Made by a program: the position numbers and the translations under genes
From: Lachnospiraceae bacterium
GTDB lineage: Bacteria; Bacillota; Clostridia; Lachnospirales; Lachnospiraceae
Direction: 5' to 3'
DNA length: 64,000 nucleotides
Assembly (NCBI GenBank): GCA_015057325.1
Contig: SVEQ01000008.1
Location: 65,461 to 129,460 of the forward strand
The notes under the pieces: model-generated
Told to the model about the DNA's origin: nothing
Seen by the model: only the letters and a program-made list of their open reading frames with translations
The model's database searches: none
In this document: positions 1 through 64,000 of the stretch, in pieces
How the letters are laid out: each line of letters starts with the position of its first letter
Numbering within the stretch: position 1 is the stretch's first letter

Positions 1-129
1 ATGACCATTTTTTCAATAAAAAGCGGCTTTTGTTTGTATAATTTCAACATCAGAATTTATGCAAATTTACCTTGGCAAAATGTCCACAACATATCGTTAA
101 ATCAATCATTTAAATGCGTATATATAGTA

Positions 130-160
130 AAAGAGACGCCGTTTCATCACAGCGTCTCTT
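130..160 (-). terminator. Probable intrinsic terminator after the DUF1858 gene
   Basis: A perfect 9-bp inverted repeat (AAGAGACGC / GCGTCTCTT) with a 13-base loop lies 30 bp beyond the stop of the minus-strand DUF1858 gene. On the minus strand the stem runs into TTTTACT, a short T tract. I see no gene in bases 1-129. Confidence 0.6.
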
Positions 161-189
161 CTTACCAAGCATTATATGCTAATTTTTAA

Positions 190-402
190 TTAAGCTTCCT
201 TACCTGCAAGGTAGTTGTTGATGTCCTTTATGAGCTCATCAACGTCCATACCATGAACCTGTGCAGCCTCCTCAAGAGTCTCACCCTGAGCTGAAGGACA
301 ACCTACGCAGTGCATTCCGCTTGCCATAAGAATTGCAGCATTTCCCGGATCAACCTGAATAATCTCGCCGATTAACATATCTTTATTAACTGTCTGTGCC
401 AT
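190..402 (-). CDS. DUF1858 domain protein
   Basis: A 70-residue protein that matches the small DUF1858 family, often found alone or fused to hybrid-cluster and other redox proteins in anaerobes. Residues 31-35 hold the family's cysteine pair in HCVGCPSA. The N-terminal part (KDMLIGEIIQVDP) is the typical helix before it. The start is set by AGGAGG 8 bases upstream of ATG. It has its own promoter and a terminator hairpin behind it, so it is probably monocistronic. The family function is unsettled; a redox or metal-related role is inference from the CxxC pair. Confidence 0.85.
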   Translation of the reverse strand: MAQTVNKDMLIGEIIQVDPGNAAILMASGMHCVGCPSAQGETLEEAAQVHGMDVDELIKDINNYLAGKEA

Positions 403-473
403 TAATTTTTCCTCCTAAAATATAATATTTATACAAAAGTCTTCGTACCATAGAATGACGATATTGCGCTCAT

Positions 474-501
474 ATTATAACATGATTATTTAAAAACACA
501 A
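474..501 (-). promoter_or_regulatory. Sigma-A-type promoter of the DUF1858 gene
   Basis: Reading the minus strand, TTGTGT (496-501) and TATAAT (474-479) are 16 bp apart, with a TG one base upstream of the -10 box (TGTTATAAT). It faces the DUF1858 gene about 70 bp away. Confidence 0.65.
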
Positions 502-504
502 CCT

Positions 505-1488
505 TTATTTTACAAAATGAAGCCCCTGCCTGCACGAAAGCGTCACGTCACTTACGCGGCATGGAGTCTCGCCGTCTGTGTGAATCCATTGCGGTTCATC
601 CGTCACTATTCGCACGGTTTTGCTTCTGTACTGACCGATGTTGGAAAACAAAATATGCCTGCCCCTATACACCATCGCAACTTCTAAAAGCAGCTTTGGA
701 ATTGATACCGCACTTGCAAGACAAATGTCCAAATATCCGTCTGTCGGATCTGCATTTGGACAAAACGGCACGCCGCCGCCCTCCATTTTGTGTATCATTC
801 CAACCGAAAAGAAAAGCTTGTCCACACTAACCTTGTTATCATCCATATACAGCGTTACTTTAGTTGTCTTCCTTGAAAATATCTGCTTAATTCCAACCGC
901 AACATACACAAGCTTGCCCATATAAAGCTTGTTAAGCTTCTTTTTGAGCTTGCTTTTGGACACCTCTTCGCAAATGTCGGCGTCGTAGCCAATACCACTA
1001 CTTATGATAAACCGCTTAGTCACACTTGCGCCATCCTCCGATTCGTATGTCGCCTCACCGTAATCAAGAATCAACTCCTGCGGCTTATCAAGTAAATTAA
1101 CCAACGCCTTTTCAGGTTTCTTGTCAACTCCTGTGTTCCTTGCAAAGTCGTTGCCGGAACCTATTCGTATACAAGATAGTTTTGTATTCTTGATATCAAC
1201 AATCGCATTGAGCACAAGGTTAAGCGTTCCGTCGCCCCCAAGTACAACGATGTGAATTGAGGAAGCATTTTGCAAAATGTTAAGCGACTTTTTGCCGAGT
1301 GTCTTTTTTGTTTCTTCTGTAATTTCCCCTCCGGTTGCAGCATTTACAAACGAAATCAGTTTCTCTATTTTATTGAAAACAAGCAGTTTGTATTCAACAT
1401 TTCTCTCATCAAGAACAGGTCTTAATTTCTTCCAAACTCTGCGACCCATTCCAGACGAAGCAGTTGGATTCATTATGAAACAATACAT
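505..1488 (-). CDS. Diacylglycerol kinase / LCB5-YegS family lipid kinase
   Basis: A 327-residue soluble lipid kinase of the DagK catalytic-domain family, which phosphorylates diacylglycerol or a related lipid at the membrane in phospholipid turnover. The N-terminus (CFIMNPTASSG) is the usual first strand and nucleotide loop. GGDGTLN near residue 84 is the signature, and GSGNDFARNTG near residue 115 is the second conserved block. The C-terminus (WIHTDGETP) is the conserved distal motif. Length is normal. It starts 3 bp after the stop of the asparaginase gene, so translation is probably coupled. The exact lipid substrate cannot be read from sequence. Confidence 0.85.
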   Translation of the reverse strand: MYCFIMNPTASSGMGRRVWKKLRPVLDERNVEYKLLVFNKIEKLISFVNAATGGEITEETKKTLGKKSLNILQNASSIHIVVLGGDGTLNLVLNAIVDIKNTKLSCIRIGSGNDFARNTGVDKKPEKALVNLLDKPQELILDYGEATYESEDGASVTKRFIISSGIGYDADICEEVSKSKLKKKLNKLYMGKLVYVAVGIKQIFSRKTTKVTLYMDDNKVSVDKLFFSVGMIHKMEGGGVPFCPNADPTDGYLDICLASAVSIPKLLLEVAMVYRGRHILFSNIGQYRSKTVRIVTDEPQWIHTDGETPCRVSDVTLSCRQGLHFVK

Positions 1489-1491
1489 TGA

Positions 1492-2508
1492 TTATCCTCC
1501 AAAGAATCCTAGTACTTTCTCTGTTGTTATATGTTTTTCCTGCGTAGCAAGTATCCATAACTTCATATACACCGCAACAGGCGACACACCATAAATCGGT
1601 GATATACCAAGTTCGTCATAGACACTTGTACTTTCGTAGGAAATTCCTTTATTAACTCCGGCGAGAAATATAGGAATATTTCTCTTTTTCATTTCGTCAG
1701 AAAATGAACGATATCCCGGGTACTCTGTATTAATGGTTCCGGAATGATAGCCTTCTATTAATACACACTTTGTGCCTTTGGAAACAGCTGGCAATTTTAA
1801 CCCCGGATAAAATTTGATTCTGGTAATATCATTACACTCATCATTAAGACTTACATTATCAACTTGTAATATATTAAGGTCATTAAAAGTATCATTTATA
1901 CAAAGTCTGTCATCCTTAATATGTCCAAAGTACTCATTATTTATGCTGAAATATTCATCGGAACACGTAAGCGTTTCAAGAAGTTTTGTAGGTCTGTGAA
2001 TATAAGTTATGTCGTCGTGGTTCGTATATGGAACAAACACACCGCGCAAAGAATGTTCTTCAATAAGTTTGATTGCTCCACGCAGGTTGGCAATGGCATT
2101 ACTTCTCTTGTCATTTATAGGATAGTTGGCAGATACAACGCATACAGGAACACAGTCCTGTCCAAGTGCATAATCGAGTGCTGCCGCCGAGTACGGCAAA
2201 GTATCCGTTCCGTGAGTGACAATAACACCATCATAACTATCAGCTTGAGCTTTGCCGGGCGACGAGTTTTTGTTATTACCAGCACTTATAGCATCAGCCA
2301 CACATTTAACGAGGTTTGTGATAGTTTTGCCGGTGTTGTTCTCGCTTAATTTTGTGTACGGCATGATAATATCATACGAATGAGGCAGACCGTGCTTTCT
2401 GCTGTAAGCCTCTATAAGTTCATACGGCGCACTCTCGTCGGTTTTGATGTAGTTGTCATTTACCTTGCTACCGATTGTTCCTCCGGTAAATACAAAGAGA
2501 AGTTTCAT
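1492..2508 (-). CDS. L-asparaginase family amidohydrolase (type I-like)
   Basis: 338 residues with both asparaginase signatures: FTGGTIGS at residues 7-14, carrying the nucleophile threonine, and VTHGTDTLPYSA near residue 95, with the second Thr-Asp pair. Family members hydrolyse asparagine to aspartate and ammonia. There is no signal peptide, which fits a cytoplasmic enzyme. RBS GGAGG precedes the ATG. It lies between fprA and the lipid kinase with 45-bp and 3-bp gaps, suggesting one transcript. The C-terminal half diverges from the textbook enzymes, so a different amide substrate is possible. Confidence 0.8.
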   Translation of the reverse strand: MKLLFVFTGGTIGSKVNDNYIKTDESAPYELIEAYSRKHGLPHSYDIIMPYTKLSENNTGKTITNLVKCVADAISAGNNKNSSPGKAQADSYDGVIVTHGTDTLPYSAAALDYALGQDCVPVCVVSANYPINDKRSNAIANLRGAIKLIEEHSLRGVFVPYTNHDDITYIHRPTKLLETLTCSDEYFSINNEYFGHIKDDRLCINDTFNDLNILQVDNVSLNDECNDITRIKFYPGLKLPAVSKGTKCVLIEGYHSGTINTEYPGYRSFSDEMKKRNIPIFLAGVNKGISYESTSVYDELGISPIYGVSPVAVYMKLWILATQEKHITTEKVLGFFGG

Positions 2509-2553
2509 TGTGCCTCCAATATATTTTCAAAATTACTCCAAACTTCAATTACA

Positions 2554-3732
2554 TTACGCAAGTATGTTGTCTACAAGCTCCTGCAATTTCGGTACATCTT
2601 CGTCTTTTAATGTAGACTTGATAGATACGACAGGTTCTACAAGAGTTGTATCCTTGAAGTTTTCAACATAAGATTTCATAACGCGCGCTGCAGAAGGTGC
2701 CCAGCTTCCGTTCTCTACAAGAGCAACCTTGCGCTTCTGGTATGATTTAATCTTTAATATATTGAGGAAATGACTCATTGGCGGGAACAAATCCGCATCA
2801 TATGATGATGCACAAAGAATCATTTTGTCATAACGGAAGGCATCCTCAACACCTTCATGAAGGTCATCATTAGCAAGGTCTGTTATGCCAAACTTGACGC
2901 CCTTTTCCTCAAGAATCTCCGCCAATTTCATTGCTGCTTCCTTGGTTCCGCGGTTGTGGATTGAAGCAAATATAAGTGCAACGCCATCATCCTCCGGCTC
3001 GTAAGCAGACCATGTCTTGTACTTGTTAATGTAGAACTCAAGAGGCTCGTTCTCCGGAAGAACCGGTCCGTGAAGTGCGCATATATGCTCTATATCCAAA
3101 GCTTCTGCTTTCTTAAGAACTGCCGCAACCTGCGCTCCGTACTTTCCAACAATATTAAAATAATATCTTCTTGCTTCGCATGCCCAATCGTCAGCCTCTG
3201 CACCCTTGTAACCAAACTTGCCGAAACCATCTGCAGAGAACAATACTTTCTCTGTGCTTTCATAAGTCATCATAACCTCCGGCCAATGCACCATCGGTGC
3301 AGCTATAAACGAAAGTTTGTGATTCCCAAGCTCTAAAGTATCTCCCTCTTTTATCGCTGTTATCTTATCTGATAAATCTTCATCAAAGAACTGCTTCATC
3401 ATATTCGAGGCAGCCATGCTCGTATATATCTGAACATTCGGAAACTTTTTAATCAGAGTTAAAATTGAGCCCGAATGGTCCGGCTCCATATGCTGAACCA
3501 CAAGATAATCAATCGTAGTCTTGCCTGCATCAGAAAGTGCCTTGTCTATGTTGGCAACCCACTCTTCTGTAACATCAGTATCCACACTGTCCATAAGGCA
3601 AACCTTGTCATCAATTATAAGATATGAGTTGTATGCCATTCCATCCGGTAGTTCATATTGGTTTTCAAACAACTCAATATCATGATCGTCCACACCTACA
3701 TTTAAAATTGTCTTTGTAACTTCTTCGTACAT
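2554..3732 (-). CDS. fprA: FprA-family A-type flavodiiron protein
   Basis: 392 residues. The N-terminal metallo-beta-lactamase-like domain has the diiron ligand motif HMEPDH near residue 79 and a further histidine in MVHWPE. The C-terminal flavodoxin domain starts near residue 250 (ALIFASIHNRGTKEAAMKLAE) and binds FMN. Flavodiiron proteins reduce oxygen or nitric oxide to water or nitrous oxide and protect strict anaerobes. The start chosen is the ATG 8 bases after AAGGAGG; a longer frame 18 bp upstream has no such site. First gene of an apparent fprA-asparaginase-lipid kinase transcript. Confidence 0.92.
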   Translation of the reverse strand: MYEEVTKTILNVGVDDHDIELFENQYELPDGMAYNSYLIIDDKVCLMDSVDTDVTEEWVANIDKALSDAGKTTIDYLVVQHMEPDHSGSILTLIKKFPNVQIYTSMAASNMMKQFFDEDLSDKITAIKEGDTLELGNHKLSFIAAPMVHWPEVMMTYESTEKVLFSADGFGKFGYKGAEADDWACEARRYYFNIVGKYGAQVAAVLKKAEALDIEHICALHGPVLPENEPLEFYINKYKTWSAYEPEDDGVALIFASIHNRGTKEAAMKLAEILEEKGVKFGITDLANDDLHEGVEDAFRYDKMILCASSYDADLFPPMSHFLNILKIKSYQKRKVALVENGSWAPSAARVMKSYVENFKDTTLVEPVVSIKSTLKDEDVPKLQELVDNILA

Positions 3733-3769
3733 ATCATATACCTCCTTCAACTATGTAAATATATTAGTA

Positions 3770-3778
3770 ATTATAACA
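3770..3778 (-). promoter_or_regulatory. Extended -10 promoter upstream of fprA
   Basis: The minus strand reads TGTTATAAT, a consensus extended -10 element, 38 bp from the fprA start. No good -35 box sits at 17 bp, which extended -10 promoters tolerate. Confidence 0.5.
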
Positions 3779-3820
3779 TATTGCGAAATCTAATATTGCA
3801 AGAACTGGATAATATCACCT

Positions 3821-4096
3821 TCAGTATTCCGTGCGGAAACTTCTCTCATCCTCAATCACATCCATGTTCTCGCTTTCAATTCCATCTATGTGAATCCACG
3901 TTCCCTGTTCAACCATACCCAGAAACCGTTCAACCATATCACGTTCGCCCTGAACCTCTAGTTCAACCCTGCCGTCGTATAGATTCTTGACATATCCGGT
4001 AAGTCGCAAGCTGTTAGCCGTATGGTATGCACGATAGCGAAAACCAACGCCCTGCACCCTGCCGCTTACATAATAATGTTTTCTTATTACTCCCAT
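3821..4096 (-). CDS. acyP: Acylphosphatase
   Basis: 91 residues, the normal acylphosphatase length. The signature GRVQGVGFRYR (residues 12-22) carries the phosphate-binding loop and catalytic arginine, and GYVKNLYDGRVELEVQG (residues 34-50) carries the catalytic asparagine. It hydrolyses acyl phosphates such as acetyl phosphate or 1,3-bisphosphoglycerate. The start is the ATG 8 bases after GAGGAAAG; a longer in-frame start at 4159 lacks an RBS. It follows the HAD hydrolase gene by about 70 bp on the same strand. Confidence 0.92.
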   Translation of the reverse strand: MGVIRKHYYVSGRVQGVGFRYRAYHTANSLRLTGYVKNLYDGRVELEVQGERDMVERFLGMVEQGTWIHIDGIESENMDVIEDERSFRTEY

Positions 4097-4162
4097 TGTT
4101 TCTTTCCTCTGTATCACAATATCAATTATGTGTTCCAAAGAATCCTGCACCGTTTCCAAAAA

Positions 4163-4969
4163 TTAACCAAGGATAAATTTGTCTATCACTTCAACAAGTC
4201 CATCCTCATCATTTGTCTTCTCTGTAACATAATCAGCAGCTTCCTTAACCACCTGCTGACCGTTCTTCATACAAACTCCGACATTTGCGTATTTTATCAT
4301 CGACATATCATTAAAGCCGTCGCCACAAGCTACCGTGTCGGCAACATTTACACCGATAGCGGAAAAGAGCTTGTCAAGAGATGCCGCCTTGTCAACGCCT
4401 AACGGCATTGCCTCAATGAAGAACTCTTCCGAGCGGTAAATGCTGAGCTTGCCCTCATACATAGCGGCCATTTCTTTTTCTAATTCAGGCGCAACATCAG
4501 GCGATGCCGTGAAGAGACATTTATTAACATCAAAAGTAATATAATCAGGGAAATTATCAACCTGTCTAAGTTCCATAAAGTTAAGACGTGCTTCAAATCT
4601 CATGTAGTCATCAGGTCTTGTTCCGTGTATTACCGTATCGCCTTCGTATGTTATCATACCCATATCATTTTTCACCGCATACTCATAAAGCGGAGCTATG
4701 CACTCTCTCGGAAAAATGTTCTGGTAAATTATCTTGTCGTTCTTAAGGTCAATAACCTTCGCACCGTTAAAACAAAGGACGTATCCGCCATACTCGCGAA
4801 GTTTCAACTTGTCCACAATCCATTTAACACCTGGTGTCGGACGACCCGATGCAATGATTATCTTGTGACCTTTCTCCTGTATGTCCATAAGCGCTTCGTA
4901 AGTCTTGTCCGTCAGTTCCTTTTTGCTGTTAGTAAGTGTTCCGTCAACATCTAATATAAGGTATTTCAT
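4163..4969 (-). CDS. Cof-type HAD-IIB phosphatase
   Basis: 268 residues. HAD motif I is DVDGTLTNS at residues 7-15 (nucleophile Asp7), motif II is IIASGRP near residue 40, and motif IV is VACGDGFNDMSMI near residue 215. The inserted middle region is the C2 cap of the Cof/YidA subfamily, which acts on sugar phosphates and other small phosphoesters. Cytoplasmic. Part of a short run of minus-strand hydrolase genes with the acylphosphatase, an alpha/beta hydrolase and the tyrosine phosphatase. Substrate unknown. Confidence 0.88.
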   Translation of the reverse strand: MKYLILDVDGTLTNSKKELTDKTYEALMDIQEKGHKIIIASGRPTPGVKWIVDKLKLREYGGYVLCFNGAKVIDLKNDKIIYQNIFPRECIAPLYEYAVKNDMGMITYEGDTVIHGTRPDDYMRFEARLNFMELRQVDNFPDYITFDVNKCLFTASPDVAPELEKEMAAMYEGKLSIYRSEEFFIEAMPLGVDKAASLDKLFSAIGVNVADTVACGDGFNDMSMIKYANVGVCMKNGQQVVKEAADYVTEKTNDEDGLVEVIDKFILG

Positions 4970-4984
4970 TTATCTTCTGCCTTT

Positions 4985-5542
4985 CTAAATTAATGTTATG
5001 TACTTCTGCGTCTGTTCCATAATCACCTTAAAATTATTAAGGTCTGTCTGCACATCTCCCGTTTCAATAGAGTGACTTGCATTCGGTGTAATATAAAGCG
5101 GCAACGACAATTTCTCGCATCCGGCTTCAATTACCGGCGTCTCCACCCATGGGTCAGCCGTTCCATGAAACACAATCCCGCTGCCTTCCTGCATATAATC
5201 AAAGCTTTGCTCAACCGGTGTATAGTAAATGTTCCTGACCTGCAAACCACGTTCTTTTGCATAGTTTGCCGCCACTACCGTTCCTACACTCTTTGATATA
5301 AAAAGTACATCCTCATAACTTGTGAAATCGACATCTTTAAGGATATCCCGCGTCTGCTCTAATGCAATAAGATAAGACTCCTTCATTTTTTCCTTTGAGC
5401 CCTTAACACCTTTCGGAAATCCTGCATAGTCAACACTTATTATCTCATATCCCGCATTACTTGCAAGCCTTTTCGAAAAATATAACAATGGCTTGTCCGT
5501 ATGGTATCCGATTCCCGGAAATATTACTGCCAGTTTTGACAT
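4985..5542 (-). CDS. Small alpha/beta-hydrolase-fold protein
   Basis: 185 residues. The order LAVIFPGIGYHTD near the N-terminus (oxyanion region), FISKSVGTVVA near residue 83 (serine elbow, with SKSVG in place of GxSxG), HGTADPWV (Asp) and NASHSIE (His) matches a compact alpha/beta hydrolase with a full Ser-Asp-His set. The first glycine of the elbow is replaced, which makes catalysis less certain. No signal peptide. It sits 35 bp downstream of the tyrosine phosphatase and 15 bp upstream of the HAD gene. Substrate unknown. Confidence 0.75.
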   Translation of the reverse strand: MSKLAVIFPGIGYHTDKPLLYFSKRLASNAGYEIISVDYAGFPKGVKGSKEKMKESYLIALEQTRDILKDVDFTSYEDVLFISKSVGTVVAANYAKERGLQVRNIYYTPVEQSFDYMQEGSGIVFHGTADPWVETPVIEAGCEKLSLPLYITPNASHSIETGDVQTDLNNFKVIMEQTQKYITLI

Positions 5543-5577
5543 TCTAACCGCATCCTCCTTACATGATAAGCAACTGA

Positions 5578-6060
5578 TTATAGTTCATTTACCCTCTCTG
5601 TCATAACGCACTCAAGGAACCCGCTACATCCGTCAACCACGTCGTTAAATGTAGTTCGAAAATCTCCGGTGTACCAAGGGTCTGCGACGTCTCTGTTTCT
5701 TCCGGCAAACGCCATCAGCTTGTGTATCTTCCTGTCCGGATCACCGCCACACATTCTTTCCATATTGCGAATGTTTGCAGAATCCATTCCAATCAAATAA
5801 TCGTACTTCTTATAATCCTCGCGCTTGAGTTGTACAGCATACTTACCCTCACACGAAAGTCCGTGCTTTGCAAGTTCCTTCTTTGCCGGCGGATAAACAG
5901 GATTACCTCTGTCTCCCCAGATTTCCTCTGTACTTGTGGCTGCGGACGCAATATAAAATAAATCCGACAGTCCACATTTTTCTACCATATCTTTTAATAC
6001 AAACTCGGCCATTGGCGAACGACATATGTTGCCGTGGCATATAAATAGTACTTTTATCAT
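5578..6060 (-). CDS. Low-molecular-weight protein tyrosine phosphatase
   Basis: 160 residues, normal for the family. FICHGNICRSPMAEF (residues 6-20) is the P-loop with nucleophile cysteine and arginine. VADPWYTGDF near residue 130 has the general acid Asp. Bacterial homologues dephosphorylate tyrosine kinases and their targets, often in polysaccharide synthesis, and some act on arginine phosphate. The start at 6060 is chosen because the protein begins at the conserved MIKVLF; upstream frame up to 6099 would use a TTG with no RBS. The start codon lies inside the 12-bp junction repeat of the mobile element, whose end supplies the GGAG at 6071-6074. Ancestrally it probably followed the HD-GYP gene now ending at 18344. 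Confidence 0.92.
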   Translation of the reverse strand: MIKVLFICHGNICRSPMAEFVLKDMVEKCGLSDLFYIASAATSTEEIWGDRGNPVYPPAKKELAKHGLSCEGKYAVQLKREDYKKYDYLIGMDSANIRNMERMCGGDPDRKIHKLMAFAGRNRDVADPWYTGDFRTTFNDVVDGCSGFLECVMTERVNEL

Positions 6061-6061
6061 C
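6050..6061. repeat. attL core: left 12-bp direct repeat of the mobile element
   Basis: ACTTTTATCATC, repeated exactly at 18292-18303. It overlaps the start codon of the tyrosine phosphatase gene. The integrase gene lies just inside it, as expected for a junction of a tyrosine-recombinase element. Confidence 0.75.
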
Positions 6062-6085
6062 TTTTTATAACTCCATATAAGTCTT

Positions 6086-6185
6086 GTATTTCTTCTCAAA
6101 TGCTTGGTATCACAGGGTTTTTCGGGTTTTGATACCCCTGCTGTTTCCGGGGTATCTTCTCAAATCGTCCCGTATCTTCTCATGC
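6086..6185 (+). repeat. Probable integrase arm-type direct repeats, left end
   Basis: Three direct copies of GTATCTTCTCAAAT: 6086-6100 (with one extra T), 6152-6165 (exact) and 6172-6185 (diverging at the 3' end to CATGC). A shorter inverted match, ATTTGAGA, occurs near the right end at 18240-18247. Repeats of this kind inside element ends are usual binding sites for the N-terminal arm-binding domain of Tn916-family integrases. Confidence 0.55.
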
Positions 6186-6195
6186 TTTTCCCTGC

Positions 6196-6236
6196 AATAT
6201 TGGTAAATACATTGGTAAAGGAAACGGCTTTACCAA
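6196..6236 (+). repeat. TTGGTAAA repeats at left end
   Basis: AATATTGGTAAAT (6196-6208) and TTGGTAAA (6212-6219), then the inverse TTTACCAA (6229-6236). The same AATATTGGTAAAT plus TTGGTAAA pair recurs at 18169-18192 near the right end. Occurrence at both ends suggests recombinase or accessory-factor binding. Confidence 0.5.
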
Positions 6237-6245
6237 CGCCTCTTT

Positions 6246-7445
6246 TTAGCCATTCGCTACCCGAAGCACTTCTGCTTTTGCATCATCGAAGTTTACATGG
6301 GTGTAGACATTCAGGGTTACGCTGATGTCTGAGTGACCCATGATATACTGCAATGTCTTCGGGTTCATTCCGGATTTTGCCATGTTGGAGCAAAATGTGT
6401 GCCGGCATACATGAGGGGTTACTTTCGGCATCTGAATGCGATAAATCTTGTTGTACTTCTCTACGATGTGTTCCAGATACTTCTCCCAGTGCAGGGCTAC
6501 CTTTGGCATATCGTTTTTATCCAGACACAGGAAGCGGATATACCCATCCACCATTGGCTCGACCTTCGGTGCTTCACGACTGGCAATGATCCTGCGGAAA
6601 CAGGCTGCAACTTCTTCGGTCATCGGCACATAGCGGGTACCGCTCTCTGTCTTAGGCTCCTCAATCACATATTTCATCTGGGAGGTGCGCTGCAACTGAT
6701 GGTCTACCTTGATACGCATTTCATCAAACTCAATCTCAGAAACCGTCAGTCCGCAGAACTCGGAAATACGAAGCCCGGTATGAAAAAGAATATAGATTGC
6801 ATCGTAGTATCTACTGAAATGTGCATCTTCCTTGATGAATTTCAACAAATCCCGCTCCTGCTTCCGGGTGATTGCTTCTCTTGTCACAGAATCGTTGACA
6901 ATCACCGATGCCAGCTCAAATCCAAAGGGATTTTTCCGAATCAGGTCATCGTCCACCGCCATCTGAAAAGCCGGTCTGAGAACGCCCCGGATGGAATGAA
7001 TGGAGCTGTAGCCCCTGCCATCCACCTGTTGAAGCTTGATGAGCCACGCTTTTGCATCCGATAAGCGCACCTTGTCAATGCGCTGTTTCCCAAACGCTTC
7101 TTTTTTCAGGACATTGATTACCGTCTTGTACCCGGCAACGGTATTGTGCCGGACCCCCGTTTTCAGGGACACATACTTCTCCACCAGTTCCAGCACCGTG
7201 TAATTGCCGCCATTGGTTACGATGTGGTCAAACAAATCCGCTTCAATCTGCTTTTCTTTCTCCCGTAGCGAAAGCTCCCGTTTCTTGCCTTTGGTCATTG
7301 GGTCGTTTTTGTCCAAACGCCAACTGTATGCATTTTTCTCTTTTCCATCTTCGTCAATGTAACGGAACCGATACCTCCCGTCTGCACGCTGGTACTCGCC
7401 TTCATGCAAAATTCGATTACGGTTGTCTCGTCTTTTTTCACTCAT
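6246..7445 (-). CDS. int: Tn916-family tyrosine integrase
   Basis: 399 residues. The N-terminal third is the Tn916-type arm-binding domain (YRFRYIDEDGKEKNAYSWRL), the middle is a SAM-like core-binding domain, and the C-terminal catalytic domain shows GLRISEF (Arg), EPKTESGTRYVP (Lys), HVCRHTF (His-x-x-Arg), GHSDISVT and NVYTHV (nucleophile Tyr). It cuts and joins the attachment sites to integrate and excise the element. The start is chosen at the ATG behind AAGGAGAG; 14 further in-frame codons upstream would fall in the hairpin region. It reads outwards toward the phosphatase gene, so transcripts from int could run into host genes. Confidence 0.95.
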   Translation of the reverse strand: MSEKRRDNRNRILHEGEYQRADGRYRFRYIDEDGKEKNAYSWRLDKNDPMTKGKKRELSLREKEKQIEADLFDHIVTNGGNYTVLELVEKYVSLKTGVRHNTVAGYKTVINVLKKEAFGKQRIDKVRLSDAKAWLIKLQQVDGRGYSSIHSIRGVLRPAFQMAVDDDLIRKNPFGFELASVIVNDSVTREAITRKQERDLLKFIKEDAHFSRYYDAIYILFHTGLRISEFCGLTVSEIEFDEMRIKVDHQLQRTSQMKYVIEEPKTESGTRYVPMTEEVAACFRRIIASREAPKVEPMVDGYIRFLCLDKNDMPKVALHWEKYLEHIVEKYNKIYRIQMPKVTPHVCRHTFCSNMAKSGMNPKTLQYIMGHSDISVTLNVYTHVNFDDAKAEVLRVANG

Positions 7446-7469
7446 TGAAATCTCTCCTTTACTGTAAAA

Positions 7470-7515
7470 GGAGAGCCAGACTTGCACCGTTATAATAGCA
7501 CAAGTTTGGCTCTCC
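7470..7515 (-). promoter_or_regulatory. Long hairpin between xis and int
   Basis: Arms 7470-7484 and 7501-7515 form a 15-bp stem with one mismatch and a 16-base loop. On the minus strand the stem is followed by TTTTAC, so it may act as an attenuator or weak terminator in front of int. The arm sequence CAAGTCTGGCTCTCC is also found near the right end (18151-18165, 14 of 15 bases), so it may instead be a recombination-protein site. Confidence 0.5.
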
Positions 7516-7560
7516 GTATAGGTCTATCATAGGAAATCGGCAATTCTGCCAAGCACTTTT

Positions 7561-7773
7561 TTATACTGCCGTTGCCTGATCCAGATACCGCTCGAATTTC
7601 TCACGCTTAATGAGGGCACGATTTCCGTTCATCACATAGAAATCCTCGTTGGGATGCCCGTCAATGAGCATCCGCAGCTTTCCTTCTCCGATGTGGTAAT
7701 ATCCGGCAGCTTCTTCAATGGTCAGCGTATATCTGCGCCAAACAGGAATCTCCATAGTTTTCGTCATAGGCAT
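7561..7773 (-). CDS. xis: Excisionase (Tn916 Xis-like)
   Basis: 70 residues with the winged-helix pattern of Tn916-type excisionases: VWRRYTLTIEEAAGYYHIGEGKLRMLI (helix-turn-helix), then GNRALIKREKFERYLDQ (wing and recognition helix). Xis bends the element ends and steers the integrase to excision. GGAGG lies upstream; either the ATG at 7773 or the one 6 bp later could be used. It sits immediately upstream of int, separated by a strong hairpin. Confidence 0.9.
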   Translation of the reverse strand: MPMTKTMEIPVWRRYTLTIEEAAGYYHIGEGKLRMLIDGHPNEDFYVMNGNRALIKREKFERYLDQATAV

Positions 7774-7812
7774 TTATCCTCCATAAATGAAATGTGCCAG
7801 GCAGAGAATGGT

Positions 7813-7996
7813 CAGCAACGAAGTCCGGCAACGGACTTCAAAAGACCTCAAATTCATTCTCCATCTGGCTTTTGGTTATCTATTTACTTTTCTTTTATTT
7901 ATCTGTTGTTTTGGTTGTCAGAAAGGAAAAAGCGTTGGAAATAAAGGTTTTTCCCGGCAACCGGGTCGGCAACGGGACAGCAACAAAACAGGCAAC
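7813..7996 (+). repeat. Iteron-like CNGCAAC repeats
   Basis: Four close direct copies: CGGCAAC at 7955-7961 and 7967-7973, CAGCAAC at 7978-7984, and AGGCAAC at 7990-7996, with start-to-start spacing of 12, 11 and 12 bp. Two more copies lie at 7813-7819 and 7826-7832. A perfect hairpin (GAAGTCCG, GCAA loop, CGGACTTC, 7820-7839) and another (CCCGG CAA CCGGG, 7953-7965) overlap them. The region is non-coding, between xis and the VapE-like gene. Regular helical phasing suggests a bound protein. Confidence 0.5.
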
Positions 7997-8009
7997 GCAT
8001 CTGTCATTT

Positions 8010-9404
8010 TCAGAAAGGCAGCTCTATCTGCTCCGTGATCTCCGCAAACCCGTCGGGGATATTTACAGGCTGGTTGTCGCTGTCCGTTGCTGTCTTTTCA
8101 CGCTCCCAGCCCTTTTGTCTGCCGAATCCGGCGAACATCCTCGGATTGGAGAAATAACGCCAGCCAGTAATACACTGGTTCATAATCTCGTTGACTTCCC
8201 GAATTTCCCATTGCTTCGGCTCGTCAAAGGCATGGTTCAGAGCTTCCTTGTATAGCTGCTTGGAACAGACCGTGTCCCCGGTGTACTTGTCCAGATACGC
8301 CTGAATCTGCCCGGCTTTCGTGTCCTCCGGCATGAAGTCCCGCTGATGCTCTTTCAGGTACTTTGCCATTTCCGGGCTGAATTTCAGCTTGAAGTTTCCG
8401 CTGCGGTAAATTTCCATGGCTTCTGCCCACATCTGCCGGATGTAGGCTCTGGAAGCAGCTTCGTCCTCCAAAATGTGAACCTCCGACTGCTCCGGGTACA
8501 CCATGACCGGAATAAAGCGGCGGTTGCCGGAACGGTCAAGGGGCAGGAAGTCCAGCGCATTGGATGTGCCGCCAAATACACACTGTCTCGGTCTGTCTGC
8601 CGGGTGTGTTTCGTAGGGGATTTTGTAAACCTCCTTCTGGCGGCTCAGGAAGGACTTGATTTCCTCAATGCTCTTGGCGTTGGCGGTTGCCATCATCTCG
8701 GACATTTCAATAATCCAGTGTCCTTGCAGTTTGCGGTATACATTGTCATCGTCCAGTTTTCGCAGTTCATCCGAAAACCACTCATCCCTGAGAGCCAGCA
8801 GCCGGAAGAATGTGGACTTTCCCGCTCCCTGACCGCCTACCAGACAAAGCATGATTTCAAACTTGCTGCCGGGCTTAAAAGCCCTCGTAATCGCCCCCAA
8901 CATAAACAGTTTCAGGGCTTCATAGCTATACTCGCTGACCTCAGCTCCAAGGAAGTGGTGCAGGGCATATCGGATGCGTTCTGTCCCATCCCATTCAAGA
9001 TTGTTTAGGCAGTCCCGGATGGGATGGTACTTGTTCTCGTTCGCCACAATCCCGATGGCGTTTTCAATCTTTTTCTCACTGGTCAGCCCATAATTTTCTT
9101 CCAGATAAAGAAGCAGATATTTCATATCCGTATCTGTCAGGGCTGTACCTGTTCTGTGATAGCCGATGGGCTTAATGATGTCCTTGCGGTCAGTCAGGCT
9201 GTTATAAGCAATCGCCCCGGCAAGCACCGGGTCACGCTGAAACACTGTCAGACAGTTGCGGATGCTCTGCCGGACACCGCCCTTCTCCGTGCTTTCCAAT
9301 TCAGCTTTCACTTCTTCAACGCTCCGGGGCGGCTGCATGGCGTTTACTGTATTTTTCACGTCTTGCTGCATCTGGGGCGGCAAGTTCTGATAATCGTTTT
9401 TCAA
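8010..9404 (-). CDS. VapE-like (virulence-associated E) P-loop ATPase/helicase
   Basis: 464 residues. The Walker A loop is GGQGAGKST near residue 190, followed by HWIIEMSEM (Walker B-like), SRQKEVYKIPYETHPADRPRQCVFGGTSN and DRSGNRRFIPV, the motif series of VapE proteins found in phage satellites and integrative elements. Members act as helicase- or primase-like replication proteins. The likely start is a TTG at 9404 inside the CHC2 gene, an 89-bp overlap; the RBS is weak, so an internal ATG is possible. The CHC2 and VapE-like genes together resemble a split primase-helicase for replication of the excised element. Confidence 0.85.
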   Translation of the reverse strand: MKNDYQNLPPQMQQDVKNTVNAMQPPRSVEEVKAELESTEKGGVRQSIRNCLTVFQRDPVLAGAIAYNSLTDRKDIIKPIGYHRTGTALTDTDMKYLLLYLEENYGLTSEKKIENAIGIVANENKYHPIRDCLNNLEWDGTERIRYALHHFLGAEVSEYSYEALKLFMLGAITRAFKPGSKFEIMLCLVGGQGAGKSTFFRLLALRDEWFSDELRKLDDDNVYRKLQGHWIIEMSEMMATANAKSIEEIKSFLSRQKEVYKIPYETHPADRPRQCVFGGTSNALDFLPLDRSGNRRFIPVMVYPEQSEVHILEDEAASRAYIRQMWAEAMEIYRSGNFKLKFSPEMAKYLKEHQRDFMPEDTKAGQIQAYLDKYTGDTVCSKQLYKEALNHAFDEPKQWEIREVNEIMNQCITGWRYFSNPRMFAGFGRQKGWEREKTATDSDNQPVNIPDGFAEITEQIELPF

Positions 9405-9954
9405 GCTCTATCACATCCTTTCCGTATTCTGTAATGATCTGCGCCCGTTCCTCCGTATCGCCGGACAGCAGCGTGTCCAGCAGATATTCCACATGGCTGA
9501 TTTTCTGTAAGGCTTCCACAAACCGGGGATGCCATTCCCCATCCGGCTGATTTGGTGCATACTTTACCTTCCACCGTTCCAGCAGATGAAGATAGTCAGC
9601 AAGAACACGGAAGCAGCGGGCTTGCGCTTCCCTGAATTGTATCTCCGGGGATTTTCCTTTGGGCTTCCTTCTCTTGTCCGGGGGCTTCCTGTCCTCGTAG
9701 GACAGTCCAAAATCACTTACCAATTGTACAGCAGCTTCCTTCTTTCCCAGCCCATAAAGAGCCGCTGTGAAGTCAATCACATCCCCATCTGCCCCACAGC
9801 CGAAGCAGTGGTAACGCCTGTCCAGCTTCATGCTGGGGGTCTTGTCGTTGTGGAACGGGCAGCAAGCCATTCCGTTTCTGCCTACCCGGATTCCGTAGTG
9901 TTCAGCAGCCTGCCGGGTGGTCACAGACTGCTTGACTGTTTCAAATACATTCAA
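9316..9954 (-). CDS. CHC2 zinc-finger primase-type protein
   Basis: 212 residues. The N-terminal CHC2 zinc finger is clear: CPFHNDKTPSMKL followed by YHCFGCGADGDVIDF (ligands Cys-x2-His and Cys-x2-Cys). This is the DNA-binding zinc domain of DnaG-type primases. The TOPRIM catalytic domain is absent, so the protein is a stand-alone zinc module with a helical C-terminal part. The start chosen is TTG at 9954, 7 bases after AGGAGG, giving the N-terminus (M)NVFETVKQSVTTRQAAEHYG; the longer ATG frame to 9984 puts the RBS inside the gene. It overlaps the VapE-like gene. Confidence 0.85.
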   Translation of the reverse strand: MNVFETVKQSVTTRQAAEHYGIRVGRNGMACCPFHNDKTPSMKLDRRYHCFGCGADGDVIDFTAALYGLGKKEAAVQLVSDFGLSYEDRKPPDKRRKPKGKSPEIQFREAQARCFRVLADYLHLLERWKVKYAPNQPDGEWHPRFVEALQKISHVEYLLDTLLSGDTEERAQIITEYGKDVIELEKRLSELAAPDAARREKYSKRHAAAPER

Positions 9955-10018
9955 ATCATTTCCTCCTGAAAATAGGAAAGGCACCTGACATTCTCAATAC
10001 GAAAATGGCAAGTGCCTG

Positions 10019-11293
10019 TTAGCGTTCCATATTCTGTTTTTTGTGAGTTTCCTTTTTCCGTGCGGCATCCTCAGCCGCCACAATCGCCTTGTTGCGGTTC
10101 AGCATTTCATAAATGGAAGTTCTGGCTTTTTCCTTGATTTGCTGGGTGTTTGCTTTCCTGACCTCCGGCTTCGTCAGCGCAGCCTTCATTACACTAAGAG
10201 CTGTCTGCATGGCTTTGGTGATTTTGGAAACCACATTGTCCAGTCGGGCGGCAGCGTACTCCCGCTCCTTTTTGGGAGCCTTGCGCTCTGGGGACAGCAG
10301 CCAGGACTTTGTTTCCTCCACCAGCTGAATGTCCTGCTTGTGTGTTTCCACCCTGACGGTATCGGTCACAACCTCCACCGCCTTATCATAGGCAATCTCG
10401 GAAACATCATCAATCAGAGCTTCCACATCATCCAGCTTCAAGGTCAGCTCGTCCAGCTTTTCTTCCTTTTCCTGAATGACGGCTTCCTGCTCCTGAATCG
10501 TCTGAGACTGAGCCACCAGCTGCTCCTTCTGCTTGGCAAGAATGAAGTCCTGCTTTTCCAGATACTTGCGACCGCCGTACTCCGGCTCCTCCTCCAGCTG
10601 CAATCCGTGCTTCCTGCAAATATCGAACAGCAAAGCCCGGCAGGCGGCATCATAGACCATTTTTCTGTTGTTGTGGCGACCCAGCTTCTTGTCCGGCTCC
10701 GGCAGTTCAAAGCCAAGGGCTTCCAAAGCTTTCTCCTGCTGGGGACAAAGCTCCCCGTACTGATTTTCACAGTCAAAGACATGGCGTTCATGGATGTGAG
10801 GCGTGCTTTCATCAATGTGCAATGCCCAGTCCAAAATGTGGACATGGGAGCCGAAGCGTCTTTCCAGCTCCGCAAAAAATTCCGTAGCCACCAGAAAGAG
10901 GGTTTCCGCAGAAGCGTGTTCCTCCATCTTTCCGATTTGGAGCAAACTTTCCTCCGGGCAGGTCTTTTTATTTTTCAGGATTTCATCTGTAGTGCGGTTG
11001 CGCTCCGTGTGTCGGTTCTTTTCATTACGGGCATTCTGTCCATCCGTGTAATCGGAATAATGGGTGTGATAATAAATCTGCTCGACTTCTTCAAAGGTTG
11101 AAGCCAGCTCAATCTCGTCACTGTTCTTTTCTGCCAGCTGCCGATAACCGTTGTAGCAGTCCCAGTAGATGTTGTGTTCGGCTCGCTGCTCGTCAATGTG
11201 TTCGCTGTTGCTCACATCGAAATTACGGTCATTGTGCTTGGGATTGTAAACGCCATTCTTTCCGGCACGACCGTTGTGTTTTGTCAGTTTCAA
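10019..11293 (-). CDS. mob: MOBV-type (Mob/Pre) relaxase
   Basis: 424 residues. The HUH-type signature is HIDESTPHIH at residues 159-168, the HxDExTPHxH motif of MOBV/Pre relaxases, in an N-terminal catalytic domain of about 230 residues. Residues about 245-300 are a glutamine- and glutamate-rich coiled coil, and the C-terminus is basic. Relaxases nick the transfer origin and stay bound to the 5' end during mobilization. With no secretion-system genes, the element is probably mobilized by a co-resident conjugative element. It follows a 400-bp non-coding stretch likely to hold the transfer origin. Confidence 0.85.
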   Translation of the reverse strand: MKLTKHNGRAGKNGVYNPKHNDRNFDVSNSEHIDEQRAEHNIYWDCYNGYRQLAEKNSDEIELASTFEEVEQIYYHTHYSDYTDGQNARNEKNRHTERNRTTDEILKNKKTCPEESLLQIGKMEEHASAETLFLVATEFFAELERRFGSHVHILDWALHIDESTPHIHERHVFDCENQYGELCPQQEKALEALGFELPEPDKKLGRHNNRKMVYDAACRALLFDICRKHGLQLEEEPEYGGRKYLEKQDFILAKQKEQLVAQSQTIQEQEAVIQEKEEKLDELTLKLDDVEALIDDVSEIAYDKAVEVVTDTVRVETHKQDIQLVEETKSWLLSPERKAPKKEREYAAARLDNVVSKITKAMQTALSVMKAALTKPEVRKANTQQIKEKARTSIYEMLNRNKAIVAAEDAARKKETHKKQNMER

Positions 11294-11695
11294 ACTTGGT
11301 TCCTCCGTTTCTTAAAGATTTTCCCCGCAGGGGGAGGGGCAGCGAAGCTGCTTCCTTGCTGCATTTCTGCGCCAAGTAATACCCAGTACTAAGCGGCGCA
11401 ACGCCACTTAACTGGGCAAGGCTGCCGCCCTTGACCTGCACAGGGATATTGCATTCCCTGTACCCATGCACAAAGGGCTGCGCCCTCTGTACTCCTGCCC
11501 GAAAGACCTGAACCTCGCCATTTCCTCCATGGCTCCTTTCAGCTTCTTCGGCTTTTTCGCAACTCCCCAAGGGACTTCCGAAAAATAGCCGCTGCCGGAT
11601 TTTGCATTCACGCAAAAACTGACAGCGGCTTCTCATCTGACCTTAGCAGTCACATTCGATTTTCTCTCAACAGTGTTGAGGGTTTTCAAGCGAAC
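11294..11695. other. Non-coding stretch upstream of the relaxase; candidate oriT region
   Basis: About 400 bp rich in inverted repeats: GCCGCTG / CAGCGGC at 11588-11594 and 11623-11629 with an inner TTTGC/GCAAA stem, and an imperfect repeat near 11390-11408 (AAGCGGCGCAACGCCACTT). Transfer origins usually sit directly upstream of the relaxase gene. Two overlapping minus-strand frames (11408-11611 with GTG start, and 11229-11636) have no ribosome binding site and no recognisable domain, so I do not call them genes. Confidence 0.35.
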
Positions 11696-12037
11696 TCAGG
11701 AGGGAACTTCATCGTCTTCTCCCGGTATCAGCACATAGATTCTGTTCGGCTCTCCAATGCTTCGTCGCACCCGCATAATCAATCCGGCGGTTTCCAATTC
11801 GTTCAAAGAACGCTTCACCGTCATTGTGCTTCTGGACAATGCGGCTGCAATCGCAGCCACCGGGAAGCAGACAAACAGAATCCCATTCTCGTCCTCCTGT
11901 CCATCTGAAAGCATAGCATCCAGCATCCGGCAGTACATGACCTTGGCTGTGCTGCTGACCGGGAATCCCAGCAACGCTCTGGGAAAGGGCATACAGGGCG
12001 GCAGCGGTGTGTCTATCGTCATAAATTCAAAATTCAT
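11696..12037 (-). CDS. Small HTH protein resembling the N-terminal domain of a RepA-N replication initiator
   Basis: 113 residues with a winged-helix pattern: LLGFPVSSTAKVMYCRMLDAMLSDG, then VCFPVAAIAAALSRSTMTVKRSLNELETAGLIMRVR. This matches my memory of the N-terminal DNA-binding domain of RepA-N-type initiators carried by Tn1549-like and related elements. It may start replication of the excised form or act as a regulator. Its ATG overlaps the stop of the upstream small gene by 4 bp (ATGA), with AAGGAG about 11 bases before it. Confidence 0.7.
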   Translation of the reverse strand: MNFEFMTIDTPLPPCMPFPRALLGFPVSSTAKVMYCRMLDAMLSDGQEDENGILFVCFPVAAIAAALSRSTMTVKRSLNELETAGLIMRVRRSIGEPNRIYVLIPGEDDEVPS

Positions 12038-12222
12038 TTGGTTGGGTTCTCCTTTTTCTTCGCTCGTTTGGATAAATAATGAGGGCAGTCAACCACAACT
12101 GCCCGGAAACTCTGCCTGCATTCATGCTGGCACTTCCGACACAGATTGTTGTAGCTGACACGCCCCCGATCATTCAGGAAAAAGGACAGTTCCAGTTTCC
12201 TCTTTTGGCTCATTCTCGGCAC
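12034..12222 (-). CDS. Small cysteine-containing conserved element protein
   Basis: 62 residues, basic, with CRKCQHECRQSF and a later CPHYLSKR, so four cysteines that could bind a metal. I recall similar short proteins from Firmicutes integrative elements but know no function. A GTG start fits best: GGGAGG lies 8 bases upstream. The stop overlaps the next gene by 4 bp, which supports real coupled translation. Confidence 0.65.
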   Translation of the reverse strand: MPRMSQKRKLELSFFLNDRGRVSYNNLCRKCQHECRQSFRAVVVDCPHYLSKRAKKKENPTK

Positions 12223-12649
12223 AATGGTATCCTCCCGATTTTGTGTATGGTTTCGGGGCGATTTTTAACCAAAACACCGCCTTGGAGCGGTGCAAAAATC
12301 CCCGAAGGATTGCTGACAGGGTAGACTATCCCCCTGTCAGATTGTCGTGTTTCGGTATCATTTTTTGTGTCAGTTCGCCGCTGTACCCTGATGTCGTTCC
12401 TGCCCCAGTTTCTCTGCGGCGTTTTGCTTCCGTTGGCACGCTCGTATCGGTCAGGGTTCCTCCATGTTCCTGCCGATAGTCACTGCGCTGCTTCACCGGG
12501 AAGCATATCCCATCAGGACGGTCATTCGATTGGAATAATCCATCGATGAACTGACTACATTATGGAACATTTTTGACCCCCGTGCTGTATATCCGCAAAG
12601 TAGGATTTCCGGCTGAAAAACAAAAATTTCCACGATTGTGGACAAGGCA
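12223..12649. other. Non-coding control region with hairpins
   Basis: About 430 bp between the divergent small-protein gene and the Xre regulator gene. I see two hairpins: CACCGC / GCGGTG at 12277-12293 and CTGACAGGG / CCCTGTCAG at 12313-12340. Several short frames exist on both strands but none has a convincing RBS. Such a region between a replication-type gene and an Xre regulator could hold operators or a replication origin; nothing decides this. Confidence 0.35.
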
Positions 12650-12658
12650 TGATATAAT
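12650..12658 (+). promoter_or_regulatory. Extended -10 promoter of the Xre regulator gene
   Basis: TGATATAAT is a perfect extended -10 element 44 bp upstream of the regulator start, with a plausible leader to the RBS (AGGAAGGAG). No consensus -35 box at 17 bp. Confidence 0.6.
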
Positions 12659-12701
12659 GAAAACAGCGGCAGAAATGCAGCCGCAGGAAGGAGATTTTGC
12701 C

Positions 12702-13523
12702 ATGAAAAAAGGCTTATCAATACAAGAAAAACTAAAAGATTTGCGAGTTGTGGAAAAAGGATTCACGCTGAAACAGCTTGCAGATGAAACCGGAATCGCT
12801 TCATCCACTCTGGGCAGCTATGAAAGTGATGACTATAAAGACATCAGCCATACGAATCTGGTGATTCTTGCTCAATACTACGGTGTTTCCACCGACTGGC
12901 TGCTGGGTCTCACCGAATCCCGTGAAGTTCAGAATCACGATATATCGGAGCTTCATCTGGACGATGAAACCTTGGATATTCTAAAAAGCGGCAGACTCAA
13001 CAATCGCCTGTTCTGCGAAATGATAAAGCACCCGGATTTTCTAAAGCTGATGACTGACACTGAAATCTATGTGGACGGCATCGCCACCATGCAGATTAAG
13101 AATATGAACGACTGGCTGAATGCGGTTCGGCTCCAAATTGTGCAACAGCATAACCCAGAGAGCAACGACCTGTATGTTCAGGTTCTGGACGCTGCCCGCA
13201 TCGACGAAGAGGAATACTTCTTCCATAACATCCACGGCGATCTGGATCGGGTCATTCGCAGCATCCGTGAGAAAAACCAAAATGCCACGGAATCCGCTCC
13301 CATTGAACGCCCCGCATCCAATGACAAAAAGATGCAGCGGCTTTTGCAGTCCATGAAATACAAGAGTAATCCGATTGAAGAATTTTGGCGTTACTTCTGC
13401 GAAGAACTGCAAATTGACTACGATAAGCTTCTTGATGACGAGCATGACACCATGAAGAGAATATTTAAGAAATCTAAGTTGTTAAAGAGTTTCCCAAGTC
13501 ATAAGAATAAAGCCCGGAAATAA
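12702..13523 (+). CDS. Xre-family transcriptional regulator of the element
   Basis: 273 residues. The N-terminal helix-turn-helix (KLKDLRVVEKGFTLKQLADETGIASSTLGSYESDD, residues 8-42) is followed by HTNLVILAQYYGVSTDWLLGLT, the usual Xre/Cro-type continuation. The C-terminal 190 residues have no domain I recognise. The start is the ATG 8 bases after GGAAGGAG, downstream of the promoter; frame further upstream is untranslated leader. It is the only plus-strand gene of the element, divergent from the replication and mobilization genes, and so is a candidate master repressor. Confidence 0.85.
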   Translation: MKKGLSIQEKLKDLRVVEKGFTLKQLADETGIASSTLGSYESDDYKDISHTNLVILAQYYGVSTDWLLGLTESREVQNHDISELHLDDETLDILKSGRLNNRLFCEMIKHPDFLKLMTDTEIYVDGIATMQIKNMNDWLNAVRLQIVQQHNPESNDLYVQVLDAARIDEEEYFFHNIHGDLDRVIRSIREKNQNATESAPIERPASNDKKMQRLLQSMKYKSNPIEEFWRYFCEELQIDYDKLLDDEHDTMKRIFKKSKLLKSFPSHKNKARK

Positions 13524-13528
13524 AAAAG

Positions 13529-13569
13529 CCGCTGCCGCATGGTTTTAATTCCATGTAGCAGCGGTTTTT
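13529..13569. terminator. Bidirectional intrinsic terminator
   Basis: CCGCTGC (13529-13535) plus CATGG pair with CCATG plus GCAGCGG (13558-13564), followed by TTTTT on the plus strand and, after the A tract at 13522-13527, by a T tract on the minus strand. It lies between the convergent Xre and kinase genes. Confidence 0.8.
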
Positions 13570-13585
13570 CGCTGGTGGTATTCCG

Positions 13586-14131
13586 TTACAATAACAACGC
13601 TGTTTTATTTGAAATTTTCTCGTTTATTGCGGAAACTGTATCCTGAATCGAATCATTTGTTGTGTCTATAGCATTCCGCTCATATACTCCAAGATGATGG
13701 AATTGCTCCCACATCACTTCTACCAATTCAGTATTTGTTTCGCTATCCAATTTCAAACGTCCAGTCGCCCGGTTCAGGGTTTCCACCTTGCTTGCTCTCA
13801 AAATGATATAATGTACTTCATAGCCTTCGTGAACGATATTTAACCAAGGCTGCAAAAACCACGGGCCGATAATTCCATCCACGATTACATCATATCCACC
13901 ACGGGCATAACGCTTTGCGGCTTCTAAAAAGGCCTCGATCACAATCAGGTTTTGCTCATTGGATTCCGGCAAATGCGGCAATATTGCCCCTTTGCTCAGG
14001 TAATGGTAAAAATCATCGGTATGCATATGCACTGATTTTTCCATACAGGATTCCTTCGCAACAATAGCTGATACTGTCGATTTTCCAGTTCCCGGAGGGC
14101 CTGTAATTACGATAATTCTTCCTCGCTCCAT
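13586..14131 (-). CDS. P-loop kinase of the AAA_33 / chloramphenicol-phosphotransferase-like type
   Basis: 181 residues. Walker A is GPPGTGKST at residues 11-19. HTDDFYHYL and VDGIIGPWFL are typical of small P-loop kinases related to chloramphenicol phosphotransferase and gluconate kinase. RATGRLKLDSETNTELVEVMWEQF resembles the lid arginine region. It may phosphorylate a small molecule, possibly an antibiotic, but the substrate cannot be told. ATG follows AAGGGAT. It is cargo of the element, 38 bp behind the SnoaL-like gene, and ends at the shared terminator. Its base composition is more A+T-rich than the neighbouring exporter. Confidence 0.7.
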   Translation of the reverse strand: MERGRIIVITGPPGTGKSTVSAIVAKESCMEKSVHMHTDDFYHYLSKGAILPHLPESNEQNLIVIEAFLEAAKRYARGGYDVIVDGIIGPWFLQPWLNIVHEGYEVHYIILRASKVETLNRATGRLKLDSETNTELVEVMWEQFHHLGVYERNAIDTTNDSIQDTVSAINEKISNKTALLL

Positions 14132-14169
14132 TTTACTGATCCCTTCAACTTCGTGCTTTGTTCACTTTT

Positions 14170-14532
14170 TCACAACGATTCAATAGGTATATTATGCTGC
14201 TTCAAAAAGGACAGCTTATCCCAATATCCTCTCTGGAACAGAATTTTACCATTTACAACATGGAAGAAGCCGCATCCCCGCAGTCCCAGAGGATCCTTCC
14301 ATTCTAAAATCGCCCACTGTCCATCTTCAAAGATGTTCTCTACAATGGCAGTCATATCGGCAGTGGCAAATTCTGTTGTAAACATTTCTCGGATTGCATC
14401 TATCCCAATCACGGGATCATTTGTCACTTGATGGTTGGTTGCGTTATCATGGTACAAGCTCACGATTGCTTCTACATCGTGATTATTGAACGCATCTACC
14501 CATTTACATACTACTTCTTTTGGTCGTAACAT
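14170..14532 (-). CDS. SnoaL/NTF2-like fold protein
   Basis: 120 residues. VVCKWVDAFNNHDVEAIVSLYHDNATNH at the N-terminus and AILEWKDP ... FFHVVNGKILFQRGYWDKL at the C-terminus are the cone-shaped NTF2-like fold signature of SnoaL-type proteins, which include small isomerases, cyclases and ligand-binding proteins. The start used is the ATG 8 bases after GGAGG; an ATG 15 bp upstream overlaps that RBS. It is in tandem with the P-loop kinase and may act with it on one compound. Confidence 0.75.
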   Translation of the reverse strand: MLRPKEVVCKWVDAFNNHDVEAIVSLYHDNATNHQVTNDPVIGIDAIREMFTTEFATADMTAIVENIFEDGQWAILEWKDPLGLRGCGFFHVVNGKILFQRGYWDKLSFLKQHNIPIESL

Positions 14533-14590
14533 AAATATTTCCTCCATATATCGTTAGCTGCCTTTTTCAAGATACACGATTCATGTAAAA

Positions 14591-15376
14591 TCACAATTCC
14601 CGCCGTTTCCATTGCTTCAGGGCAGCTGCGACACAAATGCCTGCCACAACGATTGTTAAGAAGATATAGGGAAGGTGGAAACCGTGCAGTGCTACCTCGT
14701 ACACATCAAAATAACGCAATGGGGTCAGATAGTCCAGAAAATGATTACCTGTGTACTCGGCAGTAAAGGCCAACGCATAGGCAGCCAGCATGGAAATTGT
14801 TCCTGTCCGCACCGCAGCCTTATAGGACAGGAGCACGCTGGCAAACAGCAGCCCCAGGGCAAAAAAGAGGATCTGGGTAAAGAACATTCCCAGCGTTGTG
14901 TAAAGCACCGCTCCCGGCTGATCCAGACCGCCCAAAGGAAGAACAATTGTGAAATAATTGCACACGCCACTGAACAGGGCGAACACCAGCAGGTTCACTG
15001 CTGAAACGATCACCTTCGCCAGAACAATGGTTTTCCGCTTCACTGGCTTTGTGAACAGGTATTCCGATGTTCCAAATTTCTTTTCCTTTGCCACACAGGA
15101 CAGTCCCAAAGACATGGCATAAGGAAACGCCAGCAGCCCCTCCCAGAAATAGATGCACACATACCAGCCGGTGGATGTCGTCAAGTCGCCTTTGACTCCA
15201 AACATAATCATGATCAGTCTCGGAAATTGGCTGACCATTGCTGCCATTTCATCCAGACTATCCTGTAGAGACAGAAGTTCAAAATAGCAGAAACCGCACA
15301 GAAGCAGCATGATTCCCAGCCAGATCAACAAAAGTTTTCTTGTTTGACGAAACTCATTTTTAATCAATGTTTTCAT
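14591..15376 (-). CDS. ABC-2 type exporter permease (second subunit)
   Basis: 261 residues with about six membrane segments, beginning KTLIKNEFRQTRKLLLIWLGIMLLLCGFCYF. The block EKKFGTSEYLFTKPVKRKTIVLAKVI is shared with the other permease (TEGTSEYLFTKPFPRKAIYWAK), so the two are paralogues that likely form a heterodimer. The start is the ATG 7 bases after AAGGAGG. Last gene of the TetR-ATPase-permease-permease operon; bacitracin- or lantibiotic-type export systems have the same layout. Confidence 0.8.
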   Translation of the reverse strand: MKTLIKNEFRQTRKLLLIWLGIMLLLCGFCYFELLSLQDSLDEMAAMVSQFPRLIMIMFGVKGDLTTSTGWYVCIYFWEGLLAFPYAMSLGLSCVAKEKKFGTSEYLFTKPVKRKTIVLAKVIVSAVNLLVFALFSGVCNYFTIVLPLGGLDQPGAVLYTTLGMFFTQILFFALGLLFASVLLSYKAAVRTGTISMLAAYALAFTAEYTGNHFLDYLTPLRYFDVYEVALHGFHLPYIFLTIVVAGICVAAALKQWKRREL

Positions 15377-15388
15377 GTTCACACCTCC

Positions 15389-16183
15389 TTAGCTGCGGAA
15401 CTGAATGTCTTTTTTCAGAAAGACACCGTAAGAAAGCACCAAAAACAGGGCAAACAGCAGCACACACCATCCAAGATACCGGAGGTCATAGAAGCCGTTT
15501 TTGGAGATATCAGCGGCTCCGAAGAAAGAGTAGGGAGACAGAAAGCTGATAGCTCGGTTACTGACGATGTTGGAGAAGCTGGTAATACAATACTCCACAA
15601 ATACGACTAATCCGGCGGTCAGCAGCGGACTGCGGTTGCGGGAAAACAAAATTCCCACCATCATGCCCATTGCAGCGAAGAACAGCGTAACAAGGGTCAG
15701 GGACAGGGCAATCAGGAAAAACTCTCCCCAAGGAGTTCCGGAACGGAATATTGCCATGGCGAAAAGGGAAGCCAGCAGATACCCCGTACCTACAATCGCC
15801 ACGCCGACAAACACGGTCAATGCCTTTGCCCAATAAATTGCTTTCCGGGGAAAGGGCTTTGTAAACAGATATTCCGAGGTTCCTTCCGTACATTCTCTGG
15901 TGTGAATGGAAATGCCGAAGTGCATCCCAAAAATGCCGGAGGCAATCATGAAAAAGCTGGTCAGGAACCCATAAATGCCCAGCGGAGAGGTTAGGTATTC
16001 CATCGATACGCCGACACTCCTGTAAAAGTCCGTGGTGCCCATGGTTTCAAAGAGTTCCACGGAGGCAGCATCCAGAAAGCTGTAATAAGTCGGCGTCATC
16101 AAAAAAATACACAGTGCCAAGGCGATAGCCCAGCCCAGGATATAGGTTCGATGCCTTTTCAGTTCATATTTCAAAATGACCAT
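15389..16183 (-). CDS. ABC-2 type exporter permease (first subunit)
   Basis: 264 residues, about six membrane segments, first at residues 13-33 (YILGWAIALALCIFLMTP). The start is the ATG behind AAGGAGGT; the 65 codons upstream in frame lie inside the ATPase gene and are not used. It follows the ATPase by 13 bp. It shares the TSEYLFTKP motif between segments with its neighbour and has the ABC-2 fold. The exported substrate is unknown; a toxic peptide or drug is the usual case for operons with a TetR gene in front. Confidence 0.82.
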   Translation of the reverse strand: MVILKYELKRHRTYILGWAIALALCIFLMTPTYYSFLDAASVELFETMGTTDFYRSVGVSMEYLTSPLGIYGFLTSFFMIASGIFGMHFGISIHTRECTEGTSEYLFTKPFPRKAIYWAKALTVFVGVAIVGTGYLLASLFAMAIFRSGTPWGEFFLIALSLTLVTLFFAAMGMMVGILFSRNRSPLLTAGLVVFVEYCITSFSNIVSNRAISFLSPYSFFGAADISKNGFYDLRYLGWCVLLFALFLVLSYGVFLKKDIQFRS

Positions 16184-16196
16184 GCCTGACACCTCC

Positions 16197-17084
16197 TTAC
16201 GCATAGTAGTGCATGAAGATTTCCTCCAAAGAGGGCTCTTCCAAAAGCACATCGTCCAAATGCAGCAGGTGAAGCTTGTCGATGATCGCTGTGATATTGC
16301 CGTTATACATAAAGGAAACAGAGGTCTTGTCAGGACTCTCGGTGTAGTTGGCAATGCCGGGCAAGCCCCAGAAGTCACGGGGAATGGTTGTTTTGGCGGT
16401 GAGGCTGACCTTTTTATAGCCGCTTTCCCGAAGCTCTTTGATGGACTGAATGCCCACGAGCTTGCCTTCTTTTAAGATTGCCACCCGGTCACACAGCTTC
16501 TGTACTTCGCTGAGGACATGGGATGAGAAGAAAATGGTGGTTCCCCGGCTGTTCTCCTCCTTCAGAATATCGTAGAAGGCCTGCTGGATCAGCGGGTCTA
16601 AGCCGCTGGTGGGCTCGTCCATAATCAGCAGCTTGGGCGAGGTCATGATGGCAGACACAATCCCCACCTTTTTCTTGTTACCCAGAGACAGGTCTGCGAT
16701 TTTCCGGGTCAGATCCAGATTAAGGCGCTCAGAAAGCTCATACATTTTCGTTTCGCAGTCCATGCCGTACAGGTCAGCGGTGTATTGCAGCAGGTCCCGC
16801 ACCTTCATGTTTTCATAATAGCTGTTCTCGCTGGGAAGGTAGCCCACATCTCTGGCAATGACACTGGCCTTGGTCTGACAGTCCAGGCCGAAAATAGAGG
16901 CGTTGCCGCCGCTGGGATGGATCAGGCCCATCAGCGTGCGGATGGTGGTGGATTTTCCTGCACCGTTGGGGCCAATGAAGCCGAAAAACTCGCCCTCATT
17001 CACCGAGAAACTGAGGTCGTTGATCCCCCGATGGGTTCCATAGTGCTTGGTCAGCTGGTTTAAGACGATTGCTTGCTCACTCAT
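16197..17084 (-). CDS. ABC exporter ATPase (BcrA/CcmA-type)
   Basis: 295 residues. Walker A is GPNGAGKST near residue 38, the signature is LSLGNKKKVGI (LSxGN replaces LSGGQ, as in many exporters of this group), Walker B is LLIMDEPTSGLD, and the switch histidine is in SSHVLSEV. The C-terminal 80 residues are the accessory domain of BcrA-type ATPases. RBS AAGGAGGAG lies inside the end of tetR, and the genes overlap by 4 bp. It powers the two ABC-2 permeases downstream. Confidence 0.92.
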   Translation of the reverse strand: MSEQAIVLNQLTKHYGTHRGINDLSFSVNEGEFFGFIGPNGAGKSTTIRTLMGLIHPSGGNASIFGLDCQTKASVIARDVGYLPSENSYYENMKVRDLLQYTADLYGMDCETKMYELSERLNLDLTRKIADLSLGNKKKVGIVSAIMTSPKLLIMDEPTSGLDPLIQQAFYDILKEENSRGTTIFFSSHVLSEVQKLCDRVAILKEGKLVGIQSIKELRESGYKKVSLTAKTTIPRDFWGLPGIANYTESPDKTSVSFMYNGNITAIIDKLHLLHLDDVLLEEPSLEEIFMHYYA

Positions 17085-17698
17085 TTTTGATACTCCTCCT
17101 TATAAAAATTTTTCCGCAGAATTGCGATGTTCTCCTCAAAATTCTCCATGACAGCCTGAAAATCGAATGCCGCCGCCCCACGGTACCGGGCCGCATAGCC
17201 CTCAGCCATCAGAAGCAGCATTTGAAAGACCGGCTGGGCATCCTCCGGGTTTTTGAACTTCAGCGCATCATCTTCCCGAAGAACCATATCGTTTCTGAAT
17301 TTGCAGACTTCCTCGGTCAGAATCACCAGCGCATCGGCTACTTCCGGAGAGGTTTCCTCCCAGACGCTGGTAATAAACTGCAAAATAAAGGGCTGGTTTT
17401 GGAAGCTCTCCATTTCCATGCGGCTGGATGCCAGGATTCTGTCGAACAAATCTGTTTGGGAATTGAGGGCTTCCTTGTCAAATATTCCCTCTATGATTTT
17501 CTTGCAGTATTCCAGTAGGTAAATGTAGAGCTGCTTTTTACTGCCGAAATACTGAAACACAGACGCTTTGGAAATGTGTGCGGCTACCGCAATATCATTG
17601 ATTGAGGCTTTTTCATAACCAAACTTGCCGAAACACTGGAGCGCCGCATTGAGAATAGCCGTTCTCTTTTCTTCGGTCAGGGCCAAAAATTTGTCCAA
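17081..17698 (-). CDS. TetR-family regulator of the exporter operon
   Basis: 205 residues. The TetR HTH is KRTAILNAALQCFGKFGYEKASINDIAVAAHISKASVFQYFGSKKQLY (residues 10-57). The helical C-terminal domain would bind the inducer. The start is a TTG 8 bases after GGAG; an ATG one frame over stops after a few codons. First gene of the operon, and the promoter carries two palindromes that fit autorepression. TetR repressors of exporters usually let go when the exported compound binds. Confidence 0.9.
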   Translation of the reverse strand: MDKFLALTEEKRTAILNAALQCFGKFGYEKASINDIAVAAHISKASVFQYFGSKKQLYIYLLEYCKKIIEGIFDKEALNSQTDLFDRILASSRMEMESFQNQPFILQFITSVWEETSPEVADALVILTEEVCKFRNDMVLREDDALKFKNPEDAQPVFQMLLLMAEGYAARYRGAAAFDFQAVMENFEENIAILRKNFYKEEYQK

Positions 17699-17719
17699 TT
17701 CATTTTCTCCTTTTTACAT

Positions 17720-17771
17720 AATAACCGATTCGGTTATTTAGAGTATAGCACCAATAACCGAATCGGTCAAG
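17720..17771 (-). promoter_or_regulatory. Promoter with two TetR-type operators
   Basis: On the minus strand TTGACC (17765-17770) and TATACT (17742-17747) are exactly 17 bp apart. A perfect 19-bp palindrome, AATAACCGA-T-TCGGTTATT (17720-17738), lies just downstream of the -10. A second copy, exact on one arm and diverged at the end of the other (17753-17771), covers the spacer and -35. Binding at either would block RNA polymerase. Confidence 0.85.
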
Positions 17772-17810
17772 CAATAAAAATTATCATTTGAAAACAGATA
17801 CTCACCTAAA

Positions 17811-17853
17811 AAGCCGTCTGTACAAGCATTTCTCATGCCCGCACAGACGGCTT
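17811..17853 (-). terminator. Intrinsic terminator after the small element gene
   Basis: A perfect 11-bp stem (AAGCCGTCTGT / ACAGACGGCTT) with a 21-base loop. On the minus strand it ends in a T tract (TTTTTAGG). It separates the 81-residue protein gene from the TetR promoter. Confidence 0.8.
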
Positions 17854-17869
17854 GCTTTATCTCTGGTAA

Positions 17870-18115
17870 TCAGTCCAAAGGGTTGTATTCCGTAACGGTT
17901 TTCAAGTATGTTTCCGGGTCACCATTGAGAATTAAATTCACATAGGCTACCGGGTCATTGTATATCAGATAGTCAAGCTCTGACCTCTGGTACATATTGT
18001 CTGCGACCTCGTTCTCAACGGCGGTGCAGTCTATAGAAATCATGCTGCCATCAGCGAAGCAAAGCTCCACACAGGCAGTATCGATATTAAATTCACAAGT
18101 TAATAAATCGCTCAT
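17870..18115 (-). CDS. Small conserved element protein (DUF6061-like)
   Basis: 81 residues, acidic, with CEFNIDTACVELCFADGSMISIDCTAVENEVADNMYQRSELDYLIYNDP. This resembles a family I recall as DUF6061, found in Firmicutes conjugative and mobilizable elements; I know no function. GAGGAG precedes the ATG by 9 bases. It is the last gene before the right end of the element and has its own terminator. Confidence 0.7.
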   Translation of the reverse strand: MSDLLTCEFNIDTACVELCFADGSMISIDCTAVENEVADNMYQRSELDYLIYNDPVAYVNLILNGDPETYLKTVTEYNPLD

Positions 18116-18150
18116 TTTGATTTTCTCCTCATTTTGGTATCCTATTTTCG

Positions 18151-18251
18151 CAAGTCTGACTCTCCAGAAATATTGGTAAATCTTTGGTAAAATTGAGAGC
18201 GAAACACAAAAAACGCTTATTTTCAGGTCTTATAAGACGATTTGAGACTTT
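18151..18251 (+). repeat. Right-end recombinase-type repeats
   Basis: CAAGTCTGACTCTCC (18151-18165) matches the xis-int hairpin arm in 14 of 15 bases. AATATTGGTAAAT plus TTGGTAAA (18169-18192) matches the left-end pair. ATTTGAGA (18240-18247) is the inverse of part of the left-end GTATCTTCTCAAAT repeats. Together they mark the inner right end of the element. Confidence 0.55.
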
Positions 18252-18291
18252 TCATCATGCCCGGTAAATCCTGCCGTGGCAGACGAATAAA

Positions 18292-18303
18292 ACTTTTATC
18301 ATC
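18292..18303. repeat. attR core: right 12-bp direct repeat of the mobile element
   Basis: Exact copy of ACTTTTATCATC at 6050-6061. Beyond it, on the minus strand, lies GAGGAAAAAC directly before the repeat, a good RBS for the ATG that the repeat contains. So the right flank carries the ancestral ribosome binding site of the tyrosine phosphatase gene. Confidence 0.75.
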
Positions 18304-18343
18304 GTTTTTCCTCATTTCTCTCTCAACAGTTCTGTTTCTCTCT

Positions 18344-19732
18344 TTATTCTGTTCTTTCATGCAGCTTATAATCCTTATCCTCGTCTATTATCATCAACAT
18401 ATACTTTGCAGCCTCCGGGTCAAACTGTGTACCGATGTTATTCTCAATCTCTGCTCTGACAACATCCTGTGGCATATATGCTCTGTAGCTTCGATTAGAG
18501 GTCATGGCATCGTAACCGTCAGCAACTGCAATTATTCGTGCTTCAAGCGGAATATCTTCGCCCGATTTCTTATCTGGATAACCCTTACCGTCGTAGCGTT
18601 CATGGTGCCAGCGAGCGCCCTTAACAAGCTCCGGTTTACTCTTAATTTTAGAAAGAATATTATAACCCATTTCCGGGTGAGTTTTGATTACATCATACTC
18701 ATCATCTGTAAGGCGCGACGGCTTGTTAATTATCTCATTTGGCACGCCTATTTTACCTATATCGTGAAGCAGACCCATATTATAAATGTTGTCACACATT
18801 TCCTCGGGCAAGCCCATTTTCTCAGCAATCATACGCGAATACTCGGCAACTCTTACCGAATGACCATTCGTATATGTGTCTTTTGCATCTATCGTATTTG
18901 CAAGCGCCTCCATAACCTCTATGGAAAGCGCCTTGATTTCCTCTTTGGCACTTAACGCGTCATCCGTTGTTCTTATATTGTTGATAATGACATAAAATGC
19001 CCATATAAACAAAAGAAGAAACATCCCGGACAAGAGCTGAAATACGATATTTGCATCAGCACTGCCTGTCTCCAATGTGTATACATCAAACACGTAATAA
19101 ACCAACAGAAACAAAGCCGGGGGTATCAAAAATGTTTTCCCATTAATTTTTCTCTTCTTGTTCGTCAATTTAGAAAGTGGATTTATCACGAAACAATACA
19201 TCAACCAGACAACTATAACACAAGCAATTGTATTTATAACACCAAGAATAAAAAGTTTTGTTTCCACATCATGCGAGTAATTCGTGTTAAATGATGTTCG
19301 GTCACTATAAAAAGCAAATATTACGGAAAACATCAAATAAACAAACACAACCAGTAACTTGTTATGTGCTCTTACCATTTTCCCCACCAATAACGATACC
19401 AAAATAACCGTTATCACAAACATCAAACTGCATATCATTACTACCCATGAGGAATTAATCACACCTAAAAGAAGATTGATTCCTCGATTTTTATCTAAAA
19501 GCTCATTGGGCCTGCTTAAACACAAACAAACAAATACAACAACAATCGATGTTAAAGCCGTCACCCCAAAAACGATGTAGGGATTTGTAAGCAACGATAA
19601 AAAAAACATTTTAACTTTGCTCTTACCGTCTCTTAAAAAACATCTTTTCAACGACAGATAAAATGCAATTATAAAACTTACAAAATACAATATTCTAAAT
19701 ACATTTTGTATGATATTAAGCGCCCCTGACAT
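18344..19732 (-). CDS. Membrane-anchored HD-GYP domain protein
   Basis: 462 residues. About seven membrane segments fill residues 10-265, with no recognisable sensor domain outside them. The HD-GYP domain (residues about 280-455) has GHSVRVAEYSRMIAE, HDIGKIGVP, HHERYDGKGYP and VADGYDAMTSNRSYR, so the metal ligands and the GYP motif are intact. HD-GYP proteins hydrolyse cyclic di-GMP, and some act on related dinucleotides. It lies next to GGDEF and EAL genes on the same strand, and before the element inserted it was about 40 bp upstream of the tyrosine phosphatase gene. Confidence 0.9.
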   Translation of the reverse strand: MSGALNIIQNVFRILYFVSFIIAFYLSLKRCFLRDGKSKVKMFFLSLLTNPYIVFGVTALTSIVVVFVCLCLSRPNELLDKNRGINLLLGVINSSWVVMICSLMFVITVILVSLLVGKMVRAHNKLLVVFVYLMFSVIFAFYSDRTSFNTNYSHDVETKLFILGVINTIACVIVVWLMYCFVINPLSKLTNKKRKINGKTFLIPPALFLLVYYVFDVYTLETGSADANIVFQLLSGMFLLLFIWAFYVIINNIRTTDDALSAKEEIKALSIEVMEALANTIDAKDTYTNGHSVRVAEYSRMIAEKMGLPEEMCDNIYNMGLLHDIGKIGVPNEIINKPSRLTDDEYDVIKTHPEMGYNILSKIKSKPELVKGARWHHERYDGKGYPDKKSGEDIPLEARIIAVADGYDAMTSNRSYRAYMPQDVVRAEIENNIGTQFDPEAAKYMLMIIDEDKDYKLHERTE

Positions 19733-19803
19733 TTACCTGTTCTCCTTTCAAACTTTTCCCCATATTATACTTCACAAAAACGTCAACAAAACAGGGTCGG
19801 CGA

Positions 19804-21228
19804 TTATTTCCGGCCCCGATTTGAATAATGCTTGTAATATCTTTTTTTGTCCTCATACATTCTCTTATCCGCAGTGCTCATTGCCTGGCGTATATCGACA
19901 TTCTTGTCTGAATAACAATACCCAAGAGCAAAGCTTACATCCTCTGCATCCGTTCTATATGATTCAAGTTTTTTAAGTTTCTTTTCCAGATTGCTTTCGG
20001 AAATGCCGCTTGCTAACACCATGAACTCGTCGCCACCCGCACGGTAAATATCATTTCTATCAAATACCTCTTTGAGTATCTCTGCCGCCTTCTGCAAAAG
20101 CTTGTCTCCGCTTTCATGACCTGTGCTGTCATTAGTCTGCTTCAACCCGTTAAGGTCAACAAACAGTACCGCTGTATTATCCTTTGCTTCATCTTTGTTG
20201 TTAATTAAACTGTCGACCTTTTGGTTCATTGCGTTACGATTCTTTACACCTGTAAGCATATCGTAAGCACCCATGATCTTAAGCTCATTTAACAACTTAT
20301 GATTAGCAATCTCTGATGCTATAAAATACGATGTGCTCTCAAGAGTTGCTCTTATTCTCATGGTATTTTCCACATTGAAATTAAGCGCCCATATATAGCC
20401 CAATGTCTCGTTGTTATATCTTAATGGGTATAGCACAATACTTTCGACATCTACTTCTTTAAGAGAGTCGCACCAAACAGGATTACGCTCGTGCAATACT
20501 TCCATATCCCTTTCATTCTGTATGACAAGACAGGTACTTCCCGCAATGGTGTCGTCCCAAGTCTCAATGATATCAAAGAAGTTATTGTATTTGTTACGAA
20601 GAAAATCTTCTACCGAATAGTCAGCTTTCTCGGAACCTGCCGCTTCGCTCAACACCGAAAACGTACGTCGTTGCATGTCCGTCAAAATCAGACATACCTT
20701 ATCAGCTTCGCACTGGTTTCGTATATCGCTTATAACCTCGTCCATTGTCTGCTTGAAATCATTTGTTCCGCGAAGCTTTATACAAGTCTCCAGCACCGTT
20801 GCTGAAATAACAGGGTCAACATTTGACAATCTTTTTGTACTTACGCCCGGTGTCAATTCCTGAGAGTACACAAAGTAATATGTATCATCCTCATCCGCCG
20901 CTATCGGCATCATATACATATCTACCCAAAAGCTGTATCTTTCGGGGTGTATATACGAATGAAACGGTTTCTTTAAAACCGCGCAACGATAGCATGAATC
21001 CTCAAAATTAAGATCCTTAGGAATATATCTTTCGTAAGGTGAGTTCGGAACAAACTTGTTATCAAGCATCTCCGCAAATGATATGTTATCTGAATTTTCT
21101 ATCGATTCTACGTAGGCCTTATTGCCACAAACAATACGTATATCACCATAGTGTCCATCAGGAAAAACCCGGACAGACATTACGCACGACATGGGTTCAT
21201 AGCAATCGACTAACTTCTGTAAGTCCAT
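19804..21228 (-). CDS. Diguanylate cyclase with PAS/GAF-like input
   Basis: 474 residues, no membrane segment. Residues about 1-140 look PAS-like and 150-300 GAF-like, and both are clearly related to the N-terminus of the next gene (GNKAYVESI / GNKKYLEMI; SFWVDMYMMPI / DLWLDLYVIPI). The GGDEF domain (residues about 315-470) has LTGVKNRNAMNQ, FVDLNGLKQTNDSTGHESGD and RAGGDEFMVL, an intact active site. The inhibitory I-site RxxD is not present (DRND instead). It should make cyclic di-GMP in answer to a cytoplasmic signal. It lies 34 bp downstream of the GGDEF-EAL gene. Confidence 0.88.
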   Translation of the reverse strand: MDLQKLVDCYEPMSCVMSVRVFPDGHYGDIRIVCGNKAYVESIENSDNISFAEMLDNKFVPNSPYERYIPKDLNFEDSCYRCAVLKKPFHSYIHPERYSFWVDMYMMPIAADEDDTYYFVYSQELTPGVSTKRLSNVDPVISATVLETCIKLRGTNDFKQTMDEVISDIRNQCEADKVCLILTDMQRRTFSVLSEAAGSEKADYSVEDFLRNKYNNFFDIIETWDDTIAGSTCLVIQNERDMEVLHERNPVWCDSLKEVDVESIVLYPLRYNNETLGYIWALNFNVENTMRIRATLESTSYFIASEIANHKLLNELKIMGAYDMLTGVKNRNAMNQKVDSLINNKDEAKDNTAVLFVDLNGLKQTNDSTGHESGDKLLQKAAEILKEVFDRNDIYRAGGDEFMVLASGISESNLEKKLKKLESYRTDAEDVSFALGYCYSDKNVDIRQAMSTADKRMYEDKKRYYKHYSNRGRK

Positions 21229-21262
21229 TTTGTTACCTCCAATACACTTATCTCCAATACAC

Positions 21263-23476
21263 TTATGCTTTACTTATGATATCATTAACCAGTTTATCTG
21301 TATCCTCTACAGACAACGGACGTCCCCAAACAAATCCCTGGATATAATCACAACCGATACTTCTAAGAGTTTCAAGCTGGCTATCGTCTTCAACACCTTC
21401 CGATATTACATCGAAGCCCATAATATGTCCCATTGAGATGATAGCGGCAACATACTGTCTCGAAGAGTCACTTGTGTTCATTTTATCAATAAACGATTTA
21501 TCAATCTTTAAAAGATTGGCAGGGAACTTATTCAAATAACTAAGAGACGAATAACCTGTTCCAAAATCATCAATCGCAATCTGTATTCCCATGCTTCTTA
21601 TTTCATCAATACATTGAAGCGCCTTATCTACGGAGTCAATCATTATTGATTCCGTAATCTCAATCTCCAACTTATCTGCCGGAATGCCGCTTGTTTTGAG
21701 CAGATCTTTTATCTCATCTATAAAATCATTTTTCATCATATGACGCACCGATGCGTTGATGCTAAGCGTTAAATTGGCACCGGTTTTTCTAAGGAGTTCT
21801 CCAAAGAACATTGACGACTTCTTAAACACTGTTCCGTCAACTCTATCGATTAATCCAACCTTTTCGGCTACAGGAATAAACTCTCCGGGACTAATGATGT
21901 TGCCGTCACTATCCTTCATACGTGCTAGTGCCTCAAAGCCACGAAGATTATGATCCATATCATACTGTGGCTGCAGGTTGAAATATATTGTATCATTTTC
22001 AAGCGCTGCTCTAATCTTATTTTCAACCTCTAATATATGTTCATCTATCAACAAATCAGGAGTAAATCTTAACACATGATTACTGCTGTTAGCCTTCTTA
22101 ATTGCATTCATGGCAGCTGTCGCATGCGAAATGAGTGTGTCCGTCGAATCTGCATCCGTCGGGTATTCCGCATATCCAAAGCTTGCCGATACATAGATGT
22201 CGCACTCTTCAATCGTCATAATCTTACCAAGTGCATCCACATAACGATTGATTTCTTTTTTGATTTGTGCATCTGTCTCAATCCCGCGTAATACAAGCAA
22301 GAACTCGTCACCACTTATGCGTGTAATGTAGTTATCAGACATAGCACCCCAGCGTTTTGCTGCCTCGATAAGAACTTGATTGCCACCTTCAAATCCCAAG
22401 GTATCATTTATACTCTTGAAATTATTAATGTCTATTGCGACAGCGATAAACTTCTCGCCCTTATCTATAAGTTCAGAAATATATTCCGTACACGCAAAGC
22501 GGTTTGGCAGCTTGGTTAGCGTGTCTGTATAACTCATAGTCTTCAAACGGTTAAGTACATTGTACCTAGCAACGTGCGAAGAGACGAAATACGTTGTAAG
22601 TTCAAGCGTTTCTTTGATACGCATTGTTTTGTCCGTATCAAAATTGGTTGCCCAAATGAACCCGACAATATCTCCACCTTGACGAAGTGGGAAAAGCACA
22701 ACGCTTTCAACTCCTGCCTCAACCAACGTCTCATACCATGGATGATTAATCCTACTGTAATATTCCATATCCGCCTGATTGCTAATGATAATACAGTCCA
22801 GTTCGTCTCCCAGCATCGTCTTCCATGATGCCGCGATATCATAAAACTGATCAAACTGTGTTACTCGCTTAAGTGTACTGCCCGGCCTAAAATCTGCAGC
22901 AAGAATGGAACATTTTTCTTCGTCATCATTCATCAAAAGAGTGCTGCAACACTCCGCATCACAAATCTGACGTATCTCTGCAATAACATCCTTCATCGTT
23001 TCTTCGAGATTGTCTGACTTGTGCAATTTAATACAGGTTTTGAGAACATCATTAGCTGTGTCTGAAGTACCGACCCTATTAAGAATAGCGTCCTCATTGC
23101 CTGATGCAGTAGCTATGTAATAACAATAAAAAGTATTACCTTCGTTGTAGTCAATCGGAATAACATAAAGGTCAAGCCACAAATCTATATTGCTTAAATG
23201 TGCATATGTATGGATCTCCTTTTTTTCTACAGATGCCTGAAAACACACATCTTCAAAACTACGATTTTGCGGAAAATATTCCGTATACAAAGCACCTGAA
23301 ACAAACGAGCGCTTCTGCTCGGGAGCCTTCTCACTCATTCTCATATCAATCATTTCAAGATACTTTTTGTTTCCCGCAATAATTTTAATGTCACCATATT
23401 CACCGTCTTCTTTCTTATCAACTGATACAACGCAAGTCGGTGAATAAAACGAATCAACGAACCCCCAAAAATCCAT
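21263..23476 (-). CDS. GGDEF-EAL protein with PAS/GAF-like input
   Basis: 737 residues. A PAS/GAF-like input (1-300) is paralogous to that of the downstream cyclase. The GGDEF domain has RISGDEFLLVL, so the first glycine is serine and cyclase activity is doubtful. The EAL domain (about 490-735) keeps GFEALAR, LSINASVRH, EITESIMID, IAIDDFGTGYSS, LLKIDKSF and SEGVED, all needed for cyclic di-GMP hydrolysis. It is probably a phosphodiesterase with the GGDEF part as regulator. The start is the ATG after AAGGAG; a longer frame overlaps the epimerase gene. Confidence 0.9.
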   Translation of the reverse strand: MDFWGFVDSFYSPTCVVSVDKKEDGEYGDIKIIAGNKKYLEMIDMRMSEKAPEQKRSFVSGALYTEYFPQNRSFEDVCFQASVEKKEIHTYAHLSNIDLWLDLYVIPIDYNEGNTFYCYYIATASGNEDAILNRVGTSDTANDVLKTCIKLHKSDNLEETMKDVIAEIRQICDAECCSTLLMNDDEEKCSILAADFRPGSTLKRVTQFDQFYDIAASWKTMLGDELDCIIISNQADMEYYSRINHPWYETLVEAGVESVVLFPLRQGGDIVGFIWATNFDTDKTMRIKETLELTTYFVSSHVARYNVLNRLKTMSYTDTLTKLPNRFACTEYISELIDKGEKFIAVAIDINNFKSINDTLGFEGGNQVLIEAAKRWGAMSDNYITRISGDEFLLVLRGIETDAQIKKEINRYVDALGKIMTIEECDIYVSASFGYAEYPTDADSTDTLISHATAAMNAIKKANSSNHVLRFTPDLLIDEHILEVENKIRAALENDTIYFNLQPQYDMDHNLRGFEALARMKDSDGNIISPGEFIPVAEKVGLIDRVDGTVFKKSSMFFGELLRKTGANLTLSINASVRHMMKNDFIDEIKDLLKTSGIPADKLEIEITESIMIDSVDKALQCIDEIRSMGIQIAIDDFGTGYSSLSYLNKFPANLLKIDKSFIDKMNTSDSSRQYVAAIISMGHIMGFDVISEGVEDDSQLETLRSIGCDYIQGFVWGRPLSVEDTDKLVNDIISKA

Positions 23477-23510
23477 AAGTAACTCCTTTCTTATGAAACC
23501 TTCTCCCGGT

Positions 23511-24386
23511 TTATTCAACCACTATTTCATAACTAACCAGAAACTCCTCACCCGGTTTAAGTTCATTTCCATATTCTCTGTCAGCAAGTCCCCCATTAAA
23601 CTCCTCACTGTCACATCTTCCATACCATGGTTCTATACATATAAATGGTGCCCCTTTGCCGGCAGGTGACCACAAGCCAAACAACGGTGCATCAAACTTA
23701 ACGGTAAGATAACGCTCTCCGCTCGGTTTACAAAGTGATACGACGTGCGCCTGATTACCCTCCACAACAAGCGCATCCTCGTCAAACAAATGCTCATCTA
23801 TCTGCAACTTCCCACCGTTTGTTGCAAGCAAAGCATCTTTTTTATACACAAGACCATTATCCGAAAGTTTCGAATAAGTAAGGTCTTTATCCGTATCAAA
23901 CTCAATGAAATAATCAGTCTGTTTTCCCTGATTATCTATCGGGCACATAAATGCCGGATGACCACCAATGGAAAAATACATCTCCTTGTCATCCTCATTT
24001 ACTACGCGCCACGTAACCTTCAAATTATTGTCAATTAACTTGTATCCAATCTCTAAAGAAAATGCGAAAGGATATTTCTCATAGGTCGAATCGTCAGATG
24101 ACAACGAGAACCATGCCTCCGTTCCGTCATTAGATACCAACGAGAAATCCATGTCTCTCGCAAAACCATGCTGTCCCATAGAGTATGTTTTTCCCTCGTA
24201 AATGAACTCCTTATTCTTAAGGCTTCCAACAAACGGGAAAAGCACGGGCGATGAACGCTTCCAAAACTTCTCATCTGCGTTCCACAAATACTCAGCACCG
24301 TTATCCTTTTTTACAAGACTTGAAAGCTCCGCCCCAAAATGATTAATCGTTGCTTTCAAGGTATCATTTTCCAATATTACCTGCAT
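23511..24386 (-). CDS. Aldose 1-epimerase family protein (LacX-like)
   Basis: 291 residues. INHFGAELSSLVKKDNGAEYLWN, WKRSSPVLFPFVGSLKN and MGQHGFARDMDFSLV are the conserved N-terminal blocks of galactose-mutarotase-like proteins, and SIGGHPAFMCPI carries the second conserved histidine. LacX-type members are thought to interconvert anomers of sugars or act on a sugar phosphate. Cytoplasmic. It lies 18 bp after the flavodoxin-like reductase gene and 34 bp before the GGDEF-EAL gene, so probably one transcript from the promoter near 25120. Confidence 0.85.
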   Translation of the reverse strand: MQVILENDTLKATINHFGAELSSLVKKDNGAEYLWNADEKFWKRSSPVLFPFVGSLKNKEFIYEGKTYSMGQHGFARDMDFSLVSNDGTEAWFSLSSDDSTYEKYPFAFSLEIGYKLIDNNLKVTWRVVNEDDKEMYFSIGGHPAFMCPIDNQGKQTDYFIEFDTDKDLTYSKLSDNGLVYKKDALLATNGGKLQIDEHLFDEDALVVEGNQAHVVSLCKPSGERYLTVKFDAPLFGLWSPAGKGAPFICIEPWYGRCDSEEFNGGLADREYGNELKPGEEFLVSYEIVVE

Positions 24387-24404
24387 CTTATAACCCCCTC
24401 TTTA

Positions 24405-25094
24405 TTATTTCCAAGGTCTTGCTTTGCCAAACCAGCCGTTATTCTCCCAGTATTCCTTTTCAACTTTGCTTGACCCCAAGTCCTTTAACTGCATCATACG
24501 CATAAGACCAAACATGAACTTTGTTTTAAATGCTGTCTTAACCTTTTTCATGTTTGAAATCTTGTTGGCAATCTTGGTCGTGTCCGAATCTATCTTTGCT
24601 TTTTTCTTGTCTGACACGCCTTCCCAATTCATTGCCTGAACACTTAAGCCGTAAGGAATTACACAAGACACTCCCCAGTTATTCAAGGCTGTGACAACAT
24701 CCTTAACCGCTGTCTTTGTGCCCGCTCCCGCTGCAGTCGAAACAACAACCGCACGCTTACTAAACATACACTGTCTTGGTCTGTGTGCCATCCAATAGTT
24801 AAATGTTAAGTCAATAAAACTCTTCATTGGTGCTGAAGCTCTCATGCAATAAGTCGGTGTCGTGAAGATCAAAACATCCGCAGCCTCAACTTCCTTCATA
24901 ATCTTATTCTTTTCCTCATAATACGGACATTTTGTGTCATCATCTATACATGTATAGCAGCCATGACAAAAATGATTCAAGTCCTTTGGAAGAAAAAACT
25001 CTGTTATCTCTCCACCTATTTTATCAGCTATCATACGTCCGATATTGTATGTACTTCCCTTGTGATTCTGTCCATGTACCAATACAATTTTCAT
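24405..25094 (-). CDS. Flavodoxin-fold NAD(P)H-dependent FMN oxidoreductase
   Basis: 229 residues. The N-terminus KIVLVHGQNHKGSTYNIGRMIADKI is the FMN phosphate loop, and FTTPTYCMRASAPMKSFIDLTF is the second flavin-contact block of the NADPH-dependent FMN reductase family. HFCHGCYTCIDDDTKCP holds a cysteine cluster (Cys-x2-Cys-x2-Cys) found in iron-sulfur-flavoprotein-like members, so an added redox centre is possible. The C-terminal 60 residues are basic and aromatic and may touch the membrane. First gene of the group reading into the cyclic-di-GMP block. Confidence 0.85.
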   Translation of the reverse strand: MKIVLVHGQNHKGSTYNIGRMIADKIGGEITEFFLPKDLNHFCHGCYTCIDDDTKCPYYEEKNKIMKEVEAADVLIFTTPTYCMRASAPMKSFIDLTFNYWMAHRPRQCMFSKRAVVVSTAAGAGTKTAVKDVVTALNNWGVSCVIPYGLSVQAMNWEGVSDKKKAKIDSDTTKIANKISNMKKVKTAFKTKFMFGLMRMMQLKDLGSSKVEKEYWENNGWFGKARPWK

Positions 25095-25119
25095 TTTGTT
25101 CTCTCCAACTCTTTTCTCT

Positions 25120-25152
25120 ATTATACAATATAATTCTTCGCTTGTCTGTCAA
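25120..25152 (-). promoter_or_regulatory. Possible promoter upstream of the flavodoxin-like gene
   Basis: On the minus strand a consensus TATAAT (25120-25125) lies 26 bp from the start codon. A consensus TTGACA (25147-25152) is 21 bp further upstream, longer than the standard 17 bp. The -10 box alone is convincing; the pair may reflect a regulated promoter. Confidence 0.45.
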
Positions 25153-25187
25153 ACATCTTACAATAGGCTGGCATTTTTGAAAAAGTT

Positions 25188-28100
25188 TTATTTTACTTTA
25201 ATCTTAATTGTAGCTTTTGTACCGCGTCCATCAAGTGCGATAACTGTTATTTTAGCCTTACCCTTTTTAACACCTTTTACGACACCCTTTTTACTTACCT
25301 TGGCAATCTTTTTGTTTGATGACTTCCAACTAAATTTCTTAAACTTCTTGTTCGTTGAAAGTGTTGCCTTAAGCTTGATAGTCTTGCCAACTTTGACTGT
25401 CTTTTTTGATGCTTTAATTTTTATTTTTGCTGCAGTCTTGCTCTCTGTTCCATCATCCGTAGTTGTCTGTGAACCGTCCCCTCCGGGTACAGCGTGATTG
25501 TTTCCGGCAGCAGGTGTAATCGGCTGATTGTTTGCTCCAGGCTGTGTAACGTTTCCACCCGGTTGAGTGTTTCCTCCTGCCGGTGTGTTATTGTTGCCTC
25601 CACTTGCAGGTGTTTCATTACCTTGTGTTCCACCACCGCCAGGCTGTTCCTGTCCCGGTTGTTCCTGTCCGGGCTGATCCCCACTCGGATTTTCGTTTGG
25701 TTTGTCACCAGGTGTTTCTCCTCCGGGTGTCTCGCCCCCAGGATTTTCATTTGGCTTATCGCCGGGCGTCTCGCCTCCGGGATTTTCACTCGGATTGTCA
25801 CCAGGTGTCTCTTCTCCCGGTGTTTCTCCTCCGGGCGTTTCCCCACCAGGTGTTTCTCCGCCCGGTGTCTCGTTCGACGTTGCCACAGTTATCGTATTAT
25901 TAGTACCTGTAATTTGATAATTAATATCATCGCTAACGGTAAGTTTTCCGTTGCTAAGTGTAACCGACGGAGTCTTTGTCTGCGCATTATCGGTTATGTA
26001 CAGAGCATTCAAATACGTATCGTCAACGTAGTTGCTTCCACCCGGAAGTTTACTAATATCTATAACATAAGGATCAGTTACTTTAAGGAGGGTTCCTGTC
26101 TTAACTTTGACAGGTGCCACACTTCCCGCAGTAACTGCCGGAGAACTTGCATTATACTCATCATCTTCTGCAACCCTGACCATAATCTGATATGCCGTTG
26201 CTTCTGAGAGTCCTGTTTTCTTTGCTGATGACTGCCATGTATTTCCTCCGTCAAAAGAAAACTCATAACTACCTGTCGTCAACGAAGGTATAACAGAGAC
26301 TGTTATACTGCTATCTGTTCTTTCAATAATATCCAATTTTGTAATCACCGGCGTTGAGCGTGTCTTTTTTACAATTGGTTCTTCACCGGAAGGATTATCG
26401 GGAATAGTATTATTGACATTTTTTCTTGCGGTATACTGCGTTTTTATCCATTGGCCCGATTCCCTAAGGTTACTTGCTGTCCAGTTATTGTATGCATTAC
26501 TTCCATGTGTTATCAATGATGAACTTTCTGTTTTTTCACTAAGATTCCATACAAAATAACTGATACAATGATTATCCATTTCATTTAGCCAAGCAGATGC
26601 CGAATCAAAATTATTCGCTCCATCGCCCGAAGCAGCACACATTCCATATTCTGTGCAGAAAATAGGAATGGTGTTCCATGCTGTTTTCATTTTTTGTCGA
26701 TAACTTTCCCCATGCTCTGCAGCATAAAAATGTATCGTGTACATTACATTATCCATCAAAGTATTATCCGAATCCTTAAGTGGATTGTTCATTGCTATAT
26801 CTACGTCCTGAGACCATGTAGGTGTTCCGACAATTATAATTGCGTCCGGATCATTAGCTCTGATAATCGGGATAATTGTCTCTGCATATTCTTTTATATC
26901 ATTCCAAATACCACTTGTTGGTTCGTTACAAAGTTCATACAACACATTTTTATTGTCCTTGTATCTCGCAGAGGCATATGCCCAGAATTCTTTTGCTTCT
27001 TTAATATGTGTCTTTGGATTTGAATTAAGAATATGCCAGTCAACAATTGCATACATTCCAAGCGCAGTTGCGCACTGAACGCCCTTGTCTACTCGGTATT
27101 TCAATTCATCTGCGCTTCCACCGTTTGCATATCCATTATATTCGTCTGTGTACATAGCCAGCCTTATTGCATTGGCATTTAATATGTCTCTACAGTTCTT
27201 GATAGACTGATAATTGATATACTCGTACTCATACTCACCGTTTCCGCCCCAGTTGATACCATGTGAGCTTATTCCCCTAAGCTGATACGGGTTTCCGTTT
27301 TTGTCTTCAATCTTTTTTGTCTCCATATTAACATTAAGCTGACCATGAATACCAAAAGGCGTTTGAGCAAACGCCATATCATCGATACAGTCATTCGGAA
27401 CCTCATAAGTTAAAGAACCGTTATAGTCACTTCCCGAACCACCACCGGATTCACCACTTGACGGATTAAGTGTTGTAGCACTCGCCGATATTCCCTTCCC
27501 GCCAAATGATACCGATACGATAGATGCACCTGTCGGCTTAAGTTGAACCTGGATAACATCCGTACTTGAACCCGCCGGCACGGTTATATTAGACACCGTA
27601 AGCGTATCATCAGATAACGCAATACTAAACTTATCTGTCCACCAATTTTTTTCTCTGTTTGTATCAAACTTAATTACTAAATCTCCGTTTGCAGCGACGC
27701 TTCCGGCATTCTTAACTTTAAACTTATATTCCGTGTAACTGTTATACTGGTCCTGTGCTGTGTACTCAAGCGAAATATTGGAATTCTCCACATCCCATGT
27801 ACCGGGTCCTATAAGTTTTGCAGAAATAATTTGGTAAGAAAATGAACCCGTTATATTGGCAAACTGGATTCCGAAACTTGTTATAGTTGCACTTGTTCCC
27901 AAATAATTTGAAAGGTCCAAAGTAACTGTCTGCTCAACACCTTGCGACAAATTAAGCCACTGGCTTTCCCAGCCTTCGGAATAGTTAATAAACGCCTGTC
28001 CTCCCGCCGTACCTGATGCAGTACATTGAGTTACCTTAAATGTTATCTGTAACTTGTTAATACCCGCCGCTTTCAATTCATCTGTAGTATCATAATCTGT

Positions 28101-28295
28101 CGGCGCGGGATAACTAATTTCTACTTTTCCATCACTATTAGCAGTCGTTGTTTTTGCCGAAGCATCTGCACCTAATTCCACGCTTACACTTGCCGCACCT
28201 ACACTTTTCTGTGGCGCACAAACACCGCCTGCCACCATAACAAATGCCATAAAACAAGCCGTAATTCTTTTCTTAAATCCTGCGATTTTTCTCAT
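25188..28295 (-). CDS. Secreted modular GH5 cellulase with Big_2-type C-terminus
   Basis: 1035 residues. Signal peptide 1-35. Two beta-rich modules follow (about 36-165, CBM-like; 166-280, CBM2- or expansin-like with aromatic residues). The GH5 catalytic domain (about 305-640) has YELCNEP with the acid/base Glu, YTIHFYA, and IFCTEYGMC with the nucleophile Glu. A fibronectin-like segment (about 655-730) and a short beta region come next, then a Gly/Pro linker with repeated ETPGG and PGDKPNENP units, and a lysine-rich Big_2 domain (about 960-1035). It should cut beta-1,4-glucans outside the cell. No LPXTG is visible; the basic Big_2 domain may hold it on the wall. It follows the response regulator gene by 32 bp with no clear terminator. 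Confidence 0.93.
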   Translation of the reverse strand: MRKIAGFKKRITACFMAFVMVAGGVCAPQKSVGAASVSVELGADASAKTTTANSDGKVEISYPAPTDYDTTDELKAAGINKLQITFKVTQCTASGTAGGQAFINYSEGWESQWLNLSQGVEQTVTLDLSNYLGTSATITSFGIQFANITGSFSYQIISAKLIGPGTWDVENSNISLEYTAQDQYNSYTEYKFKVKNAGSVAANGDLVIKFDTNREKNWWTDKFSIALSDDTLTVSNITVPAGSSTDVIQVQLKPTGASIVSVSFGGKGISASATTLNPSSGESGGGSGSDYNGSLTYEVPNDCIDDMAFAQTPFGIHGQLNVNMETKKIEDKNGNPYQLRGISSHGINWGGNGEYEYEYINYQSIKNCRDILNANAIRLAMYTDEYNGYANGGSADELKYRVDKGVQCATALGMYAIVDWHILNSNPKTHIKEAKEFWAYASARYKDNKNVLYELCNEPTSGIWNDIKEYAETIIPIIRANDPDAIIIVGTPTWSQDVDIAMNNPLKDSDNTLMDNVMYTIHFYAAEHGESYRQKMKTAWNTIPIFCTEYGMCAASGDGANNFDSASAWLNEMDNHCISYFVWNLSEKTESSSLITHGSNAYNNWTASNLRESGQWIKTQYTARKNVNNTIPDNPSGEEPIVKKTRSTPVITKLDIIERTDSSITVSVIPSLTTGSYEFSFDGGNTWQSSAKKTGLSEATAYQIMVRVAEDDEYNASSPAVTAGSVAPVKVKTGTLLKVTDPYVIDISKLPGGSNYVDDTYLNALYITDNAQTKTPSVTLSNGKLTVSDDINYQITGTNNTITVATSNETPGGETPGGETPGGETPGEETPGDNPSENPGGETPGDKPNENPGGETPGGETPGDKPNENPSGDQPGQEQPGQEQPGGGGTQGNETPASGGNNNTPAGGNTQPGGNVTQPGANNQPITPAAGNNHAVPGGDGSQTTTDDGTESKTAAKIKIKASKKTVKVGKTIKLKATLSTNKKFKKFSWKSSNKKIAKVSKKGVVKGVKKGKAKITVIALDGRGTKATIKIKVK
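25640..25880 (-). repeat. Tandem repeats coding the cellulase Gly/Pro linker
   Basis: Imperfect 15-bp units coding ETPGG or ETPGD alternate with NPGGETPGDKPNE-type units over about 240 bp. Such arrays expand and shrink by slippage. The antisense frame (25702-25917) reads as a serine/proline repeat but is a mirror of the linker, not a gene. Confidence 0.8.
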
Positions 28296-28327
28296 TAAAA
28301 TCCTCCGTTTTCCTTAAAACAAAATTA

Positions 28328-28969
28328 TTATGCATTTCCTTTCTTGCCGGTCAAATAATACACTGCAAGTGCCGTTCTGTGTGATAACCCTTCCTTTGAA
28401 AGTATTCCCGTTATATAGTTTTTTACCGTCCCCTCGGATATGAAAAGCTTGCCCGCGATTTCCTTGTTGGAAAGTCCCTCGGCAACCGCCTTGATTATTT
28501 CAAGCTCCCTATCCGTATAATCAGATGCGTCAAAGCCTTCCGCGCCTCCGGCCTTGTTATCGACCGTAAGCGAGCCTAACACATTCTCATCCATAACTCC
28601 TGAACCATAATACACCGATTTAACCATCTGCTTTAGATGCTCCGGTGTGTGGTTCTTAATCAGATATCCCTTTGCACCATTTTTGAGTGCCTGTCTTACC
28701 AAATCATCATCATCAAAGGTTGTCAAAATGAGCACCTTCCCAAGACCTTTTTCGACAATGATTTTTGTCGCCTCGATTCCATCCATCTCAGGCATCTGAA
28801 TGTCCATAAGAAAAATGTCCGGTGCCTGCTTAGTTGCAAGATCGATAGCTTCCTTTCCGGTTGCTGCTACGCCAAGCACTTCAAACTCATCATCAACATC
28901 AAGTATTATCTTCATTCCGTCTCTGACGAAATCACTGTCGTCCGCAATTATTACCTTAATCTTATCCAT
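28328..28969 (-). CDS. NarL/LuxR-family response regulator
   Basis: 213 residues. Receiver: acidic pair in IIADDSDFVRDG, phospho-Asp in FLMDIQMPEMDG, Thr in ILTTFDDDD, Lys in YLIKNHTPEH. Output: LuxR-type HTH, YTDRELEIIKAVAEGLSNKEIAGKLFISEGTVKNYITGIL (residues about 150-190). It is the partner of the sensor kinase gene 62 bp upstream and is placed to regulate the ABC exporter operon; a palindrome before that operon (33317-33330) is a candidate site. It may also control the cellulase just downstream. Confidence 0.92.
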   Translation of the reverse strand: MDKIKVIIADDSDFVRDGMKIILDVDDEFEVLGVAATGKEAIDLATKQAPDIFLMDIQMPEMDGIEATKIIVEKGLGKVLILTTFDDDDLVRQALKNGAKGYLIKNHTPEHLKQMVKSVYYGSGVMDENVLGSLTVDNKAGGAEGFDASDYTDRELEIIKAVAEGLSNKEIAGKLFISEGTVKNYITGILSKEGLSHRTALAVYYLTGKKGNA

Positions 28970-29031
28970 TAGGCACTCCTTAACTGACTTTTCAAATCAA
29001 CTTCTTATATATTATTAGTTATAAATAATTC

Positions 29032-30165
29032 TCACTTTAATTGCAATATCATATTAACACAAAAACCGGGTTCTGTCTCAAAACTTAAAGTTCCGCCTAC
29101 TGCTCTTACTCGCTGTCTCATACCTGAAATACCCATGCCGTCATTTACTTCCACACAGCCCACGCCGTCATCCTTAATACTGCATCGCAAAACCTTGTTC
29201 ATCACAACAATGTCGATATGGATGTGCTTACATTTTGCGTACTTCATTGAGTTGGAAACCGCTTCAAAAGCATTGTCCAATATAACCTCCCAGAGCTCAT
29301 CTGTAATAAGCGACATATCGCCCTCTGTTTCAAGCTCCGTCTCAACGCCCTTACCGGTACAATCCTCGCATAGCTTATATAACTGCAAGAGTGCCAACTG
29401 TTTTTTCTCCGGACGCTCCTTTCGAAGTATCCCCCTAATCTCATCCATACCTGTTCTAAGCTGGTCGATGACTGCCTGAACCATCGCACGCGATTTCTCC
29501 GGATCCTTATCCATCAATACCTTAACGCCCTCTAACTGATAAATGGAGCCGTTAATATTATGTCCTAACTTATCATGAAGCGTCTGGGAAAGACTTGCTC
29601 TCTCCTCCAAAATCTGGTTCTCGGCAAGCAGCATGTTACGCTTCATTTCTGCCTTCGTTTCAAACTCACGATTTCTCATATCACGCTTAAGATTCTGCTC
29701 AACACGGACATCCTCCTGCATCCTCTTTTGATAACCCGCCACAACATAATTCTGCTGCATATAAAGTATTGCAATAAGCAACACCACAACAAACTGCATC
29801 AAAAAACCAATTGGTGTTTGAACGAGCGTTCCAAACAGTGGCAGTAAGTACCATTTATAATCAAGATTGGGAAACAAAGATAACAACTCATAAACACTTG
29901 AAAAACCCAAAAGATAAAAAGACATTCCGCCGACATACGCCAACGTGGCAAAAATTAGCGCCGCAAGCACGCACATTGCAAGCCTCTTCTTCCCATCAAA
30001 CAGTTCCTTAACAGACATTAACCCGATATAAAACGAAACAAGCAGGAGTATCCATACAGATACCCCTGACTCTTCTGCTTCATTTATTAATCCATAGACG
30101 GAAAACACTACTGTCAGCGCAAGTTTTATAAAGATAAAATAATTATTTCTGATTCTATCATTCAT
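29032..30165 (-). CDS. Sensor histidine kinase (HisKA_3, NarX/DesK-type)
   Basis: 377 residues. About five or six membrane segments in 10-155, a coiled coil at about 160-200, then the HisKA_3 dimerisation motif LSQTLHDKLGHNINGSIYQLEG (phospho-His in LHDKLGH) and an ATPase domain with LDNAFEAVSNSMKYA, DDGVGC and GMGISGMRQR. There is no large outside domain, as in intramembrane-sensing kinases that watch cell-envelope stress or an ABC transporter. The ATG at 30165 overlaps the stop region of the permease gene (ATGAATGA), so translation is coupled; a GTG 24 bp upstream is an alternative. Confidence 0.9.
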   Translation of the reverse strand: MNDRIRNNYFIFIKLALTVVFSVYGLINEAEESGVSVWILLLVSFYIGLMSVKELFDGKKRLAMCVLAALIFATLAYVGGMSFYLLGFSSVYELLSLFPNLDYKWYLLPLFGTLVQTPIGFLMQFVVVLLIAILYMQQNYVVAGYQKRMQEDVRVEQNLKRDMRNREFETKAEMKRNMLLAENQILEERASLSQTLHDKLGHNINGSIYQLEGVKVLMDKDPEKSRAMVQAVIDQLRTGMDEIRGILRKERPEKKQLALLQLYKLCEDCTGKGVETELETEGDMSLITDELWEVILDNAFEAVSNSMKYAKCKHIHIDIVVMNKVLRCSIKDDGVGCVEVNDGMGISGMRQRVRAVGGTLSFETEPGFCVNMILQLK

Positions 30166-31405
30166 AGTTTTTGTACTTGATTCCCACACTTCCGAGACTT
30201 AACGTAATTATCAAATATGCTACTGTAACACATAATAACACAAGATAGACTTTGTTGTCATCAACCATTAGCATTTCCACGCCGTCGAGGAACCATTTTT
30301 GCGGCATCATGCAGGACATGATTTTGACCGCCTTGGTCGTCGAGTCTAACGGGAAGTAAAGTCCTGACAACAAAGATGACATGCTCCAGAGTGTAAATGC
30401 TGCCACATTGGCACTCATTACATTATCAAGCAATATTCCAAACAACAGGCTTATTGAACAAAAGATAAGTCCCATAAGGAATATAAGTGCTATGAAGCTT
30501 GGACGGCTTATACCGATTTTTTCTTCGGAGATTGACAGTGTCGTGATGCTTATTATTATCGAAAGCATTCCCGCTACAACTGCACCGCTTACAAACTTTG
30601 CCGCGTAATATCCTGTGTTTGAGAGATTGGTAAGTTTAAGTCTTGTAAGCACCATATCCTTCTGCTCTTTGATAACGGTATGTGCTATAAAAAGTCCTCC
30701 GAAAACATATCCCATAGTAAGAATTGCAAGCGAATATCCCATGATTGCCTTCTGGTCGAGCTGATGATTTGTAAGCTCTCTTTGGTCCTTTCCTCCAAGA
30801 TGCTTAACCTGCTTTTGAGGAACGTTCTCATTCATTGCCTCTAATGTTTTTATTACGTTATCCTCTCCTGCCATTTGTACTGCGTTTTTAATCTGACCCA
30901 AAGACAACTTAAGATCATTTTCCAAAAGCTTGTATCTTTCATCATCGGATAACACGTATACCGTAAGGCTGTCATTTACATCCCCCGCAAGGGCTTCCTT
31001 GTCAAAGTCTTCTCCAAGATATATAGATGCTCCCATTCGGTCTTCGTAGCCGTCATAATGATTGCGCTCCTCAACTTCTTCTCTTGTCATGCCCGGCACC
31101 TTTACCCTGCACACGATAAATGCACCACTGCTAAGCAGCTTATTCAAAACGTAATCCGAAAGTTCACTGTCCGACGCATCATATACCTTGATTACGCATT
31201 TTCCTTTTCCACCGTAATAAGCAACCTTGCTGTCCATATCGTCAAGCTCGACAATCTCCGTCTCGCCTATCATTTCATAGGCGCCAAGGTTGGTCTGCTC
31301 AATTCCAAGTATTATTGTTGAAAGAATCGGTGTGGCAACAAGGAAAAACCAAAAGCCTTTATTTCTAACAAGCAATTTTAATGTTATTTTAATTATCTCA
31401 AACAT
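30158..31405 (-). CDS. ABC-2 type exporter permease (second)
   Basis: 415 residues. Segment 1 is at about 18-36 (GFWFFLVATPILSTIILGI), then about 190 residues outside the membrane, then five segments from about residue 225 to the end. This layout, one helix, large outer domain, five helices, is that of ABC-2/YhgE-like permeases. The outer domain is rich in Asp and Glu. It overlaps the upstream permease by one base and the kinase by a few bases, so it is firmly in the operon ATPase-permease-permease-kinase-regulator. Substrate unknown. Confidence 0.85.
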   Translation of the reverse strand: MFEIIKITLKLLVRNKGFWFFLVATPILSTIILGIEQTNLGAYEMIGETEIVELDDMDSKVAYYGGKGKCVIKVYDASDSELSDYVLNKLLSSGAFIVCRVKVPGMTREEVEERNHYDGYEDRMGASIYLGEDFDKEALAGDVNDSLTVYVLSDDERYKLLENDLKLSLGQIKNAVQMAGEDNVIKTLEAMNENVPQKQVKHLGGKDQRELTNHQLDQKAIMGYSLAILTMGYVFGGLFIAHTVIKEQKDMVLTRLKLTNLSNTGYYAAKFVSGAVVAGMLSIIISITTLSISEEKIGISRPSFIALIFLMGLIFCSISLLFGILLDNVMSANVAAFTLWSMSSLLSGLYFPLDSTTKAVKIMSCMMPQKWFLDGVEMLMVDDNKVYLVLLCVTVAYLIITLSLGSVGIKYKNYE

Positions 31406-32466
31406 TACTTTCCTAACCTCCTTACACTTCCAACTAATATCGTTAATGCTGACGTAACCACGGCTATTGCCCCTGAATAAAGCAGAGAGCTTTTTACAAA
31501 CGGGCTGCTACCTGTGCTCGAGAGCTCCACGAGTGCCCTGTTTTCATGGTAGAGTGGCATTGCAAGCTTTAACGTCTCGGGATGAGTTGCATACATGTAT
31601 GTCTCAAAGCTTCCACCAAAAAATCCCGCAAACCAAACAACCGAAAATGATATGATTATTGTCGCTACCATGCTTCCCGTAAGTTCGTATAAGAACATTT
31701 CAAAGGATGTGGCCGCAACTATTGAGACAAATACTATCGCTGCGGAGAGTGCTATATTACCCCAATGCACTCCAAAGGCAAGCGCGATAACAACTGATGC
31801 CACACCTATTCCGATTGAAACGACGCTTACTATCGGAACAAGTCTTGCAATGTAAAGCTGCGCAACTGAAAGATTCGAAACCTTAAGTCTATCATCGATT
31901 TTGTTCTTCTTCTCATTGGAAAACAGACCCGCTGCACACACAATCGCACACCATCCAAAGTATGCTATATAAATCATTCCGTAGTAATCGGTTGAACTTA
32001 TGGCAGGTGCAAAGGAAGGTTTTTTAACATTTATTGAGATATCATTTACATCACCGCTTATTGCTGCATTAAAAAATGCTGACATCATGTATTCAAGTGC
32101 TGTTCCCTCAACTTTGGCATCATCACTTTCATATACCTTATATGTGTCGTCCTTAAACTCTACAAATCCGCCAAGCTCGTGTTCGTCGATAAGCTTCTTT
32201 GGTGAACCGTTATCATACTGAACAAATGTTATTCCGTTTTCTTCTCCTGCCTTTTCAAGATATTTAATATAGTCTTCGTACTTGCCATCGTCCTCAAATC
32301 TGTATCCGACCTCAAACTCCGGCACCGCTTCATAGCTTTCCATAAGTGAAGAAAATGCACTCATAAGTACCGCGGAAACAACAATCGGACAAAACACAAA
32401 CAGAAGAATGTTCACACCGTTTCGAAACATTATTTTGAAATTGTTTTTAATCAAATATCTAATCAT
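31405..32466 (-). CDS. ABC-2 type exporter permease (first)
   Basis: 353 residues with the same layout as its partner: one helix near residues 18-37, an outer domain to about residue 165, then five or six helices. It begins MIRYLIKNNFKIMFRNGVNILLFVFCPIVVSAVLM. It starts one base after the ATPase stop and shares the base at its own end with the next gene. The two permeases probably form the heterodimeric membrane channel. Confidence 0.85.
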   Translation of the reverse strand: MIRYLIKNNFKIMFRNGVNILLFVFCPIVVSAVLMSAFSSLMESYEAVPEFEVGYRFEDDGKYEDYIKYLEKAGEENGITFVQYDNGSPKKLIDEHELGGFVEFKDDTYKVYESDDAKVEGTALEYMMSAFFNAAISGDVNDISINVKKPSFAPAISSTDYYGMIYIAYFGWCAIVCAAGLFSNEKKNKIDDRLKVSNLSVAQLYIARLVPIVSVVSIGIGVASVVIALAFGVHWGNIALSAAIVFVSIVAATSFEMFLYELTGSMVATIIISFSVVWFAGFFGGSFETYMYATHPETLKLAMPLYHENRALVELSSTGSSPFVKSSLLYSGAIAVVTSALTILVGSVRRLGK

Positions 32467-32467
32467 A

Positions 32468-33220
32468 TCAATAATCCCTCAATTTCTTTCCGGTTAGTGT
32501 AAGGAACACTTCCTCTAACGTAATTGACTCCGTATCATCAACCACCAATTTCTTAAGCTCCTCTGATGTTCCGCTTGCAATTATTTTTCCGTTATCCATT
32601 ATCGCGATACGGGTACAGATTGCTTCGACCTCTTCCATATAGTGACTGGTGTATATTACCGTCGCACCGTTTTTGTTGGACTCCTTAATCTTTTCAAGAA
32701 TAAAGTTTCTTGACTGCGGATCGATACCGACTGTCGGCTCATCAAAGATTAAAAGCTCGGGATGATGTCCTATCGCACATGCAATGTTAAGCCTTCTTTT
32801 CATTCCTCCCGAAAACTTCTTAGCATAATCATTTCTTCTTTCGGAAAGTCCTACGTACTCAAGAGACTCATCTATTCTCTCTTTTAATTCGTTACCCTTA
32901 ATTCCGTAAAGCGATGTGAAGAGTTCAACATTCTCCCATGCCTTAAGGCTTCCGTGAATTGCAAGATTTTGCGGAATGTATCCAAGCTTTGCGCTCAACT
33001 CTTTTTTGTTCTTACGAAAGTCTTTTCCCAAAAACTCAACCATTCCAAAATCAGGTTTGATGATATTACATATCATATTCATTGTTGTACTTTTGCCTGC
33101 TCCGTTTGGTCCGAGTAATCCGAATATCTCTCCCTTCTTAATCTCGATATTTAGATTATCAACAACCGTTTTCCCATCATATTTCTTTGTCAGATCGACT
33201 GTTTTTAATATTGTATCCAT
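32468..33220 (-). CDS. ABC exporter ATPase
   Basis: 250 residues. Walker A is GPNGAGKSTTMNMI near residue 38, signature KFSGGMKRRLNIACA, Walker B LLIFDEPTVGIDP, switch His in YTSHYMEEVEA. A typical single-domain ATPase for ABC-2 exporters. First gene of the five-gene operon ending in the response regulator. In similar operons the two-component system senses a drug or peptide and induces the exporter, which is the likely design here. Confidence 0.93.
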   Translation of the reverse strand: MDTILKTVDLTKKYDGKTVVDNLNIEIKKGEIFGLLGPNGAGKSTTMNMICNIIKPDFGMVEFLGKDFRKNKKELSAKLGYIPQNLAIHGSLKAWENVELFTSLYGIKGNELKERIDESLEYVGLSERRNDYAKKFSGGMKRRLNIACAIGHHPELLIFDEPTVGIDPQSRNFILEKIKESNKNGATVIYTSHYMEEVEAICTRIAIMDNGKIIASGTSEELKKLVVDDTESITLEEVFLTLTGKKLRDY

Positions 33221-33309
33221 TCTTACATCTCCATTCTTTTTGTGGTTTTCTTGTTTCTGATATTAAAATAACAAAATGCTCATTTGTTGTGTAGTGAAAA
33301 AAGAAACAA

Positions 33310-33330
33310 TGTCAATATGACTTTAGTCAT
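33310..33330 (-). promoter_or_regulatory. Palindromic operator next to a -35 box
   Basis: ATGACTTTAGTCAT (33317-33330), arms ATGACT/AGTCAT, lies 2 bp upstream of a consensus TTGACA on the minus strand (33310-33315), about 90 bp before the ABC ATPase gene. No good -10 box is seen at 17 bp. This is the layout of an activator-dependent promoter, and the regulator encoded in the operon is the natural candidate. Confidence 0.55.
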
Positions 33331-33336
33331 AAAAAA

Positions 33337-33363
33337 ATAAGCCGGATATTTTTCCGACTTATT
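33337..33363 (-). terminator. Intrinsic terminator
   Basis: AATAAGCCGGA / TCCGACTTATT form an 11-bp stem with a G-U wobble in the minus-strand RNA, followed by a run of T. It lies just beyond the SulP gene stop and ends the operon that comes from the left in transcription order. Confidence 0.75.
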
Positions 33364-33373
33364 TCTGATTTAT

Positions 33374-35020
33374 TTATTGTATATTAGAAGCCCACTCTAT
33401 CGCATCATCGATATGTTTTCTGAAATTGTCTCGTCCGACCTTTTCAACAAATCCGCTCTTCTCCATGGTCTTCATCGGCTGCTCGTTAACATGCGAGAAT
33501 ACCATCGAAACTCCCGCTTCCTTACATCTGTCATACAGCTTTTCAAACTCGTGCATAGCTGACGCATCAAGAGCAGGAACACCACGCATACGGAAAATGA
33601 TAACCTTGGTAAAGTCCTTAAAATGAACCCCTGCAAGTCTGTCTGCATCTCCAAAGAACATCGGACCTGCGATCTCGTATATACGCACATGCTTAGGAAT
33701 CTCCTTAAGGTCAATTCCGTCCGGGTCTTCCTCAGGGTCGTAATATTTCCAACCCGATATAACCGACTCGTCGCTCATTCGTTTCATAAAGAGCACGCAA
33801 GCCATTATCATACCAACCTCGATAGCAACAACGAGGTCAAATACAACTGTCAGAATAAATGTTATAACAAGTACTACTATATCACTCTTTGGTGATGTCT
33901 TACACAAATGCACAAAGGTTCTCCACTGACACATGTTATATGCAACCATGAAAAGAATAGCTGCAATTGTCGGCATCGGAATAAGTGCTGCATATGGCAT
34001 CAAAATAACAAGAACCAAAATAAGAACAAGGGAATGAACAATTCCGGCAACCGGAGTTCTTCCTCCGTTTTTGATATTCGCCGCTGTTCTTGCAATTGCA
34101 CCTGTTGCAGGAATACCACCAAAAAGTGCAGAACCCACATTACCTACACCCTGTGCGATAAGCTCCATATTTGAACGGTGATGAGAATTAATCATACCGT
34201 CTGCAACAACGCACGAAAGAAGTGATTCTATCGCTGCAAGAATTGCAATGGTAACTGCATCAGAAGCAACATTTCTAATCATCGAAAATGACATATCCGG
34301 CATTGTAAAGCTTGGAAGCTTATTACTTATCGTATACAAATCTCCGATTGTATTAACGTTCATATTAAGTGCCTTAACCATTATGATTCCGACAATTACC
34401 GCGATAAGCGAACCCGGAATCTTTTCTGAAATGTAAGGCCACACGATTAGTATTGCAAGACAAACTACTCCGACAATAAGTGCCTGCGCATTAAAGGTCG
34501 TTATGTTTGCCACTATAGCCTTAACCTTGTCCATCGTCTCTATTGTTACCGTACCCTTAGGATATGTAAGTCCAAGGAAATCTTTGATCTGGCCTACAAG
34601 AATTGTTACCGCAATACCTGCAGTAAATCCTGTGGTTATTGTATATGGTATGAACTTAATAAGTGAACCAAGTCTTAACAGACCCATTATTATAAGCAAT
34701 ATTCCGGCAAGCACCGTTGCAAGTGCAAGTCCGCCCATTCCGTTTTTGGCAACTATTCCCGCTACAATCGTAGCAAATGCTGCCGTAGGGCCTGCAATCT
34801 GAACTCGGCTTCCGCCAAGAAATGAGATTAAAAATCCGGCAATTATTGCTGTGTAAATACCCTGTTCGGGACCAACTCCCGACGCAAGGGCTAACGCAAT
34901 AGAGAGTGGTAGTGCTATAATAGCAACTATCACTCCCGAAACAACATCAGTTACAAACTTCTTTCCATCGTAACTCTTCATTACGCTGAAAAGCATTGGC
35001 TTTAACTTATCCTTCTTCAT
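33374..35020 (-). CDS. SulP-family anion transporter with STAS domain
   Basis: 548 residues. About 12-14 membrane segments (residues 25-430) including VSGVIVAIIALPLSIALALASGVGPEQGIYTAIIAGF and SRVQIAGPTAAF, the SulP signatures, then a cytoplasmic STAS domain (about 440-545) with the conserved LDASAM loop. SulP proteins move sulfate, bicarbonate or dicarboxylates. It overlaps the end of the upstream membrane-protein gene by 14 bp, so it is translated from the same message as an efflux-type adaptor, an unusual neighbour. The ion carried cannot be told. Confidence 0.92.
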   Translation of the reverse strand: MKKDKLKPMLFSVMKSYDGKKFVTDVVSGVIVAIIALPLSIALALASGVGPEQGIYTAIIAGFLISFLGGSRVQIAGPTAAFATIVAGIVAKNGMGGLALATVLAGILLIIMGLLRLGSLIKFIPYTITTGFTAGIAVTILVGQIKDFLGLTYPKGTVTIETMDKVKAIVANITTFNAQALIVGVVCLAILIVWPYISEKIPGSLIAVIVGIIMVKALNMNVNTIGDLYTISNKLPSFTMPDMSFSMIRNVASDAVTIAILAAIESLLSCVVADGMINSHHRSNMELIAQGVGNVGSALFGGIPATGAIARTAANIKNGGRTPVAGIVHSLVLILVLVILMPYAALIPMPTIAAILFMVAYNMCQWRTFVHLCKTSPKSDIVVLVITFILTVVFDLVVAIEVGMIMACVLFMKRMSDESVISGWKYYDPEEDPDGIDLKEIPKHVRIYEIAGPMFFGDADRLAGVHFKDFTKVIIFRMRGVPALDASAMHEFEKLYDRCKEAGVSMVFSHVNEQPMKTMEKSGFVEKVGRDNFRKHIDDAIEWASNIQ

Positions 35021-36281
35021 TTTCTGTGTACTCCGTCTCTATATCATCTATTTCGGTAACCGCTATCATTACCTCGTCCTGTACGTCAGGCTCATCGTCC
35101 TCATTTTCTTCTGTGTCATCAGAAGTATCATCGGATTTGTCATCCTCTTCGGCAGCATTTTTTGCCTCGTATGCCTTCCATGCACGTCTGTCAATTTCAT
35201 CCTCAATCTCTTTCTTAATAAGGGCTCTTATTGACCAAGTCCTTGAATGCCATAAGTTATAGCAAAGAAGAATAAGACTGATTATCGGACATACAAGCAG
35301 AAGTCCTCTAAAGATTAATATCACTCTCTGTTCATCATCCTGAACTCTTGCGACATTCTCCCAATAAGGATAACCTACATCAGAAGTTCTCATGCCTCGA
35401 TACTTCCACATCTTCATTCCTGTTATGAGTTCCATCGTTTGATAGCGCTTCGTATTTTCTATTATATCAACGTTGTCAAATGATAGTGGATTTTTTTTCT
35501 TTCCAAGCGTTTCTTCCTCTTCATCGGTAAAGCCATAAGCGGTCTTTAAAGAGTTATATGCGTAATTACTTATAGGGTTTGGATATACCATTTCATAACA
35601 TGTTATTACCAAAGATTCACTGTGTTTTTTCAACTCGTCAAACGACATATATATTCTATTGGTGTCACCGTAAGCCATCTGCAAAGTTTTGTCATCATCA
35701 ATTGCGACAACACCGCAGATAAAATATACATTATTATCAATCCAAATCTGCATTCCGACAATGTCAGTAGAACCAAACATTGCCCATGCAAAATTCTCAT
35801 CTACAACTATATTGTCATGATTGAGATCACTCTCTGATATATAACAACCCGAAAGCAATTTCATCGGATGAAACTGGAAGAAATCACCACCAACACCCGT
35901 CGCTTTAACAGACAATGTGTTAGTATCCTTGCGAACATCGATGTTGGTTTCTCCGCAATATGCATCAATCCACACGCGTCCTCCGCTCTTTGACTCGGAA
36001 TAAGAATCCTTTGCCAAGGTTGAGGCAAGCGAACTTCTTACATTACGGATTTCCTCTTCGCCCTCATTTCTTCCCGATGAAATAAATGCACTAACCTGCG
36101 CGTAAGGCACTCCTTTTTTCCTAAGTTCCTTGTTCTCCCAGCGAGCCGCCTCCTGTTGTGAATAAAGAACATCCGCCTTATTGTGTGCAACCGTTGTCAA
36201 CACGCAAAATGCCACAAGCAGTAACACATTCACAATTATGATAATCCTATGCTGTTTTATATAATCTTTTACTTTAGACAT
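35007..36281 (-). CDS. MacB-type periplasmic-core membrane protein lacking an ATPase
   Basis: 424 residues. One helix at about 12-32 (IIIIVNVLLLVAFCVLTTVAH), a large outer domain (about 35-325) with features of the MacB periplasmic core (YAQVSAFIS, LLSGCYISESDLNHDNIVVDENFAWAMFGSTDIVGMQIWI, YFICGVVAI), one helix at about 330-352, and a very acidic cytoplasmic tail. A MacB permease would have four helices and an ATPase domain or partner; here the last helices and the ATPase are missing. It lies 18 bp after an efflux adaptor gene. It may be a partner subunit or a sensor-like derivative. I do not know its function. Confidence 0.6.
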   Translation of the reverse strand: MSKVKDYIKQHRIIIIVNVLLLVAFCVLTTVAHNKADVLYSQQEAARWENKELRKKGVPYAQVSAFISSGRNEGEEEIRNVRSSLASTLAKDSYSESKSGGRVWIDAYCGETNIDVRKDTNTLSVKATGVGGDFFQFHPMKLLSGCYISESDLNHDNIVVDENFAWAMFGSTDIVGMQIWIDNNVYFICGVVAIDDDKTLQMAYGDTNRIYMSFDELKKHSESLVITCYEMVYPNPISNYAYNSLKTAYGFTDEEEETLGKKKNPLSFDNVDIIENTKRYQTMELITGMKMWKYRGMRTSDVGYPYWENVARVQDDEQRVILIFRGLLLVCPIISLILLCYNLWHSRTWSIRALIKKEIEDEIDRRAWKAYEAKNAAEEDDKSDDTSDDTEENEDDEPDVQDEVMIAVTEIDDIETEYTENEEG

Positions 36282-36299
36282 ACCTATTCACCTATAAGC

Positions 36300-37937
36300 T
36301 TACTCAACAAGTCTTACCTGCATACCATTCTCAAGTCTCTTTGAAGAATTGGTAATGACATTATCATATTCATATACACCACCGGTAACACCTGAAGATG
36401 TATCATCCGATGCCTGTACTTCAACATCAGCTCGTTTTACTGTGTAACGGTTTCCAAGAGGTGTTCCCTTAACCTTAAGAACGAGCACAAACTTGCCCTT
36501 TGAATCCTCTTTGATTGCATTGTTAGGAACAACCGCATCATAACGGTTTTTCTTCTCGCCAACGGAAAGCGCAAGTGTCTCTCCTATATTGACATCACCC
36601 TTAACCTCAAATGTTACTATCATTTTCTGGTTAGGATTTTCCGTATCAACTCTTATACTCTTGACCGTTGCAGATAAACTGTCATCCCATACATTTTCAA
36701 CGGTTGCCTCGTCACCAACCCTGATAAGCTTACTCTGTGCTTTGGTTACGGATACCTTTACAACATATCCGCTGTCGGCAAGCTGAAGCTTTGCAATAGG
36801 TGTATCTGCTGCAATTTCATCACCCGGCTTAACGGATATTTCCGATATTACTCCGTCTTCCTCTGCCTTAACTTCCTTGATGTCGTCTTTGCTCTTAAGC
36901 TCTTTAATCTTGTCTTTCTGCTCATCAATTTCCTTTAATGACTGCTCATTGTCCATTGCTTCTGATTTTGCATTTAACGAATCTTCTTCTTTTCTTTTAT
37001 CAAGGGCTCTGACAAGTGACTCTAATGTTTTTCTCTTTTCTTTCACTGCATCCTTTGCAGCCGCAAGTGTAGATTTCTCAGAGAGTTCTGCAACTTTAGC
37101 TGTCTGGGTTTCTTTTGCCTTTGTTAACGTATCCATAGATGCTGTTGCAGTTGCAAGATCTGTCTTAATCTGCTTGCTGGACTTTAACGCCTCGAGAAGT
37201 TTCTTTTCCTTATCTATTTCTGCCTGCTTATCTTCTATACTTCTTGTAATTTCCAACGTACTCTCACCTGCGTCTTGTGCAATTGCAAGGTCTTCCTTAA
37301 GACGCTTCATTGCCTTTTCATCTTCTGCAAGCTGAGTCTGCATAGCATCGTACTCACCCATTTCTTTGTAAGCATCTGCTTTTGCCTGAAGGTCATCAAT
37401 TCTTGCCTGCAAAGTATCAATTTCTTTAGTAGTCTTATCTAATTCTTTCTTTGCCTGCTTAAGTGCTTTATCATTTTTTGATGCCTGTTCCTGCTCCTCT
37501 ATTGCCTTTTTAAGGTCTGCCTTTGCATCCTTTATTCCGATATTATCCTCTGTGTAATCGGGTGCCATTTTAAGAAGTGATTTTGCATAGGCAAGCTCTT
37601 TTGACTCAAGATCCTTCTCTGCCTCGTCAAGTTCAGAGTTTTCTCCGTCTTCAAATGTAAAGAGAACCTGTCCCTTCTTTACTTCGTCTCCGGATTCCAC
37701 CTTAACTTCTTTAACTACTCTCTTACCGCTTACCGTTACCTCTATATCCGTATTTGTCTCTACAGTACCCTGTCCGCGCACCTTGTTAGAAACCGTACCC
37801 ATAGTTACCGGCTCTGTCGCAACCTCCGGCAGAGAATAATTCATAATGGTATTGGAAAAAAATGTTAACAGCAACAATACTACAACAAAGACTGTTGCCA
37901 CCTTTTTAATTAATTTTTTTCTTTTTGAATCTTCCAT
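36300..37937 (-). CDS. HlyD/MacA-type efflux adaptor with long coiled coil
   Basis: 545 residues. An N-terminal anchor helix (about 12-32), a split biotinyl-lipoyl domain (VSGKRVVKEVKVESGDEVKKGQVLFTFEDG; then EVKAEEDGVISEISVKPGDEIAADTPIAKL), between them about 250 residues of alternating Lys/Glu/Ala coiled coil, far longer than in most Gram-positive adaptors, and a C-terminal beta-barrel part. Such adaptors link an inner-membrane exporter to outer parts. It starts 48 bp after the sugar permease gene and precedes the MacB-core gene. No complete exporter ATPase is in the cluster. Confidence 0.85.
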   Translation of the reverse strand: MEDSKRKKLIKKVATVFVVVLLLLTFFSNTIMNYSLPEVATEPVTMGTVSNKVRGQGTVETNTDIEVTVSGKRVVKEVKVESGDEVKKGQVLFTFEDGENSELDEAEKDLESKELAYAKSLLKMAPDYTEDNIGIKDAKADLKKAIEEQEQASKNDKALKQAKKELDKTTKEIDTLQARIDDLQAKADAYKEMGEYDAMQTQLAEDEKAMKRLKEDLAIAQDAGESTLEITRSIEDKQAEIDKEKKLLEALKSSKQIKTDLATATASMDTLTKAKETQTAKVAELSEKSTLAAAKDAVKEKRKTLESLVRALDKRKEEDSLNAKSEAMDNEQSLKEIDEQKDKIKELKSKDDIKEVKAEEDGVISEISVKPGDEIAADTPIAKLQLADSGYVVKVSVTKAQSKLIRVGDEATVENVWDDSLSATVKSIRVDTENPNQKMIVTFEVKGDVNIGETLALSVGEKKNRYDAVVPNNAIKEDSKGKFVLVLKVKGTPLGNRYTVKRADVEVQASDDTSSGVTGGVYEYDNVITNSSKRLENGMQVRLVE

Positions 37938-37985
37938 CTTGATTCCTCCTAATTAATTGCCTTTATTATTCTAATCTGCCTTCTG

Positions 37986-39065
37986 TTATCCTTTAACACT
38001 TCCGGAATATGATATTCCTTCTACAAGATACTCCTCACCGTAAAGGAATATCAATATGGTAGGTACCATGTATATTGTTGCGACCGCAAAAGCAAGTCCA
38101 ACCTCTCCCGTATTAATCTTTGACAAGAATACGGAAAGTGGATGTTTGTCTGCATCCGACAACATGATAAGCGGTTGCTCAACCATGTTCCAATAATCTA
38201 TAAATACAAGGATTGCAACCGATGCAATCGGACCCTTACAAAGAGGGATACAAACCTTGGTAAATATCTGCCATTCATTAGCGCCGTCTAGCTGAGCGGC
38301 CTCAATAAGTGATGTCGGTATTCTTCTCATAAACTTGGTTAATAAGTACACACTAAATGGTGCAAAAATACCGGGAAGAATTATCGACCATCTCGTATCT
38401 AATATATGCAACCAATCCGCCACAATGTAGTTTGGAACGAGTGTTACCTGGAACGGCATAAGCATAACCGCGACGTATGCAAAGAACAGCCATTCCTTTC
38501 GTTTTGTTCTAAACCTCATAAAACTGTAGGATGCTCCAAGCGCAACCAGTATCTGGAATATCATAATCGGAATAACAAGTATTACCGAGTTCCAGAACTT
38601 CAAGAGATAATCGGGACTTTTCAAAAGTACGGTTGAATACTGATTAAAATCCACCATGTCAGGAATGAACTTAAGGTTTACCTTCTCCGGCACATAATCG
38701 GTGTCGCGTTCGCCCCATTCCTTCTGCTTGTATTTATTGAATATAACACCGTAATTGGTAGTTATTTCAGCTGATGACATGAAAGAATTAGCCATGGTTA
38801 AAATTGTAGGAAGAAGAAATGATATTGCAAATACCGCCGCTATAAAGGTTAAGAGTATTCTTTTTACAAGATGTCTCTTCTTGGCGTTTCTAACTCTCCA
38901 CTCCTTGAACCTGTCAACCTTACCGTCCTTTTCTATACTTTCGGTTTCCACATTCACATTGTCATCATTTTCTGTATTCTCTATATTATCAACTTCCAAA
39001 ACTTTTGCTTCTTCGTTGTTGATTTCATTATTATAATCTTGTTCAAAATCGTGTTCCTTCATCAT
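37986..39065 (-). CDS. Sugar ABC importer permease (MalG/CUT1-type)
   Basis: 359 residues. An acidic N-terminal extension of about 60 residues precedes six membrane segments. The EAA loop is SLIEAAQLDGANEWQIFTKVCIPLCKGPI near residue 270. The start used is the ATG at 39065, overlapping the stop of the upstream permease (ATGATGA); frame further upstream is inside that gene. With its partner it forms the channel for an oligosaccharide. The acidic extension is longer than usual for the family. Confidence 0.9.
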   Translation of the reverse strand: MMKEHDFEQDYNNEINNEEAKVLEVDNIENTENDDNVNVETESIEKDGKVDRFKEWRVRNAKKRHLVKRILLTFIAAVFAISFLLPTILTMANSFMSSAEITTNYGVIFNKYKQKEWGERDTDYVPEKVNLKFIPDMVDFNQYSTVLLKSPDYLLKFWNSVILVIPIMIFQILVALGASYSFMRFRTKRKEWLFFAYVAVMLMPFQVTLVPNYIVADWLHILDTRWSIILPGIFAPFSVYLLTKFMRRIPTSLIEAAQLDGANEWQIFTKVCIPLCKGPIASVAILVFIDYWNMVEQPLIMLSDADKHPLSVFLSKINTGEVGLAFAVATIYMVPTILIFLYGEEYLVEGISYSGSVKG

Positions 39066-39973
39066 CCTTCCACATCCTTTCCGTAGCGATCCTCTGCAAA
39101 GAACAGGCATCCGATAACAATACACATAACAACACCCATGATTATCGCCGCTGCTGAAAGCTTCTGATAATCTAAGGATTTAAATGTATTATTCATAAAA
39201 TGCTGTAGCATGTATAGTGAATCGTAAGGATAATCTCCGGTAAGAAGATAAACCTCTCGAAAGACCTTAAACGAATTGATAAGTGAAAGAATAGCTACAA
39301 ACAAAATTGTTGATGAAAGATATCGAAGTTTGATGTACCAAAACTTCTGAAGCTCGGATGCGCTTTCAAGTGTTGCCACCTCCAAAACATCACGTGGGAT
39401 AGCATTTAGCGCCGACATAAAAAGTATCATGTTGTAACCGAGATTTTTCCACAAAAACAAAATTACAATCACTATTTGACTGTAACTTGATTTGAACCAG
39501 TCAATAGAGTTTCCTCCAAGACCTTTGACAAACTCGTTGATTGCCCCGTTGTAATCGAAAAGCACCTGCCAAATAAGAACGATTGATGCCACCGGCACCA
39601 TCATGGGGCTTAAGAAAAATGTACGGAACTGACTCTTCATAGGAATGTTTTCCTCAAGAATCAATGCCATAACCAAAGATAATATAACCGCAAGCGGCAC
39701 AGCAACCAGTGAAAAGGTTGCTGTGTTTTTTGCCGCCTGCAAAAATGAGGAGTTTTGTATTATTCTGATAAAATTATCTAATCCTACAAACTTGTGACTA
39801 ATCGGATTATCTACAACTGAGTAGTATATAACTACCATGAACGGTAACAGGAAAAATACGAGTACACCAATCAGACTCAGCAGCATATATAACACTGAAT
39901 TCTTCTTGTCTTTTTTGCTCATTACATGCTTCTTATATTCAATTCCATCTTCCGTCACGAACTGCTTTTTCAT
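39062..39973 (-). CDS. Sugar ABC importer permease (MalF/CUT1-type)
   Basis: 303 residues, six membrane segments from about residue 28. The EAA loop is EVATLESASELQKFWYIKLRYLSSTI near residue 210. It lies 25 bp after the binding-protein gene and overlaps the next permease. No ATPase gene is in the cluster; CUT1 systems of this bacterial group commonly borrow a shared MsmK-type ATPase coded elsewhere. The beta-glucosidase upstream suggests a beta-glucoside or cello-oligosaccharide substrate. Confidence 0.9.
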   Translation of the reverse strand: MKKQFVTEDGIEYKKHVMSKKDKKNSVLYMLLSLIGVLVFFLLPFMVVIYYSVVDNPISHKFVGLDNFIRIIQNSSFLQAAKNTATFSLVAVPLAVILSLVMALILEENIPMKSQFRTFFLSPMMVPVASIVLIWQVLFDYNGAINEFVKGLGGNSIDWFKSSYSQIVIVILFLWKNLGYNMILFMSALNAIPRDVLEVATLESASELQKFWYIKLRYLSSTILFVAILSLINSFKVFREVYLLTGDYPYDSLYMLQHFMNNTFKSLDYQKLSAAAIIMGVVMCIVIGCLFFAEDRYGKDVEG

Positions 39974-39998
39974 TTCAAATAATCCTAACTTCTATTTT

Positions 39999-42491
39999 TT
40001 ATCGGTTCTCATTAACATATGTGGTTAATCTGTTCTGAATAATATCTGCTGTCTCATCAAGACTCTTCTGACCACTGAAGTAGTTCTTTGCTTCTTCGTT
40101 AATGATCTCCATTATTGCATCATTGCTTTCTGTAACCTTAGTTGTATTGTTGATAAGGTCACGATACATCTGCTCCTCCTCTTTTGAAAGAGGTCCAATC
40201 TTAATCTCAAGGTCTTCCCAACCCCATGAAGACTCATTAGGCTCTACCTCAACACCGTATTCATCAGTATATTTCTCTGTTGCGGTCTTAGTCTTCATGT
40301 AGCATTCAAACGCATCCTTGTTAGTAGGATTGTTCCAGATATGTCCACCTGTTGCCTGATAATCTTTTGTCATCAATGTTTTGATGAACTCCCATGCTCC
40401 ATCTTTATAATTTGACTTTGAATAGATACCAAGTCGTGAGTCAAATGAGAAGTATGAACCATTCTTGTCCTCACATGGATAACCTATAAGAGAGATATCG
40501 GAATTATACATCTTTGAATAAGTCTGAATATAATCTGTATCCATCCAGCCTGCTGTAAGAAGTACCTTTCCGGACTTGATAAGTGAAGGCTCACTTGGCA
40601 TATCCTCGCTGTAATCCATCTCTTCATTTGTTCCGCGGTTTGCAATCTCAAGTATTGACTTGAAATCATCACTGCTAAATCTACATTCTCCTGTTGTCCA
40701 GTCAATATAATCATTTAAGTTAGAGTAAAGGAATGATGACAATATATCAACCTTGTTCTCACTGTAGAACGGTCTTACATCATCGCCCTTTTCTTCAAGA
40801 AGAGCTTTGAGCTCATCAAATGTCCAGCCTGTCTTGTCTCCGACATCCTTCTTAGAGGCAATAACTGTATTAATTGAAAAACTTGGTGCTACATAGTATA
40901 ACTTACCGTCAATTTCCATTGCCTTCTCAACTGAAGGTATGATGTCATCCTTGCTTACCTCCTCGTCCTTATCATAGTAAGGAGTCAAATCCTCAAGGAT
41001 TCCCTTTGCAACATACTGTCCAACCGGCATATAGCTTACGTCCATAATATCAGCAACGTTACCTGCAATAATATCTGCATTCATTTTTGATACAGGATCT
41101 TCTTCATCATTATAATCCTTAAATGTTATACGATACTTATCACTTTCCTTGTTAAACTTAATCGCTGCACTTCTTATTGTGTCATCAACGCTCCACAAAG
41201 AAGCAAATACTATAGTTTCCTTATCCTTAACCTGAGAAGGATCAACCTTTGTATACTTTGTAAGAATAGAACCTGTCTCTTCCCATGACTGACCGATAAA
41301 TGTTTCCTCACCCATAGGTACAATTCCGTATGTTCTGTTGCTGTCTATCTCTGAAGCAAGGTAATCAAGAACCTTGGTTCCCTTCTTATCACTAATTGAG
41401 TATCCATATATTCCCGATTCATCTTTGTAGAAGAAATCATACTTGCCGTATCCATCCATAACAGCATCTGAACTTGAGAAATAGTTCATTCCGTCAAGTT
41501 TGAACTTTTCACCGAACTTCTTGGCGTCTAAGTCAGCTACCTGTACGATTGCACCTTCTTCACCACTTGATGCACAAATGATTTGGCCGTCTTTTGTTTT
41601 TGCAGCTGCCTCAATATAATTGTTGTCCGACTTTAATTCTCCGACCTTCTTAAGATCCTTATCCAAGACAATTGCGCTGTCATTCGTTATTACTACAAGA
41701 TTTCCTTTATCATCTGCTAATGCTTTGGCAATGTATGTTTCATTACTAAGTCCAAGCTCTTTTGTTATATCAATATGATCTGTAACATTAAATGAATCAT
41801 CTAATGATGCTATATAACATGTCTGTCCTTCTTCTTCCGAGCCCCATCTGCTCGTAAGAAGAGATAATTTTCCGTCTTTACCGGCAATAATGTAGCTGAT
41901 ATATTCTCCTGCATCAAACGCCGGCTCTCCAAGTTCCTTAATATCTGTTCCGTCAAGGTTCATTGAATATAATCTGTTTGTAACCTCGTATTCATCTTCG
42001 TTCCCTGTATCTTCGGCAACAGCTTTCTCTGTTGTCTCATCTTCTGATGTCTCTTCGGTCTTATCTTCAGAAGTTTCTTCTGTTGTTTCTTCTTCGGTTG
42101 CTTCCTCGGTTGCTTCCTCGGTTGCTTCTTCGGTAGTAGCATCCTCTTCGGTTACTTCTTCAGTAGTGGCACCTTCTTCAGAAGTTTCCTCTGTTGTAAC
42201 ATCCTCTTTCGATCCTTCAATATCTTCACCGTCAGTTCCGTCGAATGCTTCTCCCGGCCATTCCGATGTAAGGAAATAGAATTTATCTCCCGAAATAACA
42301 AAACTAGATAAATCACCTTTAACTCCGGCTAAATCGATGTCTTCACCGGTATATACCATATTTTTCACATTTTCTTTGGTTTTGGAATCCTTTCCGTCAT
42401 TACCACCTTTTCCGCCACAAGCAGTCATGGACAATGCCATTACAACACTAAGTCCAAAAGCAAGCGACCTTTTGAAAGTTGTTTTTCTCAT
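39999..42491 (-). CDS. Lipoprotein fusing a probable beta-propeller to a family 1 sugar-binding protein
   Basis: 830 residues. Signal peptide with lipobox-like LSMTACGG near residue 20. Then a beta-rich region (about 35-420) with repeats such as GDKFYFLTSEW, NRLYSMNLDGTDIKEL and GKLSLLTSRWGSE, suggesting a propeller, interrupted by about 70 residues of Glu/Thr-rich repeats (TTEEATEEATEE type). The C-terminal 400 residues are an extracellular family 1 solute-binding domain (DTIRSAAIKFNKESDKYRITFKDYN; TPYYDKDEEVSKDDIIPSV; GIYSKSNYKDGAWEFIKTLM). It feeds the two CUT1 permeases. Start chosen at the ATG after AAGGAGG. The fusion about doubles the usual length. Confidence 0.85.
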   Translation of the reverse strand: MRKTTFKRSLAFGLSVVMALSMTACGGKGGNDGKDSKTKENVKNMVYTGEDIDLAGVKGDLSSFVISGDKFYFLTSEWPGEAFDGTDGEDIEGSKEDVTTEETSEEGATTEEVTEEDATTEEATEEATEEATEEETTEETSEDKTEETSEDETTEKAVAEDTGNEDEYEVTNRLYSMNLDGTDIKELGEPAFDAGEYISYIIAGKDGKLSLLTSRWGSEEEGQTCYIASLDDSFNVTDHIDITKELGLSNETYIAKALADDKGNLVVITNDSAIVLDKDLKKVGELKSDNNYIEAAAKTKDGQIICASSGEEGAIVQVADLDAKKFGEKFKLDGMNYFSSSDAVMDGYGKYDFFYKDESGIYGYSISDKKGTKVLDYLASEIDSNRTYGIVPMGEETFIGQSWEETGSILTKYTKVDPSQVKDKETIVFASLWSVDDTIRSAAIKFNKESDKYRITFKDYNDEEDPVSKMNADIIAGNVADIMDVSYMPVGQYVAKGILEDLTPYYDKDEEVSKDDIIPSVEKAMEIDGKLYYVAPSFSINTVIASKKDVGDKTGWTFDELKALLEEKGDDVRPFYSENKVDILSSFLYSNLNDYIDWTTGECRFSSDDFKSILEIANRGTNEEMDYSEDMPSEPSLIKSGKVLLTAGWMDTDYIQTYSKMYNSDISLIGYPCEDKNGSYFSFDSRLGIYSKSNYKDGAWEFIKTLMTKDYQATGGHIWNNPTNKDAFECYMKTKTATEKYTDEYGVEVEPNESSWGWEDLEIKIGPLSKEEEQMYRDLINNTTKVTESNDAIMEIINEEAKNYFSGQKSLDETADIIQNRLTTYVNENR
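41998..42200 (-). repeat. Tandem repeats coding the Glu/Thr-rich stretch
   Basis: Short repeats (gcttcctcggtt/gcttcttcggta on the plus strand) code Ala-Thr-Glu-Glu-type units within the binding lipoprotein. The copies near 42100-42140 are almost identical, a sign of recent slippage. Confidence 0.75.
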
Positions 42492-42527
42492 TTTCTTCCT
42501 CCTTAAATATTCATAACTGCAAGGTTT

Positions 42528-42619
42528 CAAGTTTTTAACTTGTTTCTTAGCATGCTGTTACTTCACATATTTCTCACTGATTTCATTCGCAGTATATCGC
42601 TTAAAAATCCAAAAATCAA
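42528..42619 (-). promoter_or_regulatory. Promoter of the sugar-importer operon with a palindrome in the leader
   Basis: On the minus strand TTGATT (42614-42619) and TATACT (42591-42596) are exactly 17 bp apart, a strong sigma-A promoter. The leader of about 95 bases holds CAAGTT-TTT-AACTTG (42528-42542), a perfect inverted repeat that could be an operator or small hairpin before the RBS. Confidence 0.7.
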
Positions 42620-42699
42620 TAGTCCTAAACCTTTCTTAATAAATTCGTAAGGAAATTCATTTCTCCTACATTTTCTACGGTGTATGATAACATCTCAAA

Positions 42700-42721
42700 G
42701 TGACTGTAATGTGACTGTAAT
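42700..42721 (+). repeat. Perfect 11-bp tandem repeat
   Basis: GTGACTGTAAT twice, head to tail, 80 bp upstream of the importer -35 box. Two direct repeats with an 11-bp period are the usual site form for OmpR/PhoB-type response regulators. Confidence 0.5.
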
Positions 42722-42725
42722 CAAC

Positions 42726-42760
42726 AAAAAAGGGAATGCTGCAAAACATACAACATTCCC
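42726..42760 (-). terminator. Intrinsic terminator after the beta-glucosidase gene
   Basis: GGGAATGCTG (42732-42741) and CAACATTCCC (42751-42760) form a 10-bp stem with one wobble, followed on the minus strand by six T. Confidence 0.85.
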
Positions 42761-42767
42761 TCATAAT

Positions 42768-44117
42768 TTATAAATTATCTCCGTTAGATTTGATTACATC
42801 ACGATACCAGTATCCCGAATCTTTGATTGTTCTTTCGAGCGTTCTGTAATCAACATACACCATACCAAAACGCTGTGTATATCCTTCTGCCCACTCGTAA
42901 TTATCAAACAATGACCAGTGAAGATATCCCGCAAGAGGTATTCCATCCTCTGCAGCACGCTTAAACTGCAAAAGATAACGATGTGTATAATCAATTCGAT
43001 AAGCGTCATGAACCTTGCCGTCAAGACATACCCAGTCATGCTCAGCCATTCCGTTCTCTGTAATCATTATCGGTTTGCCATATCTCTCATATAAGAACTT
43101 AGATGACCAGTACACAACCTCAGGTGCAACAGGCCAGCCAAGGTGATTCTCAGGACTTCCCTGATAACGGTTCTCAGGATAACCACCATCCTCAGGATGT
43201 AAGCCTTGAGAATAGTAAATGTTCATTCCGTAATAATCAAGCGGCTCTGTAACCAACGCCCACTCTTCCTTTGTAAATTCAGGAACTCTGTCTCCGTAAT
43301 CCTTGTATAACTCATCCGGATACTTGCCAAGGAAAATAGGATCCGACCAATAGCTTAATGAGAAACAAAATCTCTCGCCGGCAGTTCCAAACGTTTTTGT
43401 TCTTGCTTCTTCAATCGCTTCCTTTGAATCATCCTTAGGAATAAACGAAGGTCCAATCGGAGTAAAGCCTATCATTGGTTTCTTCTTAGCATTATTCCTA
43501 ATATAGTTTGCAGCCTTACCATGCGAGAGCAGTATATTCTTACCCATTATAAGAAGATCATCGCTCTGTGCATGCTCAAATGGAGCATGAAAACCTCCAA
43601 GGTATCCGCAACCAAGTACACATTGAGGCTCATTTATTGTTGCCCAGTATGTTACTCTGTCAGAAAGTGCATCTACAACAACTTTGGTGTATTCCAAAAA
43701 CCATTCAGAACTGTCATCATTTTTCCAAGCACCTTTTCTGTGAAGTGCGTAAGGAAAATCCCAGTGGTACAAAGTAACGATTGGCTCTATACCTGCCGCA
43801 ATTAATTTGTCAACCAAGTCAGAATAAAACTTAACACCCTTCTCGTTAACCTTGCCGGTTCCCTCAGGAAGTATTCTCGTCCAACTTATAGAAAAACGAT
43901 ATGCCTTAAGTCCGATTTCTTTCATTATTGCAATGTCTTCGTCAACCTTGTGATAATGGTCAATTGAAACATTACCATTCTCATTGTATCTGGTGTTTCC
44001 CTTGAAACCGGAATAAACATCCCAAATACTTAATCCTCGTCCATCCTCATTGTAAGCGCCCTCAATCTGATATGCTGCTGTCGCCGCGCCCCAGATGAAA
44101 TCCTTCGAAAATGCCAT
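42768..44117 (-). CDS. bglA: GH1 beta-glucosidase
   Basis: 449 residues, the normal GH1 length. FIWGAATAAYQIEGA at the N-terminus, YWATINEPQC with acid/base Glu near residue 166, and PIMITENGMAE with nucleophile Glu near residue 352. No signal peptide, so it hydrolyses imported cellobiose, other beta-glucosides or 6-phospho forms in the cytoplasm. RBS GAGGAGG. It has its own promoter and terminator and lies just upstream of the sugar-importer operon, with a divergent MerR-type regulator in front. Confidence 0.95.
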   Translation of the reverse strand: MAFSKDFIWGAATAAYQIEGAYNEDGRGLSIWDVYSGFKGNTRYNENGNVSIDHYHKVDEDIAIMKEIGLKAYRFSISWTRILPEGTGKVNEKGVKFYSDLVDKLIAAGIEPIVTLYHWDFPYALHRKGAWKNDDSSEWFLEYTKVVVDALSDRVTYWATINEPQCVLGCGYLGGFHAPFEHAQSDDLLIMGKNILLSHGKAANYIRNNAKKKPMIGFTPIGPSFIPKDDSKEAIEEARTKTFGTAGERFCFSLSYWSDPIFLGKYPDELYKDYGDRVPEFTKEEWALVTEPLDYYGMNIYYSQGLHPEDGGYPENRYQGSPENHLGWPVAPEVVYWSSKFLYERYGKPIMITENGMAEHDWVCLDGKVHDAYRIDYTHRYLLQFKRAAEDGIPLAGYLHWSLFDNYEWAEGYTQRFGMVYVDYRTLERTIKDSGYWYRDVIKSNGDNL

Positions 44118-44174
44118 AAATATTCCTCCTCACACACTTATTATTCATACATCCCCCAACATATGTCTGTTCCC

Positions 44175-44204
44175 ATTATATACTATCTGTCCTTGATTAA
44201 GCAA
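44175..44204 (-). promoter_or_regulatory. Promoter of bglA
   Basis: On the minus strand TTGCTT (44199-44204) and TATAAT (44175-44180) are 18 bp apart, 58 bp from the bglA start. Its -35 is only 6 bp from the -35 of the divergent merR-type promoter. Confidence 0.7.
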
Positions 44205-44206
44205 CG

Positions 44207-44239
44207 ATTATTCACAATAATATTGGGGTATGCTATAAT
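44207..44239 (+). promoter_or_regulatory. Promoter and palindrome of the MerR-methyltransferase gene
   Basis: TTCACA (44211-44216) and an extended -10, TGCTATAAT (TATAAT 44234-44239), are 17 bp apart. A perfect palindrome ATTATT-CAC-AATAAT (44207-44221) covers the -35 and abuts the bglA -35, so one bound protein could affect both genes. Confidence 0.7.
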
Positions 44240-44273
44240 ATCGTTAACTTTTCATTTAAGGATGGGACGGCCC

Positions 44274-45497
44274 ATGAAATCTAACGGATATTACACCTCC
44301 GGACAGTTCGCAAAAATGGCTCACATCACCATTCGAACAGTCCGCTATTACGACAAAGTTAATATATTAAAGCCTTCCTATGTGAGCGAGTCAGGCATAA
44401 GGTATTACACCGATGAGGACTTTGCGAAATTGCAGCAGATACTGTTGCTTAAGTACTTGGGGTTTTCTTTGGACGATATAAGAAACATGACAATTGGTGA
44501 TTCTGATTACGGGCGTCTTAAGAACTCTCTTAACCTTCAGCTTAAGCTCGTTAAGGACCGTATTGAGCAAATGCAGCACGTAGCCTCAGCCATTGAAGAA
44601 ACAACGGAAGCCATTGATACCGAGAAGGAAATCGACTGGACGCAGATGCTTAACCTCATCCACCTTACAAACATGGAAAACACGCTTAAAACCCAGTATG
44701 AAAACTCAAGCAATATCTCGGCAAGAATCAATCTTCATACCTTGTATTCAACTAACAAACTTGGCTGGTTTCCATGGGTTTACGAGCAGTGTCCGATTAA
44801 GGCAGGTGCTAAGATTCTTGAAATCGGTTGCGGAAGCGGTGCTTTGTGGAAGGAAAACTTTGACAAGCTTCCAAACGACATCAATATTTTTTTAAATGAT
44901 ATTTCTGAGGGAATGCTTCGAGATACGAGAAGAGAACTGACAAAGTATTCAGGCAGCGATAATGATGAGGAAGTCCTTCATGCGGACAATAACATTACCT
45001 TTGATTTTCATGCTTTTGATTGTTCCAATATTCCTTATGACGATGAAAGCTTTGATATAGTAATTGCTAACCATGTACTATTCTACTGTGACGATATTGA
45101 CGAAGTATTGTCAGAGGTTAGAAGAGTTCTAAAGGGCGGGGGAACATTTATATGCAGTACATATGGTGCCGCTCACATGAAGGAAATAACCGAACTGGTT
45201 AATAAGTTTAACCGTTCCATAATTTTATCCGCAGATAAATTGTACGAACGTTTCGGTCTAGATAACGGCATGTCGTTACTTGCTCCTTACTTTTCAAAAA
45301 TAAAACGTAAAATATATGATGATGAATTGATTGTTGATGAAGCAGAACCGCTTATAGAATATATAATATCCTGTCACGGCAATCAGAATCAGTATCTTCT
45401 TGATCGTTACAAGGATTTCAGAAGTTTTGTAGAAAAGAAAACAAAAAAAGGGTTTCATATAACAAAATACGCAGGCATTTTCACCTGTACGAAATAA
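44274..45497 (+). CDS. MerR-type regulator fused to a class I SAM methyltransferase
   Basis: 407 residues. An N-terminal MerR HTH (YYTSGQFAKMAHITIRTVRYYDKVNILKPSYVSESGIRYYTDEDFAKLQQILLLKYLGFSL, residues 6-66) and a coiled coil to about residue 110, then a Rossmann methyltransferase (about 150-310) with AKILEIGCGSGALW (SAM loop), FLNDISEGML, FDIVIANHVLFYCDD and LKGGGTFICS. It may bind SAM as a signal, or methylate a small molecule it also senses. The start is placed after the promoter; longer frame to 44163 lies upstream of it. ATG at 44262 is an alternative. It is one of very few plus-strand genes here and divergent from bglA. Confidence 0.85.
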   Translation: MKSNGYYTSGQFAKMAHITIRTVRYYDKVNILKPSYVSESGIRYYTDEDFAKLQQILLLKYLGFSLDDIRNMTIGDSDYGRLKNSLNLQLKLVKDRIEQMQHVASAIEETTEAIDTEKEIDWTQMLNLIHLTNMENTLKTQYENSSNISARINLHTLYSTNKLGWFPWVYEQCPIKAGAKILEIGCGSGALWKENFDKLPNDINIFLNDISEGMLRDTRRELTKYSGSDNDEEVLHADNNITFDFHAFDCSNIPYDDESFDIVIANHVLFYCDDIDEVLSEVRRVLKGGGTFICSTYGAAHMKEITELVNKFNRSIILSADKLYERFGLDNGMSLLAPYFSKIKRKIYDDELIVDEAEPLIEYIISCHGNQNQYLLDRYKDFRSFVEKKTKKGFHITKYAGIFTCTK

Positions 45498-45523
45498 AAG
45501 GTTCGGCAATCGCCGAACCTTTT
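45496..45523. terminator. Bidirectional terminator between the MerR fusion and dnaB
   Basis: A perfect 12-bp stem AAAAGGTTCGGC / GCCGAACCTTTT with an AATC loop. A and T tracts on both sides serve the two convergent genes. Confidence 0.9.
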
Positions 45524-46887
45524 TAAGAAGCCTCGTGTTCCTGTTTCTTGGAAAGCTTATTAACAAACTTAGTGTATTTGCCAAGCCATACAAGTTCAAC
45601 CGGTCCGGTAGAACCATTTCTCTGCTTAGCAACAATTATATCTGCAATATTTTGCCTTTTTGATTCTTCCTTGAGATAATAATCTTCTCTGTATATGAAC
45701 ATGATAACGTCCGCATCCTGCTCGATAGCTCCTGACTCACGTAGATCCGACATAACCGGCTTGTGATCCTCACGACTATCCACCGCACGGTTAAGCTGTG
45801 AAAGAGCGATAACAGGAACGTCTAACTCTCTCGCCAATTTCTTAAGCGAACGGCTGATTGTGGAAATCTCCTGCTGTCTTGATTCACTCTTACCCGAACC
45901 ATTCATAAGCTGTAAGTAATCTATAACAATAAGTCCAATATCTTTTGTCTGCTTAAGTTTTCTACACTTTGATCTAAGCTCGGATATCGATATACCCGGC
46001 GTATCATCTATATACATTGGCATCTCACCTACACGGAAGGTAGATGTCATAATCTCGTCCCAATCTGAATCCTGCAACTGTCCTGTTCTAATAGACTGTG
46101 AATCAACCTGCGAATCCATTGCAATAAGACGTGTTGCAAGTTGCTCCTTACTCATCTCCAAAGAGAATATTGCACACGGCACTCCTGCTTTCATAGCTGC
46201 ATACTGAGCAATATTAAGTGCAAAAGCTGTTTTACCCATTGCAGGTCTTGCCGCAATCAGAATTAGTTCAGAACCATGAAGTCCGGTAAGTTTATTATCA
46301 AGATCAACAAATCCTGTAGGAACTCCCGTAACCTTGCTTCCTCGCTTTGCCGATTCCTCAATCTTATCAAGAACTGAAAGTGCGATATCCTTCATACTCG
46401 TGAAAGAGTCTCCTGTATTTCTCTTCTGAGTAATGTCGAGCAAGTCCTTCTCGGAACTATCTAAAATATCATCAACCGCACTCTCTGCCGCATAACAGTC
46501 TGCCATAGTCTTTTCCGCGTACTTAATCATTTTTCTAAGCACTGCTTTGTCCTGAACAATCTTGGCATACTCGCCAACATGACTTGCAAACTGAACGGCA
46601 TCCATCACTTCACCTATATAACTCATGCCACTTACAGATTCCGGCGCGCCCATTTCCTTCAGCTTATTGCTTACTATCGCAAGGTCTATCGGCTTGCCCT
46701 CATTGTATAACGCAACTATTGCCTCAAACAACAAACCGTACTGACTGTAGTAGAAATCATCCTTAGTAAGCAAGTCCATCGCCTCAACAACGGCACTTCT
46801 GTCCATCAGCATCGAGCCTATAACCGCCTGCTCCATTTTCAAATTGTTTGGCAGTACTCTTTTATTTAAAACTGCTGATTCATCCAT
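45523..46887 (-). CDS. dnaB: Replicative DNA helicase
   Basis: 454 residues. N-terminal DnaB domain (LPNNLKMEQAVIGSMLMDR), then a RecA-type motor with Walker A ARPAMGKTAFALNIA near residue 205, IFSLEMSKEQL, Walker B LIVIDYLQLM, and SDLRESGAIEQDADVIMFIYRED. It unwinds DNA at the fork as a hexameric ring. It follows rplI by 19 bp and gdpP, a gene order common in Firmicutes. No intein is present. Confidence 0.97.
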   Translation of the reverse strand: MDESAVLNKRVLPNNLKMEQAVIGSMLMDRSAVVEAMDLLTKDDFYYSQYGLLFEAIVALYNEGKPIDLAIVSNKLKEMGAPESVSGMSYIGEVMDAVQFASHVGEYAKIVQDKAVLRKMIKYAEKTMADCYAAESAVDDILDSSEKDLLDITQKRNTGDSFTSMKDIALSVLDKIEESAKRGSKVTGVPTGFVDLDNKLTGLHGSELILIAARPAMGKTAFALNIAQYAAMKAGVPCAIFSLEMSKEQLATRLIAMDSQVDSQSIRTGQLQDSDWDEIMTSTFRVGEMPMYIDDTPGISISELRSKCRKLKQTKDIGLIVIDYLQLMNGSGKSESRQQEISTISRSLKKLARELDVPVIALSQLNRAVDSREDHKPVMSDLRESGAIEQDADVIMFIYREDYYLKEESKRQNIADIIVAKQRNGSTGPVELVWLGKYTKFVNKLSKKQEHEAS

Positions 46888-46906
46888 CTGTTACACCAAA
46901 TCCTTT

Positions 46907-47356
46907 TTATTCCTTACCCTCAACAATAACCTTAAGCGCAGCTGTTACCTGTGTGTGAAGTTTGATTTTGACATCATACTCTCCCGCTGCCTTAATAGCA
47001 TCTTTTAACAATACTTTCTTCTTATCAATATCAAGATCAAGCTGCTTCTTAACTTCTTCAGCAATCTCCTTTGAAGACACTGAACCGAAGCTCTTGCCGC
47101 CTGCACCCACCTTGATAGGAACAGTGATTTTAGATGCCTCTATCTTCTTGCCAAGCTCACGTGCTGCCTCGAGATTCTCTGCAGCAATCTTGTCATCATT
47201 AGCCTTCTTAAGCTTTAAGTCGTTACGGTTCTTATTGGTTGCCTCAACCGCCTGCTTTTTCTTAAGTAACACATTTCTTCCGTATCCGTCATTAACTGTG
47301 ACGATTTCACCCTTCTTACCGACGTTTTTCACATCTTCCAATAAAATAACTTCCAT
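46907..47356 (-). CDS. rplI: 50S ribosomal protein L9
   Basis: 149 residues, the full bacterial L9 length. [40 protein letters not shown] is the rRNA-binding N-domain, followed by the long connecting helix and the C-domain ([20 protein letters not shown]). RBS AAGGAGA. It sits between gdpP and dnaB, probably in one operon. Confidence 0.97.
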
Positions 47357-47384
47357 AATTCTGTCTCCTTTCCGACGTAGTCAA

Positions 47385-49466
47385 TCAGAAATCTCCTTCA
47401 TCCCACATTTTCTTAAGAACATCCTTGAGCTGAAGAACCGCTTCCTCAATAGTTGCATTTTCTATCTGTGCACCGGCAACCGTACCATGACCGCCACCGC
47501 CAAATTGCTCCATAATTACCTGAACATTAACATCGTCTATCGAACGGGCACTTATATAAACAAGATTATCAATCTTAGTAAGTACAAATGATGCCCTGAC
47601 GTTTTCAACATCCAAAAGCTCATTAGCAACCTTCGCTGCAAGGACGTTAGGACTGTCCATTCCATCCTCAACCGGAACATCGGATATAGCAAAGCAATCC
47701 ATGAATATTTCCGCACGCCCGACACCTTGTGATAAATACTTGTAACTTTCCATATCCACTCTGTACGCCTTACGAACACGTATCATATCCGCACCGCATT
47801 TTCTAAGGAAGGAAGCTGCCTCAAAGGTACGCACACCTGTCTTAACCACAAAGTTGTTGGTATCAACAAGCATACCTGCATACATCGCATCCGCCTCCGC
47901 AGGACGTAGTTTTGGCTTATCCATACTGTACTGAAGAATCTCTGCAATCATCTCACATGCCGAAGAAGCATACGGCTCGATATATGACAAAATCGCATGC
48001 TCAACAATCTCATTTCCCTGTCTGTGATGATCGATTACAACAATATTCTTCGTGTGTGCAAGAAGTTCCTCGCACTCCGTGTAACTTGGTCTGTTTACGT
48101 CAACGACTATAACAACCGTATTGGCATCGACCGCACCAAGCGCCTGCTCACTGCTGTAAAACATATCGTCAGGATAAACGCTGCTTCCCATGAAATTGTT
48201 CATCGCAGGTCTTATCGAACTTGTAATCTCATTGATTACAATGTGTGCTTTCTTCTCCATCATTATAGCCAGACGATATATACCTATAGCCGAACCGAGA
48301 CAATCGATATCCGGCTTCTTGTGACCCATGATAATAACCTGATCCTTGTTAGCCAAGAGCTCCTTAAGCGCATGCGCTTTAACTCGCGCCTTAACTCGCG
48401 TATTCTTCTCGGCAGACTGAGTCTTGCCTCCGTAGTAGATAATCTTCTCGCCTTTTTTAACTACGGCCTGATCTCCGCCTCGTCCAAGAGCTAAATCCAT
48501 TGCCATATGAGAATATTCATACGCAACTGTGTAATCGTCATCTTCCGTATCAACACCTACCGCGATACTTAATGTAACCGGTGTCTCATTACCGATATTG
48601 ATACTTCTTACTTCCTCCAACAAACTGAACTTGCTCTCCTGCAAAAGTTCTAACTGCTGCTGCTGAAGAACAAAAATGTATTTATCCTTCTCAAGTTTCT
48701 TGATAATCGCATTGGCAGACTGCATATATTTTGTAATCTTTCTGTCAATCAAAGCAACCAGCAGAGCACGTCTTACTTCCTCTGTGGATTCCATTGCCTC
48801 TTCATAGTTATCAATATATATCTGTCCTGCAACAAGCTTGATTCTTTCCTTGTCCTCTAACGCTTTGTTAAGTGCAGTCTCGTCATAGAAATAAATTGTA
48901 TATAAAACTTCATCATCAGAAACATCTCCTGCCAAGTCTTCTCCCAAAAACTCATTGACGGAAACCTTTCTTATATCAACCTTATAACTCTTATTCTCTT
49001 GATAAATGTGGACAACACGCTTACCGTTATCCTCCGGATCCATTTTGAAAAGTTCCAAAGTGATGTCGGTAAATATATTTTGAATATGTTTACGCATATG
49101 CTGTGCATCACTCTTAACCGCTCTATAAAAGGCCTTATTGCACCAAAGTACTCGACCGTTCGCATTGACGAGTGCATAGGGAATCGCCAATTTCTTAATG
49201 AGCTCATTCTGAATCGAGCCGTTAGAAAATGAATAGGTCATCAACTTTGTCATCATTTCCGGTCGTACTCTGTAATACACAAAAAGAGCCAGTAACAAAT
49301 ATATAACCAATGCTACTGATAAAAACAAACCGGCTTTCTTATCTACCATATAAATGCACACATTTACAACGATTAGTAATAAAAGCAAACCGAAAGGTAT
49401 TCTAAGATACTTTTCCATACTCTTTTCTAACATTGTGCGATGTTTTTTGTTTATGTTCTTACCCAT
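47385..49466 (-). CDS. gdpP: Cyclic di-AMP phosphodiesterase GdpP
   Basis: 693 residues. Two membrane helices (about 20-65), a PAS-like domain (about 85-180), a degenerate GGDEF domain (about 210-340), then the DHH domain with VIIMGHKKPDIDCLGSAIG and VVIDHHRQG, and DHHA1 with FGGGGHGTVAGAQI. GdpP degrades cyclic di-AMP and so affects potassium balance, cell-wall strength and beta-lactam tolerance. The start is set by AGGAG before ATG. Gene order gdpP-rplI-dnaB is the classical one. Confidence 0.95.
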   Translation of the reverse strand: MGKNINKKHRTMLEKSMEKYLRIPFGLLLLLIVVNVCIYMVDKKAGLFLSVALVIYLLLALFVYYRVRPEMMTKLMTYSFSNGSIQNELIKKLAIPYALVNANGRVLWCNKAFYRAVKSDAQHMRKHIQNIFTDITLELFKMDPEDNGKRVVHIYQENKSYKVDIRKVSVNEFLGEDLAGDVSDDEVLYTIYFYDETALNKALEDKERIKLVAGQIYIDNYEEAMESTEEVRRALLVALIDRKITKYMQSANAIIKKLEKDKYIFVLQQQQLELLQESKFSLLEEVRSINIGNETPVTLSIAVGVDTEDDDYTVAYEYSHMAMDLALGRGGDQAVVKKGEKIIYYGGKTQSAEKNTRVKARVKAHALKELLANKDQVIIMGHKKPDIDCLGSAIGIYRLAIMMEKKAHIVINEITSSIRPAMNNFMGSSVYPDDMFYSSEQALGAVDANTVVIVVDVNRPSYTECEELLAHTKNIVVIDHHRQGNEIVEHAILSYIEPYASSACEMIAEILQYSMDKPKLRPAEADAMYAGMLVDTNNFVVKTGVRTFEAASFLRKCGADMIRVRKAYRVDMESYKYLSQGVGRAEIFMDCFAISDVPVEDGMDSPNVLAAKVANELLDVENVRASFVLTKIDNLVYISARSIDDVNVQVIMEQFGGGGHGTVAGAQIENATIEEAVLQLKDVLKKMWDEGDF

Positions 49467-49508
49467 GTGTAATCTCCTATAATCGGTCTTATGTCCATAG
49501 ATGACAGA

Positions 49509-49558
49509 ATTATAACATTTTTACGAAACTACCACAACATGACATGTAGTGGTAGTTT
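49509..49558 (-). promoter_or_regulatory. gdpP promoter and hairpin
   Basis: The minus strand reads TGTTATAAT (49509-49517), an extended -10 box, about 40 bp before gdpP. Just upstream, AAACTACCAC / GTGGTAGTTT (49526-49535 and 49549-49558) form a 10-bp hairpin lying where the -35 would be. It may end the methyltransferase transcript coming from the right, although the T tract is better on the plus strand. Confidence 0.55.
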
Positions 49559-49587
49559 TTCCTAATACCCCAATATTTAGAATGTAC

Positions 49588-50268
49588 TTAAGTCTCTGCG
49601 TATATATCGAAAAATTCGGGCTCGGGCGGATTGCCATACCTGTATATAACCACCTTCTCATCCCAATCCATCTCGTAGGACGGAAGTTTAACTATATCAT
49701 GAAGTTCAAACTTCTGATACTTCATATGTTTCTTATACTCTTCCTTCGGATAGTACATCATAACATATACCCGTCTTGGGTGCTCCGCAACGCTTTTTTT
49801 GATATTCTCAATTACTTCCTTGAAAATGTTAATCTCAAAAGGATTAAAAAAGTAAAAAATGGTATCTTCAGGGCACACTTCATATTCCTCGGCTTTGCCG
49901 TTAATTATATCAATCATTTCCGCACTGTCGCGAAATCTTGTGTTGTAGTATGCACGATTATCAAGAGCAAGTTCATATAACTCCTCATCAACCTCAATAC
50001 CGCACACATCACAACAAAACCGCTGATTAACATAGAAAAGCACGCGTCCTTTTCCACAGCCGAAATCCACGAGTCTGTCATGCTTTGTTATGATTTTCTC
50101 CATGCCGTCAAACGCACAAATGAGCCCCGTATAGCTTGTGGGCTCATATCTGTAGTAATCATCATTATATCTGTTGTTATAAACGATTTCCGTACTTTCT
50201 ATTCCCAGAAAATCCTCGTACTTATCGTTTTCAAAAAACCTGGGATTCTGTCCCTTTTTCCTTTTCAT
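49588..50268 (-). CDS. Class I SAM-dependent methyltransferase-like protein
   Basis: 226 residues. DRLVDFGCGKGRVLFYVNQRFCCDVCGIEVDEELYELA (residues about 65-105) is the SAM-binding Rossmann core, and EDTIFYFFNPFE is the strand-4 block. Target not known. The start used is the ATG after AAGGGA, 13 bp after the DUF1934 gene; longer frame overlaps that gene. Last member of the ddl-murI-DUF1934 series. Confidence 0.75.
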   Translation of the reverse strand: MKRKKGQNPRFFENDKYEDFLGIESTEIVYNNRYNDDYYRYEPTSYTGLICAFDGMEKIITKHDRLVDFGCGKGRVLFYVNQRFCCDVCGIEVDEELYELALDNRAYYNTRFRDSAEMIDIINGKAEEYEVCPEDTIFYFFNPFEINIFKEVIENIKKSVAEHPRRVYVMMYYPKEEYKKHMKYQKFELHDIVKLPSYEMDWDEKVVIYRYGNPPEPEFFDIYAET

Positions 50269-50281
50269 AAATGTATTCCCT

Positions 50282-50698
50282 TCATCTTGGCTGAACCTTA
50301 AAGTCAACCTCGCACTCCGAAATATATTCGCCATTGATATGCAAATCATACCTTACAACAGCATTTATCAAATCCTTAGTATTTGAAATGACTAGTTTCT
50401 TCGTAATGACATGCATTTGTACTGCCATCGCACCTGTCTCGTAAAGACTTTCTGATTGTTTATCCTGTATAAATGTTAATTCTGACGAAACTGCACCGTT
50501 CTTGACCATCTGAAAATAACCGTCAAAAAACTTCACACGATTTTTGATAATCGGCTCATTTTCATCCGGCTGCTCTTCGTAAAGAACATAATGTTTTCCG
50601 TTTTTCTCATAATAAGTTCCCGTTGTAACCAGTTCTATCGGCTCATCCGCCACATCAAACTGTCTTCCGGTAACCGTAACCAAAACGTCCTTGGTCAT
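50282..50698 (-). CDS. DUF1934 (YwiB-like) beta-barrel protein
   Basis: 138 residues. DVLVTVTGRQFDVADEPIELVTTGTYYEKNGKHYVLYEE and the C-terminal LHINGEYISECEVDFKV match the DUF1934/YwiB family, a lipocalin-like small barrel of unknown role. It sits 21 bp after murI, on the same strand. Confidence 0.85.
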   Translation of the reverse strand: MTKDVLVTVTGRQFDVADEPIELVTTGTYYEKNGKHYVLYEEQPDENEPIIKNRVKFFDGYFQMVKNGAVSSELTFIQDKQSESLYETGAMAVQMHVITKKLVISNTKDLINAVVRYDLHINGEYISECEVDFKVQPR

Positions 50699-50719
50699 AA
50701 CCGTTTCCTTCCTGTCAAA

Positions 50720-51523
50720 CTAAAAACTTTCGATATCTATAACCTGCGTATCTCCCACATGAACCGGAAGCACGCTGTCCGCAAAGGACATAAAACTCTC
50801 AACACCGTCACTAACGTAATATTCATACGACGGCTTTGTACCCAACTTATTAAGCATTCCCTCTTTTGTAAGTAATTCCTTCAAGTCCTTAGCCGTCTCA
50901 AAAGCAGGATTAACCAGTTGCACTCCATCGCCCATAAATCGCTTAATTGCATTACGAATGAGCGGATAGTGCGTACAGCCAAGCACGAGCACATCGACGT
51001 TGTACTCCTTCATTTCCTGAAGATAACGGCCTACAATATCGTCAGTAACCCTGTCCTCAATAAGACCTTCCTCAACAAGCGGCACAAAGAGCGGACACGC
51101 TTTGCTTACAACCGTAACATCCGAATTGAGTTCTCTTATATAATCATTGTAAATGCCTGACTTGACGGTACTTGCTGTTCCGATGACTCCGACATTGCCG
51201 GTCTTGGTAGTTTCCACTGCCATCTTTGCACCCGGCTTAACCACGCCGATTATCGGAATATCTATCTCTTTTGCAATATCATCAAGAGCTAGGGCACTTG
51301 CCGTATTACACGCAACAACAATCGCCTTAACCTTCTTGGTTTGAAGAAATCTTACTATCTGTTTGCTGTATTTTAAAACTGTTTTCTTGGATTTGGAACC
51401 GTAGGGCACTCTTGCTGTATCTCCGAAATACACAAGGTTCTCTCCCGGAAGCTGTCGCATTATTTCTCTGGCTACCGTAAGTCCGCCCACACCGGAATCA
51501 AAAACACCTATTGGATTATTCAT
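50720..51523 (-). CDS. murI: Glutamate racemase
   Basis: 267 residues. PIGVFDSGVGGLTVAREI at the N-terminus, VVACNTASALAL (first catalytic Cys near residue 73) and VLGCTHYPLIRNAI (second Cys near residue 184). It makes D-glutamate for peptidoglycan. The start is the ATG after TTAGGAGG. It follows ddl by 25 bp, a sensible pairing since both make D-amino-acid parts of the cell wall. Confidence 0.97.
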   Translation of the reverse strand: MNNPIGVFDSGVGGLTVAREIMRQLPGENLVYFGDTARVPYGSKSKKTVLKYSKQIVRFLQTKKVKAIVVACNTASALALDDIAKEIDIPIIGVVKPGAKMAVETTKTGNVGVIGTASTVKSGIYNDYIRELNSDVTVVSKACPLFVPLVEEGLIEDRVTDDIVGRYLQEMKEYNVDVLVLGCTHYPLIRNAIKRFMGDGVQLVNPAFETAKDLKELLTKEGMLNKLGTKPSYEYYVSDGVESFMSFADSVLPVHVGDTQVIDIESF

Positions 51524-51548
51524 ATTTCCTCCTAAGGTAAAACGCCTT

Positions 51549-52634
51549 TTAATATCTTCTTTCAAATGCAAGTTGAATCTGCTTCTCTACCTGCTCTTCA
51601 ATTGACAATCCGGTCTCTTTAAAAAGCATTGGATACATACTTATTGAAGTAAATCCCGGCAAAGTATTAATCTCGTTAAATATAACGGTATTGGTTTCCT
51701 TCTCTAAGAAGAAATCAACTCTTGCAAGTCCGTATCCGTCAACTGCAGCAAATATTGCTTTTGCAGCATTTCTTATCTCTTCTGTCTTTCCTTCAGGAAG
51801 TTCAGGTGAGATTACCGTCTTGCTCTCCGCATTGGTATATTTTGCGTCAAAATCATAAAATTCAGCCGCAGCTAAAATCTCGCCGACACCCGATGCTTCA
51901 ACATTAACCGCATTTCCAAGTACCGCACACTCTATCTCTCTTCCGATAACATTTCTTTCCACAAGAATCTTTGTATCGTGAGCTGCTGCAACCTTAAGTC
52001 CTTCTATAAGCTCCTCTTTGTTATGAGCCTTTGAAACTCCCTTTGAAGAACCTGCCTTGCTAGGCTTGATAAACATTGGATATTCAAGCTTTGCCTCAAC
52101 TCTCGCAACAAGATCCTCCATTGTAGGGTTACCACCCTTTTCGGCCCCCTCAACTTCCTGTGCTCTTACAAGCACGTATTCTGCCTGATTAATTCCCAAA
52201 TCATCTACGATAATCTTTGTATATACCTTATCCATACCTGCTGCCGATGCAAGTACACCGCAACCCACATACGGAATCTTGGCAAGTTCAAATAATCCCT
52301 GAATAGTACCATCCTCACCGTACATACCGTGAAGTACCGGGAATATTACATCTATACGCTTAGTCGTAACGCCCTGCTTGGAAGTAATGATTATTTCCTT
52401 CTTGGTTGCATCCGGCGAAATAACCGCTGATGTAGTCGACTGCGTCCATGTACCATTTTCAATATCGAAAAGAGAATCTACCTTGAGCCACTGACCCTCC
52501 TTCGTGATACCGATATATACAATGTCGTATTTATCCTTGTTGATTGCTTTTGCTATTGTCTGTACTGAAATACATGATATATCATGCTCTGAAGACTGTC
52601 CTCCGAAGATGACAGCAATTGTCTGCTTACTCAT
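51549..52634 (-). CDS. ddl: D-alanine--D-alanine ligase
   Basis: 361 residues. IAVIFGGQSSEHDISC, then HGMYGEDGTIQGLFELAKIPYVGCGVLASAAGMDK, the ATP-grasp part (KPSKAGSSKGVSKAHN, RNVIGREIECAVLG), and VIFNEINTLPGFTSISMYP with metal-binding residues. It joins two D-alanines for the peptidoglycan stem. Start at the ATG after GGAGG. The catalytic blocks are intact; whether it prefers D-Ala or D-lactate cannot be judged safely. Confidence 0.96.
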   Translation of the reverse strand: MSKQTIAVIFGGQSSEHDISCISVQTIAKAINKDKYDIVYIGITKEGQWLKVDSLFDIENGTWTQSTTSAVISPDATKKEIIITSKQGVTTKRIDVIFPVLHGMYGEDGTIQGLFELAKIPYVGCGVLASAAGMDKVYTKIIVDDLGINQAEYVLVRAQEVEGAEKGGNPTMEDLVARVEAKLEYPMFIKPSKAGSSKGVSKAHNKEELIEGLKVAAAHDTKILVERNVIGREIECAVLGNAVNVEASGVGEILAAAEFYDFDAKYTNAESKTVISPELPEGKTEEIRNAAKAIFAAVDGYGLARVDFFLEKETNTVIFNEINTLPGFTSISMYPMLFKETGLSIEEQVEKQIQLAFERRY

Positions 52635-52708
52635 GAATTGTTCCTCCGAATATGCCATTAATAGATACCATTATAGCACTATCTTATTTTTCATGCCACA
52701 AAATATAA

Positions 52709-54130
52709 TCATTTTCTTACAACCGTAAGGTCGGCACGTCTTTTTAAGAAAGATACTTCGCTATCTTCTCTTGGAGTATATAGCAGAAATTGTCTCTTCC
52801 TGTCAAACACAACGGATATCTTCTTAGTGTAAAGACCTGATGAAAACTCGTCTATGAAAATGCTCGCTCTGCATTTTGCAAGTATCTCATACGTCTGCAT
52901 TAGCCCTATGCCGCTTCCGCCATCATCGCCATGCGTGGTTGTCTGCTCAATTCCATAGTTGATAAGCACTTCCTTATCAAACGGTATTCCTGAATCAAAT
53001 ATATGAATCGCCGGCGCTTTCTTAATCATGCTCATATCCAGCAATACATCTCTTGCATTGTTATACTTCGTCGCAATAATTGCATTGTCCAGCAAATCAG
53101 CCAGCAGGGTACAAAATGATTCTTCATCGATACACTTATCAAGCAACTCTTTGATATCAATACCTACCGTAACCTTTAATGTTATTCCTTCATTTGCTGC
53201 CTTCTCGTTCATATAAGTTATTAAAGTATCTACCCTGGCAACACCGGTGTTAACGCTAGGTTTGTCAGCATTTACAGCCGTAGCAACCAAGCCCTTTCTG
53301 TCTTTTGACATCTTCCTAAGTTCCTCTAGCAATTCGCTTCCTACTGACATTTCTCCGGACTCATCCATAATAAATCTTTCAACCGCCATCTCCATTGCCG
53401 GAACGAGCTTGTTATCCCTATGTACAATCTTGCCCAAGCGCTCCACATCCGCTTCAAGCTTCTTTATATACTCGTCCTTCTGTAACAGCTCCTCATTAAG
53501 TGATGCGATATTGCGGTTACCAAGTCTTTCCAGGTAAGAACGGGTAATAGATGTGCGCCACCACGCAAAAATAAGAGTTGAGAGGATTGCAAGCGCAAAA
53601 TAAACGATTAAAAGAATGTAATTATATGTTGCAAGATTGATAAATATTGCAGTTATCACTACAAACACGCTTAATGCTACCATTGGCATCGTATAGTATC
53701 CATTTTTAAGAAATGGCATCCCCTTTTTAAATCGGACAATATGAAACAAAATCCATATAGCCAAGAGTTGTAAGATTGCACACATAAATTGTCCATATTT
53801 TTCTCCAAAATCAAGCGGCATAGTAAGACTAATTATTACTGCTGAAACAATAAAGGCAATATAACTTAACGCGAAACAAATAATAGTCTTAAAAACTCTA
53901 TTCGATTCTGATTTATTAAACGACATCAAATATACCATTCCTCCGCCCAAAACAAAAGGCATCGTTAAATTTATCGCATATTCCTCTAATATTAAAGATA
54001 CAAGACTTATCAAAATAGCGAATAAAATATGCAATAATTTTTGTGTTTTATTTATCCGTATATTACACAATTTGAAATACGAAATCATATAGCATGTTGT
54101 TATTCCAAAGTTCTTTATAAATATGTTCAT
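52709..54130 (-). CDS. AgrC-like membrane sensor kinase (GHKL ATPase)
   Basis: 473 residues. Six or seven membrane segments (about 32-190), a coiled coil (about 205-232), a probable phospho-acceptor His237 in LGKIVHRDNKLVP, and a GHKL ATPase domain with CTLLADLLDNAIIA (N box, about 341-354), FDSGIPF and GGSGIGLMQTYEI (G box). AgrC-type kinases bind small secreted peptides through their membrane part. No agrB or agrD is nearby. A 19-codon gene and a response regulator with a Spo0A-type output lie just upstream. RBS AAAGGTAG is moderate. Confidence 0.88.
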   Translation of the reverse strand: MNIFIKNFGITTCYMISYFKLCNIRINKTQKLLHILFAILISLVSLILEEYAINLTMPFVLGGGMVYLMSFNKSESNRVFKTIICFALSYIAFIVSAVIISLTMPLDFGEKYGQFMCAILQLLAIWILFHIVRFKKGMPFLKNGYYTMPMVALSVFVVITAIFINLATYNYILLIVYFALAILSTLIFAWWRTSITRSYLERLGNRNIASLNEELLQKDEYIKKLEADVERLGKIVHRDNKLVPAMEMAVERFIMDESGEMSVGSELLEELRKMSKDRKGLVATAVNADKPSVNTGVARVDTLITYMNEKAANEGITLKVTVGIDIKELLDKCIDEESFCTLLADLLDNAIIATKYNNARDVLLDMSMIKKAPAIHIFDSGIPFDKEVLINYGIEQTTTHGDDGGSGIGLMQTYEILAKCRASIFIDEFSSGLYTKKISVVFDRKRQFLLYTPREDSEVSFLKRRADLTVVRK

Positions 54131-54245
54131 TTTTCTACCTTTTCTCAGTGTTTAAATAATATAAATCAATCTCTTATTCAAATATTTTTTCCATACGCTT
54201 TTCCCTATTCTGTACATAGATAACCGAACGAAAGGAGTGAATCTT

Positions 54246-54305
54246 ATGTCTTACTGGGAAAAAGTATGGAAACTACTTAGAGATTTATCAACAGGCCGTC
54301 ACTAA
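54246..54305 (+). CDS. Candidate 19-residue amphipathic peptide gene
   Basis: The peptide MSYWEKVWKLLRDLSTGRH begins 8 bases after AAAGGAGTG, one of the best ribosome binding sites in the window, and its stop is followed after 8 bp by a strong hairpin terminator. As a helix, Tyr3, Trp4, Val7, Trp8, Leu10, Leu11 and Leu14 would lie on one face, with Lys, Arg, Glu and Asp opposite. It has no cysteine and no signal peptide, so it is not AgrD-like. It lies between an AgrC-like kinase and its probable response regulator, on the opposite strand. A signal, a toxin-like or membrane-active peptide, or a leader peptide are all possible. Confidence 0.6.
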   Translation: MSYWEKVWKLLRDLSTGRH

Positions 54306-54313
54306 TCACAATC

Positions 54314-54339
54314 AACCCCGAACAAAATTGTTCGGGGTT
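54314..54339. terminator. Strong hairpin between peptide gene and response regulator gene
   Basis: AACCCCGAACAA / TTGTTCGGGGTT, a perfect 12-bp inverted repeat with a 2-base centre. It serves the plus-strand peptide gene and the convergent minus-strand regulator gene. The T tracts are short. Confidence 0.75.
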
Positions 54340-54345
54340 ATTCAT

Positions 54346-55125
54346 TTACTCCTGGACTTTCTTTACGTAATAGTATATGAACTCCATTAGCGTCGGAACA
54401 CCCTTTTCAGAACTTATACGCGCCGTATAATGCTCCAACAACTCGTCTATATCGCTCGTCCTCCACGCCTTATTGATAGCGGTCTGCATTGCTCTCTCGA
54501 CACTTGAATTCGTCTTGTGATACTTTTCACCCAATATGTTAAGCATATTCTCTTTCTCGCCATTTATTACAAGTAAGATTGCATCTGCAAGATAATTGTA
54601 TCCAAGGAACTTTGGGTTAATTCCCACATAGTCTAGTTCTCTTATTATCTTATTCTTAAGTCTCTTTTCGCGATTCTCTTCCGTATCCTTTATAAATGAT
54701 TCCCGATCCTTACTACTGCTCTTACGGACAATAGAATCCTTAACGGTCACCAGAAACTCAAGCGCTTCCTTTTCAGAGTAATCCTTCTTTTGCTTACTCA
54801 TTATAAAATCCGCACCTGCTTTTCTTATAAAATCATGAATGATTGCACTTGGGTTATTAGTAGTAATCAAAACAAACGGTTTATAGTTAATATCAAGTTC
54901 TTTTAACCCGTCCAAGAACTCTATTCCGCTTCCTTTTCCGTCATTTAATTCCAAATCGAGAATAACTACATCCGGCAAATACTCTTCAACAAGTTTAAGA
55001 CCCTTTACAGAATCATTTGTACATTCCAAAACGTTCACTGTCTCCAATTCTTGGGCACAATTAGCAAAGCAATTGCATGCGACATCGTCATCCTCAATTA
55101 CTATAACTCGTAATTCTTTCTCCAT
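54346..55125 (-). CDS. Response regulator with Spo0A-type DNA-binding domain
   Basis: 259 residues. The receiver has acidic residues 11-14 (EDDD), phospho-Asp57 (VILDLEL), Thr88 (ITTNN) and Lys111. The C-terminal domain (about 155-258) follows Spo0A: GYNYLADAILLVING, then the recognition-helix block SSVERAMQTAINKAW, which lines up with the SRVERAIRHAIEVAW block of Spo0A, then PTLMEFIYYYVKKV. The receiver is far from that of Spo0A and lacks its KPFD block, so this is a relative, not the sporulation master regulator. Start at the ATG after AAAGGAG. It is the probable partner of the AgrC-like kinase. Confidence 0.85.
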   Translation of the reverse strand: MEKELRVIVIEDDDVACNCFANCAQELETVNVLECTNDSVKGLKLVEEYLPDVVILDLELNDGKGSGIEFLDGLKELDINYKPFVLITTNNPSAIIHDFIRKAGADFIMSKQKKDYSEKEALEFLVTVKDSIVRKSSSKDRESFIKDTEENREKRLKNKIIRELDYVGINPKFLGYNYLADAILLVINGEKENMLNILGEKYHKTNSSVERAMQTAINKAWRTSDIDELLEHYTARISSEKGVPTLMEFIYYYVKKVQE

Positions 55126-55158
55126 ATTTGATTCTCCTTTGTACATCATTTTCTCTCA

Positions 55159-55205
55159 TCCAACATTTTCCAACATAAAACAACACAAAATAATCTTTTC
55201 CAACA
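55159..55205 (-). promoter_or_regulatory. Helically phased TGTTGGA repeats upstream of the regulator gene
   Basis: Plus-strand TCCAACA occurs at 55159-55165, 55169-55175 and 55199-55205, with a degenerate AACAACA at 55179-55185. Starts are 10, 10 and 20 bp apart. On the coding strand each reads TGTTGGA(AAA), 5 of 7 matches to the known Spo0A box TGTCGAA, and tandem 0A boxes bound by Spo0A dimers also repeat at 10 bp. The repeats lie 35-80 bp upstream of the regulator start, over a possible TTGGAA -35. Confidence 0.6.
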
Positions 55206-55262
55206 CCTCCGTCCAATTTTTCTGCCTGTTTTTTTATGTTAGACTAAAAATGATCTGTTGAA

Positions 55263-55395
55263 TTCTCAAAGATCCAGTCAATCTTAAGAGAAACTTGCCT
55301 ACCACTGACCGTATTTATACGTTGGCAAGTAAACAGTCAACCTTCAAAGAGAGGGTGTATATCTATTACGCACGTATACATCCCTCTCATTTTTT
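55263..55395 (+). other. Structured non-coding stretch ending in a terminator-like hairpin
   Basis: Three successive inverted repeats: TCTC/AGAT with ATCT/GAGA (55263-55290), ACTTGCC / GGCAAGT (55293-55330) with an inner CGTA/TACG, and GAGAGGGTGTATA / TATACA-CCCTCTC (55349-55388), followed on the plus strand by ATTTTTTATTT. No coding frame is seen. It may be the 3' end of a small plus-strand RNA or a terminator for the Memo/AMMECR1 gene read from the other side. Confidence 0.4.
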
Positions 55396-56815
55396 ATTTA
55401 TGTCTCACTACTTCGAATCTCGAGAGTTTAACTTCTTCATTTTCACCGATACCCGCCTTTTTCTTGGCAATAGATATCTGCTCCTTCACCGTATCGATTG
55501 TTTCCAACCTTGGCAAAAGTAGTCCACGCTTGAAACCTTTTGTAACGATGACACCGTATCTGTCAACGTCAAGTTCTGCTTCGGACTTAATATCTTCTAT
55601 TTCTCCAAGCACATCTACGCTGTACTCTAATTCATCAAGCTCCCTGACAGTTACAGGATCAAAACGCGGGTCACGCGTTGCTGCGGCAATCGCATTTTCC
55701 ACAATCTCCTCCGCAAGCCTGTCCTTTGTCGGCATTATCGTTCCAATGCAGCCTCTTAACCTGCCGTTTTTGTGCAGCGACACAAATGCTCCGGCTTTTA
55801 CATTTTTCATTTGACTTATCAAATCTTCTTCGGATTTATCTGCAAGGATTTCCAATTCTTCCTTATAATCAACAACCCTGCCCTCTCTTATATATGTTTC
55901 CAACGTCTTTCTGGCAAGGCGTACAATTACGTCTTCATTTTCTTTTTGTTTCGCTCGTCTTTCATTCTCTTTTCTTATTCTTAAAGAAAGAAAATGTCGC
56001 GCCTCTATATCTTCCTCTTCCGGCTTAAAGGTTACCACTCCGTATCCTACGCCAAATGGTCCCTCATACGATAAGCGTTTCGATGTGACATTTACACCGT
56101 CAAATGCTCCTCCCATAACGATAAATGCCCTATGCCCGCACACTGCTACCTTCTCAAGTCTAAGTTCATTAAACTCCATAAGCTTACCAAACTCAGCTTT
56201 TTCAAGCGTCTCCATAACCTCTTTATCATAAGGTCCCGCATCCGGGCTAAACCCATATGGGCCATCATGTGTCAACTTGTGTGACAAATCACCGCTTGCG
56301 ATACACACAACCCTTCGATTAAGTTCCTTTGCCGCACGCTTAATCATCATTCCCAAACGATAATGCTCTTCCGGTTCTAGTCCTGATATACCGATCCTTA
56401 CCATGTTAAAATCCGTATATCTCTTGGTGATAAAGTAAAGCGGTATCAATGTACCATGGTCAAGTGTCGGGTCTTTCTGACCGCCAACTCCCGCATCGAC
56501 CTCATTTTCCGCACACAAAACACATAGCTTTTTGACAAATGCGGTATCGTACTCGGCACTAATTCCAACTTCAGGTGCGCCAAACTGTGCAAACGAACCG
56601 ACTGCTCCTTCTCCCGGAGAAATGTGAAAATAATCGGAATACATTACGGTGTGTGGTGTAATTACAACTATTGTTTCCGGCTTTAAATCAGCCACCATTT
56701 CCGAAACTTTTTCATATGCTTTTATTGTATCTGCAATTCCCTTTTCTTTGCCTCTTCCTACCTCGGGAATAATAAGCGGTGGGTGAGGAACCGCAAACGC
56801 TCCAACTATCGCCAT
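55394..56815 (-). CDS. AmmeMemoRadiSam-type fusion: Memo-like dioxygenase-fold and AMMECR1 domains
   Basis: 473 residues. The N-terminal half (1-275) is a class III extradiol-dioxygenase/Memo fold: GAFAVPHPPLIIPEVGRG, TPHTVMYSDYFHI, LDHGTLIPLYF, ASGDLSHKL. The C-terminal half (about 295-473) is AMMECR1: GAFVSLHKNGRLRGCIGTIMPT, AAATRDPRFDPV, and GLLLPRLETIDT. In many prokaryotes these two domains go with a radical SAM enzyme, and a joint modification pathway is suspected; no radical SAM gene is in this window. Start at the ATG after GGAGGTG. Confidence 0.9.
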   Translation of the reverse strand: MAIVGAFAVPHPPLIIPEVGRGKEKGIADTIKAYEKVSEMVADLKPETIVVITPHTVMYSDYFHISPGEGAVGSFAQFGAPEVGISAEYDTAFVKKLCVLCAENEVDAGVGGQKDPTLDHGTLIPLYFITKRYTDFNMVRIGISGLEPEEHYRLGMMIKRAAKELNRRVVCIASGDLSHKLTHDGPYGFSPDAGPYDKEVMETLEKAEFGKLMEFNELRLEKVAVCGHRAFIVMGGAFDGVNVTSKRLSYEGPFGVGYGVVTFKPEEEDIEARHFLSLRIRKENERRAKQKENEDVIVRLARKTLETYIREGRVVDYKEELEILADKSEEDLISQMKNVKAGAFVSLHKNGRLRGCIGTIMPTKDRLAEEIVENAIAAATRDPRFDPVTVRELDELEYSVDVLGEIEDIKSEAELDVDRYGVIVTKGFKRGLLLPRLETIDTVKEQISIAKKKAGIGENEEVKLSRFEVVRHK

Positions 56816-56989
56816 AATATACACCTCCATATAACTATTTTCTTCGTCAATATTTGTCCAGTCAAGTAATAAACTATCAAATATATTCTCATTTCGAAAA
56901 ATGTTAACATACAGTTAACATTTTTGCAGTCCATTACTCACTGATGATATATATTATACCTCATTTGAACAATCCCTATAAAACGCAAA

Positions 56990-57037
56990 CTCCGATGCAC
57001 ACATGCTCTGTTTTCACAAAACATATATGCACCGGAG
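56990..57037 (-). terminator. Terminator-like hairpin after the aldolase-fold gene
   Basis: ACTCCG-TGCA and TGCA-CGGAGT arms form an imperfect stem with a long loop, 34 bp beyond the aldolase-fold gene. On the minus strand it is followed by TTTGCGTTTTA. The rest of 56816-57070 is A+T-rich spacer in which I see no gene. Confidence 0.5.
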
Positions 57038-57070
57038 TCATAATGTCGTCCCCTGATGTAACTGATTGTA

Positions 57071-58048
57071 TTAATCCTGAATTACCAATTCTTTGTAGAA
57101 CTCACAGAAGTCTTCTCTTCCTTCATTGGTAAATGCTATTGCTGTTCTTGGATGCTGGTTAAGAATACCGGTCATCATGTACTGAAGGTCATATCCCCAT
57201 TTAACGCCCTCTTTCTTAAGAGGCTTCATGTAATCCTCAATAAACTGAAGTACAGGGTATAAGTTGAACTTAGGATTTCTTAAGAATCCAAGTAAAAGTT
57301 CCATCTGACAGTTTCCTGCACCACGTCCCATTCCTAAGTATGTTCCGTCAAGCCAGTTAACTCCGTCACCAACGGCTTCAATTGTATTAGCAAATGCGAG
57401 CTGCTGATTGTTATGTGCATGAACACCAACCTGCTTACCGTACTTAGTTGCAAACTCCATGAAGATGTCTGCAATACGTGCTAACTGCTCAGGGTAAATA
57501 GATCCGAAGCTGTCAACGATGTAGAATACATCTACCGGTGACTGTCCAAGTATATCAAGTGCAACCTTTAAGTCTGTCTCCTGCGCATTGGATATAGCCA
57601 TTATGTTACATGTTGTCTCATATCCTTTGTTGTATGCGTCTTCAATCATATCTACTGCTGCAGGCATTGTGTTGATGTATGTAGCAACACGGACAAGATC
57701 GATTGGGCTTTCTGACTTAGGTGCAATGTCCTGCTTGTAATTACATCTTCCAACATCTGCCATAACTGCAAGTTTAAGTCCTGTATTCTCATTCTCACCG
57801 ATGACCTCACGAATCATATCGTCATCACAGAACTTCCACTTTCCAAACTTGTCAACATCAAACATAGTCTTATCTGCTTTATATCCAAGTTCCATATAAT
57901 CAACACCGGCCTTAATGTTTGCCTGATACAAATCCTTAACAAACTGGTCAGTGAAATAAAATTCATTTACCAAACCACCATCTCTTAATGTTGCGTCTAA
58001 TACCTTTACTTCAGGACGGAATCCCATAAGTTTTGATATCTCTTTCAT
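57071..58048 (-). CDS. DRE-TIM metallolyase (HMGL-like / 4-hydroxy-2-oxovalerate-aldolase-type) enzyme
   Basis: 325 residues. VLDATLRDGGLVNEFYF (residues 15-31) is the DxxLRDG metal and substrate loop, YMELGYK follows, and VGVHAHNNQQLAFANTIEAV with LDGTYLGMGRGAGNCQME gives the HxH metal ligands and the glycine-rich end of the barrel. The family makes or breaks C-C bonds next to a carboxylate. The C-terminal 70 residues differ from true aldolases and isopropylmalate synthases. Substrate unknown; flanks do not help. Confidence 0.85.
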   Translation of the reverse strand: MKEISKLMGFRPEVKVLDATLRDGGLVNEFYFTDQFVKDLYQANIKAGVDYMELGYKADKTMFDVDKFGKWKFCDDDMIREVIGENENTGLKLAVMADVGRCNYKQDIAPKSESPIDLVRVATYINTMPAAVDMIEDAYNKGYETTCNIMAISNAQETDLKVALDILGQSPVDVFYIVDSFGSIYPEQLARIADIFMEFATKYGKQVGVHAHNNQQLAFANTIEAVGDGVNWLDGTYLGMGRGAGNCQMELLLGFLRNPKFNLYPVLQFIEDYMKPLKKEGVKWGYDLQYMMTGILNQHPRTAIAFTNEGREDFCEFYKELVIQD

Positions 58049-58172
58049 TGTAACTCTCTCCTTTATTTTCGATGATTTTTCTCTTTAACACTTTAACGCA
58101 TAAAAGCATTAAAGTGTTAAACTGTTTGTTACTATACCACGAAAATTTGTACTTGTAAACCCCTAAATTTAA

Positions 58173-58637
58173 TTATTTATTATTATTCTCATCAAAATAA
58201 CGCATTTTTTGAGGTTCATGCCTCTTCATACTGACAACTCTCGGCTTTTCACCTATATATTCCCTCATGCCGTCTCTTAAGTTCTCAGTGTCTTTTTTAG
58301 CACAATCCGGACAGATTCTTCCATATCTTATTGCACAGCCGCATCTCTCACATCGAGGGAAGATTTTCGAATTCTCCACAACCTCAATTCGACCTTCCTT
58401 CAATAACTCTTCAACAATAAATGTTGACACGCCTGTCGCAGCACAAATTGCCTGAGCAGTAGTCGGACCATGTTCGTATAAATACTTTCTGACTTTTCCA
58501 AAATCATCCAGACAATGAGCACTACATTCCATACATTCATACTCGCCGCCGCCGATGTAATGAAGTTTTCCCCCACATTCACTGCATGCTATCGGTCTCT
58601 TTTCAAGAATAATTTTAACTAACTGCTTTTCCGTCAT
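58173..58637 (-). CDS. Zinc-ribbon and HTH protein (YvyF/flagellar-region-like)
   Basis: 154 residues. An N-terminal zinc ribbon (ACSECGGKLHYIGGGEYECMEC), a winged-helix-like middle (FGKVRKYLYEHGPTTAQAICAATGVSTFIVEELLKEGRIEVV), and a second zinc finger (RCERCGCAIRYGRICPDC). The middle and end resemble the YvyF/TIGR03826 proteins of flagellar operons, as I remember them. Here it stands next to a metal ABC transporter, so a role in metal or surface control is equally open. Start at the ATG after GGGGGT; longer frame overlaps the permease gene. Confidence 0.7.
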   Translation of the reverse strand: MTEKQLVKIILEKRPIACSECGGKLHYIGGGEYECMECSAHCLDDFGKVRKYLYEHGPTTAQAICAATGVSTFIVEELLKEGRIEVVENSKIFPRCERCGCAIRYGRICPDCAKKDTENLRDGMREYIGEKPRVVSMKRHEPQKMRYFDENNNK

Positions 58638-58662
58638 ACCAACACCCCCATACAAGTCTAAA

Positions 58663-59505
58663 TCAATCAGTTCTTCCGAGTATCGCACCTAATAAAATAC
58701 AAATCAAATATGCTATTCCGTCTGCAGCAACAATTGTAGAACCCACCGGCGTTCCTGCAAGTATAGATATTAAAATTCCCAAAACCGCACACACAATAGA
58801 AAATGCTGCCGAGAAAAGTATTACCGACCTAAAGCTTCTAAACAACTTCATTGCCGATAAAGCAGGGAATATAATCAATGCCGATATAAGCAACGAACCA
58901 ACAAGATTCATACCAAGCACGATTATTATTGCTATTATTACCGCAATCAAAAGATTGTACGCATTAACATTGGTTCCGACGGCCTTTGAAAAACTCTCGT
59001 CAAAGGTTACTGCAAATATCTTGTTATAAAAGATTATAAATATCGCAACGATTAATACCGACATAACGATACATAACCAAACCTCACCCGGAGTAAGCGT
59101 AAGAATCGATACCGAACCAAACAAGGTTGAACATACATCCCCCGACAAGTTAGTTGACGTTGCAAAAATGTTCATGAGAAGATATCCAAATGCCAAAGCC
59201 GAAACAGACATCATTGCAATTGCCGCATCTCCGTTAACCTTAGCGTTCTGACCTGTTCTTAAAAGCAGTATTGCGCAGACTATTGTTATCGGCATTACAA
59301 TGAACATACTGTTGGAAACATTCAAAACAGAAGCGATTGAAAGTGCTCCAAAAGCTACATGTGAAAGACCGTCTCCGATAAATGAAAACCTTTTTAATAC
59401 AAGTGTCACTCCCAAAAGCGACGAACAAAGTGCAACCAAAACTCCAACTACAAGCGCATATCTTACATTGGGATATGCAAAATATATTCTTAATGAATCA
59501 ATCAT
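58663..59505 (-). CDS. Metal ABC transporter permease (ZnuB/MntB-type)
   Basis: 280 residues with about eight membrane segments. GVTLVLKRFSFIGDGLSHVAFGALSIA is the family's first signature, and ESFSKAVGTNVNAYN and LVGSLLISALIIFPALSAMKL are the coupling and second blocks. It imports zinc or manganese with the ATPase gene whose stop overlaps its start region. The ATG at 59505 follows GGTGAG by 4 bases; a GTG at 59514 is the alternative. No metal-binding lipoprotein gene is next to it. Confidence 0.9.
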   Translation of the reverse strand: MIDSLRIYFAYPNVRYALVVGVLVALCSSLLGVTLVLKRFSFIGDGLSHVAFGALSIASVLNVSNSMFIVMPITIVCAILLLRTGQNAKVNGDAAIAMMSVSALAFGYLLMNIFATSTNLSGDVCSTLFGSVSILTLTPGEVWLCIVMSVLIVAIFIIFYNKIFAVTFDESFSKAVGTNVNAYNLLIAVIIAIIIVLGMNLVGSLLISALIIFPALSAMKLFRSFRSVILFSAAFSIVCAVLGILISILAGTPVGSTIVAADGIAYLICILLGAILGRTD

Positions 59506-59506
59506 A

Positions 59507-60229
59507 CTACTCACCGGTCACACCGCCTTCCATTTGGGCAAAAGCGCGTCCCGACTCGCTTGCCTTATATTCCTCTACTGTTCCCCAAAATAGTGTATCA
59601 CCTACATGCAGAATATGACGAGCATATTGTGTGGCAATTTTGACATCATGAGAAATCATGATTATTGCAACTCCCTCTTTGTTGAGTTTGTTGATTCTTT
59701 CATAAAGCTCATTCATAGCAGCAGGGTCAAGTCCCGCTACCGGTTCATCAAGAAGCAACAACTTCTTAGTTGCACAAAGAGCTCTTGCAAGAAGTACTCT
59801 CTGTTGTTGTCCTCCTGACAAATTACGATATGAATGCTTTGCAAGATCATCCATTCCCATTCTCTTTAAGTTCTTAAGCGCAAGTGCTTTCTCCTCTTTA
59901 GTATAGAAAGGACGAAGACCTGCAAGACTCTGACAACCGGAAAGGACAACCTCCCATACGGAAGCCGGAAAATCCTTCTGAACAAGTGTCTGCTGCGGAA
60001 GATAACCAACCTCGCTTGCCGAGAGTCCCTCTCCAAATATCAACTCTCCCGAAATCGGAGAGATAAGACGCAATATTGTCTTCATCAAGGTACTTTTGCC
60101 TGCACCGTTCTCACCGACAATTATAAGATAATCTCCCTGTTCAACCGAGAAATTAAGCTTGTCTTTTAAGATCGATGCATTATATCCAATTTCCAAATCT
60201 TTGCATATGATGAGTGACTCGTTGTCCAC
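59507..60229 (-). CDS. Metal ABC transporter ATPase (ZnuC/MntA-type)
   Basis: 240 residues. Walker A is GENGAGKSTLMK near residue 38, Q loop GYLPQQT, signature NLSGGQQQRVLLARAL, Walker B LLLLDEPVAGLD, switch ISHD. The C-terminus is short, as in ZnuC homologues. It drives the adjacent permease. It lies 18 bp after an EAL-domain gene on the same strand, an odd neighbour. No Zur-type palindrome is obvious in the short gap. Confidence 0.9.
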   Translation of the reverse strand: MDNESLIICKDLEIGYNASILKDKLNFSVEQGDYLIIVGENGAGKSTLMKTILRLISPISGELIFGEGLSASEVGYLPQQTLVQKDFPASVWEVVLSGCQSLAGLRPFYTKEEKALALKNLKRMGMDDLAKHSYRNLSGGQQQRVLLARALCATKKLLLLDEPVAGLDPAAMNELYERINKLNKEGVAIIMISHDVKIATQYARHILHVGDTLFWGTVEEYKASESGRAFAQMEGGVTGE

Positions 60230-60247
60230 AGATTTGTCCTCCTTGTT

Positions 60248-62167
60248 TTATTCTTTTCCCTGTTTGATATATTCTATAAATTCATTCTTTGGTACAGGCT
60301 TTGAGAAATAATAGCCCTGAAGGTAATCAACCGACAATTCCTTAAGCATATCAAGTTGCTCCTTTGTCTCAACTCCCTCAACAAGTATTCGCCTACCCAT
60401 TTGGTCTATCATTTTAATGCTGTTGCCAAGTATAATTCTTCCAAGCTCTGTCTCTTCGGCGCCCCAAAGCAGACTCTTATCAATCTTAACAATATCGAAA
60501 TCCAACGAAAAAATGGATTGCATATTGGAATAACCGGTTCCGTAATCATCCATAGCAAAGCAAAAACCATGTTTTTTCAAATCCGAAACGACATAACTTA
60601 ACCTATCATAATCACTTGCTGCAATAGATTCCGTAATCTCAAAATTAATCGTCGATTTGTCCACATCATACTCATCAACAATACTGCATATATGCTCGAC
60701 AAATCCGGGCTTTAAGCACTGTAACACGGACAGATTAACATTAATATTCTCCATTCCGTATTGTGCAGGAATTCCACTTTTTAGAAACTCGCAAACCTGC
60801 CTAAGAACAAAGTCATCAATCATATCAATCATGCCAATCTGCTCAGCAATCGGAATAAACTCATCCGGGAAAAGTCTTCCCATAATGGGATCATTTAATC
60901 TCACAAGTGCCTCTGCACCATGAAGTTTCAATCCATTTAAGTAGAATGTCGGTTGATAATAAACCTCAAATCCATTTTCGTCAAGTCCGCGTGCAATGGC
61001 ATTTTCCATTTCACCACGTCTTAATATATGAGCCAAGTCCTTACCGTACAGCACAGTCGTCTCATTTTTGTTGGGCACGACGCTGTCAACCATGTAGAAT
61101 AAATCCACAGTGTTGGTTAGTTCATCAGGGAGCTTGACCGTCATTATAACAGCATTAAGAAGAATGTCCATCCCTCTAAACCCCCATGGACGATTGAATC
61201 TATCAGCAAGCAAATCAGCAACCGTATCGCCATTTAATTTCTTTCTGTCAAGCAGTACCAACACAAACGTCTCGGGGTTTGTTTGATAAATGTGAAACCT
61301 GGATACTATGGATTTCAAGTAATCTGACACAATCTCTGCAAGCAAATCAACATTAGCCGAACCCGTAACCTTCTGGATTATCTCGGCATTTGAAACCTTA
61401 AGACATACAAGATCAACATTCGTCTTGTTGACTATATAATTATTAACATCCATTCGCAGTGCTTTGCGGTTATAAAAACCGGTATTGACGTCAACCAAAT
61501 CGTCCTCCATCTCTACCGCAAGCATAAGTCCCATAAGGGCAAGTGCTTCAGCAAAAAGCTCGCCTTTGATGTTTTTGTCGAGAAACTGAATAACAACTCC
61601 GCCTACCACGATTACAAAAAAGTAAACTATCGCAAAACGACGGCGAGCATTGATTGCTTTCCACGAAAACCAAAGCAAAAGTATTGACATAAGGAAGTAT
61701 AGTGCTGCAACAATGTATATACATATTTCAGCCTTACTTCTCGTAAACTCATAATTAGAATCATAGTAAAAGATGCATTTTAAATAAGGGTTTAAAAAAA
61801 CCATTATTTCCGTTATGAAGAAAGGCACCGAACTTAGTACCCTCTGTAAATGAGATTGCTTATAAGCAAGTCCGGAAACAACCGATACATAAAGGAAGAA
61901 TACAGGACAAAGTGCGTTATGCAACAGGAAATACGAATACTGCGAAGCAAGTACAACCGGCATCGCTGACCTGACATTGGAAAGCATTGGTTCACCGATT
62001 GCTATCATCATTCCTGAAAAGCTGTTTAACACAACAATAATAAGCATACAAATATATAATTTGTTTTGAAACTTATCTGTTCTCTTGCTTGTAAACGTGA
62101 AAACCATACAGGTTACACTAATCACAAAAGCCGCAAAAAAACAGGCAAAATGAAAATCGTTTCCCAT
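60248..62167 (-). CDS. Membrane EAL phosphodiesterase with degenerate GGDEF
   Basis: 639 residues. Seven membrane segments fill residues 1-225. A GGDEF-type domain (about 230-375) keeps the fold but has NPETF where GGDEF should be, so it cannot be a cyclase. The EAL domain (about 390-635) has GAEALVRL, INVNLSV, FEITESIA, AMDDYGTGYSN, DIVKIDKS, VEGVET and QGYYFSKP, a complete catalytic set. It should hydrolyse cyclic di-GMP in response to a membrane or extracellular cue. Confidence 0.9.
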   Translation of the reverse strand: MGNDFHFACFFAAFVISVTCMVFTFTSKRTDKFQNKLYICMLIIVVLNSFSGMMIAIGEPMLSNVRSAMPVVLASQYSYFLLHNALCPVFFLYVSVVSGLAYKQSHLQRVLSSVPFFITEIMVFLNPYLKCIFYYDSNYEFTRSKAEICIYIVAALYFLMSILLLWFSWKAINARRRFAIVYFFVIVVGGVVIQFLDKNIKGELFAEALALMGLMLAVEMEDDLVDVNTGFYNRKALRMDVNNYIVNKTNVDLVCLKVSNAEIIQKVTGSANVDLLAEIVSDYLKSIVSRFHIYQTNPETFVLVLLDRKKLNGDTVADLLADRFNRPWGFRGMDILLNAVIMTVKLPDELTNTVDLFYMVDSVVPNKNETTVLYGKDLAHILRRGEMENAIARGLDENGFEVYYQPTFYLNGLKLHGAEALVRLNDPIMGRLFPDEFIPIAEQIGMIDMIDDFVLRQVCEFLKSGIPAQYGMENINVNLSVLQCLKPGFVEHICSIVDEYDVDKSTINFEITESIAASDYDRLSYVVSDLKKHGFCFAMDDYGTGYSNMQSIFSLDFDIVKIDKSLLWGAEETELGRIILGNSIKMIDQMGRRILVEGVETKEQLDMLKELSVDYLQGYYFSKPVPKNEFIEYIKQGKE

Positions 62168-62199
62168 TATAACTGCCCCTCCGCCCGGTAGTGAATCAT

Positions 62200-64000
62200 T
62201 TATACATCCTTCTTAAAAACCGTTTGAGACGAGATATCCGCTGCTTCATAGTGAAGTTCAACCTCTCTCAAATCGTATGTACGGTAAAACTCTGTCATTA
62301 TTCTTGTAGCAACCATATCCGTATAATCATTCGGAAGATCAATCAAAATGGCCACATACTGTGTACTGCTGTACCTCGTGGAAATATCCACGCTTCTGAT
62401 AGAATTAACAATTGCCTTCTTAAGCAATTCCATAATTCTGTCGCGTTCTTCTATCGTAATCTTAACACCCGAAACAGTGCTTATAGTAAAGAGCATGATC
62501 TTTACCTGCTGATTGTTTCTCTCCGCAACGTGACTGATATACTCGTACATCCTTGTAAAATCCGGATAACCCGCAACCATGGCACCTTTGTGTCCTTGCG
62601 ATTCTTTAAACATATCCACTAACTGCTTAAGATCAGCGCCCTCTGTATACTCGTCCGTCGAATAATCGTCTGATAAAAGTTTGTGACAGAAGAAAGCGTT
62701 ACCACCTTGCTGCTTTGAAACATAGATAGCCTTATCAGCGTTCTCATAAAGAACCATTACCTTATCCTTCTCGGTAACAATTTCAGATGCACCTACCGAA
62801 ACCGACATATGACGGATTCGCTCGTCTGAAGCAATCCTGTCATTGAGCATTGAAAAGAAGCGTTTTGTAAATGCTTCCGCTGCATCTGCCGTTGTTGTGG
62901 TCTCAGAGAATACTACAAATTCATCTGCACCAAATCTGGAAATCAAAACATTATCCTGTGCTGCTCTTATTAACTCCACCAAGGTTGTGAGATAGTAATC
63001 ACCCACCACAAAACCTTCCGTTTCATTTATACGATGAAAATGATCGATATCAAATATATACAAACAACCGCGTCCGTATTTTTGTATTGCATTTTGAATC
63101 TCTACACGACCGCTTTCTCTTCCGAAAGTTGAAGTAAGTTCATCAAGTTCACCCTTGTTATCGCCACCCTTATCTTCGGCAAGATCAATGACACGCGATA
63201 AAATTGTTGTTGCCTGCTGAACAACCTCTGTATCTGCATCGGGATTAACTTTAGGAAGTCTGTCCTCCACCATAAGTTTGATTATTGCATCCGTGCACTT
63301 TTCATCCCACTGCGTTCCTCTTCCATTTTGAAGTTCCCTTAAAATCTTGTCCTTTTCCAAATGACGTCTGTACACACGGTTACTCGACATTGCATCATAA
63401 GCATCAGCAACAGCAATAATTTTGGCAATATCGGGTATTTTCTCACCTGACAGTCCATCAGGATAACCCTTACCGTCTATTCTTTCATGATGATATTTTG
63501 CACCGATATCAAGGTTTTTTATCATGTCAATATCTTTAAGAATATCTGCACCGACTGTTGTATGGCTCTTCATAACCTTATACTCTTCTTGGGTAAGCCT
63601 TCCCGGCTTATTCAAAACCGCATCAGGAATACCAATCTTACCAATATCATGCAAAAGTCCAATCACTCTTATGTCCGTAAGTTCATTGTCTCTATAACCA
63701 AGTTCTTTTGCTATTGCGACCGCATATTCCGAAACTCGACGCGAATGACCTCTTGTATATTCATCCTTAGCATCGATAGTGTTGGCAATAGTTGTTATTG
63801 TCTGCATTGTCATCTGCTCGATTTCTTCGCTACGCTTTGTAATCTCGTCATTGGCAACGCGGATTTCTTCATTCTGTGCTGCTATCTCTTCGTTCTGTCT
63901 TGCCAAGTCAGCTGTGAACTTAACATTTTGCGTGTGAATCTCATCATATAACCTTGTCGCAAGATAAGAGCCCAAAAAACACAGGAACAACAACGCAATC
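62200..64000 (-). CDS. HD-GYP and GGDEF protein, 5' part outside the window
   Basis: About 600 residues are visible. The N-terminal edge is a membrane helix (LLFLCFLGSYLATRLY), so the true start and probably more helices lie past base 64000. After a coiled coil (NEEIAAQNEEIRVANDEI) comes an HD-GYP domain with GHSRRVSEYA, HDIGKIGIP, HHERIDGKGYP and VADAYDAMSSNRVYR, all intact. Then a GGDEF domain with RFGADEFVVF, where the second glycine is alanine, and a C-terminal region of about 150 residues that looks like a further degenerate cyclase fold (YSSTQYVAILI). HD-GYP hydrolysis is likely, cyclase activity doubtful. Confidence 0.88.
   Translation of the reverse strand, partial: IALLFLCFLGSYLATRLYDEIHTQNVKFTADLARQNEEIAAQNEEIRVANDEITKRSEEIEQMTMQTITTIANTIDAKDEYTRGHSRRVSEYAVAIAKELGYRDNELTDIRVIGLLHDIGKIGIPDAVLNKPGRLTQEEYKVMKSHTTVGADILKDIDMIKNLDIGAKYHHERIDGKGYPDGLSGEKIPDIAKIIAVADAYDAMSSNRVYRRHLEKDKILRELQNGRGTQWDEKCTDAIIKLMVEDRLPKVNPDADTEVVQQATTILSRVIDLAEDKGGDNKGELDELTSTFGRESGRVEIQNAIQKYGRGCLYIFDIDHFHRINETEGFVVGDYYLTTLVELIRAAQDNVLISRFGADEFVVFSETTTTADAAEAFTKRFFSMLNDRIASDERIRHMSVSVGASEIVTEKDKVMVLYENADKAIYVSKQQGGNAFFCHKLLSDDYSTDEYTEGADLKQLVDMFKESQGHKGAMVAGYPDFTRMYEYISHVAERNNQQVKIMLFTISTVSGVKITIEERDRIMELLKKAIVNSIRSVDISTRYSSTQYVAILIDLPNDYTDMVATRIMTEFYRTYDLREVELHYEAADISSQTVFKKDV

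Follow-up and report, generated by a model that had tools for sequence, protein, structure and literature searches.

A lipoprotein in which a solute-binding protein (SBP) domain follows a second, unlike domain raises the question of what such a protein does and with which partners it works. Its gene lies in the window, a stretch of 64,000 nucleotides of a Lachnospiraceae genome (assembly GCA_015057325.1, contig SVEQ01000008.1; Table 1). A sequence-only reading had seen here a sugar-binding lipoprotein fused to a propeller-like domain. The analysis shows that the lipoprotein is a member of a widespread, unnamed family, and the object of interest is a five- or six-gene machine around it.

Table 1. 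Features of the lipoprotein gene and its neighbours, in positions of the window
Feature	Position	Strand	Remark
Propeller-SBP lipoprotein gene	39999..42491	minus	ATG, 830 aa
Signal peptide and lipobox	42417..42491	minus	Cys25 = lipid-anchored residue
Six-bladed beta-propeller	41247..42353	minus	aa 47-415, predicted structure
Disordered acidic Glu/Thr arm	41982..42260	minus	aa 78-170, loop 1b-1c of blade 1
SBP_bac_1-fold binding domain	40002..41219	minus	aa 425-830
Promoter-like site TTGATT-17-TATACT	42591..42619	minus	5' of lipoprotein gene; consensus match only
MalF-like permease (perm1)	39062..39973	minus	variant EAA loop EVAxLESA...IKLRYL
MalG-like permease (perm2)	37986..39065	minus	canonical EAA...DG loop
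HlyD/MacA-like adaptor	36300..37937	minus	one N-terminal membrane helix
MacB periplasmic-core-domain protein	35007..36281	minus	two membrane helices, no FtsX or ATPase domain
Terminator-like hairpin	42730..42762	minus	14 pairs then T run, 3' of GH1 gene
GH1 beta-glucosidase-type gene	42768..44117	minus	upstream neighbour conserved in window clade

Architecture of the lipoprotein

A TTG at 42530 is also possible as the start of the gene, and the plus strand at 39999-42491 is stop-rich throughout. The lipobox residue Cys25 is invariant in 30 aligned relatives. Pfam placed SBP_bac_1 (PF01547) at amino acids (aa) 441-713 with 36.8 bits against a cut-off of 26, and zero Pfam families were above cut-off in the N-terminal half. 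An AlphaFold2 model of the full lipoprotein, built on an alignment of 100 rows, had a pLDDT of 86.5 and a pTM of 0.82. In this model aa 47-415 are all-beta, with a pLDDT mostly above 90 in the propeller, aa 86-164 are disordered (pLDDT about 30) and aa 425-830 have the SBP fold. Since a fold search with the full model was uninformative on the propeller, the N-domain was folded by itself (pLDDT 84.9). It has 24 modelled strands, which in our own assignment would make up six four-stranded blades, the last of which is closed by the first short strand. The top VIA match of the N-domain was an NHL six-bladed propeller (7nyq_B, Z 20.1, rmsd 3.3, 258 aligned), and six-bladed sialidases and virginiamycin B lyase were also among the matches with Z about 16. 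The N-domain shares its fold with NHL and six-bladed beta-propellers, but the identity is only about 7-14% in the rows listed and a common motif was not found.

Both models reject an N-terminal part that is disordered or a piece of the SBP fold. Pfam, AlphaFold2 and the fold search together support a propeller and a binding domain as two separate domains, encoded next to permeases. The sequence-only reading was therefore right to confine the binding domain to the C-terminal half and to place in front of it a propeller interrupted by an acidic repeat stretch, which is a disordered Glu/Thr loop inside blade 1. KFYFLTSEW and RLYSMNLDG, which it took as propeller repeats, are strands 1b and 1c of that same blade. 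Its further proposal, that the propeller holds a polymer and oligosaccharides are then passed to the permeases, is a possibility as yet unsupported. In the propeller fragment only G195, G263, D281, G308 and K385 are conserved at 90% or more, and conservation over the aligned relatives gave no conserved catalytic or binding signature. Among the N-terminal parts of 100 relatives, Pfam found Reg_prop in 23, SGL in 20 and SBBP in 11; that of the window protein matched none of these families.

The suggested survey of the fusion in the family found relatives in 36 of 299 sampled family genomes (E<=1e-20), which rejects a one-off fusion in the window genome. The propeller plus SBP architecture is the family norm and not a special fusion. 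The two domains are also found apart: an operon of the same kind contains an SBP without propeller (L157), and stand-alone propeller lipoproteins without the SBP half adjoin the operon in L162 (2495-3742, 416 aa) and L163 (16030-17187, 386 aa). Propeller lipoproteins described in a lipoproteome paper are unrelated to the present family.

The top fold match of the SBP part was CbpC of Clostridium thermocellum (7x0o, Z 27.1, rmsd 4.2, 380 aligned), and the fold matches are largely oligosaccharide binders. CbpC is also the best sequence match of the domain (E 3.6e-41 with profile A3, from which 5 of 104 family ORFs, those shorter than 700 aa, were dropped; L021 and ORFs below 600 aa were left out of alignment A1). 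According to passages of PMC9601137, the latest study, neither ITC nor NMR showed binding of any tested sugar by CbpC, a loop blocks its pocket, and mutation of transporter C left growth on glucose, cellobiose and Avicel normal. Binding of G3-G5 by CbpC was reported in an older study, as cited in a passage of PMC3492117. The cbpC operon is given in the text of PMC8303734 as Cthe_2125-2128, with permeases 2125 and 2126, one further gene (2127) and cbpC as 2128, and acrA, an adaptor-type name, is among the gene names of the clusters in the Fig. 1 legend of PMC9601137. Transporter C thus has the closest solved SBP to our lipoprotein and, in the text cited, two permeases in its operon, but the crystallised CbpC chain (438 residues) is too short for a propeller or an arm. 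Judged from the paper text, Cthe_2125-2128 may be an operon of the same kind without propeller.

Acidic arms on one face of the propeller

The Glu/Thr arm is a 93-residue loop that joins strands 1b and 1c, and its DNA consists of imperfect repeats of 12, 15, 24 and 30 bp. In 100 relatives, inserts of at least 30 residues occur at only three of the 23 inter-strand loops, namely 1b-1c (19), 1d-2a (10) and 2b-2c (8), and all 37 inserts of this length contain at least 25% Asp+Glu. The arms in this set have a median Asp+Glu fraction of 0.37 versus 0.18 for whole proteins, and a Lys+Arg fraction of 0.03. A second set of 51 non-redundant relatives has 22 inserts of at least 25 residues, 20 of them in these three loops, the loop placement in each set being taken from one reference model and one alignment. 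The remaining two look like alignment slips, and Asp+Glu is below 25% in two of the 20 (L171, 0.19; L050, 0.22). The b-c and d-a loops of a propeller share one face, so all arms would exit from one face, on neighbouring blades.

A quick tree of the SBP half (101 rows kept after rows below 650 aa or with fewer than 330 SBP residues were dropped) implies at least 17 changes of arm state among the 101 rows. Arms in loop 2b-2c were found in upstream and downstream paralogue groups alike. Long acidic arms have thus arisen time and again, and nearly all of them sit in three loops of blades 1-2. Slippage is able to lengthen such imperfect repeats, so the arms may have grown neutrally; the repeated choice of the same insertion site points to tolerance or use of that propeller face.

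Arms are found in 18 of 28 single-copy operon lipoproteins and in none of 13 orphan copies. Where a locus has two copies (n=26), one copy is armed in 18 loci, none in eight and both in none. A rule that strictly allots one armed lipoprotein to each operon was nevertheless rejected, as L163, which lies outside these 26 loci, has two armed copies. Position and ancestry account for much of the one-armed-copy pattern.

Operon partners and their distribution

The lipoprotein gene is followed by perm1, perm2, the HlyD-type adaptor and the MacB-like gene, separated by 25 bp, an overlap, 48 bp and 18 bp, respectively. The HlyD/MacB-like partners, absent from the sequence-only reading, define the operon. 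We did not find a description of an operon of these five or six genes in the open-access papers searched, and this absence weighs little. Both permeases contain BPD_transp_1; their best NCBIfam models are UgpA and GlcU, far below the equivalog cut-offs. The start of perm2 is likely the ATG at 39065, and its frame is open to 39125. The EAA-loop consensus, which has a Gly, served as reference for perm1, where 50 of 54 sequences have Ser at the Gly position, followed by IKLRYL. The loop of perm2 is canonical (52 sequences), and such a difference between the two permeases could possibly mean asymmetric coupling to the ATPase. In the adaptor HlyD_3 and Biotin_lipoyl_2 were above cut-off and MacA matched with E 0.0024. 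The MacB-like protein matched MacB_PCD only, with hydrophobic segments at 7-34 and 318-346 flanking the core domain, and its alignment has 31 invariant columns over 29 rows. Pfam and hydrophobicity revealed neither an FtsX domain nor the four-helix permease layout in it, and none of the five operon genes of the window encodes a MacB/YknY-type ATPase. Without FtsX domain and ATPase, the MacB-like protein is no MacB pump by itself, and a MacAB exporter was rejected for the same reason. A gene for a SulP-type permease (33374-35020) shares 14 bp with the end of the MacB-like gene; it was rejected as core member of the operon because it was matched only in the window and in L062.

In the family sample the MacB-like protein was found in 29 of 299 genomes, all of them among the 36 with the lipoprotein; the probability of this overlap is 5e-34 if genomes are independent, which related genomes are not. 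Seven of the 36 genomes have the lipoprotein without MacB-like protein (G010, G046, G065, G136, G147, G200 and G260). The order perm1-perm2-HlyD-MacB is intact in 27 of the 29 family genomes (the other two stop at contig ends), in 11 of 13 other-family genomes (two cut or masked), in 16 of 18 loci (17 genomes) of family f66 and in 2/2 of f45. Overall there are six exceptions: five are truncated or masked where a contig ends, and the sixth is without a MacB call. In these order counts (the sets of 29, 13 and f66), SBP labels come from separate models for each half. An SBP is absent beside the four genes in 3 of 29 family genomes, 6 of 13 other-family genomes and 4 of 18 f66 loci. In one of the six other-family cases (L152) a propeller ORF is truncated at the end of the contig, and propeller detection is weak in the distant proteins of other families and f66. 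An SBP is nearby in 12 of the 18 sampled f66 loci.

The class sample contained a MacB-like match in 19 of 291 genomes, 13 of these from other families. Matches in the phylum sample (13/299) included one strong match outside the own family (G898), and the weak ones outside it are probably ordinary MacB. At order level the protein was found in 10 of 196 genomes, with all matches listed belonging to the own family. In family f66 it is present in 101 of 115 genomes.

Another 74 named-genome loci were taken from the best 80 of 391 confirmed relatives, with SBP labels from full-length models that are blind to which half matches (this also holds for the counts of GH1 neighbours). The genes perm1-perm2-HlyD occur together in 51 of these loci, and in 47 with MacB too. 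The lipoprotein gene lies immediately 5' of this gene set in 48 loci, immediately 3' of MacB in 35 (L067 doubtful) and at both ends in 29 (L067 included). In the quick SBP-half tree most downstream copies cluster in a separate clade (97), away from the upstream copies. The same 74 loci together with the window contain 13 orphans, near-complete copies without permeases. Culturable carriers of the HlyD or MacB-like gene include Kineothrix alysoides (L120) and Lachnotalea glycerini (L091). A single-protein search of genome contigs gave nothing useful.

The other propeller-SBP lipoprotein of the window genome (767 aa, without a long arm) is an orphan (L058 8855-11155, locus L004, G000:C9), with a histidine kinase and an FtsX-type ABC permease encoded nearby. 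An orphan gene in L060 (7788-12120) is flanked by a response regulator gene and a histidine kinase gene, like a three-component sensor, and orphan or contig-edge genes in L059, L079 and L084 adjoin MacB- or FtsX-type ABC genes. The window genome also encodes a 651-aa protein that has a membrane helix and, at its C-terminus, an extracellular part resembling SBP_bac_1 (L007 331-2286, G000:C22), possibly a Ser/Thr protein kinase with a solute-binding sensor, the kinase part being our own reading. A lipoprotein with a transglutaminase-like domain is encoded 3' of the MacB-like gene in L154 (10432-11427), with look-alikes there in L181 and L183. In the window a MerR-type regulator fused to a methyltransferase domain is encoded on the plus strand at 44163-45497.

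A composite importer and its alternatives

We propose, with a probability of roughly 0.55, a composite ABC importer that has a MacA/MacB-like assembly outside the cell and uses the lipoprotein as its lipid-anchored binding subunit. The proposal is based on the observed domains, fold predictions, gene order, co-occurrence and, in three lineages, the type of ATPase. That perm1 and perm2 are powered as an importer is best supported by a gene for a MalK-type ATPase (ABC_tran + OB_MalK + TOBE_2) directly 3' of the MacB-like gene in L107 (an uncultured Oscillospiraceae) and in L214 and L215, which represent the six-gene unit of f45; in L215 the two genes overlap. Outside the operon the window genome encodes its single OB_MalK ATPase (370 aa), and this MalK/MsmX-type ATPase would drive perm1 and perm2. 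The ATPase at 32471-33220 was rejected as the engine, as it is without OB_MalK/TOBE and a gene for an ABC2 membrane protein lies two genes further along. By analogy to MacA on MacB, the adaptor may sit on the MacB-like core domain, and the two together could cover the permeases with an extracellular sleeve or scaffold. The propeller would dock the SBP onto this scaffold or the cell wall, the SBP domain would feed ligand to the permeases and the acidic arm might serve as a flexible spacer or electrostatic contact on one propeller face.

Co-occurrence, the conserved gene order, the MalK-type ATPase within the operon and GH1/GH94 neighbours argue for the composite importer, whereas the sugar-negative CbpC, the 7 of 36 genomes without MacB-like protein, the 13 orphans, the SBP-less loci and the GH1 terminator argue against it. 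GH1 is found upstream of the lipoprotein in the window clade with eight gene matches, and GH94 enzymes are encoded close to L153 and L155 and also close to the orphan L086. Because the terminator-like hairpin separates it from the lipoprotein gene, GH1 was rejected as operon member and is likely on its own transcript. The ligand would most likely be a beta-linked gluco-oligosaccharide or other glycan fragment.

Two other known systems resemble the operon in part. With MacAB/YknXYZ it has the HlyD/MacA-like adaptor and the MacB periplasmic core domain in common, but the FtsX domain and the MacB-type ATPase are missing, only two membrane helices are present, and the operon has MalF/MalG-like permeases instead, plus a MalK-type ATPase in three lineages. 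It is like CUT1 importers with a shared MsmX-type ATPase in its SBP_bac_1 domain, its MalF/MalG-like permeases and probably an ATPase encoded elsewhere, but differs by the propeller on the SBP, two extra envelope proteins and the variant EAA loop of perm1.

It could be an ordinary CUT1-type sugar importer, with the HlyD- and MacB-like proteins merely co-transcribed and working elsewhere. SBP, MalF and MalG homologues with a shared MsmX-type ATPase would suffice for uptake, and HlyD/MacB-type pairs act as separate pumps in Gram-positives according to a passage of PMC5985334. We nevertheless consider this unlikely, since the four genes stay together across several families and the MacB-like protein has neither the FtsX domain nor the ATPase. 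To a similar degree it seems improbable that the machine is non-nutritional and serves sensing, envelope maintenance or peptide extraction, with the SBP-propeller reading a surface ligand. The passages of PMC9601137 on CbpC, which bound no sugar and whose mutant had no growth phenotype, are consistent with this. So is the position of orphans beside FtsX/MacB systems or flanked by a response regulator and a histidine kinase, and the near universal presence of the MacB-like protein in f66 resembles a core function over a niche sugar. However, the importer-type MalK ATPase within the operon in three lineages, the match of the SBP fold mostly to oligosaccharide binders and the GH1 and GH94 neighbours speak against a non-nutritional role. 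An enzymatic propeller (lyase, lactonase or sialidase-like) which trims the ligand ahead of its capture by the SBP is very improbable, because the sialidase and virginiamycin B lyase matches and the matches of 20/100 relatives to SGL, a gluconolactonase-type family, are outweighed by the absence of a conserved His, Glu or other catalytic set and by best VIA matches that are NHL domains, which are not known to be enzymes.

The composite importer can be taken further. Little is understood of how bulky solutes get through the thick cell wall of Gram-positives to ABC importers. As a tentative and rather doubtful extension, the operon may encode a new Gram-positive importer with a MalFG-type permease, in which a MacA-like ring on a tethered MacB core forms a conduit through the wall, propeller-SBPs dock and arms control docking or wall passage. 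If so, parts of an export pump would have been turned to import. If true, an importer with a MacA/MacB-like extracellular assembly would break the usual division between import and export machines, and the C. thermocellum transporter of disputed role might be explained. Since the MacB-like protein is so common in f66 genomes, the machine could serve a core function, as yet unannotated, in many Clostridia.

Follow-up and report, generated by a model that had tools for sequence, protein, structure and literature searches.

The sites best known to control a response regulator of the kind described here are the 0A boxes of Spo0A, the master regulator of sporulation. In Bacillus subtilis, the literature pairs the recognition helix ASRVERAIRHAI of Spo0A with the box TGTCGAA, and the protein contacts G2, C4 and G5 of the box, C4 directly (PMC3485338). 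The spo0A gene is autoregulated through its own 0A boxes, one of which lies over a -10 element, and the effect is reported as mostly repressive (PMC12090719). An array of short repeats precedes the gene for a Spo0A-like regulator in the 64,000-nucleotide stretch of Lachnospiraceae DNA analyzed here (the window). It resembles 0A boxes, the autoregulatory boxes of spo0A among them, in several respects: it is made up of direct 7-bp words set head-to-tail at a spacing of about one helix turn; it stands in front of the gene for a Spo0A_C protein; its boxes may overlap a -10 element, as at spo0A (PMC12090719); and its core, TGTTGGA, retains G2 and G5. It differs from them in the remainder of that core (C4 is replaced by T and A6 by G, and distant relatives have TATGG), in the greater length of the arrays (3 to about 7 slots), and in the strict arrays having turned up nowhere but at the regulator's own promoter.

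Read directly on the minus strand, TGTTGGA occupies positions 55159..55165 (box 1, the gene-proximal one), 55169..55175 (box 2) and 55199..55205 (box 5), with a degenerate copy, TGTTGTT, at 55179..55185 (box 3; the nearest ortholog, L005, also has TTGT here). All four lie on one 10-bp grid, as a preliminary description of the locus had reported. The remaining slot of the grid (slot 4, 55189..55195, minus strand) holds no recognizable box in the window, and ATTGG at the same place in L005, whose regulator is 71% identical. The array lies 34-80 bp upstream of the regulator gene (54346-55125, minus strand); the minus-strand sequence of the region is GGTGTTGGAAAAGATTATTTTGTGTTGTTTTATGTTGGAAAATGTTGGATGAGAGAAAATGATGTACAAAGGAGAATCAAATATG, in which the terminal ATG (55125) is the regulator start. 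The preliminary description had also drawn attention to a TGTTGAA on the plus strand at 55256-55262. The word does exist, but it is probably irrelevant: it is off the 10-bp grid, its orientation is opposite to that of the boxes and it has no counterpart at the matching place in L005, and it has been dropped as a member of the array.

As a lone word, TGTTGGA is unremarkable, with 14 copies in the window against 10.4 expected. Four TGTTG words on a 10-bp grid occur once in the 64 kb, both strands included, and at none of the other spacings from 6 to 21 bp; none of 300 second-order Markov copies of the window, and none of 20000 local shuffles, produced such a grid. A search of the bacterium's own genome (3.05 Mb) for pairs at 10-bp spacing, which the preliminary description had proposed, yields six instances of GTTGG-N5-GTTGG, five of them within long ORFs; the sole non-coding instance is this array. 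The second TGTTGG-N4-TGTTGG of the genome, on contig C17, was set aside as a regulatory site because it falls within a pseudouridine synthase-like ORF. Downstream of the last box, neither the window nor its nearest relatives have a good TATAAT, and a consensus promoter scan of the window returns matches no more numerous than in shuffles. The segment between an AMMECR1/MEMO-like gene and the regulator gene (55280-55390, minus strand) contains several hairpin-like stretches (CTTGCCAACGTATAAATACGGTCAGTGGTAGGCAAG; repeated GRTTGACTG), which are found in L005 too and have no Rfam match.

The regulator, the presumed binder of the boxes, is a protein of 259 aa that shares the receiver and Spo0A_C architecture of Spo0A (Pfam PF00072 and PF08769, the latter at 73.5 bits). 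Its relatives in the PDB are 1LQ1 and 1FC3, in both cases via the C-terminal domain, which aligns with 1LQ1 (phmmer, 2.3e-7). It is nevertheless distinct from Spo0A: it scores 95.6 bits against the Spo0A equivalog TIGR02875, under the cut-off of 200, and its family lies outside the single clade formed by canonical Spo0A (100/100) in a tree whose bootstrap is not fully settled. The recognition helix (SSVERAMQTAINKAW) reads SSVERAMQTAI in place of the canonical VERAIRHAI, so that R217 is replaced by Q (residues are numbered as in B. subtilis Spo0A); the C-terminus is MEFIYYYV, and the gene adjoins a kinase gene of its own. The regulator also coexists with true Spo0A, which the same genome encodes as two canonical copies in tandem (G000, C19:30540-31680; L001 and L002), both keeping VERAIRHAI and one having a divergent receiver domain. 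Most genus genomes likewise have such a tandem pair. Elsewhere (G040, C6:3372-4349), an open frame of 398 aa bears three consecutive Spo0A_C domains.

With the window's genome counted in, the regulator has an ortholog in 17 of the 26 genomes of the genus; the remaining genomes have Spo0A-level matches only. A check for loss of the repeats in close relatives with the gene found them retained: an aligned array of TTGG boxes in 10-bp phase stands upstream of the regulator in 16 of the 17 genus orthologs (protein identity 42-71%; the genus PWM was trained on the same set that it scored), in upstream sequence that is hardly alignable outside the boxes. The one clear exception, L020, scores no array and has neither a kinase nor a micropeptide gene (see below) adjoining its regulator. 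In L005, all five slots of the grid are filled, and many genus orthologs have boxes that lead into a TATAAT-like -10 (e.g., L009, TTATTGTTGGAATTTGTTGGAAAATGTTGTATAAT). A 30-bp tied-repeat EM model of the genus sequences gives a log-ratio of 213 at period 10, against 63, 79, 105 and 96 at periods 8, 9, 11 and 12, with a core of [T/C]GTTGG and T/A-rich linkers; for distant relatives, the corresponding model gives 788 at period 10 and no more than 351 at periods 8, 9, 11 and 12. The earlier characterization of the repeats as tandem 0A-like boxes is supported by this periodicity.

A wider family search of 299 genomes added about 15 more clear orthologs. Among family orthologs with an (E/D/T)R..Q helix, the PWM calls a TGTTGG-type array in six of ten, and L162, in which the array is interrupted by a contig end, has one by eye (6-7/10); L161 has a longer phased TTGG/TTGA run that terminates near a TATAAT. 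The four same-helix members that lack an array score are L162, L166 (the start of which is doubtful), and L163 and L168, both of which are real absences. Family regulators with other helices have the array in 0 of 6 cases, and canonical spo0A promoters scanned for a TGTTGG-type array gave one marginal call in 12. The distant set comprises 61 regulators from Clostridia genomes, at 32-39% identity. Phased arrays are found in 61/61 of these by a PWM that was, again, trained on the set that it scored; the core is TATGG[T/A]ATTT, and the last box is fused to a TATATT-like -10. A model-free self-match of the distant loci yields z-scores of 15.5 at lag 10 and 23.5 at lag 20, which overstate independence because these loci are mutually related. 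Most of the distant loci inspected (L086-L113) also have a small, divergent XRE-type HTH gene, which begins about 100-250 bp away on the upstream side of the regulator and has the box-bearing promoter region in common with it.

Strict forms of the array lead back to the regulator promoter only. The pattern TTGG-N5-GTTGG-N5-GTTG has four matches in the 26 genus genomes, none of them farther than about 230 bp from a regulator gene; a strict 31-mer has five matches in 20 distant genomes, all five of which are the regulator promoter by comparison of coordinates with contig ranges. Reversed-pattern controls have no matches. Two looser search tools were discarded: the promoter pattern TTGG-N5-GTTRNATAAT is too weak and matches mostly unrelated sequence, and the matches of a 22-mer consensus with 3 mismatches are likewise mixed.

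The letters of the box change together with the helix of the regulator. In the genus, the helix SSVERAMQNAI is paired with TGTTGG: G2 and G5 are kept, C4 has become T and R217 has become Q. In the distant relatives, NTITNGIQNAI (TITNGIQNAI) is paired with TATGG: G2 is lost as well, and E213-R214 has become T-N. Both regulator groups have T in place of C4 and Q in place of R217, and G2 is lost only alongside E213-R214. That the box had drifted with the recognition helix was part of the original proposal, and three helix types do match three box types; this co-variation, which comprises few independent changes, is the pattern expected were the regulator itself the reader of the boxes. Natural regulator-operator sets in which helix and box differ together (TGTCGAA, TGTTGG, TATGG) also allow direct tests of how a paralog of the Spo0A type came to be insulated from the sporulation master regulator with which it shares a cell.

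An array that is kept with its gene, that is near-exclusive to the promoter of that gene and whose letters vary with the helix of the gene product is very probably an operator through which the regulator acts on its own gene, built of diverged 0A boxes and used for autoregulation; the comparison of sequences supports the assignment first made from the window by itself. Several regulator monomers, one to each 10-bp box, would line up head-to-tail along a single face of the DNA, presumably after activation through phosphorylation by the neighboring membrane kinase, and their binding to the TGTTGG-core boxes would set the transcription of the regulator's own gene. The sign of this control is less clear-cut. 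Boxes of the 0A type can activate as well; the geometry mildly favors negative over positive autoregulation, because the space from -35 to -10 is taken up by boxes in many orthologs, the last of them touching the -10.

Other owners of the boxes have to be weighed against the regulator. The nearest at hand are the two canonical Spo0A proteins encoded on contig C19: if one of them bound the array, the regulator gene would simply be a Spo0A target. 0A boxes can be degenerate, and distant relatives do have TGNCGAA boxes in front of the micropeptide gene. However, 15 of the 17 genus orthologs, among them that of the window (where the core is TGTTGGA), lack TGNCGAA in both orientations over the 300 bp upstream of the gene; moreover, both Spo0A proteins retain the canonical helix, and the letters of the box track the helix of the regulator rather than theirs, which makes ownership by Spo0A very unlikely. 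Direct repeats of about 10 bp are known with other bacterial regulators too, so that the array might be the operator of another protein, such as one of the LytTR or XRE type, and a divergent XRE-type gene is indeed found in the distant loci. That gene has no counterpart next to the regulator in the window, whereas the Spo0A-like regulator is the constant companion of the array in all clades and the type of box follows its helix; we regard this alternative as less likely still.

Least likely of all is that the repeats function at the RNA level, in a leader that is read post-transcriptionally, or are nothing other than T-rich low-complexity sequence. The boxes of the window do lie near the ribosome-binding site, with no evident -10 downstream. 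In many genus orthologs and in most distant ones, however, the boxes are untranscribed, because a TATAAT-like -10 adjoins them or lies farther downstream; the period of 10 is specific; and a structured RNA leader was rejected as the identity of the repeats, since Rfam has no match in 54000-57000, the array region included.

The regulator, with the array as its probable operator, forms part of a compact module. Convergent with the regulator gene is an unannotated leaderless micropeptide gene of 19 codons (MSYWEKVWKLLRDLSTGRH; 54246..54305, plus strand) with a good ribosome-binding site, and a bidirectional terminator-like hairpin (54313..54340) is common to the two genes. Divergent from the micropeptide gene lies that of a membrane histidine kinase (52709..54130, minus strand), the presumed partner of the regulator, which weakly matches the GHKL type (HATPase_c at 19.8 bits and HATPase_c_5 at 16.2 bits, both under cut-off). 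The kinase adjoins the regulator in 13 genus loci, and a micropeptide counterpart is found in 13/13 of these (e.g., MLEKWWEVVWHLFTGR, MWDKFWRSIYSIMTGRH). In most distant loci, the regulator is followed by a long ORF similar in size to the kinase; of 56 loci, 45 have a Trp-rich ORF of 13-18 aa on the regulator's strand (e.g., MSWEDFIYWLSRWMG, MDWYDLFCKWLSHWLGG), where shuffles give 1.1 and the opposite strand gives 0. Taken across Clostridia, the micropeptides (window 54246-54305, plus strand; L054-L070; L084-L144) are 13-19 aa long and vary in sequence around recurring Trp positions.

Like systems of the AgrC/AgrA and ComD/ComE type, the module places side by side a membrane kinase (here one that matches GHKL weakly), a response regulator and a gene for a tiny peptide. 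It differs from these in its output domain, which is Spo0A_C and not LytTR, and in its peptide, a leaderless Trp-rich ORF of 13-19 aa with no adjoining processing gene in the loci examined. No description of the regulator-kinase-micropeptide combination was found in the open-access literature, a scope that makes this weak evidence of absence; the combination looks like an apparently undescribed peptide-signaling system. The module brings to light a peptide gene that annotation is likely to miss because of its shortness, in a setting (gut and rumen Clostridia) where known peptide signals are few. At one distant locus (L105, 5963-6583 and beyond), the gene after that of the regulator looks AgrB-like by eye, and farther on comes a distinct pair of genes for a kinase and a response regulator; this locus yielded no Trp-rich micropeptide.

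Canonical 0A boxes precede the micropeptide gene in the distant loci: 28 TTCGNCA in 19 of 46 loci, against 0.9 expected and 0 in the reverse orientation. Between the regulator stop and the micropeptide start (L084-L144), TGNCGAA often occurs twice at 10 bp, in one orientation only, together with inverted TATGG-type boxes. The latter account for 37 ACCAT against 8.4 expected, part of which belong to a terminator-like hairpin, ACCAT...ATGGTATTTTT, that is located after these boxes and before the micropeptide. A canonical-grade Spo0A_C match is present in 14 of the 16 genomes with such boxes that were tested. The 0A and inverted boxes, taken with these matches, suggest that the peptide-signaling module of the distant relatives is tied to sporulation control. 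The kinase/micropeptide promoter of the genus gives weak, degenerate and strand-biased box-pair signals only, which are missing from the window and were rejected as a further operator. Canonical 0A boxes were not seen at the micropeptide promoter in the window's genus either.

It is possible, at somewhat short of an even chance, that the array serves as a feedback switch in an as yet undescribed form of cell-cell signaling in gut Clostridia, in which a membrane kinase would sense the variable leaderless Trp-rich micropeptide and phosphorylate a Spo0A-derived regulator with a drifted box of its own. If this is true, the inverted TATGG-type and canonical 0A boxes at the distant micropeptide promoter would couple the signal to sporulation control. 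An upstream TCCTTY stretch (e.g., TCCTTCCTGATGTAAGACAGGAAGGAGG) mirrors the micropeptide's ribosome-binding site at many genus loci, and the two may form an occluding hairpin.
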